Of a DNA stretch of 64,000 bases, positions 1-64,000 are shown piece after piece (position 1 is the first letter of the stretch; each line of letters begins with the position of its first letter). The position numbers and the translations under genes are program-made. The notes under the pieces are model-generated. The model did not search any database, was not told where the DNA came from, and saw only the letters and a program-made list of their open reading frames with translations. The DNA is from Pyrus communis (lineage: Eukaryota; Streptophyta; Magnoliopsida; Rosales; Rosaceae): contig NC_084803.1 of the NCBI RefSeq assembly GCF_963583255.1, positions 6,252,238 through 6,316,237 of the forward strand. Reading direction: 5' to 3'.

Positions 1-904
1 CACTCCATCTCCCTTGTAGCAAGAGGTCTTGTCAGTACATGCCTCTTCAGCAAATCTTTTACTGTCCCTTGAACCTTGAAGAAATATTGATTACAAGGTT
101 TAATAAACTACTATAGCTGGTTCGGTGAATGGCTTAGGCTAAGGGTGCATGCACCATGGCAAGAACATGAAAAGGAATAAAAAAGAAACCGTAATTCATT
201 CACAACATGCAGTAACAGTCTTCAACAGCAAGTAACATACGAACTGTCGACTGTTCAACGCAGTCACTATAAGATAGCGGATCGAACATATATGTCATCT
301 TATGTTACGATGAATTAATTGGTCAAAACAGTTAATGATTATCGTCATTAAATGGAGAAGAAAAAGAAAATGGAAAACGAAGGAATAATAAACGAACTTG
401 TAGCAATCAACCGTTGAAATAATTTGTATCTGACAGTAGCATACACTACCAGAATTTGAAGGAACTCGTCAGTTATTGAAGGACAACAAAACTCGGTAAA
501 TTAAGTAAAAGAGAATAGTGTAGGAGTGAGGTATCAGGTTCTTCAAGTGACCATACAGCAATTAATTGTAATACCTTCTGAATCTAATCACCACACTACT
601 TCGAATATCATATATAACATAAGGGACAGATGTGTGAAACCATATGATATATAGAGACCAGAAAAAAGAAAAAAAGAGCATATGTGCGAACTGAAAAAAA
701 ATAAGCAAACCAACCTTTCACATCGCTTTCAGATTCCAACTGAAACATTGACGGATGAGTTATCTAAATTACTGAAGACGATTACAAAACGAACTTTAAA
801 GAACCTATTCTATGACAAGCTTAAACAACACCTTCAAATTCTATGTTCTTAAGAAACTTACTTGATGGATTTTTCTAAATTCACAACTACAAAAGGACAC
901 TCAC
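1..904. other. AT-rich non-coding stretch left of the coiled-coil exon copies
   Basis: No credible open reading frame is visible. Bases 800-900 resemble 1030-1110: both contain the string GACAAGCTTAAACAA followed by related A/T-rich sequence. This stretch is therefore probably intron or flank of the same tandemly duplicated coiled-coil locus. Confidence 0.5.
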
Positions 905-2613
905 ATTCTTTATTTTTGAAAGCAAAGCATCGACCTTCTTCTCAGCTTCATTTACCCGGGCTTTCAAGTCCTCATTCTCATTACGTTGCGATTGTAATTC
1001 CCTTTCAAGTTCATTAACCTACATAGAATGAACCTTAATCCTATGACAAGCTTAAACAAAACCTTCAAATTTTATGTTCTTAAGAAACTCACTTGGCTGA
1101 TTTTTCTGAATTTACATTTACCTCAGAAAGAATATAAACAAACATTGAGAGATAGTTAAAATGTGAGAGAGATAATTCATGCAACTTAATAAATCATTTA
1201 ACACTTTTTCTTTTAGAGTAGCTTCAAAATTTGCCTTCCACATTTCCACCTAAAGACAAATTTATAAACAAAGACTGAGCATAAACACCAACCCCCATCT
1301 AGAAAAATGCGCTACCGCCGAGACTTAAAAGTTACCTCAGCCACTTCAACTTCAAGAGCATGGGGAGACGGGTAAAATTTTATGTTCTTAAGAAACTCAC
1401 TTGAGTGCTCTTTTTGAATTCAAAGAATATAGAAAAACAATGGGAGACAGTTAAAATGACAAAAAAAAAGACTCACATTCTCTATTTTTGAAAGCAAATC
1501 ATCGATCTTCTTCTCAGCTTCATTTACTCGGTCTTTCAAGTCCTCGTTCTAATTACATTGTGATTGTAATTCATTTTCAAGTTCATTAACCTGCATAGGT
1601 GAATGAAACGAATTTACATCAAAAACTTATTTATGGGGAAACGAACATATGACTCATCACAAAAATGACATAAAACGAATTGATAATATCTGCAAAATCA
1701 CAAAAATACAAACCAAAAACAAAACAGTGATTGATTGGCAGAGTTGAGTTAAATAACACAACTTTTAGTATCCTTTTTATTCCTTACAATGACACTTAAA
1801 TCCAATGCAAAACAATGCTTTGTCCTTATAATTAAAATCACAAAGGACTTTCACTGTGAGCACATTCAGCTACAAAATAACTTTTCTTCCAAATGGCAAA
1901 AAATAACTCACATTCTCTACTTTTAAATGCAACTCATCAATCTCCACCTCAGCTTCATTTACCCTGACTTTCAAGTCCTCTTTCTCATTACGTAGCGATT
2001 GTAATTCCTTTTCAAGTTCACAAATCCGCATAGGTGAATGAAACAAATTCACATCAAAAACTTATTTTTAGGGAAACGAACAGATGACTCATCACAAAAG
2101 GACATGAAATGAATTGACAATATCTACATAGTCACAAAAATACAAGGACAAAGATTGTCTGCCCTCCTACTTCCGATGCCCTCAACATTTTATATTACTA
2201 AATAGTGATTGATTGACAAACAATCCTTGTCCAAAACATGAGGACACCGGAAGTAAGAGGGCAGACAATCCTTGTCCAAAATACAAACCAAAAACTAAAC
2301 AGTGATTGATTGACAGAGTTGAGTTAAATAACACAACTTTTAGTATCCTTTTTATTCCCTTACAATCATTCTTTACTTAACACTTAAATCCAATGCAAAA
2401 CAATGTTTTGTTCTTATAATTAAAATCACAAAGGACTTTCACTATGAGCACATTCAGCTACAACATAACTTTTCTTCCGAATGACAAAAAATAACTCGCA
2501 TTCTCTACTCCTAAACGCAAATCATTGATCTTCACCTTAGCTTCATTTAACCGGGCTTTCAAGTCCTCTTTCTCCTTACGTTGCAACTGTAATTCTTTTT
2601 TATGTTCATTAAC
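905..2613 (-). repeat. Four tandem copies of one 114-bp coiled-coil exon with intron
   Basis: The exon copies lie at 2613-2500, 2025-1912, 1590-1477 and 1018-905. Each is exactly 114 bp (38 codons, phase 0) and encodes a variant of VNELExELQSQRNExEDLKA. Copy 2613 has donor GCGAGT. Copy 2025 has acceptor GG instead of AG. Copy 1590 has an in-frame TAG in the middle. Copy 1018 has a normal acceptor, an open frame and a GTGAGT donor. Flanking intron sequence is also duplicated: 1610-1910 matches 2040-2500, with an extra insert near 2150-2280. Confidence 0.75.
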
Positions 2614-2696
2614 CTGCATAGGAGAATGAACTGACAATTCAGTAGTATTCTCTTTTTTTGGCAACAAGAATGTAGTGGTTTTCACATAGTAAAATC

Positions 2697-3146
2697 ACTG
2701 GTCACCGCCCCGATTAATGCCTAGGCATTTGAAAATTAAGGAATGACCCATAGACCTACTTGAGGCGCTTGCCTAGACTGCTCAAGCACCCGCCCAGACC
2801 CACCTAGGCATCGACTCACTTAGGCAGAAAATAGATAACTTTCATTTTGCATCTTTTTTTTTCCAATAAATTGTAAGAGACTTGTTGAATACTTAGATGA
2901 GCACACATTATATTCTTATTCCTCATGTTTTCATTATATTTCAATACTTCATAATATATGTGTCATTCTATTTTGTAGTTTATGATGAAATTATATATAT
3001 TTTAAGTATAAACATACTTATTTACATGAAATATAATAGATTTAATTAAATCCGCCTAGACGCCCGCCTAGACCCCGTATAGCCGTCTAAGCGCTAGGCC
3101 CCAACTCGCTGCCCGACTAGCGCCTAGCGTCTTTTAGAACCTTGAG
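2697..3146. repeat. GCCTAGGC-rich dispersed repeat, copy 1
   Basis: A 450-bp unit whose ends are rich in CCTAGGC and CGCCTAG motifs around an AT-rich core (TTTACATGAAATATAATAG). An inverted copy lies at 18296-18765. It is non-coding. The sharp ends next to GGTTCTAA/TTAGAACC suggest a non-autonomous mobile element. It lies in what would be an intron of the coiled-coil remnant. Confidence 0.65.
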
Positions 3147-3939
3147 TAAACTAGTCCACTTCATTGTATCTAACCTTTTTCTCTAGTTCATCAGCACGTG
3201 CATGAGCCTACCCAACATCCGTTTTTCTAAAATACAGAAACATAGATAGAAATCAATATGCAGATAACCTAACTGTCATTGAAAAACAGATTGGGTAATT
3301 GGTTTTCTGGCATTTCATGCAAATATGCCTAACCTGGAGAGATTCGATTTCACTCCGCAAGGAAGAAATTCTATCCGAGTTCTGTTGAATTACTTTATCC
3401 TCCTCTTTTATGAACTTATTGTTCTTTTTTAGTTGGAGTTCCACCGAAGAGATTCTAGCCGAGTTCTGTTGAATTACTTTCTCCCTCTCTTTTATAAGTT
3501 CAGTGATCTTTGTTATTTCGGATTCTTCAACATTAAAGAAACACAAACCGTCAGCCAGGAAAACCCAAACAGCACTCAAAAACACTTAAATCGACGTTCG
3601 ACTAATATCGATGTTGTTTCTACTCCCAAAGTAACTAAACAATTAAGCATCTTTATTGCTCTGATTAAAATTATAAAAATTGAAAAATCAAAGCTGTACA
3701 AGTAAGCATCAGAGCTCAGCCAATTGGCAGTATTACTTGGATTCCAAGACATAAACACAATATTATAAACGGAAAGAATTACAAACACTTCCCAATTTAA
3801 AATCCAAAGGATCTCCAGCTTTAGTAACATCTGATTCGAAAGTGAGAAAACCGAGGGGAAAATTAAACCGACAAACACTTGACAAATCACAATTTTCATC
3901 CAATAAACCCCCAGAACTTGCAGAAGGCGGTAGAAATTC

Positions 3940-5215
3940 CACGGCCACGATTCTTCCCCAGCACTCGATCCAACGCCCACCTACATTCCTTTATTGTGCG
4001 CAACTTCCCGTTGGTTAGATGTCGACCACACTCACCTCACCCATACACTGCAGTAACCCCACCAATCACCTCGCGACGCGTAACCCTCATTTTATTTTCC
4101 CCACAGGTTTTGTTTCCAACTGGACGAGCTCGCGATCCAACTAGGATGTATTCGATTTCATTCGGTTCAGTTTGATTTTCTTTCATTTTATTCGGTTTGG
4201 TTTTGTTCGGTTCATTTTTTATTTTTATTTTATTTTTTCATAAAACTTGACCCTTTTTTAACATGGAATTTATAAAAAAAAAAGGCTTGCATTGGTAGAC
4301 TAATAATAAGAAAATGAAGAAAGTGAGAAGATATTTATACATATACAAGATCATATAAACCAATTCTATTTTATCAACGACCTTAACTGCAAAGAAAAAT
4401 GATCACCGTATCAATTCCAAAAGCAAACAAATAGAGAAGTTCTTTCAAGCTCCAAAGTCTTCCAAAACTAACTTCTATAACCAATAAGATATCTTCTCTA
4501 ATTAAACCAAGTATGCTCCTTCAAAAATCTCAATGCTTAGTTTCAAACTTGGTAATAAAGTTTCACAAAAGAAACATTATTAGCATTCATTCATAAAGTG
4601 TAAAGGAATTCGGTTCGATTCGGTTTCCGAACCTCCAAAACTGAAATTGAATTATTAAAGTTTGATTCCGTTTGATTTTTTTTTTGAATTTTTGGTTTTT
4701 TTATTTTGGTTCGGTATACCATCCGATTTTATTCGATTTTCGAATTTTTGAACTTACCCCTGCATCCAGCAGTCACCGGCCATTGCAGAAGATTCTAAAG
4801 TCAACATCACGAAAACAACAGTAAATCTTGTCGTTTCGACGAAATTACCTATCAGTCTCTTCTTCTCCTCGGCAATTTTCAGTTTCAAATTGCTCTGAGC
4901 TTTTCTTATTCTGCTTTCGCTTCCGGAGCTCTCTGCGACTTGAGGTGGATTACATTTGTCAGATTAATTTTGTTAATTTCATTTTTTTATTGTAATTTGC
5001 TGATTAGTTGTAGTTTAATTAGCTGATTTAAGTTTTGGGTGATGAATTTTATTTGAATTTGGAGAGGTATTCTGAATTGGGTTTTGAATTTCAGTGAGAG
5101 AAATGAATTTTCATGAGAATTTGTGGTTGGTAGGAGTCACGTGAATTTAGTAAAAGTTGTTTGAAGCTGTATCCCTGAATTTCCATGCAAATATGCCTAA
5201 CGTAGAGACTTGATT
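3940..5215. repeat. Duplicated promoter/5'-UTR segment, copy 1 (interrupted)
   Basis: Sequence from the CGGCCACGATTCT motif at about 3950 to 4137, and from about 4763 to 5215, matches the upstream and 5'-UTR region of the ABC1-lactamase gene (about 19735-20500) in the same order. Shared landmarks are GCACTCGATCCAACG, CCTACATTCCTTTATT, CTCGCGACGCGTAA, TTGGACGAGCTC, ATTACCTATCAGTCTCTTC and GACTTGAGGTGGATTACATT. Between 4138 and 4762 sits an AT-rich insert bounded by GTTCGGTTCGGTT-like motifs, probably a small transposon. No ABC1 exon follows this copy, so it is an orphan promoter piece abutting coiled-coil fragments. Confidence 0.7.
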
Positions 5216-5850
5216 TTCACATTGGAATGGAGAAATGCTATCGGGTTCATTCTTCCCTGTTACGTGGTTAAATTCAACATTAAGGAAACACAAGCCGTCA
5301 GCCAGGAAAACCGAAACAACACTTGAAAATGCTCGAAATTGAAATTTAACTAATATCGATGTTGTTTCTACTCACAGAGTAACTAAACAATTACGCATCT
5401 TTATTTCTCTGATTAAAATTATAGAAACTAAAAAGTCAAGGCTGTACAAGTAAGCATCAGAGCCCAGCTAATTGGCAGTATTACTTAGATTCCAAAACAT
5501 AAACACAATATTATAAATGGAAAGAATTACAAACACTTCCCATTTGAAAAACCAAAGGATCTCTAACTTAAGTAACATCTGTTTGGATGGCGCGAAAACC
5601 GAGGGAGAAAAATCGAATCCACAAACACTTGAAAAATCACAACTTTCACCCAATAAACCCTAGGATTCGCAGAAGACGAAAGAAATGAACCTCGGGATGG
5701 CACGGCTCGCCCCCATTCCGGAATTGGAATTTCCGCCCCAATCTGGGAAAAAAATAGGGCAAGAAAGATCGAGGGAATGGCGAGCTTGGAGGGCGCCATG
5801 GGAGCACGCAATCACAGCCAACGAAACTCTCACAGCGACAGTTTTTCAAG
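5200..5850 (-). pseudogene. Second 5' fragment of the coiled-coil gene family
   Basis: Minus-strand sequence resembles 3300-3980, including the stretches around GTCAGCCAGGAAAACC and GATCTC. This copy keeps the first exon: an ATG at about 5799 opens a hydrophobic signal-peptide-like start (MAPSKLAIPSIFLALFFSQ) at about 5799-5740, the usual N-terminus of the AT2G24420/AT4G31340 family. The downstream coiled-coil exon is degraded near 5170-5290. It is a truncated duplicate of the 5' end and is not expected to give a full protein. Confidence 0.5.
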
Positions 5851-6188
5851 TTTTTCTTTTTTGAGTTCGAGTTCGATTTCTTCCGACTACAAATATCAAA
5901 TATCGTTTTGGTACCAAAACATATCTTTTATAACCTTAACGAAAATGGATATATAACTGTCAACTAAGAGCAACTCCACCTCTAAGACTTTGCACCAGCA
6001 CCAAGCTCATTTATCCACTTCAGTGAACAGTAATAGACCATAATGAACAGTAATAGGCCAAAGCATCTTCATCCAAAAAAAAATGTGCTGGCACTCAGTC
6101 CATTTAAAATATTAAATAATTTTTTTATAAAATAATAAAAAAAAATAGTTTTAATTTCGGATAGGATTTTTAAACAATCTCGTCACGC

Positions 6189-6478
6189 CACGTGTCATTA
6201 TCCGAACGTACTATTTTTTTAATAGATTTCCGCTAAGATTTTCAACCAATCCCGACAACCCACGTGTCACTTCCTGTTTACAATAATTTAGGTAAGATTT
6301 CGATAAGATTTTTAACCAATCTTGTCACGCCACGTGTCATTATCCGAACGTACTATTTTGTAGATAGATTTCGGATAAGATTTTCAACCAATCGCGACAC
6401 ACCACGTGTCACTTCCTATTTACAATAATTTAGCCAAGATTTCGATAAGATTTTCAACCAATCACGTAGTGCCACGTG
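6189..6478 (+). promoter_or_regulatory. Five regularly spaced G-boxes upstream of the transposase
   Basis: CACGTG occurs at 6189, 6261, 6331, 6403 and 6473, with spacings of 72, 70, 72 and 70 bp. The palindromes sit in a tandem repeat of alternating half units (GATAAGATTTT, CAACCAATC, CACGTGTCA). CCAAT sits about 15-20 bp before each. A TATA box (TATAAA, 6516-6521) follows, about 95 bp before the transposase ATG. G-boxes are bound by plant bZIP and bHLH factors; transposase binding to these subterminal repeats is an alternative role. Confidence 0.75.
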
Positions 6479-6614
6479 GCATTGTCCAGAACCTCATCTT
6501 CTCTTTTTTTGTCCATATAAACCCTACATCCCTACATTCATCCTCACACTAAACTCAATCCTTTTTTTTAGCTCAGAATTCTTCTTTATCGTTTTCAAAT
6601 CTTGAGTTCTTACA

Positions 6615-8021
6615 ATGTATTCTTCAAGGAGAGCGTATAAACAGTTGCAAGAGCAGCAGAAAAGGTTGTTGGCACAACAGGAAGAATTGGTCAATCTTGA
6701 CCAAGGTGGAGGTGGAGATGAGGCCTTCGCAATGGAGGAGGATGAGGATGATCACCATAGAAGGTGGAGGGCCTCACATTCCCGCCGTATCATGGAAGCT
6801 ATGGGTCAGATAGCCAAACCTAGACGTGCGGCAAACATCGATAGAAGAAGGGAAAGACGAGGTAAAAATCTCTTAGAAGATTATTTTATTCCCAACAGCG
6901 TTTTCCCTGATCATGTTTTTAGACGTCGTTTTAGAATGCAACGAAGTTTGTTCGATAAAATCATGAGTGATGCTTGCAACCATGATCCATATTTTGTGCA
7001 AAAAGATGATGCTTTTCATGTTCTAGGTCTTATTCCTGAGCAAAAAATTACGGCTGCCTTGCGAATGCTTGCATATGGAGCATCTGCAGATCAAGTGGAT
7101 GAGATCGCAAGGATGGGAAAAACAACAGTTCTGGAGTCCCTGATGCGGTTTTGCTCTGCAATTGAAGCCCTTTACACCAATGAGTACCTTCGGCAACCCA
7201 CACCAAGGGACATGCGAAGGCTTCTGAGGAAGGGTGAGATGTGAGGCTTCCCTGGCATGATTGGAAGCATCGACTGCATGCACTGGACATGGAAAAACTG
7301 TCCAAGTGCGTGGCAAGGAGCTTATGGCGACAGAAAATGAGCCAAAAACATCATTTTAGAAGCAGTGGCTTCTTTTGATACATGGATTTGGCATGCTTTT
7401 TTCGGTGTTCCAGGAGCTCAGAACAACCTAAATGTCCTTACCCAATCTCCAGTGTTTGACGAACTGCTACAAGGAAATGAGCCGAGATGCACATATTGGG
7501 TTAATGGTTATAAATACGAGGGACCATACTACCTTGCAGATGGTATTTACCCAAGGTGGTCAACATTTGTCAAAACAGTGCCACATCCGCAGAGTGAAAA
7601 AGAGAAACACTTCGCAAAGTGTCAAGAAGGGTGTAGGAAGGATGTCGAGCGTTGTTTTGGTATCCTGCAAGCTCGTTGGGCCATTGTCAGAGCTGCAGCT
7701 AGAATGTTTGATGTCGAGGCTCTTCGATCCATCATGATGACGTGTATTATTCTCCACAACATGATTGTTAAAGACGAGTATGATTATGATGCCGTCGATG
7801 AATACGAGCCGGATCCGATGAACAACTCAAGAACACAAATCTACTATGCTCATGACCGGACCGAAGATCCCGTGCAACACGAGCCGTTGGAATGGAATGG
7901 ACGTTACAATGAATTGATCGTTCAGCGGTACACTTCATTGCACGAGCCATACTGGCACATAACCCGGCAGAATGACTTGATTGACCATCAGTGGAGATTG
8001 CACGAAGGCGAAGATAATTAA
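6615..8021 (+). pseudogene. Harbinger DDE transposase (HARBI1/ALP1-like) with two stops
   Basis: One uninterrupted frame of 469 codons without intron encodes a HARBI1-like nuclease, broken only by TGA at 7242-7244 and TGA at 7338-7340. No frameshift is present. Catalytic positions remain recognisable: first Asp in GSIDCMHW, just after the first stop; second Asp in LADGIYPRW; Glu in VERCFGILQARW. The N-terminal part has a Gln/Glu-rich start and a helix-turn-helix-like block (ALRMLAYGASADQVDEIARMG). The first stop fits CGA to TGA (Arg to stop), a typical methyl-CpG decay. In the living element this protein would cut the TIRs. This copy should yield only a 209-residue fragment, so it would need transposase from elsewhere. 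Confidence 0.92.
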
Positions 8022-8034
8022 AATAAAGTTCTAA

Positions 8035-8425
8035 AAATGGTGAGGTTATGTAATTTTATTTGGTGTTTTTTTAAGTTTAAATGGTGAGGTTATGTAATTT
8101 TATTTGGTGTTTTTTTTTTTAAATGTTTATTTGGTGAGTTTATGTAATCTTATTCAAATATTTAAATAAAGTACAAAAATTACATAAGAAATTAAATAAA
8201 GTTCTAAAAATAAATAAGAAATTACATAAGAAATTAAATAAAGTTCTAAAAATAAATAAGAAATTACATAAGAATTTAAATAAAGTTCTAAAAGTAAATA
8301 AGAAATTACATAAGAAATTAAATAAAGTTCTAAAAATAAATAAGAAATTACATAAGAAATTAAATAAAGTTCTAAAAATAAATAAGAAATTACATAAGAA
8401 ATTAAATAAAGTAATACAAATAAAT
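8035..8425. repeat. 42-bp tandem repeat between the two Harbinger genes
   Basis: About six units of 42 bp of the form TTCTAAAAATAAATAAG + AAATTACATAAG + AAATTAAATAAAG run from about 8175 to 8420. A shorter direct repeat (GGTGAGGTTATGTAATTTTATTTGG) lies at 8040-8115. The array sits in the shared 3' region of the convergent transposase and Myb genes and may supply AATAAA-type poly(A) signals in both directions. The 14-codon periodic reading frame across it is a by-product of the 42-bp period. Confidence 0.85.
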
Positions 8426-8431
8426 CCGAAA

Positions 8432-9723
8432 TTATACAAAGTCTGTGGAGTTAGGATATGTGGTGCTAAGATCTTGGTTGCTAGGATTTCTGTAGCTGGA
8501 ACCCCCTTGACTTGTTTCGGCATCTCTTGCACGCCTCATTCGCACGACATCTCTTTTTTCTGATGTCCAAAAATATTTTGAATTCGGAGATAGTCCTACT
8601 AGAGACTTGTTCATAGTGTCATGATCTGTTTGAGCCATCATTTCTTCTCTAAGCATCTCTTTCTCTCGATGAAGTGCTTCTCTAATCATCTCGTTCTCTC
8701 GATTAACTATTTTTCTTTGTCTATCAGTCGCCGCATTACGAGCCTCAGTAGTTGCTATTATTGCTGCCATAGCAGTAACTTTTTCCTCATCTCTAGCCTT
8801 TTCCCATGCCATGTTCAGTTCACATTGACGAGTAAGTTCCTCCATATATTTAGTGTAGTCATTTTTGGAAGAACCACTTTTTTTCTTTGATGCCTTTTTA
8901 CCTTGAGGCCTGAGGGACTGACGAGTCGGTTGGGTCTCTGGCACTTCTTCAGGCATCCCTTTCGTGTCTTCAAATGTGTTGGCTTCTTGTTCGGCTGTGT
9001 CTGCTTCTGGCGAACTGTGTAGACCCATACCGTGCATGACAACTTCTGGACCGGTTGTCACAATTTTGTATCTAGGGCAATCTTTGACAATTTGCCAACA
9101 TTCCCATTTGTTGAATGATTTGTTATGGTTCTTTGCATTGTAGAATGCTTGTGCTTGTATTGTCTATAAAAATGTGGGATAAGATAGTATTAAAAAATAC
9201 GGGTGTAACACAAATAAATAAATTAAAATATTGATGGACGTGGAATGCATATAAATCACATAAGAAATTACATAAGAAATTAAATAAATTAAAATATTGA
9301 TGTGGGTGTAACACAAATAAATAAATTAAAATATTGATGGGCGTGGAATGCATATTACATAGAAATTACATAAGAAATTAAATAAATTAAAATATTGATG
9401 TGGGTGGAACGCATATAAATAAATAAAAATATTGTTACCTCATCCGCTAAACTTGTCCCACTACGCAGATTACCAGAAGCATGAGAGATGTCGTTTTTCC
9501 AACAAGTAAAGGATGCGTTGAGTTTTTTCCAACGACCTTGAAGACCTTGACTAGATCTGGCATCTTTTCCATGTACATCTTTTCCATGTACATCGCAAAA
9601 CGATTTCGTAATTTTACTCCACATTTCTCGCTTATCCATCTCATTACCCGTAATCGGGTCATGAGTACTGCGAACCCAACATTCACACAACGTAACATCT
9701 TCACTGAGCTTCCACAAAGTCAT
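8432..9723 (-). CDS. Harbinger Myb/SANT-like accessory DNA-binding protein, two exons
   Basis: Exon 1 is 9723-9439 (95 codons), with donor GAG/GTAACA. Exon 2 is 9163-8432 (244 codons including stop), with acceptor ATAG/ACA. Together they give about 338 residues with no stop. Residues 1-95 form a trihelix/SANT-like domain with spaced Trp residues (MTLWKLSEDVTLCECW, WSKITKSF, GRWKKLN), as in the 'glutathione transferase-like/No apical meristem-associated' proteins encoded by plant PIF elements. The C-terminal half is Lys/Glu-rich and probably coiled coil (about 190-290). A TATAAATA box lies at 9819-9812, about 90 bp upstream. In this superfamily the Myb-like protein binds transposase and carries it to the nucleus and the TIRs. 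Unlike the transposase, this gene looks intact. Confidence 0.88.
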
Positions 9724-10541
9724 TTTTTTCTCTCAAAGTGTACAAAATATTCAAATGTAGAAAGTGTAGAAAATATTGAAATGTGGTGTAAGGTGGAAGA
9801 TGAGGGTTAGGTATTTATAGAAAAACAAAATTAATTTTTTTTAAATTTTTCTATATTTTTTTAAAAAATTTCACAATTTTTAATAATTTTTAATGTTGTT
9901 ATTAACCTGGACCGTTGGATTTGAAAAATAATCAAATCCAACAGCCAACCAGCTGCCACGTGGCCAACGGTCAAATTTCTGACAGTTGGGCCTTTTTTTT
10001 TTTAAATTTTATTTTTGGTGAAAAAAACGTGGACCGTTGATCTGTGATCGGACGGTCCAATTTAAAAGTCAAATTTAAATTTTTTTTACCGTTGGAAATC
10101 CAACGGCCTACAAAAACTAGCCGTTGGAAATCCAACGACTCTGAGGAGGGCCATGTAGCCCTCAGCTGGTCGAAGGCAAGTTGGCCTGAACGCGGGCCCC
10201 ACCGCCTGCAACACTGTCGGCTACTCGCGCCCAGTCGCGAGTGTCGTGCACGCGCCAGCCTTTTGGACCGACTTCTGGGTCTGTCCGAAATGGGCTGGCC
10301 TGCTGCCTGGCTTGGGCTGGGTGCCGGGCTGTTTTGCGGGCTAGAGGCAATGGACAGGGTGCCTGGCTGTTTTTTGGACTTGGTGCTGGGCAAGTCCACC
10401 TCCGGTGGAGTTGCTCTAATAAAGCATTTATGATACCAACAATTTTTTTTTTTTAATAGTAAAATTCAAAAGAAAATTTTTATTTAGACTCATATAACCT
10501 CTTTCTACATTAATTTTTTTTCTGAAAACTGAAGGATTTTC

Positions 10542-13500
10542 TGTGACAACCCGTTCCAAATTTTACGTTTTTATTTTATTTTAAAAACGTGAATTTACGA
10601 AATTGCCCTAGAGGTAAGGACTTTGATTTCCGTTGACCATCGACTTGAGAGATGTGGGACTTATTCTTTAAGCATACTCTCGTAGTACTCTTTGGTACGA
10701 ACGTATAGGCGAAAGCCGTTTGCGAGTCCGGATTATAACGGTATAGTTACGGACGTTCGAAATTGGTTATTCAAGGTTTAGTGTTTATTTAAATTAAATC
10801 CCCACTTTGTGGGGGAAGCCCAAAATCAGAAATGGAGGGAGGAAAGAAAAAAAAAAAAAACAGAGGTGGTTTCCGTCCACCCGCACCCACCGCGGGTACA
10901 TCTTCCAAGGCCGATTTCGGCCAACTCCGGTGGAGTTTTTGGATGCCACCACCACCATCTTGAAGCTCTCATTCCCCTCTACAAAACCCACCCAAGAACC
11001 ACCTTGATTAACCATGGTATGGGGCGGTTTGAGGCCACGAAAGTTGACGAAAATCAATGGTGCTCCGGCCACCCTTTTCGATTTTCCGGCAAATCCGCAA
11101 AGCAATGGCCGATGCCACCACTTGGGCTTTGTAGCCCATCATCCCAGGAGAAAAACCCAACCAACCTGGACCCCGTTGGACCACCGTAGACGACGAATCG
11201 ACGTCGGGAAGTTTTAGGCACCCGCCGGCTTTGTGGGCAAAATTGACCATCTTCCGTCCACTTTTGGACTTCGTGTCAGGTATGAAAGTTGCTCCACTCA
11301 CTGAGATCTTCATTTCTGTGAAGTTTGAGAATTTTTGGAAATAGTTGGATTTTCCGGCGAGTCGGGACGGCCGACCGCCACCCGCGGCGGCGCGTGCGGC
11401 GGCGCGTGGCCAGTGGGCCGCCAATGCTATTTTTAGGCTATGTCAAATGTCTTGAATTCATTTTTGTCATTTGAATGACGTAGGTTGATAGTTGGAACCT
11501 AAATTCGTTACGATACGTTACTTGATAACAATGTGAATCGATGATCCGACCGTTGGATCGTCACCAAAATTGGATACATTATAATACGTAATATTTAAAG
11601 ATCATAGGAATTTATGGATTGGGAATCCGACTTACGGATCTTACTGAATTGGATTTGTAAGTTAGTAAAATAAATGTTCACGGCCACTTGTTTTGGGCAA
11701 TTGGCGGAGATCTGACCGTTGGATCGTAATGAAATTTTAATATGTTATTCTAGAAACATATTGTGGATCGTTGGGAGTTGCGGATTGGAAATCTGATACG
11801 CGAATCTTCCGGGTCAAGTTATACAGGGTTGTAAACCCTACCGTCGATCTTTGATCGACGGTTGACTTGTGGTCAATGGGTCTCAAACTATTTTAGAATG
11901 TCGTTGAGGTTGTGTTTTATGTGAATTACGTATTCTTCGGATAAGAGTTCTGAGATGTGATTTGATAATTGGTCACAGGGACCAATCATTCAAGACGCCT
12001 CGATGTGTGCGCTAGAGAATCATAGCGTGGACTTCAGGTGAGTGGATCTTTTCCTTTTTATCGTACATATTGTTGAGAGTTTTATCGACACTTTTAAATT
12101 GATTAGGCATATTACTTTCATATATAATTATTGTGAATGCTTGAAGTACTATATGAACTACGAATGGCTTGATCCCTGTTTAGGGTACGTAGGCAGTCTA
12201 ACGAGACGTTAGATGCAGCCATAAAATATTTGAGACAAAAGCCTTATTTGGGAAATTGAGTAATGCAAAGGAAATTGGTAAAGGCAAGTTTTAGTTTTGT
12301 GAATTAGTTAGTTAATTAGCGTTAATTGGGTTGTTATGGATAATTATCCCTGAAAATAAGTAGTTTGGGTGTAGGGCGTTATTGATTGTACACTTCTCAC
12401 TGTATTGTGTATAATTGAAAATGCTACGACATGGTTGAGTATTAGATTGCATCATGGTATATCCATATGTATATTACTTGCATATAATTATTGGGAATGC
12501 TTTCAAGTGCAAAGGTGGACGCAGGACACCCAGGTAAGCTTCAGGTGAGTACATGTTGATGTTAGTGATGGTAGTGAGTACGATTGTGATGAGATATGGA
12601 TAAGTCGTACAGGTCACTATAGGTGACTCCGACTTATATGCTAGCCATGATTGATGAGATCTGGATAAGTCGTACAGGTCACTATAGGTGACTCCGACTT
12701 ATATGCTAGCCATGATTGATGAGATCTGGATAAGTCGTACAGGTCACTATAGGTGACTCCGACTTATATGCTAGCCAGGATTGATGAGATGCCATGATTG
12801 ATGAGATCTGGATAAGTCGTACAGGTCACTATAGGTGACTCCGACTTATATGCTAGCCAGGATTGATGAGATGTGGATAAGTCGTACAGGTCACTATAGG
12901 TGACTCCGACTTATATGCTAGCTATGATTGATGAGATATGGATAAGTCGTACAGGTCACTATAGGTGACTCCGACTTATATGCTAGCCAGGATTGATGAG
13001 ATATGGATAAGTCGTACATAAGTCGTACAGGTCACTATAGGTGACTCCGACTTATATGCTAGCCATGATTGATGAGATATGGATAAGTCATACAGGTCAC
13101 TATAGGTGACTCCGACTTATATGCTAGCCATGATTGATGAGATATGGATAAGTTGTACATGTCATTTTAGATGACTATGACTAATATATCACTTTGTATT
13201 GATTTAGTTCATTTGGCCTACTTATTAATGTATGGTGGAGTTGATGACAAACCGTGGTTTTGGTCATTTCTGAGTATGGTTTGGATATATGTATATACGT
13301 TGTACTGTCTTATGGAAAACGATACGGGTTTTACATTTAGAGGCATTACTTTTAGAGAGGTAATAACTTTGGGAAGCTTGGTTTTATTGCTTACTCACAC
13401 CTTCTGTTTGGTGCCCTCCAGGTTTTAGCTGCTGAGTTTGTATCGACAAGAATCTGTGGCGAATCTTAGTATTGATGGATATTTCTGAGGGTATGATTCT

Positions 13501-13713
13501 TACCCGCACTACTGTACCTTACCTATGCTCTGACATCGCGTGTGAAATGGGTTCGCTCCCACTCGCAGCGCACTCTGGTACTTAGACACTTTTAGATTCA
13601 AATTTATTCACTTTTTATACACTATCACATTTTATGGCTTCGTCACCTTCCAGGTGTCGGCCAACACAGCTTGATTCAGGGTCCAAGTGGACTTTCTGGG
13701 TCGGGGTGTGTCA
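10542..13713 (+). mobile_element. Probable solo LTR of a Gypsy-type retrotransposon (3.17 kb)
   Basis: The block begins TGTGACAACCCG and ends GGGGTGTGTCA, the usual TG...CA form. Flanking pentamers TTTTC (10537-10541) and TTGTC (13714-13718) match at 4 of 5 positions, consistent with an aged 5-bp target duplication. No gag-pol, primer-binding site or second LTR follows, so it is read as a solo LTR left by recombination. A GC-rich 5' third (about 10800-11430), a satellite at 12590-13165 and CTTCTGTTTGGTGCCCTCCAG near the 3' end are typical of very long Gypsy LTRs. Frames of 60-140 codons here are by-products of GC content. Confidence 0.6.
12591..13165 (+). repeat. 65-bp tandem array, each unit with a hairpin
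   Basis: Eight good units and one degenerate unit share GATGAGAT.TGGATAAGTCGTACAGG followed by TCACTATAGGTGACTCCGACTTATATGCTAGCC. The basic period is 65 bp, with small length changes near 12790 and 13015. Each unit holds nested inverted repeats: ATAAGTCG pairs with CGACTTAT, and inside it GTCAC pairs with GTGAC across TATAG. The array lies inside the long LTR. Confidence 0.9.
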
Positions 13714-14272
13714 TTGTCACCCTTTTAACCTAATGTTCTTTCAAATTCGACCAAAAAAAAAAACCTCTAATATTCTTTCTGGATATACTTTTAATTACTT
13801 TGAAGTTTGTTTTAGCTTTTTTGCCATTGCCGTGCATCTAATCTTCTCAACAAACACAACAGTTCCTCAAATTCAAACCATACAATCTGAAGGGGCAACA
13901 AAAGAAATTATTATTAGTACATGGAAGATTCTTAAATAAGTAGAAACTTCACCAAATTATTCAACTTGTCCACATAAGTCGAACTCCAGAAAACTTTCAT
14001 AATTCCCATAAAAAAGTAGAAACTTCACCAAATTATTCAATTTGAGATTTTATTTTCTAAATGGGTGTCAAGATAAATTTACATTTTAAATTGGGTTAGT
14101 GAGGTTGGTTTAGGTAGTAAATTTGGGTTTAAAGAGATATTAAGTATTTAATTAAAAATAATATGGGTGTAGAGAGTAAGTTGGGTGTAGAAAGAGGGTA
14201 TATAAGTTCAAATAAAATTTCTTGATTCAAAATGTTAAATCAATTAGTTAGGATTAAAACAGTAATTTCAAA
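13714..14272. other. AT-rich intergenic DNA, no gene seen
   Basis: A short internal repeat (AAGTAGAAACTTCACCAAATTATTCAA) occurs at about 13938 and 14014. Nothing else is recognisable. Confidence 0.5.
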
Positions 14273-14429
14273 GGGTAATGTTAGGAAGATTAAATTTGCA
14301 AATTAAATGATGTGTCACTAATAAGAATGAACACGTTTATCAACGTTTAAGTAATTAACCAATCATCAAGATCCATGTCCTTTAATTTTCAAAACTTTAT
14401 TTACAAATTTAGTCTGCCTAACATTACCC
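14273..14429. mobile_element. 157-bp MITE with GGGTAATGTTAGG ends, copy 1
   Basis: The left end GGGTAATGTTAGG and right end CCTAACATTACCC are perfect inverted repeats. The interior contains ATGTGTCACTAATAAGAATGAACACGTT. Related elements lie at 54431-54597 and 62881-63012. It is non-coding, and the target duplication is not clear. Confidence 0.8.
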
Positions 14430-14812
14430 AATTCCAAAATAACTGACTTAATGGATATACTTTCAGCTGTTGCTTTGAATAAAAAAACAGAAAAATATTT
14501 TACTATTATGAAATAAAAAGTTTTTATCTACACATATAAATGAAGGAGGCAAAAATAGTGAAACATTTATAATTTTAAAATTACCCTCTCCTATTAAATT
14601 TTCAAATAATATAAGAAATGCACCAAAAAAAAAAAAAACCACTTCTGTAACTAACTTTATTTTTTTAATTTTTTTTTCAAATAAAAATTTAACGAATTAT
14701 GTGAATTTCAAAAGTCATTTATAATTATAAAAATTCAACTTATATTTAATAATTTTGATATATAACGTGTCATTGTCAGCTGTATTCCAAGTACATTTAT
14801 AAAGAAAAGTGT

Positions 14813-15011
14813 GGATCACGATCCTCTCCTGAACAAAAGGTATGGATCGTCCTGATCAAGTTTATCGAACCGTTGAAATTTTATCCAACGACTACAAACA
14901 AGAGACTCCTCTAAAAGTTATAGTAATTGTAACCGTTGGATAAAATTTCAACGGCTCGATGAGCTTGGACAGAAGGATCCTTACTCTTTACCCATGAGAG
15001 GATCCTGATCC
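14813..15011. mobile_element. 199-bp MULE-type MITE with 9-bp target duplication
   Basis: Left end GGATCACGATCCTCTC and right end GAGAGGATCCTGATCC are inverted repeats matching at 15 of 16 positions. The 9-mer GAAAAGTGT flanks both sides (14804-14812 and 15012-15020), as expected for Mutator-like transposition. Inside, AACCGTTG.AATTTTATCCAACG and its inverted partner CGTTGGATAAAATTTCAACGG form a second inverted repeat. The element at 52591-52789 has the same length and layout. Confidence 0.92.
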
Positions 15012-15039
15012 GAAAAGTGTGTCCCTTTTTGAGTAGAGG

Positions 15040-15235
15040 ACCAATTGAAAATTCAAGACCCACCCAGGCGGCTAATGTCCTTTTCAACGGCCACGATTCT
15101 CCCACCGCACTCGATCCGATACCCACCTACATTCCTTTATTGCGCCCGACTTCCGGTTAATTGGATTTCGACAACACTAACCTCACCCGCACAATGCACT
15201 AACCCTACCAATTATCTATGGGAGGCAAATTAACC
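15040..15235. repeat. Duplicated promoter segment, copy 2 (short)
   Basis: The landmarks CGGCCACGATTCTCC, GCACTCGATCC, CCTACATTCCTTTATT, TAACCTCACCCGCACA and ACCAAT follow the order seen at 3945-4070 and 19735-19880. The homology stops before the CGACGCGTAA and GACGAGCTC blocks. The segment lies 360 bp upstream of the DUF247 pseudogene on the same strand, so it may have acted as its promoter; that is inference. Confidence 0.7.
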
Positions 15236-15595
15236 GTACAAACTTGTTTGTTTTCCATATACAAAGTAGACGCGAACTCACTTCATTTTTTTTTTCACTT
15301 TCGATGGGAAGTATTGTTATTGACACTAAAAAAATTATCATGGCACTCATTCTGACAAGAATTTGAGTTCGAATCCCTTTCCTACTTGTCCATGGCTCAT
15401 ATGAAAACTTTTTTTTTATTAATTTTATTATTATTAAGAGAATGAGGAGAATTCGAAACTCTTACAATGATTCAAGAGATGAGGGATTTCGAACCCGAGA
15501 CATATGGGTAGAAATCCAACATCACATCCATTAAGATATTGGACCACATGATATGAATATTTAGTAGCAACATTCCACAATAACTCCGAAGGCAT

Positions 15596-16841
15596 TTGGC
15601 GGGGTTTTTTGGTTTCTTACAAAAGTTTGCTCGAAGTATCTTAGTTGATTGTGTGCCTAATGAAATATTTGAATCAATGCAGAGAAAGGTGTCAGCTGAT
15701 AAAATGGCACATGACATAGAAAACCAGTTGGATAACTTGTCTGACCTGTTCCGCGAGCGGTGTATCTATAGAGTTCCTGAGCGACTACGGCAAGTAAATG
15801 AGAAAGCATATACACCTCAAGTAGTCTCTATAGGTCCACTTCACCATGGCAACAAAAGCTTAAAAGCCACGGAAGAGCACAAATTAAGGTACCTGCGACA
15901 TTTTCTAAGTCGAACCGGGGTAAGCTTGTCTGATTATATACAAAAGATACAGGACCAAGATTGCGAGGTTTTTCTGCAGAACCCATTGTGTTTGACAAGG
16001 ATGAATTTGTAAGAACTGTTTCAGTGGATGCCGCCTTCGTCATTGATTTCTTATCGAGGTTTCATTACTCCAATTATCGAGAGGACGAATATGATTACGT
16101 ATTCTGCAAACCTACGATGAAATGGGATGTGGTTCGAGATTTGAAGTTGCTTGAAAATCAGCTGCCATTCTTCTTTCTTCAAGATCTTTTCACACTTTTT
16201 CCTTCTTCACATCAGCTGCCTTCGTTACTTGAAATTTCCTACCAAATTTTCCAAAGCGAAATCGATAGCAAGGGGAAAAAAGAGAAATTTGACAAGATAA
16301 GTTCCTCTGGAGTAGAAGTAAAACATTTTGTTGATCTGATAAGAATTCTATACCAACCCGAAACCACAGCCACACCCAACGTGAGAAAGCTACGCCTCGC
16401 TGGAGTCAAGTTTGGGGTAGGAAAAGGCAGCAGCTTATTTGACATAGAATTCTCGCTTGGGATCCTCGAAATTCCAAAGTTAAGAGTGGACGATACCACA
16501 GATCTGACACTCAGAAATCTCCTTGCTTTTGAACAATGCCATCACACAGAGGAGGGTTACCTAGCTAATTATGTTTTCCTTATGAAGCGTCTCGTGAAAA
16601 CCTCAAAGGATGTGCAATTTCTTGTTGATCGTGGAATTATTGAAAATTGGCCACCACTATTATGCCCTTCTTTGTAAAGCTCGGTTAGAATACCGCGTAA
16701 AGCCCAGGCACCAAGGGATGATAATTTTGGAAACAAAAGTATTTTAACAAGCGTTGGTCCACCATTTCAGCTGTTAGTGCTGCTATTATCCTCATACTCA
16801 CTCTCATACAGACAGCGTGCTCTATTAAATCTGTCCTTTAA
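15596..16841 (+). pseudogene. DUF247 (UPF0481) membrane protein gene, two frameshifts
   Basis: Three successive frames reconstruct one plant DUF247 protein. Frame one (15596 to about 15960) has CIYRVPERLRQVN and YTPQVVSIGPLHHG, the family's N-terminal signature. Frame two (about 15961-16677) has VDAAFVIDFLSRF, KWDVVRDLKLLENQLPFFFL and LTLRNLLAFEQCH, all standard DUF247 blocks. Frame three (about 16728-16841) has the C-terminal membrane segment (ISAVSAAIILILTLIQTACSI), here out of frame behind a TAA at 16675-16677. Family members are about 400-550 residues with one C-terminal membrane anchor. The true start may be the Met near 15680. Assembly error could mimic the frameshifts, but two independent ones favour decay. 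Confidence 0.85.
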
Positions 16842-17466
16842 GCATCAACAACCGCAAGTCTCTCCCTCGCCGTATCCTTAGAAGTCTAGCCTCGTCTTTG
16901 AGAGAGTACAGAGTTTTCATTTCAATCGCAGGTTTCCTTCAAGTGAGTGTAATAAGATGATCCAACAAAATAAAGTATTGAAGAGTGTGATTTTATATTT
17001 AATAGGGAAGCAGTGTCTACTTGTAATGGCTTTCATTGAAAATGTGTGTCGTAAATAAAGGGAAGTGATTTTTGCAGACCTTTTTGTCCTCTGTACTTCT
17101 ATATTTTCTAGCTTTAGATGCAACCAAATCGTGCAGAAATCACTTTCCTAAATTAATGCGTACGTAGCCACTTATGTCGTACCAATTTAATGTTCATGGA
17201 CCTATGCTTATGTCTTTGTATGTGAAGAAAAAGAAGAGTAATTGTATCATGTTTGTTGTTTTTTTGCCACCCCATGTGAACATTTCCATTAAAATGTTGC
17301 TTTAAGCATCACTCGCAAGGATATGGAATTGCTTGTTCAAAAATGTAATTGTTAAAACTCAAAGCTTGACAGGGACGAGGTTAACAAACCTTATTAATCC
17401 GAGGAAGTAACTGTTCCGAAGAAATCTCTTTACTGATCTTAGTAAAGACATCAATGCATAACGCAG
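16842..17466. other. Intergenic, no gene seen
   Basis: This stretch is AT-rich. It separates the DUF247 pseudogene from a possible second DUF247 tail, so it may contain further decayed DUF247 sequence that is not recognisable by eye. Confidence 0.4.
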
Positions 17467-17622
17467 AAGTGGAAGGCAATGTTGAAACAATACTCTTTCA
17501 ATCTCCATGCTCTACTTTTTATTCTTGTGGTTGCTGCAGTCATCGTGATCACTTCCATTCAAACGGTGTGTCTAATCTCTTTTTTGGCATCACCTGTTGT
17601 TATCATTAAGGATTGGTTTTAA
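17467..17622 (+). pseudogene. Possible isolated DUF247 C-terminal tail
   Basis: The frame AAG TGG AAG GCA ATG to TAA encodes a basic stretch (KWKAMLKQ), then a hydrophobic helix (LHALLFILVVAAVIVITSIQ) followed by TVC. This matches the layout of DUF247 C-termini (basic, membrane helix, Q-T-C) and parallels the tail at 16728-16841. No DUF247 body is visible upstream. It is probably a relic of a tandem duplicate. Confidence 0.4.
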
Positions 17623-17767
17623 AAATATTATCAAATCTTCAAATAATCAAACTTAAGATATCTCACTTACAAGTGAATAGGAATACCTAAAACTAAGCAA
17701 GATAGGGTCATAAATATTAAAAAAAAGTTTTTTTTTTTTTTATATTAACCTAAATTACCTTTAATAT

Positions 17768-17918
17768 AGGAGTGTGATATCCACACACTTCTTTTTACTT
17801 CACACACACCTTTTTAGTTTTCAGCCGTCGGATCGGATGAATTGAAGAAAATCAATGAATATAAATTAACAAGGGAAGTGTGAGAAGTAAAAAATAGTAT
17901 ATGGATAGCATACCCCTT
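17768..17918. mobile_element. MITE-like inverted-repeat element (about 150 bp)
   Basis: The left part AGGAGTGTGATATCCACACACTTC and the right part GAAGTGTGAGAAGTAAAAAATAG...GGATAGCATACCCC pair imperfectly over about 40 bp. A similar layout is seen at 38164-38304. It is non-coding. Confidence 0.5.
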
Positions 17919-18295
17919 AATATAAAGGCTAATTGATGATATAAATTCTTCAATGAAAAGACAACATATATGAAGTCTTTCATTTTTCTCAAATTTGAAA
18001 TAAACGTGACATTGAAGTAGAAAAACAAAGAAATCCTTTGTTGGTGTCATGCTCAAAATAGCAAAAAGAATATTATAAAAACTATCACCGTCGATTTCTG
18101 AAAAAGCATAATTAAAGTGTTTCCTGCCTCAAAAAGTCGAAGTAGAATATGGTCCGTAGATATGGCATTTTTGTTGCAAGACTTCATTAAACTAGTTGAT
18201 TCGTACATACAATTCTTTTTACCATTGGGCCATATTAATGAAAAGGTAGTGCTGGTAACTCTTTAGCTAAATTAGAGGATGACTTTTATATTCAA

Positions 18296-18765
18296 CAAGG
18301 TTCTAATGGGCGGCGGGCTAAGGCCTAGCGCTTAGGTAAATTTGAGTAAGTTTATTATATTTTATGTAAATAAGTGTATGTTTATACTTAAAATATATAT
18401 ACTTTCATCATAAACTACAAAATAGAATGACATACATATTATGAAGTATTGGAATATAATAAAAACATGGGAAATAAGGATATAATGCATGGTTATTTAA
18501 GTATGCAATACGTCTCTTACAATTTATTAAAAAAAAATAAAATACAAAATGAAAGTTATTTATTTTCTAAGTGAGTTGTGACATAAGCGGGTGCCTATGC
18601 GGGTCTGGATGGGCTAGGCAGGTGCCTAGGCGGTCTAGACAAGCGCCTCACCAAGTCTAGGAGTCATTTCTTAATTTTCAAAAATCTAGGCATTAATTGA
18701 GACGATAGCCAACCGTCTAAATGGGACCTAAGCGGTGCTAGGCGTGAATTTTTAGAACAGTGATA
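18296..18765. repeat. GCCTAGGC-rich dispersed repeat, copy 2 (inverted to copy 1)
   Basis: This is the reverse complement of the unit at 2697-3146: it starts AAGGTTCTAA, runs through GGCCTAGCGCTTAGG, the AT-rich core with TTTATGTAAATAAG, and GTGCCTAGGCGG, and ends near TTTTTAGAACAG. It is non-coding. Confidence 0.65.
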
Positions 18766-18994
18766 TTCAACGAATGGAATTCAAAAGGAATTCTCTGTTG
18801 ATGGCATGCTTGAAATAACAATAGAATATCATAAAAAATCTCATTGTTAGTGATGAGTCTATATTATATTATATATTATACAAATTTTTGACCATTTGAC
18901 AAATACTAACAAATAAACAGTACCAATGATTAATAAAGCGAACCAAATTTTCCAAAAAGATATTAGCGACCTTTACATCAGATTAGAAAGATAA

Positions 18995-19228
18995 GGAAAA
19001 TGATCCGGCGATAAGGAAAAGGATCCTCGTCGGATTCTTTTTCTAGAATCCTAGAAATTTCATGATCGGATCGTTCATTGTACATCATGCAGTTAGTTTA
19101 TGTTAGCTACTATTTATATTTAATTTTAAATTTTAAAATAATTTTTGACCACACAATATACAATGAATGATTATGATCACAAAATTCTTAAAATTCATAG
19201 AAAAAGAATCCGACAAGGATCATTTTCC
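18995..19228. mobile_element. MULE-type MITE (234 bp), family with copy at 38431
   Basis: Left end GGAAAATGATCC and right end GGATCATTTTCC are perfect inverted repeats. Flanks GAAAGATAA (18986-18994) and CAAAGATAA (19229-19237) match at 8 of 9 positions, the target-duplication length of Mutator-like elements. A partial duplication of the left end (GGAAAAGGATCCTCGTCGG at 19015) lies just inside. Confidence 0.85.
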
Positions 19229-19719
19229 CAAAGATAAGCCTTTTAGGTCACCTCTTGATAAAGTTAAAGGTCGACTATTTTATTTAACGAGTGGAATTCA
19301 GAAAAAATAAAACTAATGAAAATAGTTTGAAAACTTTAAGTTTTAATGATAATTGACAAAATAAATGATAAAGTGAATAGTACCAGGATTGATTTTTTAA
19401 TGTAAAAATATAATTTTTCGTTAAAATGAACAGTACAGTGAGATTTTCGTTAAAATTTCCTTAAAAAAAAAAAAGATGATGACATGCCTGAATTGATGTA
19501 TAGCATGTCAGCTTGTATCTTGAATACACTAAAAAATTGTTTGAGAAGGTGCCTTTTTTTTGGCTGAAGAAATTGAACACCTGCATTGAACCGAAAAGGT
19601 TAAAAAAATTCAACACCGGCGTAGGCCCAGGCGGCTATAACTTTTCTATTGGACCACCATTCCAGTTTCAAGATTACAAAAAACAAAGAGGCGGTTAGCT
19701 ACACGCCACGCGCCACGCG

Positions 19720-20500
19720 CCACGTATTTCAAGAAATTCCAACGGCCACGATTCTCCTCCGCACTCGATCCAACGGCCACTACATTCCTTTATTCCGCGA
19801 GACTTATCGTTAAATTAATTAGATCTCAACCGCGCTAACGTCACCCGCGCACTGCACTAATCCCACCAACTACCTCGCGACGCGTAATCCCACGTTTCAA
19901 TTTCCCGCGGTTTTTTTTTTTTTTTCCCGATTGGACGAGCTCACGATCGACAGTCACAGGCAGTGGCGGATGACTCTTAAGTCGCGTCACAAAAACGACA
20001 GTCGTCGTTTCAACGAAATTACCTATCAGTCTCTTCTTCTCCTCAACAATTTTCAGTTCCAAATTGCTCTCAGCTTTTCTTCTCTCCTCTGCTTTCGCAT
20101 CCGGAGCTCTCTGGGACTTGAGGTGGATTACATTCCTCTGATTTAATTTCGTTTTTTTTTTCTTCGAATTATTGATTGTAATTTGCCAATTAGTGGAGCT
20201 CTCTGGGACTTGAGGTGGATTACATTCCTCTGATTTAATTTCGTTTTTTTTTTCTTCGAATTATTGATTGTAATTTGCCAATTAGTTGTAGTTTAATTTG
20301 CTGATTAAGTTTTGAGTGATGAATTTTTTGGCCGCGAAGTAATTTAATAGCTCGAAAATTTTGAGAGGTTTTATGAATTAAGTTTTGAATTTCAGTCAGA
20401 GAAAAGAATTTTCACGAGAATTTGTGGTTGGTAGGAGTCAGATGAATTTAGTAAAAGGTGCCTGAAGCTGCATCCCTGAATTTCCATTTTTTGTTGAATT
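19720..20500 (+). promoter_or_regulatory. Promoter and 5'-UTR region of the ABC1-lactamase gene (segment copy 3)
   Basis: This is the copy of the triplicated segment that precedes a complete gene. It holds CGGCCACGATTCTCC, CCTACATTCC, CTCGCGACGCGTAA, a T-tract and GGACGAGCTC. A pyrimidine-rich leader (TCAGTCTCTTCTTCTCCTC) follows, ending in GGGACTTGAG/GTGGAT, a plausible first 5' splice site at 20122/20123. The likely 3' splice site is CCCCCAAG at 21356, 45 bp before the ATG, after a strong pyrimidine tract. No clear TATA box was found, consistent with a housekeeping promoter. Confidence 0.6.
20103..20286 (+). repeat. Perfect 92-bp tandem duplication carrying the first 5' splice site
   Basis: Bases 20103-20194 and 20195-20286 appear identical, including a run of ten T. 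Each begins GGAGCTCTCTGGGACTTGAG and contains the GAG/GTGGAT donor-like site. The paralogous segment near 4920 has one copy, so the duplication is local and young. Confidence 0.92.
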
Positions 20501-21400
20501 ACCATTGTGAAAGAAGTTAACTTTGTATGAACAATTGAAAGGTTTGGTTTTGGTGAAGTTGTTTGAAGCTGCATCAATAAATTTCAAATCCTGTTGAATT
20601 ATCATTGTGAAAGAAATTACCTTTGTATGGGTGGCATCCAAAAATTACCATTGTATGCGCGTACATGTACAAGTTTCAATGGAGGATATTGATGGGGATA
20701 AATCACAATGCCTCGCAAGGGGCAATGGGAGTTAAGAACTATTTAGTAGGAGTGGTTTTGCTAACTTTGAGCTTATGTTCATGAGTTTGAAGTCGATGCA
20801 TTGATCCTATAAGAACACTAGAACGGATTATTGGGGGAAAACAGTATATGATCATCTTGACCGCTGACATACCCGCCTCTTTATGATATGTTCTTTGGCA
20901 AGTAGTTTGCTCGGATATTTATTTGGCATATTCTTTATTTTTCATATGAAGCCATATACTTCACTTGAAAAGGACTTCCATTTCGTTGTTTTATTAGCAA
21001 TAATAACATAGTCAAACAGGACTTGCACATTTGAAACATCTCATAGTGGTTATTGCATAAGAATTTATACAATGATTGCTCGAGTTGCTTGGAGTTTCAG
21101 CTCACTTAGTTTCAAATTTGAGACTTTTCATTTTCTTGAGCTTTCTTCCCCCTTTACCTTTTCCTATTAACTGTTCAAATCTTCCTTATTTAGTTAAATA
21201 TAGGGTAGTCATCTCTGATTTTAGTTTTAGGTTGTGGACATATTCTTGACTTCATTTTGTGTTTTATTTTATTGACCATGTGTCGGTTTCTTTGGATCCT
21301 TCTTGTCTACAATCTGGCCATTTATTTCCCCTTATCTTTCCTTCTCTTCCCCCAAGCAAATATTTGTGAATTTAAACTACTCTCGAGTCCAATTACAACG
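20501..21400 (+). other. Probable first intron and 5'-UTR of the ABC1-lactamase gene
   Basis: No coding frame is seen. A degenerate direct repeat occurs at about 20455-20535 and 20560-20640 (GAAGCTGCATC, TTGAATTA.CATTGTGAAAGAA, CTTTGTATG). A long pyrimidine tract ending CCCCCAAG (21356) is a good acceptor just before the start codon. Confidence 0.5.
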
Positions 21401-24400
21401 ATGGGATGGGGAAACATCTACAAAAGACGCATGAAAGTGTGCACAGTTGCTTTTTTGATTTACCTAGATTACAAGGTAAATTTCATTCATTGCCCTTCAC
21501 TTATAGGCTGCCTATTTATATACAATACCCTTTTAACTTATTTTTCTTATAAATAATTGAAGGTTCTGCAGCAAAGAGAGAAATGGACTAACAAAACTAA
21601 AACAGATGGTTTATGGGAAAATGCTCATAAGCGAAATGCTAAACGTGTTCTCAGTTTGATAGTGGAGTTGGAAGGTTTGTGGGTGAAACTTGGGCAGTAT
21701 CTGTCTACACGGGCAGATGTACTTCCTGAGGCATACATATGCCTTCTCAAGCAATTACAGGACTCTCTTCCTCCTCGTCCTTTGGAAGAGGTTTGTCTTT
21801 ATAGATTTTGAAAGTTATAATATCAATATACAATTATCATCTGCGACGTCATTTGCTAACTGACAATTTCATTTACACAGGTTTGTCAAACTATACAGAA
21901 AGAGTTGGGGAAGTCAATGAATGAGTTGTTCTTAGATTTTGTGGATGTTCCTTTGGCAACAGCATCAGTAAGATTTTTAGACTCTTGGGTCTTGGAAGTA
22001 GAGTGAACAAATATAACCATTTAGCTAAGATTCATTGCTAATGATACTCTGATTCTAGAAAAAAGGTTTATCTAATTGGTTTCCCATCCTAATTTATGCA
22101 GATAGCACAAGTCCACCGTGCCACCCTGCTCAACGGGCGGGAAGTAGTTGTTAAAGTTCAACATGAGGGCATCAAGACAATTATATTGGAGGTTTGTCTT
22201 ACTTGGCTTTTGAGATTCGGGTTATATAAATTAAAAAGGGGTCACTAAATTATTCTCGGACATACTTTTGTTTTGCAGGACTTGAAGAATGCAAAGTCAA
22301 TTGTTGACTGGATAGCATGGGCAGAGCCTCAGTACAATTTTAATCCTATGATGGATGAATGGTGCAAAGAATCTCCCAAAGAACTTGACTTCAATCATGA
22401 AGCTGGTATAATTAACTGTCATCCTTACTTCTAAATTTTGTCTTACTGCTGAAATCTTATACCTTTTCAGTTTGGCAACCTTGATGACTATTTGTATTAC
22501 AGGTTTGTTCATTGTGTCTACTTTATTGATTTTGTTTATGCACTCTCTGTTTCTGTAGAGAACACCAGAACAGTGGCTAAAAATCTTGGCTGTGATACCA
22601 AATGTGATGATAACACACATGCCGATCGAGTGGATGTCTTGATTCCAGAGGTTATACAGGTACTATCTGTTCCTTTCTTCTAATATATATGACTTTGCAG
22701 GCACAATTTCACTTAACTAAGAGTAATATGAGTATTTGTTCATATAAAAATCTAAAGATGACGTATGGTGGAATATACTGGGGTTAGTGATATTAACAAA
22801 AAAAAGTGGCTTTAGTGAGTAAAAACTGAAAACGGAGGTATATACGAAAAAGGAGTTAATTCATTTCTTTAACTATAGATTCTGTCTTTCCTGTTTTACA
22901 CGTATTTCTCATTTACCATCCTGCTGCTTTTGTTTAGTCAACAGAGAAAGTCCTCATTTCAGAGTTTATGGATGGTATTCGTATAAATGACATAGAAGCG
23001 CTGGAAGAATTTGGTGTTGACAAACAAAAGGCTGTTGAAGAAATCACACGTGCATATGCCCATCAAATATATGTTGATGGTTTTTTTAATGGAGACCCTC
23101 ATCCTGGTATCCCTCTTCCCACCCCATCCGTTTTTATTATTTTTCACCTATTTTTTGTTTAGAACAGGTGAATTCATGACTCAACAAGTTTGTGAGGTAT
23201 TACATGGTTTACTAATCCTTGAGTTTTTTTGCAGGAAACTTTCTTGTGAGCAAGGAACCTCCATATCGTCCTATTTTGCTTGATTTTGGGCTTACAAAGA
23301 AATTATCAAGCTCTTTTAAAAAAGCACTTGCAAAGATGTTCTTGGCATCTACCGAGGTATGTACAAACTGTTATCAATATTTTTTCTTGAAAAACAAACT
23401 GTTATTAGTTTTGATATCATATGGTTACTTGATGTTAAAAATTTTTGGTGAGTAGGCTCAATGATTGAAAAGATTGACCTTGGAGTATCCTAAGGTTTCA
23501 GAGCCCTTATGAATTGCTCTCCATGGAATGCAACGACTAGTAGTGCTATGTAAAATTTTACTTTCTTGCCCTTCCGTTTAGATGTTGAGGATCATCTTTG
23601 TCAAGCAAATAAGAGCACTGTAATGAGTAATAGCAATGCTTTTTTAAGTGATGACGGTAATATTGTTTGTCAGACTAAATGAAGTGTACTGTAATTGTAA
23701 ACAGGGAACAATCTGCATTCACTTAAATTAATTGACAGTACTTCTTTGATTATTACATTGCAATGCTTTGTCACAGGGGGACCATGTTGCTCTATTGTCT
23801 GCTTTTGCAGAAATGGGACTTAAGTTGCGCCTTGATATTCCAGAGCAGGCAATGGAAATAACAAGTGTATTATTCCGAAGTACAACACCTGCCAAAGAGT
23901 CTCATGTAAGTAGTGTGTATGTTTATCCACTCTGGACTGGTTAGATTGGTTCTATGTTTCCAACGACAGAAGTTCTATTCTATTCAGTTTGTCTTCCTAT
24001 CCTATTTGTTTAGTATCAATTTAAAAAATCCTGTTCAGTTTATTAGCTTATGATCTTCCTTAGGAAACAATGAAATCTTTGGCGGATCAAAGAGCAAAAA
24101 ACATGAAGGTTATACAGGACAAGATGCAACTTAACCAGAAGGAGGCTAAACGCTTTAATCCTGTAAGTTCATGCATAATGTCCTACCGCTGTGCTTCTCT
24201 GCTATGTTTATTGACTAATTTCATCTATGCTAAAGTAAGAATTCCTTTATCAGGTAGATGCATTCCCTGGTGATATTGTAATCTTTTCACGAGTTCTCAA
24301 TCTTCTCAGAGGTCTGTATATGGAGTTTTTCTCTGCTGTTTGTGTGTTAAATAATTATAACTTTTTAATTTTGCATTTGACTTGGACGTAGGGCTTTCTT

Positions 24401-27343
24401 CCACAATGAATGTCCGGATTGTTTATCAAGAGATCATGAGACCATTTGCTGAATCCGTTCTACAAGGGTAAGTGTATGCTGAATATTGTGTTGCATTGGT
24501 TTGTTGTCATATCTGGTTCTTTTCTGATCGGCCCAAAATTTACAGAAACATTAGTAGGGGACCAATGGAAAATGATCACTGGGTCTATGACACACCTGCC
24601 CACTCTAATGTGGAGGCCAAGCTGAGGCAACTCCTAGTTGAGCTGGGGAATAACAATAAAATACTTGGAGTCCAGGTGTGCACCAATATATCTGTTGATA
24701 TAATGCCATGAAAATTTGAATAGTCCTTTTCCATTTATGTACATTGTTTAATAAAGCTTGACATTGTATGATCTTTCTGCTCTCTCTTATATTCCAGTGC
24801 AAGTTTCACTTCGTGACAATTGTGTTGCGTGTTCTATGAATGCTGATCTTTTCTTGTTAAAGCTTTATGATAATAGATCAAAGAGCTAGATCGCTAGATG
24901 CCCTTGGAATTGTTTATTTATTTTTACCTCTGTTTTTGTATTGAATGAAGTACAAAACAGTTGTTTCATATTATTATTACTTCTTTTGTACTACAAAAAA
25001 ATTGATTGTTTGTTTTTAAACTTGACTATTTTTCTTTTCGAATTATAGTTTAATCAAGCTTTCATGATTTTGAATTAAGGTATGTGCCTACAAAGACGGG
25101 GAAGTTATTATTGACACTGCTGCTGGAGTGCTTGGTAGATATGACCCTCATCCAGTTCAGCCCGACAGCCTTTTCCCAGTTTTTTCTGTTACAAAGGGTA
25201 TAACGGCTGGAATGTTACATTGGCTGGTAGACACTGGGTGAGTATTAGTATGTTTCCATGTTGTCAATTCTATTTCCATGTTTCTTTTGCTGTATAAAAT
25301 ATGTGCCTGAGGCATTTGGGCATGTTATACGGTTTTACCTGATTTAGAATAAGGTCGTTTCTATTTTTGCGTCTTCATAGCTTGTAGCTTGTATCTCATT
25401 GTGTTAGGTGGCCTGGGATCCCATTCCATTCTGCACAACAGGGGAATCAATCTTGGTATAAAAACTTCCATAATGTGATCCATACGGAGAAATAATTGAT
25501 ATTTTAGGCATTACCTGCATGGCTTCAGGAGTAGTTTGACAAAATAACTGCCATGTATGTTACTTTTAACTATAATGACTTGACGAGGGATTTATAATGT
25601 CTCTTTATGCATTATGTTGGTAAGTACGGTAAATTGTTTTAACTTTTCCGCCCTTTCAGAAAATTGAACCTCAAGGAAGATGTAGCAAATATATGGCCAG
25701 AATTTGGATCATGTGGAAAACATAACATAAAGGTATATACTTTGTGATTCAATTTCTGATATTCTTAATCCAATATCCACTAAAGCTATAAGTTTTGTTT
25801 GTACTTTCCTTTGATTTTCAGGTCCATCATGTCCTTAACCATACCTCTGGACTGCACAATGCCGTGGCAGACCTCATAGAAAACCCTTTGCTTATCTCAG
25901 ACTGGGAGGAGTGTTTAAACCGCGTTGCCCTTTCAGAACCTGAGACTGAACCTGGCCAGGAGCAGCTGTATCACTACCTAACTTTTGGTTGGATATGCGG
26001 TGGAATCATTGAGGTACAGTTGCCTACTATTCAGAACAATTTTTAACATCTATTATTTTCATTACTTTTTAGTATTTCTTGGAATCATTGTTTGTATGAA
26101 CGTGAATCTCATGTTCAATGCTTGCTTTGACCATTTTTCTAATTATCTGTTTGGGTGGGACAGCATGCATCGAAGAGGAAATTCAAGGAGATTCTTGAAG
26201 AAGCATTTGTTCGTTCCCTCCAAATAGAAGGGGAGTTTTATATCGGAATACCTCCAGGCAAGTATACTATGTTTTTGCTTCATTAAACGTATGAATACAT
26301 GTCATGACTCTGCAATTGCACTTCTTTCTTTGAGTTGATATACTATTTTGCTTTCTGTTGCTTTCAGTCAATATGGAAGTATTGGTTCAGTAATTTGTCA
26401 GGATGTATTCTGGTAACAGTGAACCTGGGATTTCATTTTTTAATTACCATGCCTTTTTGCTCTTCTCCTAGGTGTGGAATCTCGACTTGCAACCCTTACA
26501 CCTGATACAGGAGACCTGAAGAAGCTTTCAGGAATTAGGGGCCGTCCTGATATGCCCTCCACTTTCCAGCCAGAGCAATTCGCAACTGCATTGCCCGTTC
26601 TATTTAACATGCTAAACGTTCGTCGTGCCATGATACCTGCAGCTAATGGACATTTCTCAGCCCGTGCACTTGCACGTTACTATGCAGCCTTAGTTGATGG
26701 CGGTGTTGTTCCACCGCCTCACTCCTCTTCCTCTAAGCCAGCTCTTGGTAGCCACCCTCAGATTCCCAAATTTCCTGCTCAACCGTCACCAAAACAGCAG
26801 AAAGGTAACAGAAGCAAGAAGATAGCTGCTGCTTTTAGGAATATGAGAACTAATACGTATGAGAAGACTACACAAGATAGCAAGGACCACGACATTGGTA
26901 GTCACAGTAGAAACACGAGCAGCGACAGTAACACTTGCAACGCAAGTGACACCGTGCTGGATGAGGTCGTTGTGAATCCTAATCCTCAAAAGGACGGCGC
27001 TAAGATATTTAGCAACCCCAGAATTCATGATGCTTTCATGGGTGTTGGCGAATATGCAAACTTGGTTAAACCAGATGGGAAATTTGGACTGGGATTTAGA
27101 AGGTATTATTCCCAGGACGGGTCCCTTATTGGCTTTGGCCACTCAGGAATGGGTGGCTCAACTGCTTTCTGTGACATAAAAAATAGGCTCTCCATTGCTG
27201 TAACGTTGAATAAAATGGTGTTTGGTGCAGAGACCGGAAAGATAGTCCACTTCATTTGTTCAGAGTTAAATATTCCGGTGCCGACGGATTATTTGAGATT
27301 CGCAGAAACGGCACCTAGTGATGGAAAACCTCTGATTAATTGA
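21401..27343 (+). CDS. ABC1 atypical kinase fused to class C beta-lactamase-like domain
   Basis: Eighteen coding exons (starts 21401, 21563, 21881, 22102, 22279, 22559, 22938, 23235, 23777, 24064, 24254, 24392, 24546, 25080, 25660, 25822, 26164, 26472) keep frame for 959 residues. Residues 1-25 carry no obvious transit peptide. The ABC1/ADCK/UbiB kinase half shows KLGQ (67-70), nucleotide-binding Lys148 in VVVKVQ, ELDF (195-198), GDPHPGN (288-294) and DFG (309-311). The C-terminal half shows SVTK (533-536), the Ser-x-x-Lys nucleophile motif, then HTSGL (581-585), Y-H-Y (624-626) and HSG (893-895), all class C lactamase/esterase hallmarks. A Ser/Lys/Asn-rich linker (about 748-845) interrupts the lactamase half. 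Layout equals Arabidopsis AT5G24810. ABC1 kinases act in quinone and lipid metabolism of mitochondria or plastids; the substrate of the hydrolase half is unknown. One intron uses a GC donor (26258). The gene looks intact. Confidence 0.92.
26258..26471 (+). other. GC-AG intron in the ABC1-lactamase gene
   Basis: Frame continuity (IPPG then VESRL) requires splicing from CCTCCAG/GCAAGT to TCCTAG/GTGTGG. The donor is therefore GC inside an otherwise perfect AG/GCAAGT consensus. All 16 other introns of the coding region fit GT-AG. Confidence 0.8.
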
Positions 27344-29459
27344 GGCTGGTAATTAAGCCATTTTACCCTTCATTATCATTACAAACTTGAACCCCAGAAG
27401 AATATGGTATTTACCCCAGATGAACGAGTGTATATAGTTACAGTGATTTTAATTTATACAGCACATATATTAAAAGTGAAAATTTGAGCACACTTGAAAT
27501 GCTTAGGGTATTGGGTTTCATCCCCATGTGTCTCGGGATTGAAACTCTCTCATCTATTAAATTATTGTAATAGCTTTGAACTCTCTCTCTCTCTCATCTT
27601 GATAATAAAAAATTTAAAAAAAAAATTTCCTTGCCCATTGATTTTAGCATATTAATACACTCAACTTGAAATTACGGCACAATGAGAAATTCTGTCGTAT
27701 ACAAATGTCTGTATCTCTATTATTTTGTTGTACATTACCAGTGATGCGTAAGAATTATTTTATTTATCATGAGAATTTTGAAGCTGGCCTTATAACGGTA
27801 ATACATAAGAATTTTTTTATTTATCGTGAGGGTTTAGAAGTTGGCCCTACAACAAGAGAGGTGGACACATAATGTACAAAATTTGTGTACTTAAGAATCT
27901 CTCTTGTCTCGTCCAAAACTATTTAGAAGTGATCCAACATATTTCTTTCCCTTCGACAAAAAAAAAAAAAAACATATTTCTTTCCCTTGTACATTATTCT
28001 TTCCCTTACACATTATTTCTTGTATCTCTCCCATAACATTTTACTTAATTGGTGACACCTAAGAATTTTATTTGTTTATAAAATTCGACGTATAATAAGA
28101 GAGATAAACACATAATTGCATATAATATGTAACAGTTAAAAAAATTTCTTGTCCAAATTTAAAAGCTGGACCATCCAAAATATATATATTTTTTTTCTCC
28201 AATGCATATTATTTCTTGAATGAACTTGCATCCACGTGAAAGATTAGATTAGGAGGAAAGTTTAAATTAGTGTGTTATAAATCCCACGTGAGATGGTGGG
28301 CAGTGCATGCATTAGACAGAGAACATTATTTAATTTAATTGGAAAAATTAAGTGAATAAATTAATGTTGCAAATACGAATATAAAACTGCAAAACGCGGT
28401 TTCTGGCATTATAGGTGGAAGGAAAAAAAAAAAGCAAATCCTCTCTGAACCTACGCCACCGGAGTCTAGGAATCAAATTATTGTAGCCTTTAAAAATTGA
28501 TTTCTAAGCTCCGTTGTCTCTTCAGAAACAGAAGGGATCTGCTTCTGACAAAAGAAAATCATCTCTACAATATCACTAAATCTGATTTTTTTTTAATTTT
28601 TTAATTTTTTTAGTTTTTTGTATCTTTAAGCATGAGTGTTTTAAATTATCTCCAATGGTTCATTTAAAAAAGAAACATTATCAATGCCCTCCATGACTTC
28701 CTGCTTCAAGTGCTATATTATTTCCTTTTTCTGGTTTCTAGATGGCCACTAGATAACCACCATTTAATAGATTTAGAAGCACTTCTAGTATTTTTTCAGA
28801 ATTCATTTGAGTTTTTAAATTTTATTAAGAATTAATTCTAAAAATATTTTCAATAAAATCATTTTGAATCATTTTAAAAACACTTTTAAACAAACCCGTA
28901 TACTATTTCATCTCAAAGTTGAAGTTAGATGTGATACCGGTACCATAGATATATAAAAATGGCTTTTTGTGTCCTTTTTCACTTAAAAATAAAAATAAAT
29001 AAATAAAAAAAGATACGGACTACGGAGGGGAAGATAATTGGCATTCATCTTAAATTAAAGTCCAAGCAAATATGTCAAAACTTATTTGACATGCTTGGTT
29101 TTTCATAGCAAGTAATTTTTTTTTTTTTTTTTTTTCCTCGAATTCATAGCAAGTATTGTAATCATATTAAACTCAAGTGTCTTTTAAAATACAACTAATT
29201 TGTTTTAATCCGAATTTATTTTTCTGACCAGTAATTTATTTTCTTCCGAGTGTTGCTGATTAAACCGACCAACCCTAAAACAAATATGACAGCATCCTTT
29301 GTGTATTGCACCAGTTCCAATTAAAAATTCATATTCAATGCCAATTGCCAGCTTCTTAAGAATCTTAAAGACTTATCAAATAATAATTATCATAATTAAT
29401 GTTGGAGTGGCACTCGTGTAATTCACCCAAAAAACCGGGCATTTCGTCATGACAAACAC
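27344..29459. other. Intergenic DNA between the ABC1-lactamase and CML genes
   Basis: The 3' UTR of the ABC1-lactamase gene probably ends near 27600; AATAAAAAATTT at about 27603 could be its poly(A) signal. The remainder is AT-rich with poly-A and poly-T runs at 27960, 28420 and 29110. No gene or clear element is recognised. Confidence 0.5.
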
Positions 29460-29467
29460 TATATAAA
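29460..29467 (+). promoter_or_regulatory. TATA box of the CML gene
   Basis: TATATAAA lies 98 bp upstream of the start codon at 29558, which leaves a leader of about 65 nucleotides. Confidence 0.65.
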
Positions 29468-29557
29468 CTGTACTCACTTTTGAAGGAAATCACACACATT
29501 TCACATATTTCTCCATATTTTCTGCACACTTGATTAGGCTTTCTGTGCAGTGGCATT

Positions 29558-30127
29558 ATGGGAATTACAGGAGTTTGCTTTAGATTACTTGGTGACTTGG
29601 TTCAAGCCATTGGAGGAGTCCCATCAAGTTCAACAAGCAAAGGAGCTCACATTGTTCATGAAGATCAACGTGACCAATATTCCAAATGCAAACCACAAAA
29701 TATTGCAACCAAAGTTGATGAGTCCATGGCAAGGGCACTGATCACAGTGTTTGGGATGGAAACAAATGGAAGAATCAAGAAGGAAAAGGCGCGGCTTGTC
29801 GTGGAGAATCTTGGACTAATACGTAATGAGGAAGACCAGACGGGTTTCGATTTGCCAGGGGATGATCATGAAGTGCCAGTGGAGGAGGTCCTTGGTGGAT
29901 TGGAGGATAATGAGTCCGAGCGCAACGAGCTCCTGCGCGAAGCATTCAAGATTTTCGACGAGGATGGCAATGGATTCATAGAGGCTGTGGAGTTGAAAAG
30001 GGTTTTGGAAGGCTTGGGTTTGGGGAGTGGGTGGGAGATGGACCAGGTTGAGAAGATGGTGAAGGTTGTGGATTTGAATATGGATGGGAAGGTTGATTTT
30101 CGAGAGTTTGAGTTAATGATGGGGTAA
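29558..30127 (+). CDS. Calmodulin-like EF-hand protein (CML45/46-like)
   Basis: Intronless frame of 189 residues. Two canonical C-terminal EF-hand loops are visible: DEDGNGFIEAVE (134-145) and DLNMDGKVDFRE (172-183), each with Asp at position 1, Gly at 6 and Glu at 12, so both should bind calcium. The N-terminal half (1-120) has no EF loop. It starts with an amphipathic stretch (GVCFRLLGDLVQAIGG) and is acidic near 90-120. The single pair of C-terminal hands behind a divergent N-terminus is the CML45/CML46 pattern. The family acts as a calcium sensor, often in stress and defence signalling; the target is unknown. The ATG at 29558 is the first after the TATA box. Confidence 0.88.
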   Translation: MGITGVCFRLLGDLVQAIGGVPSSSTSKGAHIVHEDQRDQYSKCKPQNIATKVDESMARALITVFGMETNGRIKKEKARLVVENLGLIRNEEDQTGFDLPGDDHEVPVEEVLGGLEDNESERNELLREAFKIFDEDGNGFIEAVELKRVLEGLGLGSGWEMDQVEKMVKVVDLNMDGKVDFREFELMMG

Positions 30128-31375
30128 TTAAAATGTCATTAGCTTATTGATTAAGATCAAGATGCTTATCTTTTATTTTCTTCAAACAATATGTTGCCCT
30201 AATTGTAAATTCAATGGGCTCATAAAATTTTTTTCACCATCCAATTTTTGTTGTTTCTTCTTTTCATTTATCTTAAACTCAATTATTCAACCTCGACGGA
30301 GAAATCATTTTTTTGCTTAACAAAGACATGAAGAAAGATGTCTAATCACTAACATTACAAGTCCTTACGCGATTAGATAATCTCTTATAATACAATTATG
30401 TAAACAAATTACAATTACGATAACGTGGAGTGTGATTAACAGTGATGATAGAACACTATATAATGAATTAAAAATATTAAATTATCCATAAATCATAGTT
30501 GCAACTTTGCACCTTCCCTTAGTGCAGGCACACCCAAATAAAAGAGAGTAAATTGTCTGACATTTTGTAAATTATATTAAACTTACATCAGTTGGACTAC
30601 TTAATTAAGTCAGCACTACCAAATATGGGGCCAGATGCAGGAATAATAAAAACAAGTTTGTGCATGCGATCCATTTCCAACCACTGATCAAATTTGGGAT
30701 CAAACGCCCAAATAATATAAACAAGGTTCATTTTTTATTAATGATCAAATGTGGATGATAGGATGATCTGCGATAAAATATCATCACAATTCATGGACGA
30801 TTAGCATACTCGAATATAAAATCTTTGACATTAAGTCCAGTGCACGTGCAACCCTGATGTGTCTACTTTTCTAACTAGGGAGATGACAAGCATATGTGGA
30901 TGGATCCAAACGTTTCAACTGCAAAACGCGGTTTCTGCTTTTCATGTGCACTTCTTCAAGTAAAAGCATTTTTCCTTAATTGTATAACACAGTTGGCAGC
31001 ATGATCTTCCTTCTTTGCAACCTCAATTATTATACATAAACAAAAAGAAAGAAGAATCTGTTGACTTATGGAGTGTGCAAGTCGAAATAAAAAATAATTG
31101 AAAATTCTAGAATGCACCGATGCATGAGATGCGTCGGTGTAATGGATGGCTACATTTGCGTGTTTCAATTAAAACATTCCAGTTTCTTCAATAAACTGCG
31201 ACATTTTACATGAGAAATACGAGTCTAGTACAAGCTAGAAAACCATAAAAAAGAAAGAAGAAAAATACCAAGAAAAGGAGACACTTCTAAGAACTACTTA
31301 GAGATCTGCCTAAAGCATATTATAAGACATATTCGATCTAACTGACAGGGTTACAGGCATCACAATCGTTTTATT
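30128..31375. other. Intergenic, AT-rich
   Basis: This stretch lies between the 3' ends of the convergent CML (plus) and bZIP9 (minus) genes. GCAAAACGCGGTTTCTG at 30920 also occurs at 28390, hinting at a small dispersed repeat. No gene is recognised. Confidence 0.45.
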
Positions 31376-33955
31376 TTATGACCACAAATCCGAGACACAG
31401 CTAACAGTATCGCTCATCATCCGATTACTCAGATTGCTATTCGCCATACCAGCATTTCCGAGTCCAAAGCTTGCATTCTGTCCGGAGACTGCAATTCCAG
31501 CATACGGAGCATCCTCTCCATGGATGGTAATAGTCGGTGAGACATGTGCTGCTACCCCGCGCAAATTTTGAGGGTTGAGCGGTTGCGTGCCTAGATGACC
31601 TTGAAGAATTTGATTGAAAGTAGAGGTCATTGAGCCCCGAGCAACCATATCTTCAGCTAGCTTCACCTAAAATGAAATCACCGCTCCTTAGTGACAAAAT
31701 TCCTTGACATTTTACTACTGTCATATGGAAATTCTTTAAATACACATACAAACACATGGTTTAGTACTTTTTTATCAGTTTGTTTTAATAAAATATAGTA
31801 TTCGTTAATCGCTAATTGACATGTTTTTAAAACTGTTTTGTCATTGTTTCGCTGTATATCCACTACTTCACTCACTTGCAAGCACAAGGCAAATCAGAGG
31901 TTCTGTTCTACAGATTTTCCACCCTCTTTAAACCCTATATGTTTGCTTGTTTTAAAGATTTTTCACCGTCACGATTGCTTTGCCTAATGTTTTGACATTC
32001 CGTACTTAAGCACTCTTGGTGTTATTTTATACCTTGGCTCTCAAAGCTTCCACATCCGATTTCATTACTCTATTGTTTGTATCAGCATCGCGGAACTGTT
32101 GAAAAGCATCCGTTAGCTGCCTATGTAAGGTTGAATTTTCTCCTCTCAGTTGTTCAACCTGAAATAAAGCCATAAATCAAACTTCTGCATCAGAATAACT
32201 TCAACTATTCGATGTATAATCACAAACTTCACATGGAAAACAAATTAATTACTGGTCAATACACTCTAAATTTTGTTCTGGTAAAGATTCCACCAAAAAT
32301 ATATGATACCTGCAACTCGAGATCCGCAAGATGTGCTTGCTTTCGTCTTCTTGATCGCCTAGCAGACTCCCTGTTCGAGACCTTCCTGCAAGTTAATGAC
32401 AAAGGTAATGCAGTATTGGATCAATTCCATATTTAAAAAGAATGGAAACAGAGAGAGAAAATATTAAAGGGAAGCGGTTTTCCGCACACCCTTGTTCTCA
32501 CTGCACACCTCTCTTTATTTCAGTCCATTGGCCTTCGAATATTCAATCCAAAGGACAGAAAAAAAGGATGGTGCGCAAAAGGAGAAAAGGTATGCGGAAA
32601 TTATTTCCCATATATAATACCTTCTAATGCGTTTGATGTCGAGGGGTTCTGTGCCGTCTCCACACGGACTAACTTCTATCTCGAAATCATCCTCATCCGA
32701 TTGTTCTCCGGAGGAACCACTGTAGGCTCCTCTTGTTTGGTTATCTCCTCCAATCGGTTTAGCAGCCGATGTTGGACTGCCCACTGAAAAACCATATATC
32801 AAAACTCACTAAATCACACAACAAGCAACAGATGGCGCCCGAAACACAAACAGAGCACGCAGAAAAAGCGATGAAAACACACATAAGCAAGTGTAAAGGT
32901 GCAAGCTTGATATGTTTTTTCCGAAAGCATACCACAAATCGATGACTGGGAATCCATGGCTGCTGAGATGCAGGAGTTTTTTGGAGTGAGATTTTGAGTG
33001 CAGAGTAGGGTTTCTGTCAGTTGACTGCTTGAAAAACCATTCATTATATCCTGCATTCATGGAATATATAAAAACACTTGGTAAATATTGTTCTTGGAGC
33101 TAGACAGCAACATTTAACACTTCAGTTTATATACTTGTCTTGTAATGGCTGTTAATGAATTATTTATATAACAATGCCACACTTCATTTTATACACTTGT
33201 CTTATACAGTATGTGTGTCGGTTTTCAGCGTCTAAATAAATTTGAGTATTAGCTTAACCATAAAAATCATTTCGTTACGAAAATAAATCCATAACTTTCC
33301 TAAAAGAAAAATCTATAGGATTTAGAATTCTGTGTGTTTCTACAACAATTGACATGAGCCTCCCCATCATCAATGACTTGTTAAAGTGGGAACCTATCAA
33401 GCATGATGTGACTGGCTTGCTAACAGCCATACGTGTTTTGAATTAAGTATGATTAATTACCCAAGAAATAACTAATTAACTAATTAATCAATATACCATC
33501 ACCTTTTTCTTAAAATAAACATAAAATTCTTAAGCAAAATTCATTTTCCAACCCCACAACGACGACGTTTTGGTCAAAATATTAAAACCAAACACATAAT
33601 ACAACATGTCAAATTGCATCGGATGACGTGGGACTGGACCCCGGTGTCCGAAAGTCCCGTAAAGTGAGAGAGTGTGACTAACCCGATTTTGGAAAGCGAA
33701 GCTGTGGTCGCCGGCGCAGACGTCGCCGAAAAATACATCCGTATCGGCGGAACTCCGGTCTCTGGCCCGAAGTTCGCCGAATTTTTCATCGCCGTGCCCT
33801 TGCGTATCGGCGGCCTCCTGACCGATCATGGGCTTCTCCAGTAAGTACTCCAGGGCCTCGCCAAGACAAACCTCCGACGGGCTCCGCTTCAATTCGAGGG
33901 GGGACGAGGCTGTTTGGGAGTATACCTCCACGTGGTAACGGGGCTTTTGCTCCAT
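31376..33955 (-). CDS. bZIP9: Group C bZIP transcription factor, bZIP9 orthologue
   Basis: Six exons on minus: 33955-33683, 33050-32933, 32783-32621, 32385-32310, 32158-32033 and 31666-31376. All borders are GT-AG and the frame holds for 348 residues. The basic region (about 183-200, [20 protein letters not shown]) has the invariant N189-x7-R197. The zipper heptads fall at L207, L214, L221, A228, A235, M242 and L249. The tail keeps the family signatures [23 protein letters not shown] and the C-terminal VSCVSDLW, which point to bZIP9 (Arabidopsis AT5G24800) rather than bZIP10, 25 or 63. The protein acts in the nucleus. Group C bZIPs pair with group S1 factors and bind ACGT (G-box-type) elements in sugar and amino-acid signalling. 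Its neighbour at 21.4-27.3 kb matches the adjacent Arabidopsis gene. Confidence 0.93.
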
Positions 33956-35396
33956 TTGGGATCTCCGTGCTACCTCCGGTGAGATTAGCAGGGAGAGAGG
34001 GAGAGAGGGAGAGGGAAGGGGGAGGGAATAAGAGCAGCGGGAGTGGGTATTAATAGTAAAATGCGGTGTGGAAAAGTACGTAAAGAAAAAGTGGGCGGCA
34101 CATGAAGTTAAAAGTTTGGTGTTGCATCAGATTACGGAAATGCCCTTGTGAATTGTACGAATGGCGCGAGATGTGGGTTTTGTGGTAATTAAACATGACG
34201 GGATCTTCGTATACAAGTAATGCAATATATTTTATTTATTTTGTGAAGATCTGACCGTTGGATCCTAGAATCTGGAAGAATCCTGATGCTGACACGAAAC
34301 AAGTTGATCGTGTGGTGGGCCACCTGAATCTGGCGGGGTTTTGGATTCTCCCCTGCCTCTTTTTCCTTTCCTGCCTCCCTTTCCTTTTCTTCTCTCTCAA
34401 TGTACATAGGAGGTAATCCTGAGCGTCCAAATAGAATGTGAGAGGGAAAGGGAGATAATTCGGATCCTCTTTATGTTTGATTACGTAATTGCCTAGTTAT
34501 GTTTGATTATTTTTTTAACTGTGTTATTTGAACTTGAGATTTCTTCAAATATTTATACTAAGAGCTAGTTCAAAACGTTTTACAATTTTAATATATTACA
34601 TTGTCAGGTTGCTCAAAATTATTGTTTATTCAGAATCTTATATTACGTTTTCAAATTACTTGCAGTTATTATTTATGTGCAATCATGTTTTAAGATATGG
34701 ACTTAATCAATAAAAGTTTGTTAAAATAGCATACCAAAACACAATAACCTGTTAAATTCTAAAATGATATTATCAATATGGTTGTGTCGACACGAACATG
34801 AAATGACTAATCAAATAGTATATAAAATGCTATGCGATATATTACATTCTAGTTCGAGGGTTAATTTTCCTAAGACCAATAACAATCCACTTTCTTTTTT
34901 AATTAAACATGACCAATTTAAAAATACAATATTTACATTTTTCTTTTTTGAACAATTGATATTATCTACACTAGGGGGATGGGTTTGGTCTTAGCCTCAC
35001 AATGGGCTAGCAATAATATAGTTCAAATTCACCTTTGGTGAGAATCGAATCTAAGACCTCTCACTTACAAGTGAAGAAGAGTATTATTAGACCGTAGTAC
35101 TAAGTAACAAATATTTACATTAAATAGTATATAAAATGCTATGCCATATATGAGGCTAAGCCAACTCCCTTTTTCTTAGTGTAAGTAATACGGTTTGTTA
35201 AAAAATGATACGAAATTAGTTGCAAGAATATTTGGGGCCACATATTTAAATAGGTTAGGCTTACTATCATGCCAAGTCACCTAATAGCATTGTTAATTTT
35301 TATAGTGAATTATTGGTCCTTATATGTGTAATGGAAGGTCTAATTTATTTATTTAACCATTTTCACAATGGGACTATATTTAATGATGTCCTTTTA
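33956..35396. other. bZIP9 upstream region and AT-rich intergenic DNA
   Basis: 33985-34025 is a GA-rich tract (GGGAGAGAGGGAGAGAGGGA), which reads as a CT-rich leader on the bZIP9 strand. The rest is AT-rich. A SINE-like degenerate stretch may lie at 34975-35110, but no boundaries could be fixed. Confidence 0.45.
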
Positions 35397-36051
35397 GACC
35401 ATCTCCAGTCGAAGGAGGGCTAGAGGGCTCGTTTTAGCCCTCTGGTCCTCCAAGAAATTAATATTGTAATGAATACTGCAGTGCTATATTTCTTAGGCTA
35501 TCTCCAACCGAAGGTTGGCCAAATAGCTCGTTTTAACCCTCTAGCCCTCCAAGAAATTAATATTTTAATGAACAGTGCAGGGCCATATTTCTTAGGCCAT
35601 CTCCAACCGAAGGCTGGCCAGAGGGTTTGTTTTAGCTCTTTGGCCCTCCAAAGAATTATTTTAATGAACAATGCAAGACCATATTTCTTACCATCTCCAA
35701 CCGAGGGCCAATGAGACATAAGGCCAAACATAATTTATTATTTAAATTTAAAAACTACAAAAACTTAAATTAAATGAAATATATAAAATAAATTGTGAAA
35801 ACACTTACTTCGTTGTAGTAACTGGCGCTGCTTTCATGTCTACTTGCAGTGGTTAACAGTTGCATGTTAAATTAATTTTTTAATTTAAGTGTCAAATTAC
35901 TAGTACAACTTAGTTTGAGATAGTTACATGTATAAATGCACATTTACCATCTCTAATAGGAATCTTATATTTGGGGCACCCATTATATTTGTCCCACATC
36001 GAGAGAGAATTGAGCAAGCATAAGCTTGCATGTGTGGCACTCATTATATTT

Positions 36052-36148
36052 GTCCTACATCGGTTGTGGAAGAGGTTTGAGCAATAAAACATGCTTATAA
36101 AAGCAACATTCCCGCATATAACCAATCACCTTTCTGGGCCTTAATTAA
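36052..36148 (+). promoter_or_regulatory. U2 snRNA-type promoter plus U2 5' end, copy A
   Basis: GTCCTACATCG (36052-36062) differs by one base from the plant snRNA Upstream Sequence Element RTCCCACATCG. A TATA box (TATAAAAG, 36096-36103) follows after 33 bp, the RNA polymerase II snRNA spacing. Where transcription would start, ACCTTTCTGGGCCTTAA (about 36128) resembles the first bases of U2 (ATACCTTTCTCGGCC). An extra exact USE, GTCCCACATCG, lies at 35991-36001 without its own TATA box. After about 17 bases the U2 likeness is lost, so this is not a U2 gene. Confidence 0.65.
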
Positions 36149-36646
36149 ATATTTTTTTTTAAATTTTTGGCCCAAAAAAAAAAAACTATTAAAAAAAATT
36201 TCAAAAATAACAGTTAGCTTATTCAAAAATTTTAGGCTGCCCTGGGGCCGACTAGCTGGCTCATTTGGGTCGTCACGTTGGTCCTTTGACCCTTTTTTGT
36301 CTAGTAGGGCCCACGAGCCCTTCAGCTTGGCCCTTAGTTAGAGATGATTTTAGGGCTATTTTCAGCCCTTGGACCCTTTGGTTGAGATGCCTTACCATCT
36401 CCAACCCAGGGCCAAATGGTCATAGGGCTTGTTTTAGCCCTCTCACAAAAAACCGTCTCCAACCGAGGGCTATAGGGCCAAACATAATTTATTATTTAAA
36501 TTTAAAAACTACAAAATTTTAAAAATACAACTTAAATTTAAAAACTACAACTAAAATTTAAAAAATACAACTTATATATTTCAAGTCAAATGTGAGAGGT
36601 TTTATTTAGAGTATTTAAAAATAAAAAATAAAAAAAGTGGGTGGGA

Positions 36647-36742
36647 GTCCCACATCGGTTGTGAGAGAGATTTAAGCAAGCACTAAAGCCTATAAAAAGA
36701 ACACCAAAACATTCAACTAAACATACTTTCTAGGCCTATTAA
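36647..36742 (+). promoter_or_regulatory. U2 snRNA-type promoter plus U2 5' end, copy B
   Basis: The exact Upstream Sequence Element GTCCCACATCG lies at 36647-36657, and a TATA box (TATAAAAAG, 36691-36699) starts after 33 bp. ATACTTTCTAGGCCTATT (from 36723) sits about 32 bp after the TATA start and resembles the U2 snRNA 5' end. Spacing fits the polymerase II class (33-34 bp), not the shorter polymerase III class used by U6. The U2 body is missing. It duplicates copy A within the same mobile element. Confidence 0.7.
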
Positions 36743-37129
36743 ATATATTTTTTTTAAATTTGGGCCCCCAAAAAAAAAAAAAATCAAATAACGATATGTC
36801 AGCTAGTCGTTGGTTTCAAATTTATGGCTCCTTTGGGCTAGTCGGTTGGCTCCTTTGGTCCAGTCGGTTGGCTCCCTTGGGCCAGCCGGTTGGCCATTTG
36901 GCCCATTTTGTCCAGTGAGGCCCACGAGCCATTTGGCCTGGCCCTCAATTAGAGACGACTTCCTTTGGGTCAGTTGGTTGGCTCATTTAGTCCAGTCAAT
37001 TGGCTCCTTTGGGCCAGCCGGTTGGCCCTTTGGCCCTTTTTTGTCCAGTGAGGTCCACGAACCCTTTGCCTTGGCCCTCGATTAGAGACGACTTTAAGGC
37101 TGTTTTCGGCCCTTCGATTGGAGATGGTC

Positions 37130-39379
37130 TTAGAGATTTGTGCCTTCTTGTTTGATAGGTCCTTGTCCATTGGAATTGGACATGGTTTCTATGATTTTAA
37201 TAGTATTAAGGAGCTAGAACTATGAATGATTACTTTCCTTTTAAAATAAAAAGGGTGATGCTAGGGGCAGTTTGGGATTAATGTGCCTTTAAAAAAACAT
37301 TTTTTAGAAGCATGGATAAACCTGCTGCTTCTACTTTCTACTGATTTAGACCCATGATTTTAAAGAGAAAATAATGTTTTTTTTTCATTTACCAAACGCA
37401 ATTAAAACCCCAATTTTTTTTTTAAAATATATACTTTTAAAACAATTTAAACAACATCAAACCAGCCCTAAGTGTACACAACCTAGCTTTTTACGTCATC
37501 CTTCTTAATCACAACACTAGCTAGTGCAAATCATTAGCAATTTTATACTGCTTTATGCAATATTGACATCATTTATTCATGTGGCTGTAACTTCTTTAAA
37601 TCGTCGATGCATTATAAATGGACCACAATTATTTACGAATGGACGTGTAAACGAATAATATATTAAAGACAAGTGTGTTAAAAGATATTTATTATGGATG
37701 GACAAGTGTTTTGCTTTATGCCCATGGCATTGGATCCAATATGGAAATGCACAGTTGCTACTTTAGGCCATGCCCTTATAACATTTCATAAAGTTTCCTT
37801 GTAATTTCATGGATATAATTATAAAGTTTGAATTAGAGAGTTTAATAAAGCAAGGACTCTCTATGTTCCTTAATCAATTTGGATAAGCTTTAAACAAAGG
37901 GGCCACCAATGAAATGCAGTCAAAATCCAACAAAAGATCACACTGTGTAATCTTCCATCTTTATGCAAAAGCTATAAATTAAATTAAATTAATGCCTTGA
38001 TGGCAAAGCATATAGCTAGGGGTTAGTGGTTTGTTTAGGTAAATAGAGTGGATCTCTAAGGATTAGTTTAGGTGTGGAAAAGCAAATTAAAGCTTGATTT
38101 AGACAAGCACCGACCTAAAAACAAAGATGCTGATGGATGCTTTGCATGCCTTGCTAAATAATGATAATGTTATTCGCACATTCATATTTACCTAGTTATT
38201 ACATATTTTTATTAATTTTTTATCATTAATCTTCTTCAATTTATTTGATTCAACGATAAAAAATTAAGAGAAGTGTGTAAAAAATAAAAATGTGGATAAC
38301 ACTACCTTGCTAAAAGGGATGGTTTTCTCCTCCACTTTCTTTTGAGTTTTTTTTGTAAAGCAATGAGCTTTGGATTTTGCTTTTTCATGGCTTTATATGG
38401 TTTTATTTAAGACCAGGTAATACCTAATTTGGAAAAGGATCCTCGTCGGATTCTTTTTCTGGGAATTTTAAAGATTTTGTTATCGTGACCGTTTATTGTA
38501 CATCGTGCGATCAGTTTTCATTATGTACTGTTTATATTTAATTTTAAATTTTAAATTTTAAAATAATTTCTAATCGTACAATATATGATAAATGATCACG
38601 ATCATAAAATCTCTAGAATCCTCAAAAAAAAAAGATTCGGTGAATATCATTTTTCACCTAACTTTTTATTTAAGCTGAATGATCAGAAAAGCCCCCACGT
38701 CAGAGCCACCATAAAAAAGCAGTCTAATTTCTTGCAAATATGAAAAATGACCAAGTGGCCAAAAAGTAAAACATCACAAGTTTTCGATTTCATGATGGTG
38801 AAATATTGGACTCAATTTTCTGTACCAAAACTGGACTTGTTCTCCACTTTCTACTCGTGGTATTATTAGTGCCTTTCTTACTCTAGGAGGTTTCTTCCAA
38901 GTTCTTAAAATGAAAATTGCTAAAGAGATTTTTTTAAATTGAGATTTTTTATGAACTCTCTTTAACTTATCAGTTTAACGTTAATTTTTATATTATTATA
39001 AAATACTATGCAAAAAACATGAAATGATAGAGAATTTACAAAGAGTCTTACTTTTAATAGAGTATCTTTAACATTTCTCTATTAAAATTGGATTCACTTA
39101 GGGCTAGGGATCTAGGGCAACATTTTTTTGTTTGTTTGAATTTTTCAGCTCGAGTTGTAGGGTTTCTTGTTTTCTACTTTCTTCACATTAATCACGTTAA
39201 TAGTAATGGCCCTCACTTATTCACAACTCCATTTCATTATCCATTATGTATTTCCATTTCCTCAACAAGTGAGCTTAATTCGTGCCTATCCTTACTATCT
39301 ATTTTTACCATTCTTTGGATAAAGAAAAGAAACTTGAGTAGGAAGGCTGCTTGGCTACTATCAGAACTCACGCAAGTAC
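37130..39379. other. Intergenic with small MITE-like elements
   Basis: 37262-37469 has imperfect TIR-like ends (AGGGGCAGTTTGGG and CAAACCAGCCCT) typical of hAT-related MITEs. 38164-38304 has imperfect inverted ends (GTTATTCGCACATTC and GTGGATAACAC). 38431-38655 is listed separately. No gene was recognised; the frame at 39088-39417 has no coding look. Confidence 0.5.
38431..38655. mobile_element. MULE-type MITE (225 bp), same family as 18995
   Basis: It starts GGAAAAGGATCCTCGTCGG and shares the core TTTATATTTAATTTTAAATTTTAAA with the element at 18995-19228. The right end is eroded (ATCATTTTTC). Flanks ACCTAATTT (38422-38430) and ACCTAACTT (38656-38664) match at 8 of 9 positions. Confidence 0.8.
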
Positions 39380-39835
39380 AACTCACAATAATTACAATAA
39401 ACCAATCAAACAGTTAAAGGGAAATAAACTTATCTTCTGAAGTGGAGGAAGAAGAAGAAGCCATGATTGCTAGAGTTCATAAGAGTCTTCTACACTCAAG
39501 CAGCCAAAAGTCTTTGCTATCAAATAGAGTTTTAGCACGAGATAGGATAATATTGTGAGTGCAGAGACCTCCATATATATATCCATACTCCCTTGATATC
39601 AGGCCTATTAACTGATACCTTGAATATTCCAAACTGATTAGGGTTTCGGTATAGTCCTCATAGGTATTGAACTTTTGTCAAGTCTTGATAAGGTTACTTG
39701 AATATAATTGCATGTTATTAGGACTCTTAATCTTAGTCAAGTAGGATCGGAATTTCCTCAACATGATAACTCAAACACTGAGCTATCAGTTTGTCAAGAA
39801 CAATAACTCATTCTTCTTGACACTCACATCTTACA
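39380..39835 (-). repeat. 3' LTR (left copy) of the non-coding retrotransposon
   Basis: This pairs with 44988-45492. Shared landmarks are GAAGTGGAGGAAGAAGAAG, TTTTAGCACGAGATA, GATATCAGGCCTATTAACTG and TGACACTCACATCTTACA. The inner boundary (39835) is set by the TGTAAGATG start read on minus. Confidence 0.8.
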
Positions 39836-40821
39836 TTCTCCCACTTGAGTGTCCAAGAAGAATGATATTACATAGGCTAAGACTAAGGTGATCACAAGTC
39901 CCCGAAAGCTGCAATTAAACCTTTAACAACCTGTCACTTATAGCTTCGAATACTGAATCATAAATGCAGTATGTAATCTCTTCTACATGTGTACTTTATG
40001 ATTACAAGTACCTACACCATAAGTATCAAGATTTATGAATAAAATTTTACTATTAAACCATTTTCCACTAACACTTCAATTCAATAATACAAAAGCAATT
40101 TTAAACTCTCACCGATTAAAAGAGTAAAAAATCTCATAAACGCACATACCTCTTAAAAGCTCCCACTAATCAAGCATTAATCAAGGATTTAAAAGTATTG
40201 AGAATTCAACATCAACTACTAATTTTTCTGACTATATCTCTATGTCAGATATTGCGAGGAAGTGAGTGGCTAAAAAGATATTCAAAATCATATGGTCAGT
40301 TTTATTCATCTAAAATTTGACAGAAACATAAAACTTTAACGGAACGTTTTCTGATTGCAACAAAAACATATAATTCCAGAATCATCTTTGGACATAATCT
40401 GATTATATTAGGTTTTCATAGCTAAAACATAAAATACAAGGGCAAACGTATATAGTTTCAACACTTTTAAGTAGATGAAGTATATACAATCTTGTCAATT
40501 CCATGTTTAACCGTTCATTGATTTATAGTTGGACTGAATAAGAAAACACTTTTGAGCAAATTAATTATTCATCAATAACATATAAATCACAAGTCCAATT
40601 TCTTGAACAACAAACAAGAATTAATAAGCACAATACTTTTGAGTAGAATATACTCATTAACCCTTCTTGAATTTCCTGCAAGATTAGTTGCATATATAAC
40701 AAATAAAATATAAACAAGTATGATAATGTATGTTTTATCTACCAAAACCATGACCATTAAAAGCATGCAAAATTGATGAGTATGAAGCCCATAATACATT
40801 ATTTCTCCCACTTGGGCAAAC

Positions 40822-41498
40822 TGTAAGATCTCACATCGCCCAGGGGAGTGATTCTTATATGTTTATTCTCATCCCTACCTAGCACGAGGCCTTTTGGGAG
40901 CTTATTGGCTTCGGGTTCCGTAGGAACTCTGAAGTTAAGCGAGAATGGGGCTAGAGCAATCCCTAGGCCTTTTGGGAGCTCACTAGCTTCGGGTTCCGTA
41001 GGAACTCCGAAGTTAAGCGAGAAGGGGGCTAGAGCAATCACATAATGGGTGACCCACTGGGAAGTTGCTTGTGAGTTCCCAAAAACAAAACCGTGAGGGA
41101 ATGGTAAGCCCAAAGCGGACAATATCGTGCTACGGTGGTGGAGTGGGCCCAGGAAGTGATCCGCATCGGGCCGGGATGTGACAATTGGTATCAGAGCCTA
41201 ACCCTGGCCGTGGTGTGCCGACGAGGACGTCGGGCCCCTAAGGGGGGTGGATTGTAAGATCCCATATCGCCCAGGGGAGTGATCCTTATATGTTTATTCC
41301 CATCCCTATCTAGCACGATACCTTTTGGGAGCTCACTGGTTTCGAGTTCCATAGGAACTCCGAAGTTAAGCGAGAAGGGGGCTAAAACAATCCCATGATG
41401 GGTGACCCACTGGGAATGGTAAGCCCAAGGCGGACAATATCATGCTACGGTGGTGGAGCAAGCCTGGGAAGTGATCCGTCCCGGATCGGGATGTGACA
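40822..41498 (+). mobile_element. Cassandra-type TRIM with 5S rRNA-like LTRs
   Basis: Two LTRs start TGTAAGATC.CA.ATCGCCC: left 40822-41183 and right 41253-41498, both ending GGGATGTGACA. The primer-binding site TGGTATCAGAGCC (41186-41198) directly follows the left LTR, and a polypurine tract (AAGGGGGGTGGA, 41241-41252) precedes the right LTR. The roughly 70-bp interior cannot code. Flanks CAAAC (40817-40821) and TAAAC (41499-41503) match at 4 of 5 positions. The LTRs contain a 5S rRNA-like module (GGAACTCCGAAGTTAAGCG, GGGTGACCCACTGGGAAG), the defining feature of Cassandra. The left LTR carries the 5S-like core twice. The right LTR lacks about 36 bp after CACTGGGAA, so the LTRs differ in structure. 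Confidence 0.93.
40887..41042 (+). repeat. Duplicated 5S rRNA-like module in the left Cassandra LTR
   Basis: Two 78-bp units, 40887-40964 and 40965-41042, each start AGGCCTTTTGGGAGCT and contain GGTTCCGTAGGAACTC followed by GAAGTTAAGCGAGAA and GGGGCTAGAGCAATC. They match the middle of plant 5S rRNA, including the internal control region. Only the second unit continues into ATGGGTGACCCACTGGGAAG, the 5S 3' half. The right LTR has a single unit. Confidence 0.85.
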
Positions 41499-42779
41499 TA
41501 AACACTCAAAATTGCAAGTTTAAACACTAGAGAAAGTGGTTTTCATATAACAAAATATGTTGAATCAATAAAGATCAAATACATAATTTTTTTTTTTGAA
41601 GTACGTTAGAATTAAAAATTTCATAAATAAAAACTTATGCAATGACTACAAATTTTATTTTATTTTAGTGTATGAAAGAAGACTCACATATGTGCTAAAG
41701 ATTAGGTCATAAATTAAAATGAAACCTAATAAGAGAATCTAAACTCAAAATTTATGTTTTAATTCTAAAACAAAGTCGATAAACACTTAGATATCTCAAT
41801 AACATCAATTTTCCAACAATAATTTTAATCCAATTTAGAACTCAGAGAAAATTAAGGCAAAAGATTGGCAAATTTACCTACTCATTCTCGATTCTACAAG
41901 ATTCATCATGGAAGTAGTCAAGTTGTGGAGGATCAAACCAATTGTAAATTGCATGATTGTTACACCTTTGGGCAGAAACAAATCATGCAAAGGAAATACC
42001 TGCACAGCTAGCCAAAACATAAAATACACAAAATAAATATAGCTTCAACAGCTTTGGCCAAATGAAAATATGTTAGAAGTACTTTATGATTTGCTATAAT
42101 ACTAATTTATAGTTGTTAAATGAGTTCCTAAAATTCCCCTTGGGACAAAAGTATTCATCATATAAATTAGAATTCTGATTTTTTCAAAATAATCATTTAG
42201 GACAAAATTAAATAATCCGTTTTGTTGGATATTCAATGATTCTCAAAAGATTAAATCAGACACAAGAGTATGTCGGTATTGACATTGAACAATAAAGTTC
42301 TCAAAAGAGGAAACATAGTTATCGTTTATTCGATAGGGACCAAAATGATCAATTAGTAAACTGATGCCACTTTCCAATTTTTTTTGTCTCATAAGACAAT
42401 GATCATCATAATCAAAATTGATGACCAAATAGAACATTGGTTTGAGCAAAATAAACCAATACATCTTCAATTCAAAACTTAATCAGAGTTGCCTAATAAA
42501 AGTCATTATTATTGAGAATTTGCATAAAAATAAGGACATAATGGAACAATAAACTTGTCTAAAAATCGGTACCAATAGATGTGCACAAATCAGTGAAACA
42601 ATATCCCATAACTCAACCAGTTGTTTGAAGTCCCAAAATTCAGCAGTACTAAATTATTTGTAATTTCACTAAAAACTCAATTCTTGTTAGGTTGTCATGA
42701 AAATTTTCAAGTATGAACTAGACATAGATGGCTACTATTTCACAGAATTTCATGTTTTTTAAATTTTATAACCGAGCCA

Positions 42780-43370
42780 AAAATGAATTCGAAAAGGGAG
42801 GTGCTGCAGAAACTGCAGAAAAAGGTTTAGTACAGACCTGAGATTACAAAATCACCAAATATTCATTGTTCATCCGATATGCATGAAATTTTTCAGAAAT
42901 AAAGTAAACATACAAAGCTGATAATTCCCAAAATTTCATAATTTTTGAGACATTACAAGTGTACTAAAAGAAAATTAGAAATGGATTGCTGCAGAAACGG
43001 CAAAAATTCTGCAATACATACCGGAGACTAAATAATTCACCAAAAATTAAATTTCTCTCCAATATGCATGAGAATTTTCAGAAATTAAGTATACATACAC
43101 ATTTATTGTCACCAAAAGTTCCATAATTTTTGAAATCTTAAAAGTGGGTTAAAAATAAAATCGAAATGGAATGTGCTGCAGAAGCTGAGTAAATTCTGCA
43201 GGACAGTCCCGACATTAAAAATTCACCAATAATTCATTTGCAAACTAATGCTCGTGAAAATTTCCAGATTTGAAATAAACATCTCAATGTATATCATACT
43301 AAAATTTCATGAATTTAGGAGTTACATAGATATATCAAAATAATATCACAAACAGAGTATTCCAGCAACA
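42780..43370. repeat. Degenerate tandem repeat (about 183 bp) in the retrotransposon interior
   Basis: TGCTGCAGAAACTGC-like motifs recur near 42803, 42988 and 43171, each followed by ATTCACCAA.AATTCAT, ATATGCATGA.A.TTTCAGAAAT and CATAATTTTTGA. At least three units are seen. It is AT-rich and non-coding. Confidence 0.65.
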
Positions 43371-44973
43371 TGGTATAACACTTAAATATTTAACATAAAT
43401 CCATTTCTTGTCTAGAAACGTGAAAAAAATACCAGCGTCTACAATCCATTTGATATTATGACATGACCAAAATTCATAAAATTTGGAGTTATGAAAAATC
43501 TATCAAAATCAGAAACTAAAATAGAACAAATTGCAAGGTACGCTAAACTGCATGAACATAGCTAGTCTTGTTTTCATAACTTTACTAAAATCTCAATTTT
43601 CTTTTACAACAACATTTAGCATGTCCATTGTGATATATCAAAATCTCCTTTTAAGATAAGAAAACAATTTAAAAGTGACACCAAAATGGCCACGGCATTA
43701 ATATGTGTATATAGATCAAGCTCCTTACGATCGCAAGATTTGAGAATTGAAAGGGATCTCAAACCTTTCTAATTTCTGCAGAATGAGTTCACACATTCAT
43801 CTAAGCTATGAATGAACATGTGTGCCTGCATAAAACATGTTAGTGTCATGGTATCCAAATTCAGAATTTTAAATCATGAAAATCCTATACAATGGCTCAC
43901 CCGCGAAGTCAGTATCCATAAGGTTAATTCAATCCATCAACTCAAAATAATTTCAAAAGGTTGCTTTAGACAACAACAAAAAATATGAGCAAACTTACTA
44001 ATTTTACTTCCGTTGGGTCAAAATTTATTCTCACCTTTGAACGGGATATGTTCACTAGGGTTTTGGGCGAGCCCTAGGAAACCCAGCACTAACACTACCA
44101 ATCAAATTAAAGCAAGATATGCAAATCTCGTAAAGCTCAACCTAATAAAGCATGGCAAATAATTCATTATGCAAGACTTGGCAGCAAGCTTTTCATAATG
44201 GGGTTCAAGCTCGATGCATAAACCTTAGTGCATGGGTAATGAACCATGGCTGCTTCAATCATGACGGAGAAATCTTCAGCATGCTGGAGCTCTCTGATCC
44301 TTCGACCAAACAAATTTACTCCATCGGAGATATCATGTGATAGAAAAGGAATACTAAAAACTACAAAATCCTTGGAATAATGTATATTTCATCCACCATA
44401 CATCTTGTGTATATATGTCGTATGATGTACTTGACATCTAAATCATAAAGTGAATTGAACATGTTGGTCAACAGTCATTCACAATATAAATTTTGCCATG
44501 AATCTTTGTGATTCATGCTGCAAAACTGTAGTTAGAAAAGCAATTACAAAAATATTCTAAGATTAAGCGGAAGCCTCAGGATCCACAAGTAAAAGACATT
44601 TAACCAAAACAAAAAATTATGCCCTTAATTTGTTAAGAATTTGTTCAAACAGATTACCAATAATCCGAACCCCCAAGCTTTGCAAATTCCCTAGCAGATT
44701 TGTATCTGCAGACAAGGATAATACAACTACACGCAGAAGTAATTTCTGCAGATGGGTCAGATTAAAAAATAATAATAATAACTAAATAATTATTTGCAAA
44801 GCCAATACGATAATCAATCCGCATATTGAATTATCAGCAATATGAATCAATGAATCATGTTATTCGCGGAAGCTTTACATATTGTAAGGATAAAAGTAAT
44901 GGTGATATTGGAACGTTACCAATATATTCAAAACCAACCATGATCGAAATTCTAAATCCTAGGCGAGTTGAGA

Positions 44974-44986
44974 GGCTCTGATACCA
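44974..44986 (-). other. Primer-binding site of the non-coding retrotransposon
   Basis: Read on minus the bases are TGGTATCAGAGCC, complementary to the 3' end of initiator methionine tRNA. It lies next to the right (5') LTR and fixes the element's orientation. Confidence 0.85.
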
Positions 44987-44987
44987 C

Positions 44988-45492
44988 AAGTAAGAAGTAA
45001 TTCGAAAATCAACAAGTTACTAGGATCACAGATAAAACCAAAATAATTACAATAAACTAATCAAACAGTTAAAAGGAAATAAACTTATCTTTCGAAGTGG
45101 AGGAAGAAGAAGAAGCCATGACTGCTAGGGTTTCATAAGGAGTCTTCTACACTCAAGCAGCCGAGAGTCCTTGCTATCAAATAGGGTTTTAGCACGAGAT
45201 AAGATAATATTGTGAGTGCAGGGACCTCCCTATATATATCCATACTCTCTTGATATCAGGCCTATTAACTGATACCTTGGATATTCCAAACTGATTCGGG
45301 TTTCGGGATAGTCCTCATAGGTATTGAACTCTTGTCAAGTCTTGATAAGGTTACTTGAATATAATTGCATGTTATTAGGACTCTTAATCTTAGCCAAGTA
45401 GGATCGGAATTTCCTCAACACGATAACTCATACACTGAGCTATCAGTTTGTCAAGAACAAGAACTCATTCTTCTTGACACTCACATCTTACA
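44988..45492 (-). repeat. 5' LTR (right copy) of the non-coding retrotransposon
   Basis: This pairs with 39380-39835. On minus it starts TGTAAGATGTGAGTGTC (45492). The inner end near 44988 is placed by the adjacent primer-binding site. Confidence 0.8.
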
Positions 45493-47152
45493 CCTTATCC
45501 TTTGTGAGCGTGCCCTACAAGCTAGCTAGTTGGCTGGTTAAATTTCCCTACTCAATTTTGATGAGTCATTAGTCGGGTTCAAAGAGAACAAAGTATGCAT
45601 GCATAAATTGCAGGCGGCCATGAGAGAGACACGTAACATTTGGGGACCCTTGATTACTTTACGTGAAAAAATACGGTATAATATTCTATTGTGTCTACAA
45701 CACTCCGGCTTACTCATCTAATTAAGTGTTTTAGATACAAGAGAGAGCCCAACGACACAACAGTTTTCCTCGTTCCTTAAACATGTGGGATTTCAAGTGT
45801 TGATGCCCGTCTCAAAGGGTGCTCCATGCCTCCATGGGAAGCCCTGTATGCCCTAGTGAAGCAGTGACATCAGCCGAAGCTGCCGAAGCTGCCGAAGCCC
45901 AACCAGCAGGGGTCGTGTTGAAGAAAGGCTTGTAGGCTCCAGGTTTTTTATTGGCTCCGAATTCTGGGGCTTCATAAAGTATTGGGAATTTGGTTGCAAC
46001 CCTTCCCGGCAAGCATATTCCTGGATTCGTGCGATTTACTGATTGCAGTCTACCGACCAATTTATAGCCAATCCTAGTTTTGATTCATGCATTGGAATTG
46101 CACTTTGGGGATTTTTAGTAACCTCGGACTATCTTATACTCTGAGACTTCTACAGCGTTAATTAAAATGTAAATTGGTAACCGATAGCCAGGTTACGTTT
46201 AGTTATCCTTTTCTTGTTTTATTTATTAATAAGCAAGATGAATCCGAATCGCCATTGGACAAGAACTAGGATTCGTTTGAAAGTTCTTTTAGAATGATTA
46301 AAACAGCTTTTAGAAAAAAATATTTTTGCATTATAAAAGCACTTGAAGTGCTTCCTGCAAGAAACATTAGTTAGTGCTTTTTCACAATTTACTTGCATAT
46401 TTACCAAAGATTTGTTTTAAAAGCATTTTCCCCAGAAACGTTTTCACTCATTTTAAAAACATTTTAGTTTCTTTTTGGTCATTATGTTGCGTGTAAATAG
46501 GTGAAACAATCGGTGTATATACGGCTAGGACGATCCTTTTTAACAAGAGGCAGCCCAATCCATTCAATTAGATCAAACAATAACAAAGTTGCAAAAGTAG
46601 CCTTTACTTTTTCAGGCCCAAGCCCGCCACATACGAAAAAGAACTAGGATCGACTTTCATTTAACTGTTTTCTAATAAATCAACAACACACTAGTTTCCG
46701 TGCTTAATCTTCAAAAATAAGCACTCTTACACTGTCAGCCAAACTGATTCGGATACTGAATAGCAGCACCTGTTGAGTAATCTATGTAGTGCATCGGTTT
46801 TTCTTCGAGCTTCAAAGGATCCATCAGCTGCCAAGCTTTGAAGAGAAATTTACTCCACTGTTTCGTTAACAGGACACCTTGCGACCTCATCTTGCTTCAA
46901 TAGCGCCTGCCTGGTCATCCATCAACAGCGGAGTAAGCAGAGAAAATTCCTCGAGAAACACAACCTGACCTTTTAGCCTTGTAAACAGAGACTGAAGAGT
47001 GCTGTGGCAGCATCATTTACCGGCTGGAGCGCCTTCTTTCGAAAGTCCACCGATGCTGAAATGTGTCCAGGGTGCTCCATCATACAACTTAAGACCTATG
47101 AGATTCCAATCCTTCTAATATTTGGAATATTTCTGTTCTTCCAGAAAAACAA
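45493..47152. other. Intergenic DNA with one unexplained frame
   Basis: A minus-strand frame (46060-45812) encodes about 82 residues with an ordinary protein-like composition (PEFGANKKPGAYKPFF, then Ala/Ser-rich). The upstream frame stays open through KTRIGYKL. No family is recognised and no exon borders were fixed. It may be a gene fragment carried here, or chance. The rest is AT-rich. Confidence 0.35.
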
Positions 47153-48181
47153 CTATGATTGCTCACAAAACGCCAATTTCCCTCCTTTTTGAGACAACCC
47201 TTGTTCACTGACAGAGTTGACTACCTTCCCATAACTGAACCTCAAAGGCATTCTCCCCAACACCCTATGAAACTCACTTATACACTCCCCTCTCCTCGTC
47301 CTATGCTTAGTTTTCCTACTGCTCAAACCCACCTGTGCAACCTCCCCAGTCAATCCTCCTCGTGCATCACCATCACCATCTTCGTGATCATTGCGTGCAT
47401 CTCCCCAACCCCTAACCCTCTCGGCTCCTACCAATATAGGCCCTGCATTAACTTCATCAGCCACCAAAAAATTCATCAATAAGTCCTCACAGTTCTGCAC
47501 CTTATCCACGATCTTCCTCATGCTGGCCATCACCGGTCCTCCTGCGCAGCTGTACCGATATAAATACTCGCTTTTCAAAAGCATAAACTTGGTGAGCATG
47601 ATAGAGTACTTGTCTTGATGAACGGTGTAGATCCACTCTTTCCTTGACAAATCTATGTCGTGTGACCTGACAAAGAACCCAACCAGACGATCTGGGTTTG
47701 ATCCCCACATTCTAAACGCAAATTCAAAGGATTTGGGGTCAACTTCAACATCATCATCACAGACCAAGACTGCTCGGGTCTTAATTTCGGGTCTGGGGAG
47801 GAACCGGTTAATGAGGCTGTCTGATGCTTGGTGGATTACAGAGATGCCACTGAATCCAAAGGAGGAATCTGTGAGATTGCGAGCCAGTTGGGACAAGGTC
47901 TGGGACGGCGTGGAAGGGTTTCCCCAGAGCACGAGAATGGATGACACCAAAGAAGAGGCTGCATATGTGGTGACAATGGATTGTAGGAGAGGGATGCGAG
48001 ACTCAGAATAGCCATTGATGAGTACGGTTAGCTGATCCGAGATGAGAGTTCACGGGTCTTGTTGCGCTTTAGGGTTGCAAGGATCGGTCAAAAGTGTACC
48101 AAGAGATAGCACATGAACACCCCCAGAGCAGAAAATGAATAAAAATGTGAGAATCACAATGGTAGTTGGCAATGAATTCAT
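47153..48181 (-). pseudogene. GT64 glycosyltransferase (EPC1-like) with one premature stop
   Basis: A single minus frame runs from ATG 48181 to the stop at 47153 (343 codons), interrupted only by TGA at 48052-48050 (codon 44). Residues 1-25 are hydrophobic (signal anchor, Golgi type II layout). After the stop come LTVLINGYSESRIPLLQSI, SSILVLWGNPSTP, the metal-binding DDD (142-144) in VLVCDDDVEVDP, RLVGFFVRSHD and GRMPLRFSYGKVVNSV. These are the conserved blocks of plant GT64/exostosin-like transferases related to EPC1 (AT3G55830), used in Golgi glycan or glycolipid synthesis. The stop replaces the Arg expected in DPRTL; CGA to TGA is a simple CpG change. Everything else looks functional, so this may be a recent null allele. 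No intron is seen, so a retrocopy origin is possible. Confidence 0.82.
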
Positions 48182-50226
48182 CTCTAGTGCCTTGTAGTTT
48201 ATCTAACTCCTAAGAATTTATGCATCAACTAAACCCTAACCCTTTCGATTACGGAACATGTCTTCCATACAAAATCTACCTGTTTCTGAAAAGTTAATAA
48301 CAAAATTATCAATCACTAGCAGGAAAAAATGTACAGATACCAGTTTGAATCACAAAATTAAACAGAAAACTAAGCTAAAAAAAGGGATTTTGAAAGATAT
48401 ACGCGGGATAAATTTGGTTACTAAAAACCTAGAATCTCATTCCAAACTCAAATTTGTGCCACTGAAACCCTAGAATCGAATTAATACTTTTTCCTATAAA
48501 AATTTTCTCAACAGCCAAACAAACAAATAGAAGAAAAATTACAATTAAAAGAAAAGTATTAATTAATCAAGCTAACAAATCAAAATATAAGATTGTATTC
48601 GGAAGTACCTGAAATCGACGCAGAGGAATCGAATTTAGGCGTGCGAAGAAAAAGAGAACATTGATTTGGGGCATTGGATTCGTCAGATTTGAAATGAACT
48701 TTTTTTAATTATTAAAAATTTGTTTAATTAAAATATAAAACTAGTCCTGAACGATGTCGTTTTTGGTACACCTTATGGTACACCTTTTAGGAAAATGGCG
48801 CGCGTAACTGAACCCATTTGTTTTGGGGAAAATCAACCTTAGATCATCCTACGCTAGTAACTAATTAGGGTTCAAGGTTTGAATTAAAATGGAAATTGCA
48901 AGAGCAGATATTTGAATCATAAGGGGATGGATTGATCCATGAGAAAAACATAAATAGCCAACTTTGATCAAACTAGTTGTTATCGTACTGATAAATGCAC
49001 GGATGAAACATACTAAATATTAAGTAGAACACATTCAAGCTTTAAAATCATTGACTCAACAAATAACTTCGACTTTACAAAACCTGGAATATAATGAATA
49101 CAAGGACGCGCTTTGACAACGAGCAACGTCTGATTTACAAAACTTGGAATGGATAATTCATCTTTGTTTTCGACCTATTTTACAACTAAAACATAAATGA
49201 CAACCCTTATTATTACAAAAAATAGGCATATCAGTAGATATAAAGGACAAACGTAAATGAGTTGCTCAATTCGATGACACTATTTTTAGTCTCTAACATA
49301 TTATTAAGTCATGTATGTTATTTTTCTTTGATTGATTTAATATGATGATCATAAGTAAAAAAAGATGGGAACTAGTTATGGGTCTATTTTACATCGAAAT
49401 TTAATGACTCGAATTGTTTATTTTTTAAGTTTTCATTTGTAAATTATTCTTGCAAAAAATCAATTCAATCCGAATTCATTCATTCATTTGATTGTCACAA
49501 TGAAATTTCAATGTTTCTTAGAACATATTGTTCTTCAACTTCTTTGAACTCAATTAGATGTCTAAACAAATTTCCGTTTTAGCTAATATTTTGCAAAGAT
49601 GATTTATAAAGTGTAACTTGAAAATTAGACCGTTTGGATTGTTGAAGTTCGATGTGAATTGAGCCCTACAACTAGTTCCCATTTTTTAACAAAAAATGGA
49701 ATCCAGGGCCTGTTGATCTGATAAGCTTCAGATGTTTCGCTTTTAAGCTGAAAAGTGCATATGTTAAAAAAAAATATTTTAAAAAAAATTTATAAAAAAT
49801 GTATTAAAAAAAAAAAAAAAAAAAAAACTGAAATGTGCATATGAAACTCACTAATTTTTTGTTGGTAAAGTATCAATTGTTTTGTTGAATAGTTGCATCT
49901 TGTATTTATATTTTGTAAATTGTCTATTCAATTCATGTTTGAGTGTTTATGGGTGTGCATTATGTTATGTAAATCTGAAGAGTATGAATTTTGTTCGAGT
50001 TTTGGCGTCCATGACCTTTTCAAGTTGCATCTTAAAGTTGTACTACTTTTTTACTTAACGGTTTTTTGTGTACCTATAGTTTAGAACTTTAGAGAAACCA
50101 AATCGAACTCGCCATTTCTAATGTTATATTTCAACCTGTTCTTTCATGCTTCGCTTGTTAACTGTTGTATGCCAATATGTATTTTTTGATTAAACGTCTC
50201 AATCTTTTTGCATTGTTAGGAACACC
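48182..50226. other. Intergenic, AT-rich
   Basis: 48182-48700 may hold the leader of the GT64 gene. The rest is AT-rich with poly-A runs at 49765-49830. No gene is recognised. Confidence 0.45.
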
Positions 50227-50358
50227 ATGGATCAGAACGTCGTCCTCAGGGAGTTAAAGAAGCAACTCAAGGACAAAACCATGGAGGTGGAAAGGGAGAC
50301 TGACACAACTAAGATTCGATCTCATGCAACTTTTTTACATGGGATATACAAGCGTTAA
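50227..50358 (+). CDS. Small 43-codon frame, possible gene fragment
   Basis: The ATG in ACACCATGG, a good Kozak-like context, opens 43 codons rich in charged residues (MDQNVVLRELKKQLKDKTME). The sequence looks coding and helical and is preceded by an AG acceptor-like TTGTTAG. No family is recognised. It could be an exon relic of a larger gene, and nothing downstream continues it. Confidence 0.3.
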   Translation: MDQNVVLRELKKQLKDKTMEVERETDTTKIRSHATFLHGIYKR

Positions 50359-50860
50359 TTTTGTTTGGGTTCAGTAACAAGTTATAGTTAAAGCTCATGC
50401 TAACTATTTCGTTTTGAACTATTTTTAATAGTTACTTGTGGTCGTTAACTTGTTCAGGCGAGAAAAACTTACATGTAACGCGTGTGTTAGAAATGCATTT
50501 CTGCAAGTAATCAATCTAAAGTTATTTCCATCCCCAATCTAAACATATTGATTGATCATTCAGCTTTCCAAACCAAACATATAATAATTGATCATTTTAT
50601 CAAATTTACAGAAGTATAACATATGTAAAACAACTTATAGTCCAAATTTTTTTGGAGTGGACCATCTCTCTCTCTTGCCCAGATGATGGCTTCCCTTCTC
50701 TCTCTACCTCTCTTGCATGCCACGGCTGAGGACACGGCAAAGGGAGATGAAGTAAAGGAGGCCACGACAAGGTGTTGACAACTCTTGGATTTAATTTGCA
50801 CAATGTTTTCAGCCGTGATTGAATCACACACCATCTTCACTTTGGACGACTATGCCCAAT

Positions 50861-52300
50861 TCATACAAATGCATCCCCATTTTCATTACCACTATCCATT
50901 TCTGTCTTGTCAGTGCTACTGCTAGACACAAAGTCCAAGTTGTAAAGCACAGGCACCATCGTGGCAGAACACAAAAACACCAAAACTGGTCCAAATATCC
51001 AAAGCACGAGAGGCAGTGCTGCATAAAACAACCTGTTCCCCGCAGTGTTTAACAAGTAACCCTTTTCCAAAAGCGCAGACACATACTCTGGAGTCACCAA
51101 CGACGTGGGTTCTTGTGGACTGTTAATTAGGATGTTAACTTGGTTTATGAACCTGATTGAAAGCGAGTGACACATGAACGAGAAGAGGAAAATTGTGAGT
51201 AGGGTGACGTATTTTAAAGCAACCATGAATTCCCCGTGTGCCCCGTAAACGGTATCATTGAGCGGTTTCTTTACACTGTATGTGCTGCTGATCACAGCTG
51301 CTAGGCCGGAGCATAGGAGGATTGATGTGGTGGCCATTAGGGTTGATCCCATGATCGTGTTACGAAGGGTTTGGACGGCCAGGATGTTCTTCTTTTCATT
51401 GTCCTGTCAAAGATAAGGTAAAAAAAAACATGTAATCATTTAGTCATCGACAAGTTAAAACTATTTACTACTCACTTATCTTACATATTATGTTAATACT
51501 ATAGACTGTAAATCTGAAACCATAAGTCAATAAATAAGATTGATAATTAACCAATAATATCATAATGTTGGCATAAGACCGACTTTATCAATATCTAAGT
51601 TGCAACCACATAATATTAAAGATTTGATATAAAAGATAAACATTTTTTAATGATTAAAGCTTTATTCTACCAATGATATTTTATGCTAAATTTATTTTAA
51701 GTTATGGCGAGAGAGAATTCAACTTAAGTGTAAAAGAAATAACACACTGTTGGAGTTAACATGTGATGCAATATATAGGAGTTAAAGTGGGTTCGTGAAG
51801 TGGAAGAAAGAATATATGCATGGTGGCACTGGCATGCAATTAATCTCACTTATCCAACATATGTTGTTGGTCACTTTGATCTCCTAGAATTACTGTGTAA
51901 TATACTAATTCCGTAGCATAAATTAAAAGTGAAGCATGCGATGAGCAAGAAACCACTTCTAAATGGTTTTTATTTTTTAAGATTTTACTTGTGGCTAAAA
52001 ATGATAAACGAAAGATTAAGTCCCCACAAATAAGCCACCTTTTGTATGCTTGGCTTGTTACATCTCACTTTAAAGCAATGCAATGTGCATATTCTTTACG
52101 TTTTGGTATCATTCTGTGCTTTGGTAATTAAACTGCATTAAGGAAACTACGTATATTTGGACGATCAAAGACTCAAATGGAACTTTCTTTTTGAAGAACA
52201 CTCTATAGATGGCAGACCACAGTTAATCATCTTTTATAACATACTAATATACCTATTTATAATATGACAGATATATATATATATATATATATATTATTCA

Positions 52301-52341
<41 letters not shown>

Positions 52342-53462
52342 TTTCATCTGGGAGAGCACACAAATAACACAGGTGTTTATTAATTGAGCTTTATAGTCGG
52401 AACCACATTGTACAAAATAATGCATCAATCTATATGTTAGAGTGCTTGTTTAATCATGTTCGTTGTTTTCGTTTGATTGATTCAATTTGATGATCAGAAA
52501 TGAGGATGTTTGTGTGAGAAACAAAAAGGGTGTGAGTCAAATCATCTCCCTATATAATGCACCTACTATTTATCGGTGGACCTAACTTTCGGAATTGGAT
52601 CCTCTCTGAGGCAAATCCTCAGGATCCTTCTGACCGAATAACACGGGCTGTTGAATTTTGATCTACGGCTACAAACAAGAGGGGCTCTCTAAAAGTTATA
52701 ATAATTGTAACCGTTGGATCAAAATTCAACGGTCCGTGTTAGTGGGTCAGGAGGATCCCGAGGCTTTGCCTCGAAGAGGATCCAATTCCCTAACTTTCTT
52801 GTTTATGATTAGCGTAACTATTTTTCTTTAGCTAAAATGTATAGAAAAATTAGAAAAATTGTAATGAACAAATTACGTTAGTTTGTTTTACGTATAAAAT
52901 AAAAATTGTTGATGTTAATGGGTAGGAAGTTATGATTGAAGAATTGCAGGGGCTAATATGTAACTAAACCTAATTAATCTGTCATGCTTTCATTGTGAAG
53001 GAGGACTGTACCGTTCCTTCTCTTTTCGACTGTTTCTCATGTTACAGACTGTCAACAACATGAAAATCATAACTCGTACAACATATGTTTTTAAGTGAAA
53101 ATTAATTAACATTCTACACAGATAAGGAATATCCGGTAAAATTAGAATATATTTCAATGCATGCACGCAACTTGTAGATTTTTCTATTTGTGCCACTTAG
53201 TTAAGATGATATGAATAATTATTAAGCAAATTAAAATTCACCCGTCCTCCACGATAATTTAGCATAGAATGCAAGTAAATCGTGTTATATGTACCTTCAT
53301 CATCGCTGAGACCCAGAATCGTCGTCCGCTGGTGTTTATGCCGATGATGGTAGATCGTGGGTTGGTCCGAACATTATGCCATAACCAAGCATGATACGAA
53401 GCAGTCATGAGGAACCCTAGTGGTACAAGAATGACATCCAAGTAGCATTTTCTCCATTCCAT
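50861..53462 (-). CDS. DUF599 multi-pass membrane protein, two exons
   Basis: Exon 1 is 53462-53295 (56 codons, donor AAG/GTACAT). Exon 2 is 51403-50861 (acceptor ACAG/GAC), giving 236 residues. The start MEWRKCYLDVILVPLGFLM, the block YHAWLWHNVRTNPRSTIIG, the R-R-F-W before the intron and DNEKKNILAVQTLRNTIM are plant DUF599 signatures. Four hydrophobic helices are visible, near 7-25, 73-95, 110-130 and 185-210. The function is unknown. The 1.9-kb intron holds a MULE MITE and an AT microsatellite. A DUF599 gene also lies beside bZIP9 in Arabidopsis (AT5G24790, from memory), which supports orthology. The tail after residue 215 is Ser/Asp-rich. Confidence 0.9.
52268..52337. repeat. (AT)n microsatellite in the DUF599 intron
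   Basis: Two runs of alternating AT, about 24 and 37 bases, are separated by TATTCAATCA. A candidate length-polymorphic marker. Confidence 0.95.
52591..52789. mobile_element. 199-bp MULE-type MITE inside the DUF599 intron
   Basis: Left end GGAATTGGATCCTCT and right end AGAGGATCCAATTCC are perfect 15-bp inverted repeats. The 9-mer CTAACTTTC flanks both sides (52582-52590 and 52790-52798). The interior inverted repeat (GTTGAATTTTGATC and GATCAAAATTCAACGG) and exact length match the element at 14813-15011. Confidence 0.95.
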
Positions 53463-54430
53463 CTCTTTCTCTCGTAGTTTTTCTCACTCTGTCTCTTTCT
53501 TTGCCTTTCTTTGTTGAGGGCTTTGGCTGCTCCTTAAGTAGATCTTATAATATTATTAACTCTCTCCACTCAGGTTCCTGACTCCTCAGCACTCAGCAGC
53601 TATATATATAATAAGTTTACAGAAGGAAATGAATGTGGACTTGATTAAATGCGCAATACAGTGCACCATCTAAAAAATCCGTGGGCAGCAAGGACAGAAC
53701 GAACAATTAAAGTAGGGAAAGCAAATCACCCACTAAAATTTTTAAATTACAGATATGAGCTTAATGTGGATGTGCTTTATTTTCCTATCTGCCAACCTTC
53801 TTTGTCCCATGTTTTTTTTTTGTTGACTTTTTTCTTTTTAATTTCCCATAGACTTTTTTGCTTCTTTTTTTTTTTTTTTTCCATGGAATTTTTGTCAGAA
53901 TCCGATACGCCAGTTTGGTATAGAATGTAGGCGATTTGGAGGGATGTATAGTCCCGATATGTTTCTTTGTTAGTTGCTCACAACTGATGAGGTATGCCTA
54001 ATCGGTATTTGGATGCAAATGCTGAATTGTCACAAAAGTAAGCTAAATGGGTTCCGAATTTGTAGTCGTACACTCAATTGCATGGGTTCTGAATTTGAAA
54101 TCGTATAGTACTCAGTCCTTGCATGTGTGACTGAATATATAGTAGTAACATGGATCAAATCCTTGAATGGTATCTTGTATGTTTTGCCTTTTGAAGTAAT
54201 AAGTTCCCATATTGCTATGGGCACCAAGTATTCTTGCCATGCATCCCAATAAAAAATAACTAAGACTAATTAAAAGAATCAAGAGGGTTAAACAAGATAA
54301 GGTTGTTAATATATTTCTAAGAAAACTAGGGCAACTCAACCACTTATAATGATGAAACTGCATATTCTTGGATTTGTGTATAAAATTATCAAGTGGATTT
54401 TTGGTGTAATTGTCAATTAATTTTTGTTTC

Positions 54431-54597
54431 AAGTAATGCTAAGTAGACTAATTAGATCACATTTGTAAATTATGTGATGTACATGTCACCAATAGGAAAT
54501 AAGTATCATAATTAACATTTAAGTAATAATTCAATCATTAACAATTATATCATATAGTTTACAAAATATAGTTTAAAGTATGACCTAACATTACCCT
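54431..54597. mobile_element. MITE with GGGTAATGTTAGG ends, copy 2
   Basis: The right end CCTAACATTACCC equals that of the element at 14273-14429, while the left end has drifted (AGTAATGCTAAG). The interior shares ATGTCACCAATA and a run to ATATAGTTTACAAA. Confidence 0.7.
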
Positions 54598-57500
54598 TCT
54601 GTTACCACACAAATTAGAAGGGTGTTAATGGTATTTAAACCCAAATGGGCTAAACTGTAAGAGTGGGAGGGGCAGCATGACATTGTGAGAGTCTGACAAG
54701 GCGCAGGAGGAAAAGAAATTATAAATGGTCAAGTAACGAAGAAGGAAAGAGCACGCCTTCCTTCTTCATGAGTCATGAGGAACTGTGAACGCATTGCCCA
54801 CTAATTTCAGGGATAGATTGTTATAAGAGCCCTTTCCATTCCTTCCAACTTTCATACGTATGGTCTACTTCTTAAACATGATCATAATCATATGCTAATT
54901 CAAATCAAGGTTCATAACAAGTTAACAACTAACATTAATCCTTTTCAGATCTATGCACTTGGATTGGTGAACTTTATACATACATATGAGTTTGATATGG
55001 TAAACTAGCTATTAATCAAATGATATTTATCTCGACTTTATTTGAAACAAGTCACGCGTTGCTCACAAGTTTGGACCTCTCCATTGTGTTAAAAGACTTT
55101 ATATAACTAATAGTAATTTTAGTCCTCCACTAAAAACCTGTAAATTAGATATACATTGGTGATCATTCCTAATCTTTCGCGGCTAGAATAATTAACATAA
55201 ACCTTTCTTTACAAGTTGTATTGAGTTTTATCCCCATTTTTCCCATCTTTATATGTTGTTTCTTGTCCCATCAGCATGTATGTCCGGTGCCAAATTTGTT
55301 TACGGTTTAGGGTTTTATTTTCCTTCAATTTTTTTGGTTCTTTTTTTTTTTTTTTTTTTTTTTTGGGTATTTCGAACCGACCCTAATTGGCAATTCTTGA
55401 CCACTGGTAATCAATCAAAATAAAATAAAATTTTAGGTGCATGATCAATGATAAATACTAATCTTTAATATTGCACACTATAGAAAAACATGCATGAATA
55501 ATATGCTGGGAAGAGGAGTGTTGCTAAAATATGATTAGGAAATTCCCAATTGCATTGTACTAGTCTAAAAGGAAAAGGCTAGGTTGAATTGGTTACGAAT
55601 GTCCTATTACATTTGGCGAACGAAGCTTAGCAAGGAGCTGTCCAAACGTTTGGTAGTGGGATATGAGCATGATTAACTTAGGAAAATAAAAAGAGATTCA
55701 AAAAGCATTGGCTGCATGCATAGACGTTCTTAGCCATCATCAAAATAAAAGCCTTTTAATCCTTGCCGCACGCACTTATCATTAGTGTTTGAAATTTCTT
55801 CAATATAGTCGATATTTCTGTAGAAGTATCGGAAAAATTAGAGAAAGATATGGAAAAGCAAGGGTGAAGTTTAAACTTCGCATCTATCAGAGAATAACTC
55901 TTAAATTTCGGCTAAAATCGACGGATTTCGTCAATATTTCCAACATATCGGTTAAATATCCAAAAAACTCTTATGTTTTGTATAAAGAGTTTGACATGCC
56001 TAAAGTTTCATTTTAAATTTCCTTATTTCCATCATTTCCATTGAAAGCAACCGATATCGATATATCCATCAATATTTTCATAAATTTACATATCGATATT
56101 TTTACCGATACGGATATTTTAAATATTGCCTATAATATGAAACCTACATTACAAAAATACAAATTGAAAACAATTACATGTAGATATGGAATTCATTTTC
56201 CAATGAAGACCAAGATGATGTCAAATCAATAAAATATGTAATGGGGTGCCTTAAGTAGTGGGGGTGGCCAACAATACTTTGAAACTATTGGTTATGTGAC
56301 TTATGTCATCCACATAAGACCACTGTATATGTCTAAGTAGTGCTCTCAGAAGACACAACATGGACGAAGCAAATCTGCAGGTTCCTACAACACTCCTCGC
56401 ATTGAAAAGAATCTTAATAACATGGCATTTTTGTTAATTTCTTCTCATAGTTATCTTTCCGTGGTTTGTACATGTGTAGATAACCATTAATATATTAGTG
56501 CTCCAATACATATTTTACCTAACTTGGAATGATGTTTGTCGGCGTGAGTTGATTAAATTTATTGTGTATTTTACTGACTCGATCGAGCAATGTTTGTCCG
56601 AAGTTATGTGCTTTGTTTATGTAATTAGGTTTCATTATATCTCTCTCTTTTTATGCACATAATTGTAATCCTAGTTATACTTTCTCACAAAGAAGAATAT
56701 ATAATTTAACTTTAGCAGTTTCTAGCTCCAAAGTTTCATGTGTGGCACCCATTTAAAAAGAATATGCTACTTGAATTTTTTTTTTTTTTAAATATTCTTA
56801 TTCACGAGTGGAATTTAAATTTCGAGAAGTTGAGTTTCTGTGGGTTATATTCCAAAAGGGTTGTACTTGTGAAACAAGCTGTGCCAGAATAGAATCCTGT
56901 ATCTGAATTTTGAACTAATCCATGTATTCCTATCTTAGTTCTTGTTAGTATAACATATATGTAAAGAAGTTAATAAGATATGTCTGCCTTGTGATGCAGT
57001 TTCTCTGATACCAAATGTTCTTAGGCATCATTTAAAAAGAATAAGCTACCCAATATCCATACCAAATGTTCTTAGGCATCATTCATGACTATGACATTAG
57101 CTTTTTGCTGGTGATTCAGTTCTGATACCTTTAATTAACTTTTATATTGGTTATATATGCACGAGAGAGATAATCCAACTTTCTTGTCTTATAAGTGTCA
57201 ATTGTGAGATTTAAATTTAGAATCTCTTCCAAAAAAAACAGAATATTACAAAACCAAATGGTTACTACTTGCTGGGCCAATGATCATTTTCCACTTAAGA
57301 TTCAAGTATGCATGTCGATATGATTTGATTAGACAAGTGACGCCATTGAGATTATATATTGATTGCAAGTGAGAATTTCTCATACGTAAGATGCCCTATT
57401 AGAACTTAAAATGTGTACATTGTACGACTTGTTTTATATGTAAGTCTTCATCGTACTACCGATCATTCTAATTTAATTACAAAATCACGCTACTACATAT

Positions 57501-59539
57501 ACTCGCCGTCTTCAACCAACGATGTGGCGAACTAAATATGCAACCTAATTGCTATGTTACATGCGTTTTATATAGTTTCCAGACCAAACTGTATTTTGGG
57601 CCGTACAAAGCTTTATCTGAGTTTTCAGCCCAAACTTCATGTTTTTTATTAGGGTTTTATCTGTATAATTAAACTGAGATAGGGACGTGATTTGCTACCC
57701 ATCTGTTAGGGTTTTATCTAAATCATCCCGGAGAGGGCTTCCCGCACTTTTTTTCTTGGTTTGTTTGTTATATAATTGATCGAATACTTAAGCTATCATA
57801 CTTTCAACTAACTTCCAACCCTCTTTCACACTGGACATATTTATAGAGAACTGAATATAGGACTTTGGACCTCAAAGTGTAGAGGGCTAGCTTATTCTTA
57901 ACGCTTAAACTACAAATCTTTTGTCCTTCATCGGACATTTGTTTGCAAAATCCACGTCGATTGCCAAAGTGTCGTCGGAGAACCAAGTTCCCAGAAGGCA
58001 GAACAAGCGAAAGTACGGAGGGATGACCACGAGCAGAGCAGCATGAGCTCTCCAAGATTGGTTTTTTTTTTGTACAGTGGCACTAGCTGAACCAGCCAAT
58101 ATATAAATAAGACAATTAGATTGGTGAAACGTATAAAAATAAAATAATTTGATTGGATTACTTAATGAGAAGCATGAAGCACGGCCCAGATGAGTGGGAG
58201 CAAAAAGATGAGCCACATGTGCCTGTAAATTGGATGCATTTGATTGAAACAGACTTCTGAATCAGAAATCGAAGCTACAATTAATGATTGCTAAACCCCC
58301 AAGTTAATTATCTGATTAAATCGCTTATCCATATTCCTAATAATTATGATCGATAATAACAATAATAATTAAAAGTCTAAACGCAAAAATCTGAAAGTTA
58401 ATGGGGAGAGGGATCTGATATTATTTCAAAAGAGCTTACATTCTTGGTGCAGTATGAAAATAAATTATATATAAAAATAAAAGTCTATATTATGCTATGT
58501 AGCAGAAAGTTAAAAAAAAACAAAGATTATATAATTATGCTAATTTGCAGATGCAGGTACATTCTAGGGTTCTAGAATATAGAAGCCAGCTAATTAGTAA
58601 TTAACTATGGTTCAAGCCAGCTAATTAATTGGGTAGCTAGCTGGGTTAAATGGAATATAATGCACAGCTCTCTGAGAAAGGTCAAGAAGTTTTATAAAAT
58701 TAATTAAATTGTGTATGTGGTAATTCAAGAAAGACCCATGAAGACTTTGAAAAAGAATATGAAAAAAGATATGGAATACTTGAAACTAACAGAAGAATTG
58801 GCACGAAACTGAGCGCAGTGACGTTTTATGATTCATACAACTAACTTCACTTATTAGGATAAACTTGATTGTTGTTGTGTGCGTGACAGGAAAATTATCA
58901 GATGTCGGTTTTAATCATTGGATGCTATTATTCCTGGACTGATATGATTTAAGGAGGCCTTTATACTATGCATTCTGTTTAAAGTTGAATAACATAAAAG
59001 AAAAGAGACAACAGACGAATCTTTATAGAATTAAATTGTGAGAAACTGGTGAGTTGTTAATTTTTTTTGAATTCATCATAATGTTTTGAGTACTAACCCT
59101 AAGCTGGCTTTTTGAACCATCAGTAAGAATACGTGAGAGGAAATAAGTAGGTCTGCCAAACTTGGAGGGCACAAGGTTGACCATGGCAAATCAACTTCGT
59201 CATGCACTGAAAATCTAAGAGTGGTACCATGTTGAGAAGATCATTTTGATTCTGATTTGCAAGATTTTAGTTTTTTGTTTTCATTTTTTTAAACTAACAA
59301 AATTTTAGTTTTTATGTTTCGAAAGGTGAAATAAAAATTGAAAATGAAATGATTATCTAATGGACTTTTAGTTCGTATAAGAAGCCAAAGCAACTGCATG
59401 TCTGTTTGTTACTCTTGTTGGATCCAATTTTTTGTTTAAGAAAATTATGAATATAGAGTTAAATTCCTTAATACTCATTAATTGTAAAAACTGAAAAGTG
59501 GATCAAAGAAGGTTTATCAAATAATCCCTAGTATATATA

Positions 59540-59915
59540 GGGTTAGGATATGTGAACACACGTTTTTGACACACAAATTGGCATCCATGTTGCAAGACTC
59601 AATTCATAATATATTTCAATGATCCAAACTATCTATATTTTAATACATCATTCAAAGATTATCCTTGCAAAAAATTAGACAAAACCAAAACCATTTAAAC
59701 ATTCATTTATAATGAAAAAAATGGACGACTACTATTTTACAAAGAAACACTAAACTTAATTGAACGATCATATGGTTTCGAATTTGGGTGATTCTTGGTA
59801 CAAATGATATTTCAGGGAATATTTAAATGATAAACGGCTCAGATTGTTGAAATACATTACAGAGTTAGCCCCACAAAAATGTGCGTCAAAAGCGTGTGTC
59901 CCTAAATCTTAACCC
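59540..59915. mobile_element. 376-bp MITE with long imperfect TIRs
   Basis: The left end GGGTTAGGATATGTGAACACACG pairs with the right end, read in reverse complement as GGGTTAAGATTTAGGGACACACG. The pairing extends through TTTTTGACACAC and TTTTGACGCAC, so the TIRs are about 38 bp. No clear target duplication was found. It is non-coding. Confidence 0.7.
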
Positions 59916-61831
59916 ATGTACAGAGATATACATGTTGATGCTATACCTTCTTCGTATAAATGGTTTCAAAAAGGGTACCCTTCATTTTGTTTGTTTAGTT
60001 TCCTTACCTAAATAAAAAATGAGAAATTTGGAAAAGTGCTCTGTTTAGACGCTAAAAGGACTTTTGCTCCACTTTTGTAGATTTATTAGAATTTTTATTT
60101 TTTACGTGTGAAAAGACTTACCTAGGCCTAATTGTATTCAAATCTGTTGCCTAGTTCCGATTATATACTCGAGACCCTCTCGAGAACGACTAGTGCCAAT
60201 CTCAACACATCTAGAGTAATACGACGTTAAACAAATATAACACTCGAAGTAAGAGAGATGGCTCAACAAGCATTTGAGATGGAAGCAAGTTGTTCTCGAA
60301 TTTAGCATTGTGTTTGAATATATAGGGTAACTTTCTTGAAATTTTTAAAAAGTTGGGGAAATTAAAGTCTTGACAAATTACAATTATTGCAGATTATTAG
60401 TGTGGATCACGTTATACTTGCAATAATATTTTCCAATCATGATATGTACATATGCTTAATCCTACTACTATATGTATTTGTCCCACTGTATTTGTACCTT
60501 TCAATGATCACGCACCTTTCCTCCAACATGTGAATTACGCAATGTAATTAAGCTCACGTACACTACGTAAGAAGAAAGTAGTTAAGAATCAAATACAAAC
60601 TAGCCGTTTATCTGGTGTTATGTTTCTCTTTTCGACACTAAAACAGATCATAAGCTCGTATTGAATTCTTCCTTTTTTATTGTCAACAAATAACGCTTAT
60701 TTTAAATACGATTATTTCTCTAATGTTAAAAAAAGGTCACAAGATGGTCTAAGGCTAGTTGCAGTTCTTTTTTTCATAATCGAAAAAGGTCTCGAGTGCT
60801 TCGAGTCGAATTCTTCTTCCTTATTAGTACGGAGAAAAATAAATTAAAAAAAAAAAGAAAAAAAGGAAGCAGGGACAATAGCTGAACATCTTGTGAAATT
60901 TTCTTCATCATTCATTTGAAAAGTGGAGCACTTAACTTAATCACGGTAATTACCTTCACTTCACATCACAGATAATGGCATTTTGCCTCTCACTTTCCTG
61001 GAACACAAGAAAATTATTAATAAAAATAATAATGTGATCTCGTCTTCAAGTCTTGATGTCTGAAATATAACTTAATTTGAGACCACCGCAACTGTAAAAT
61101 CATAAGAAATAAAGAAGTAAAAATATCTTAGCCAAAAAAGTAATTTTAACGTTCCGAGTTCCGGTGAGTGTTGGTATTAGTCATTCTCATTCCTCACACT
61201 TTGATAAATTTCTATTTTTTACTCCTCATAATCAGTTACATTATATATCTAATTTTAAAACTCAAACGTGTATTGGTGCGGAACTCTAAACCCTAAAAGC
61301 TGCAATGGGAGACAAAGACAGAGATCAATCTTCACGTATTTAACGGGTGCATATAATATAGGACCTCTTCAAAAAGCAAAGTTATTATGTGGTATTCAAA
61401 TAATGTTACGTGTATAATAAGTTTGTATGTTATAATACGAGTGTATGAAGTTGTATTTTAGAATATAGTATTAATAAGAATCCATACGTATTGTTAGGAC
61501 AAACAAGCTGATTATATGTTGCGGTTAAATTAGTAACAAACTTGTGGATTTAGTATTAAAAATATGAACTAATTATTAGTTTGTTTGAAAATGTTTTAAA
61601 AATAGTTGAAATCGTTTTTGATGAATATATAATTGCATGAAACCATAATAGCCCATCTCAATCAGTCCGATACTTGAGCTTCTGTGTATATATATACGAA
61701 TCTGTCAACCTTCTGATAGGTTTGTTACATAACTATATAATATATACACATATAAAAAGATAAGAATATCGAATTAGTTTATATAGAAAAATGTACATTA
61801 AATATTCATAATCTTAAAGTTCCTCAACCGC

Positions 61832-61839
61832 TATAAATT
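61832..61839 (+). promoter_or_regulatory. TATA box of the SAUR gene
   Basis: TATAAATT lies 90 bp upstream of the start codon at 61922. Confidence 0.6.
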
Positions 61840-61921
61840 GAAAGCTTCTCAAATGAACAAAAAGGAAGCAATTTCACAAAAAGCTAGCTATCTACATTGA
61901 CAGTTTGGTTCAAGAGTAACA

Positions 61922-62440
61922 ATGAACAACACCATGGATTCAAAGAAATCAAACAAGATCAGAGACATTGTCAGGCTCCAACAGATTCTCAAAAAGTGGA
62001 GAAAGATTGCTAACTCATCAAAAGCAATATCCGCCGCCACCACTACCACCTCCACCAGCAAGAGCATCAAGTTTCTGAAGAGGACACTTTCTCTGTCTGA
62101 AAAAACAACCACTTCATGTGAAGCCTCAAACAATGCTGCTGTCCCAAAAGGCTACCTTGCTGTCTGTGTTGGGGAAGAGCTCAAGAGGTTTGTCATCCCA
62201 ACTGACTACTTGGGTCGGCCAGCTTTCCACATTCTGTTGAGAGAGGCGGAGGAGGAGTTTGGGTTTCAGCAGACCGGCGTTTTGAGGATTCCATGTGAGG
62301 TTTCTGTGTTTGAAGGTATTCTGAAGATGGTGGAGGAAGACAAGGACTTGTTCTTCAATAATATGGTGGGAGGTTGCTCAACAGCATCAGATGGCCAGCT
62401 CAACGTTTCTCACCACCCAGAAAACCCAATGTGCATATAG
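61922..62440 (+). CDS. SAUR auxin-responsive protein
   Basis: Intronless frame of 172 residues, as usual for SAUR genes. The N-terminal extension contains NKIRDIVRLQQILKKWRKIA (11-30), seen in the SAUR37/38-type clade (AT4G31320/AT2G24400). A Ser/Thr-rich linker follows, then the SAUR core about 72-140: VPKGYLAVCVGEELKRFVIP, YLGRPAFHILLREAEEEFGF and LRIPCEVSVFEGIL. SAUR proteins promote acid growth, partly by inhibiting PP2C-D phosphatases at the plasma membrane, and are rapidly induced by auxin. A second in-frame ATG at 61934 (MDSKKSNK) matches the usual family start and may be the true one. The 3' UTR has no obvious DST motif by eye. Confidence 0.93.
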   Translation: MNNTMDSKKSNKIRDIVRLQQILKKWRKIANSSKAISAATTTTSTSKSIKFLKRTLSLSEKTTTSCEASNNAAVPKGYLAVCVGEELKRFVIPTDYLGRPAFHILLREAEEEFGFQQTGVLRIPCEVSVFEGILKMVEEDKDLFFNNMVGGCSTASDGQLNVSHHPENPMCI

Positions 62441-64000
62441 GGTTTTGATCTTCTTTTTTTTTTTCCCCTTTTCCTTACTCCTCAAGATCTTATCTTTCAG
62501 ATGAGAAGGAGGTGAAAGAAATCTGAAGTTGAGTTACGTAAATTATCTTCTGACGCATTTTGTCAGGCATCCAATCCCAATTCAACATCTGATTTTCTGA
62601 GGCATCTAATCTACCATTTTGGTAGCAGAACTGCTACCATATAGTACTATACATATTAATAATACATATATAGACTAGCACTAAGCATTAATCAATTAGT
62701 AAGATAATACTATACTAATCACTCATACGGACATCCAATCGAAGCAGTCATAGTCAATAATCTAAGATCATCCGTTAGATTTAGAAATCAAAAGGTATCC
62801 AATTAAAAAAATGAAATGTTGGGAAAAGAGATTGGTTCAATCAAAAGAAAAAAGACGCTTGGTCAATATTTCTCAATAAAACATTACAAATAAATAACGT
62901 GTCACCAATAAGAATGAACACGTTCATTAATACTTAAATAATAATTCTATTAATTTTCATATCGTTTAATTTACAAAATTTTCTTTACAAATTTAATTTC
63001 CTTATCATTACTTCTTTGAAAAATACCCATAGTACTAGCAAGTACTATTAACACCGAAAGTGTTGTCAGATAATAAGAGCCTCCAGATTTTCAATACTTA
63101 CATTCTACGTAAGTTTGTTGTCAGCAAACCACTCGTCTGAGTTTGCCACCTATATACTAGATTATAATAAAATATTAACTCAAGTCATGTGTACATATGT
63201 GTAGATTAATTCAGATCGTTCATATTTGTGGAACTCATAAACCAATAACGGTCATAACTAGACGTACAGAGATCGTAGCATGGTTTAATTATTATTGTAT
63301 ATATACTCTACAGTTGGTATCCTATGTCTGCGATGCAGAAGGTTGGAAACAAAATGCTTAGTTTAAAAGACTTTTGGATGCGTAAAACAATACTATATTG
63401 CAGAAATTTTGCACTTGCATCAAGTAATAAACACCGAAAATCTAACATTGGCAGATTTTAGCTTCACAATTTGCTCGTTCATGTGCATTCTTCTGTTTCA
63501 AACTTGAGGAAGCAAAGCCATGTGTCAATGGTGACAATCAAGCCAAGGAAAATGTAAAATATGATGCAGTTTGGAGTTGAAAAAATCCACAGTAAGGTCC
63601 TGTAAAACGGGCTGAATTTTCATGAAAACCTGGGGTTAGAGTTGTAACTCCCAATCAATCTCTAGCAAAATTTTTGAAAAAAAAAAAAAAAAAAAAAATC
63701 TCTTACAAAACCATTAATCTGAACGACGAAGAAAGAATTTTCACTTGTAAATTGCTTCCTCTCAAACAAAACTACGCAAACATAAAACATGAGAACCTGA
63801 AAAATGAACATAAGCTGTACAAAAATTGGAGGAATTCGACAATCATATCACATTCATGTATTGGCGGAGGAAATAATCAAATTCGAAACTTCAAGTGCAG
63901 CGTCTTTGATAAAAGAAATTGGAGGCTTAAATAGACACCTCCTCACCATCATTGTAATTTGGGAATGTGACACATTTGAATGCCTTGCACTTTGAACACA
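62441..64000. other. SAUR 3' flank, AT-rich, no further gene
   Basis: 62881-63012 is a third, eroded member of the GGGTAATGTTAGG-ended MITE family (GTGTCACCAATAAGAATGAACACGTTC, then TTATCATTAC). A poly-A run lies at 63680-63700. Frames at 63674-63995 have no coding look. Confidence 0.5.

Follow-up and report, generated by a model that had tools for sequence, protein, structure and literature searches.

A Harbinger-type MITE family of Pyrus communis that probably captured and multiplied a U2 snRNA gene promoter

How do promoters of the kind that drive snRNA genes come to lie inside a mobile element, and do they do anything there? Passages of one paper (PMC9845283) describe the Upstream Sequence Element (USE) and the TATA box as the basal elements of plant snRNA promoters, standing four helical turns apart in genes transcribed by RNA polymerase II (Pol II) and one turn fewer in those transcribed by Pol III, and, according to passages of another (PMC5079582), Pol II snRNA genes conserve both elements and cannot do without them, and need a 3' box for processing. 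A sequence-only reading had picked out both elements, each time followed by a U2-like start, between the ends of a putative Harbinger-type element on contig C1 of Pyrus communis. The window referred to below is the whole 64,000-nucleotide stretch of DNA that was analysed (C1:6252238-6316237), and the genome to which it belongs comprises 487 Mb in 29 contigs.

The three USE sites named in that reading are present, two of them exact and one with a single mismatch to the consensus RTCCCACATCG (Table 1). Two of them head modules that we call A and B, in each of which TATAAAA lies exactly 33 bp past the USE, a placement of about four helical turns from the USE and about 30 bp before the start that is the one found in plant Pol II snRNA promoters. 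The U2-like start described some 30 bp past each TATA box held up as well. Ungapped, module A matches 13 of the first 16 nucleotides of U2 (chance about 2.4e-5 over 13 offsets), and module B matches only 11 of 16 from 36722 (chance about 0.3%), the latter match being improved by a gapped alignment that starts at 36723. When eight snRNA 5' ends were compared about 30 bp past each TATA box, U2 alone beat 300 of 300 shuffles, in both modules, and other snRNAs were therefore rejected as the source; the U2 5' end used in this comparison agrees with the U2 genes of the genome. The third USE lacks a TATA box and belongs to a third promoter copy, which is degraded (module C). An Sm-like site, AATTTTTGG, at 36162 was given no weight, because it is confined to copy A and the two strands of the window contain 22 matches to its pattern.

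Could an AT-rich MITE simply have happened on a USE, a TATA box and a U2-like start, by chance or by convergence? TATA boxes are common in AT-rich DNA, and the USE is unprotected from mutation in this family. Against this, USE sites with at most one mismatch number seven in the window where 0.78 are expected (0 of 100 shuffles get to seven), and there are two pairs of such a USE with a TATA box at 30-36 bp, both in the element, where 0.016 per window are expected from simulated DNA with the dinucleotide make-up of the window. Genome-wide, the exact pattern RTCCCACATCG-N30-36-TATAAA occurs 151 times and the reversed pattern once. In addition, homology to a U2 gene runs hundreds of bases upstream, and chance is refuted by a contiguous match from -194 to +16 at one locus, described below, so that we rate its probability as close to nil.

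Table 1. Coordinates of the features in the window
Feature	Position	Strand	Details
Compound of tandem Harbinger-type MITE copies	35394..37132	+	outer TIRs, TTA outside both
Left end, three times	35394..35690	+	99-bp units, each starting with TTA + TIR (35394, 35493, 35592)
Unit 1, MITE copy with module A	35592..36394	+	right end-like motif 36374-36391, then TTA
Putatively captured U2 upstream DNA, about -625 to -541 of C6 U2 gene	35904..35988 (85 bp)	+	92% identical
USE of degraded module C	35991..36001	+	exact, TATA box absent, 61 bp upstream of module A
Module A, putatively captured U2 promoter	36052..36142	+	USE 36052-36062 (1 mismatch), TATA 36096, U2-like 5' end from 36126
Unit 2, MITE copy with module B	36392..37132	+	without the outer 97-bp left end
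Putatively captured U2 upstream DNA, about -546 to -493 of C6 U2 gene	36572..36625 (54 bp)	+	96% identical
Module B, putatively captured U2 promoter	36645..36740	+	USE 36647-36657 (exact), TATA 36691, U2-like 5' end from 36722-36723

The outer TIRs of the region had been read correctly: 35397-35415 and 37111-37129 match at 18 of 19 positions, with TTA on both sides. The notion of a single 1.7-kb element did not survive, since five further left-end-like motifs lie inside it and the 99-bp left end is present three times, the other copies being 82% and 67% identical to the first. What had been taken for one element consists of two members, in tandem, of a Harbinger-type MITE family with a length of about 0.55-0.95 kb, plus extra left ends. 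No transposase lies inside the element, and elsewhere in the genome the same type of element is found solo. The 99-bp steps are exact.

A search of the genome with module A gave at least 40 matches (40 of 51 candidates scored), 71-100% identical, and matches to the family are spread over contigs numbered up to C17. Together with module B and four modules that came from the exact USE-TATA pattern (L012, L020, L071 and L072), the 40 similarity matches make up 45 modules, distributed over 43 loci; the count excludes L009 (overlapping L001), L041 (overlapping L005) and secondary weak matches of the same loci, and had stood at 67 rows before. The sequence-only reading had staked its account on most copies of the family keeping the promoter, and most of those examined do: a USE with at most one mismatch is followed by a TATA box at exactly 33 bp in 32 of the 45 modules, although this and the other retention figures are upper estimates, because both USE and TATA were part of the query and four modules were found by the exact USE-TATA pattern. 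Taken singly, the USE is exact in 20 modules and within one mismatch in 36, and the TATA box is at exactly 33 bp in 37; USE, TATA at 33 bp and at least 12 of the 16 U2 nucleotides coincide in 28. Among the 40 modules found by similarity the USE is exact in 15 and within one mismatch in 31, TATA is at 33 bp in 32, and 27 have both.

TIRs with TTA or TAA flanks likewise recur at other loci of the family. Left and right TIR-like motifs at four or fewer mismatches, inner motifs counted, bracket 38 of the 45 modules; when the outermost TIR-like motifs were taken with flanks ignored and with tighter distance limits, 35 modules had both ends, and 10 were without one end by the pattern used. The flanking 3-mers are identical in 18 of the 35 two-ended modules, and are then always TTA or TAA, whereas shuffling of partners gave a mean of 10.0 identical flanks and reached 18 once in 2000 shuffles. 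These 18 modules are 544-953 bp in length. Flanks are unlike in the other 17, among which six left ends are inner motifs, and therefore the outer ends of those six elements have been lost or have diverged. An earlier count of 22 of 23 alike flanks took only TTA- or TAA-flanked ends, sometimes inner motifs, and so overstates the agreement; it was replaced by the flank-blind count. Harbinger elements duplicate TTA or TAA on insertion, and as in PIF/Harbinger (Tourist-type) MITEs, the members of the family have TIRs and 3-bp TTA/TAA (TWA) target-site duplications, lack a transposase, measure hundreds of bp and are dispersed; they differ in the Pol II snRNA promoter that they appear to have captured. 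PIF/Harbinger is one of the MITE superfamilies according to the relevant portion of a review (PMC12595863).

Another PIF/Harbinger-type element lies at about 5970-10400 of the window, with the TIR GAGCAACTCCACC and TAA flanks. A transposase open reading frame (PF04827, PF13359) occupies 7341-8021, its first part perhaps lying at 6606-7244, and the opposite strand has a PF14303 open reading frame. The TIR of this transposase-bearing element differs from that of the MITE, and no autonomous partner sharing the MITE TIR was identified. Scans of viral and genome contig collections for USE plus U2, or for the TIR, gave no match.

From which gene, then, might the promoter have come? A search with RF00004 returned at least 36 U2 matches in the genome, at least 32 of them over the cut-off (46 of 24,035 candidates scored). 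Several of those over the cut-off lie close together on C6, C4 and C14, and outside USE and TATA their promoter sequences differ widely. Upstream DNA was taken as short stretches for 28 of the 32, the other four lying within larger loci; several of the 28 stretches are without a USE and may belong to pseudogenes, and one stops before the start. Similarity to a local U2 promoter, which the capture idea had demanded, proved strong and extends far past USE and TATA. The gene concerned, on C6, is full-length and scores 169.7 bits, second best among the matches listed. It matches the element in blocks at 42 of the 43 loci, and modules A and B are 75% and 77% identical to it. At 11 loci the homology to its upstream DNA begins at -625. 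In its coordinates, A-type copies join about -541 to about -76 and B-type copies join about -493 to about -78, while L071 is unbroken from -194 to +16, 87% identical to the gene, between TIRs with TTA; the whole of -625 to +16 is in no single copy examined. Downstream, the homology stops at U2 nucleotides 15-17 in 32 of 38 aligned ends, after which similar MITE sequence follows, and for this reason the simplest account is a single capture, with internal deletions afterwards.

Comparison with the other U2 genes points the same way. Outside USE and TATA, all eight MITE modules tested (of the 45) are nearest to the C6 gene among 16 alignable U2 promoters; over the whole promoter seven of the eight are, and module A ties with the gene on C4. 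In a tree of 27 MITE modules and 15 U2 promoters, built from 78 columns, those 27 of the 45 modules form one group with the C6 and C4 U2 genes (support 99/96), apart from the 13 remaining U2 promoters. Inside that group resolution is poor and the label needs two changes, so that a single capture is the simplest account, not proven. The C6 U2 gene is the nearest relative of the donor that was found, and by its sequence it is likely to be the donor itself.

Gene and element could also have stood in the opposite relation, with the C6 and C4 U2 genes having got their promoter from the mobile element. Such a transfer would fit the lower similarity that the other 14 of the 16 U2 promoters show once USE and TATA are set aside (0.48-0.57 identity as medians over all 16). 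However, the C6 and C4 loci have upstream DNA in common outside the captured pieces too, which is seen in no examined MITE, no TIR-like sequence is present at either locus within the approximately 3 kb examined, and the MITE has U2 nucleotides 1-16 only. Since the two loci share non-MITE upstream DNA and have no TIRs nearby, it is therefore the gene that gave and the MITE that took, and a promoter passed from element to gene is very improbable. A U2 pseudogene formed by retroposition was rejected, as promoter and upstream DNA are included; capture at the DNA level is most likely, because reverse-transcribed U2 RNA would be without the promoter.

We consider it highly probable that a MITE captured a piece of a U2 gene, diversified by internal loss and spread by transposition, with the promoter as its passenger. 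A non-autonomous PIF/Harbinger-type MITE would have taken about 640 bp of a U2 gene (about -625 to +16, U2 nucleotides 1-16 included) at the DNA level, most simply once, and probably as one contiguous 640-bp piece. Gap repair with template switching is a common proposal for such captures, and the piece may have been acquired during gap repair or template switching here. It would then have lost different internal stretches, giving rise to subfamilies with USE, TATA and U2 start in common, and Harbinger transposase supplied elsewhere would have mobilised the copies via their TIRs. The result would be the present set of at least 45 modules, some now incomplete, spread over the chromosomes, with two members in tandem in the window. 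From such a copy, a Pol II transcript is predicted to begin with a U2-like 5' leader, to continue into MITE sequence and to lack the 3' processing of snRNAs.

The modules could be active promoters on which the family depends, for instance by producing short capped RNAs that benefit the element or label its copies, and both the number of modules with USE and TATA at exact spacing, a count that is biased upward, and the predicted transcripts of modules A and B, which fold better than shuffles (z -2.4 and -3.4), speak in favor of this. The way in which the copies have diverged does not: neighbouring sites of matched composition have changed no more than USE and TATA. Among 22 copies of the A type, GC sites depart from the consensus at 20 of 153 positions in the USE, 31 of 347 in the spacer and 19 of 220 upstream, and AT sites at 2 of 88, 5 of 366 and 3 of 330, respectively, so that divergence of the USE is not lower than in its flanks; the TATA box departs at 1 of 146, and seems well kept only because AT sites rarely change in these copies. 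Many of the USE mismatches turn CG into TG or CA, as the decay of methylated C does. The promoter thus appears to decay as neutral, methylated repeat DNA would, with no sign of selection. Moreover, the 3' box pattern CA(N)3-10AGTNNAA, which occurs at +192 in both the C6 and the C4 U2 gene, occurs in 0 of 45 MITE copies within 270 nt of the start, although as a test it is imperfect, because three U2 genes of L075 and L076 escape it, with no match within 400 nt. It is because the USE diverges like its surroundings and the 3' box is absent throughout that the promoter looks like a passenger. MITEs are not known to require a transcript of their own in order to move, which also counts against a family that depends on its promoters, and we regard such dependence as quite unlikely.

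The same observations weaken the suggestion that the element might be a step towards new snRNA-like genes. Only U2 nucleotides 1-16 appear to have been captured, and the body of the U2 RNA is missing from the element: Rfam gives no match of any kind in the window at gathering level, U2 included, and no U2 over the element at E<=10. An emerging snRNA gene was rejected on these grounds and on the absence of the 3' box. Rfam miRNA matches in the element are weak and far under their gathering scores.

What the passenger promoter can still do is a separate matter from how it arose. Plant snRNA promoters are compact, and in dicots the sequence above the USE is reported to be of no importance to them (PMC9845283), so that a copied promoter could work wherever it is inserted. 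Judged by these rules, RNA could begin at the U2 start in many copies, and is predicted to go without proper snRNA 3' processing. Copies with an intact USE and the 33-bp spacing would be readable by Pol II from that point, and our expectation that any copy is in fact read is tentative, falling somewhat short of an even chance. Equally, the captured promoter may be methylated and never transcribed, a variant of the capture account that concerns its present state and not its origin. The CG to TG or CA changes among the USE mismatches are consistent with such silence; L006, L054, L056 and L057, which have an exact USE, TATA at 33 bp and 14-15 of the 16 U2 nucleotides, argue against it, and we see the two sides as evenly balanced. 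A further copy, L068, matches U2 at 16 of 16 nucleotides. The family bears on whether snRNA promoters stay active after transposition, and on the fate of RNAs that begin as U2 does but have no processing signal.

Pack-MULEs are DNA transposons with host gene fragments, and resemble the present MITE in that host DNA was copied at the DNA level; they differ in cargo, which here would be a promoter plus 16 nt from the start of a small-RNA gene, and in target-site duplication, which here is of Harbinger type. Brassicaceae MITEs with E2F sites multiply a host regulatory motif genome-wide, as the pertinent section of the MITE review relates (PMC12595863), but what is multiplied there is a 10-bp transcription-factor site, and here a complete basal promoter with its start site. 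Trans-species microRNA genes of Cuscuta, according to a commentary (PMC10226582), are driven by the snRNA USE, with U6-like, Pol III features; the likeness lies in an snRNA USE placed in front of other small RNAs, and the difference in that no mobile elements are mentioned there, whereas the spacing here is the 33 bp of the Pol II type and lies inside a MITE. Dada DNA transposons (PMC3706591) and Utopia non-LTR elements (PMC4640811) are mobile elements linked to snRNA genes; they insert into such genes, whereas the present MITE carries a piece of one. The main text of the 2025 plant MITE review (PMC12595863) contains "snRNA" or "captur" 0 times, and among the best-ranked titles and abstract openings of the open-licence literature no transposon with an snRNA promoter is reported, which does not prove absence. 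The family offers a traced case within one genome, with likely donor gene, breakpoint and descendants, of what would be the capture and multiplication of a complete Pol II small-RNA promoter by a mobile element.

The MITE is one of two repeat families in which USE-TATA pairs are common. Among 100 of the 151 exact pairs (those listed, which run from C1 into C13), spacer similarity assigns 62 to a family of LTR type and 17, comprising 15 MITE copies and two U2 genes (L038 and L075), to the MITE promoter type; the other 21 include U1 genes. Caution is called for when USE and TATA alone are used to find snRNA genes or small RNAs driven by a USE: with 62 LTR-type and 15 MITE pairs among the 100 listed, such scans would often hit repeats in this genome. 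The LTR-like structure comes from one two-copy locus, L073, whose repeat is common to 17 further loci; by its sequence, the second family looks like a non-autonomous LTR element with an snRNA-like LTR promoter. That the MITE and the LTR-type repeat between them hold most complete USE-TATA promoters, and that some of their copies also start capped Pol II RNAs, is a joint proposition that we find rather doubtful. If true, two unrelated mobile classes would outnumber the snRNA genes in complete USE-TATA promoters of the genome, and a dispersed network of snRNA-type transcription would be fed by transposition, with U2-like 5' ends at scattered loci.

Over the 21 nt after the USE, the LTR-type family matches the U2 genes of the C6 cluster (L075 and L076) at 16 of 21 positions (1 of 20,000 shuffles); over 32 nt there are still 16 matches (1077 of 20,000 shuffles). 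A second capture, by the LTR-type family, is a mere lead, because the 21-nt limit was chosen after seeing the match. The USE and TATA box of this family are mostly spaced by 32 bp. At L073 (C2:10412000-10421500), two direct repeats, each about 520 bp long with TG...CA-like ends, are 87.7% alike and stand 4.4 kb apart, and no open reading frame of 110 aa lies between them. The LTR-type repeat was also seen at L011, L013-L018, L021-L024, L026, L028, L030 and L033-L036.
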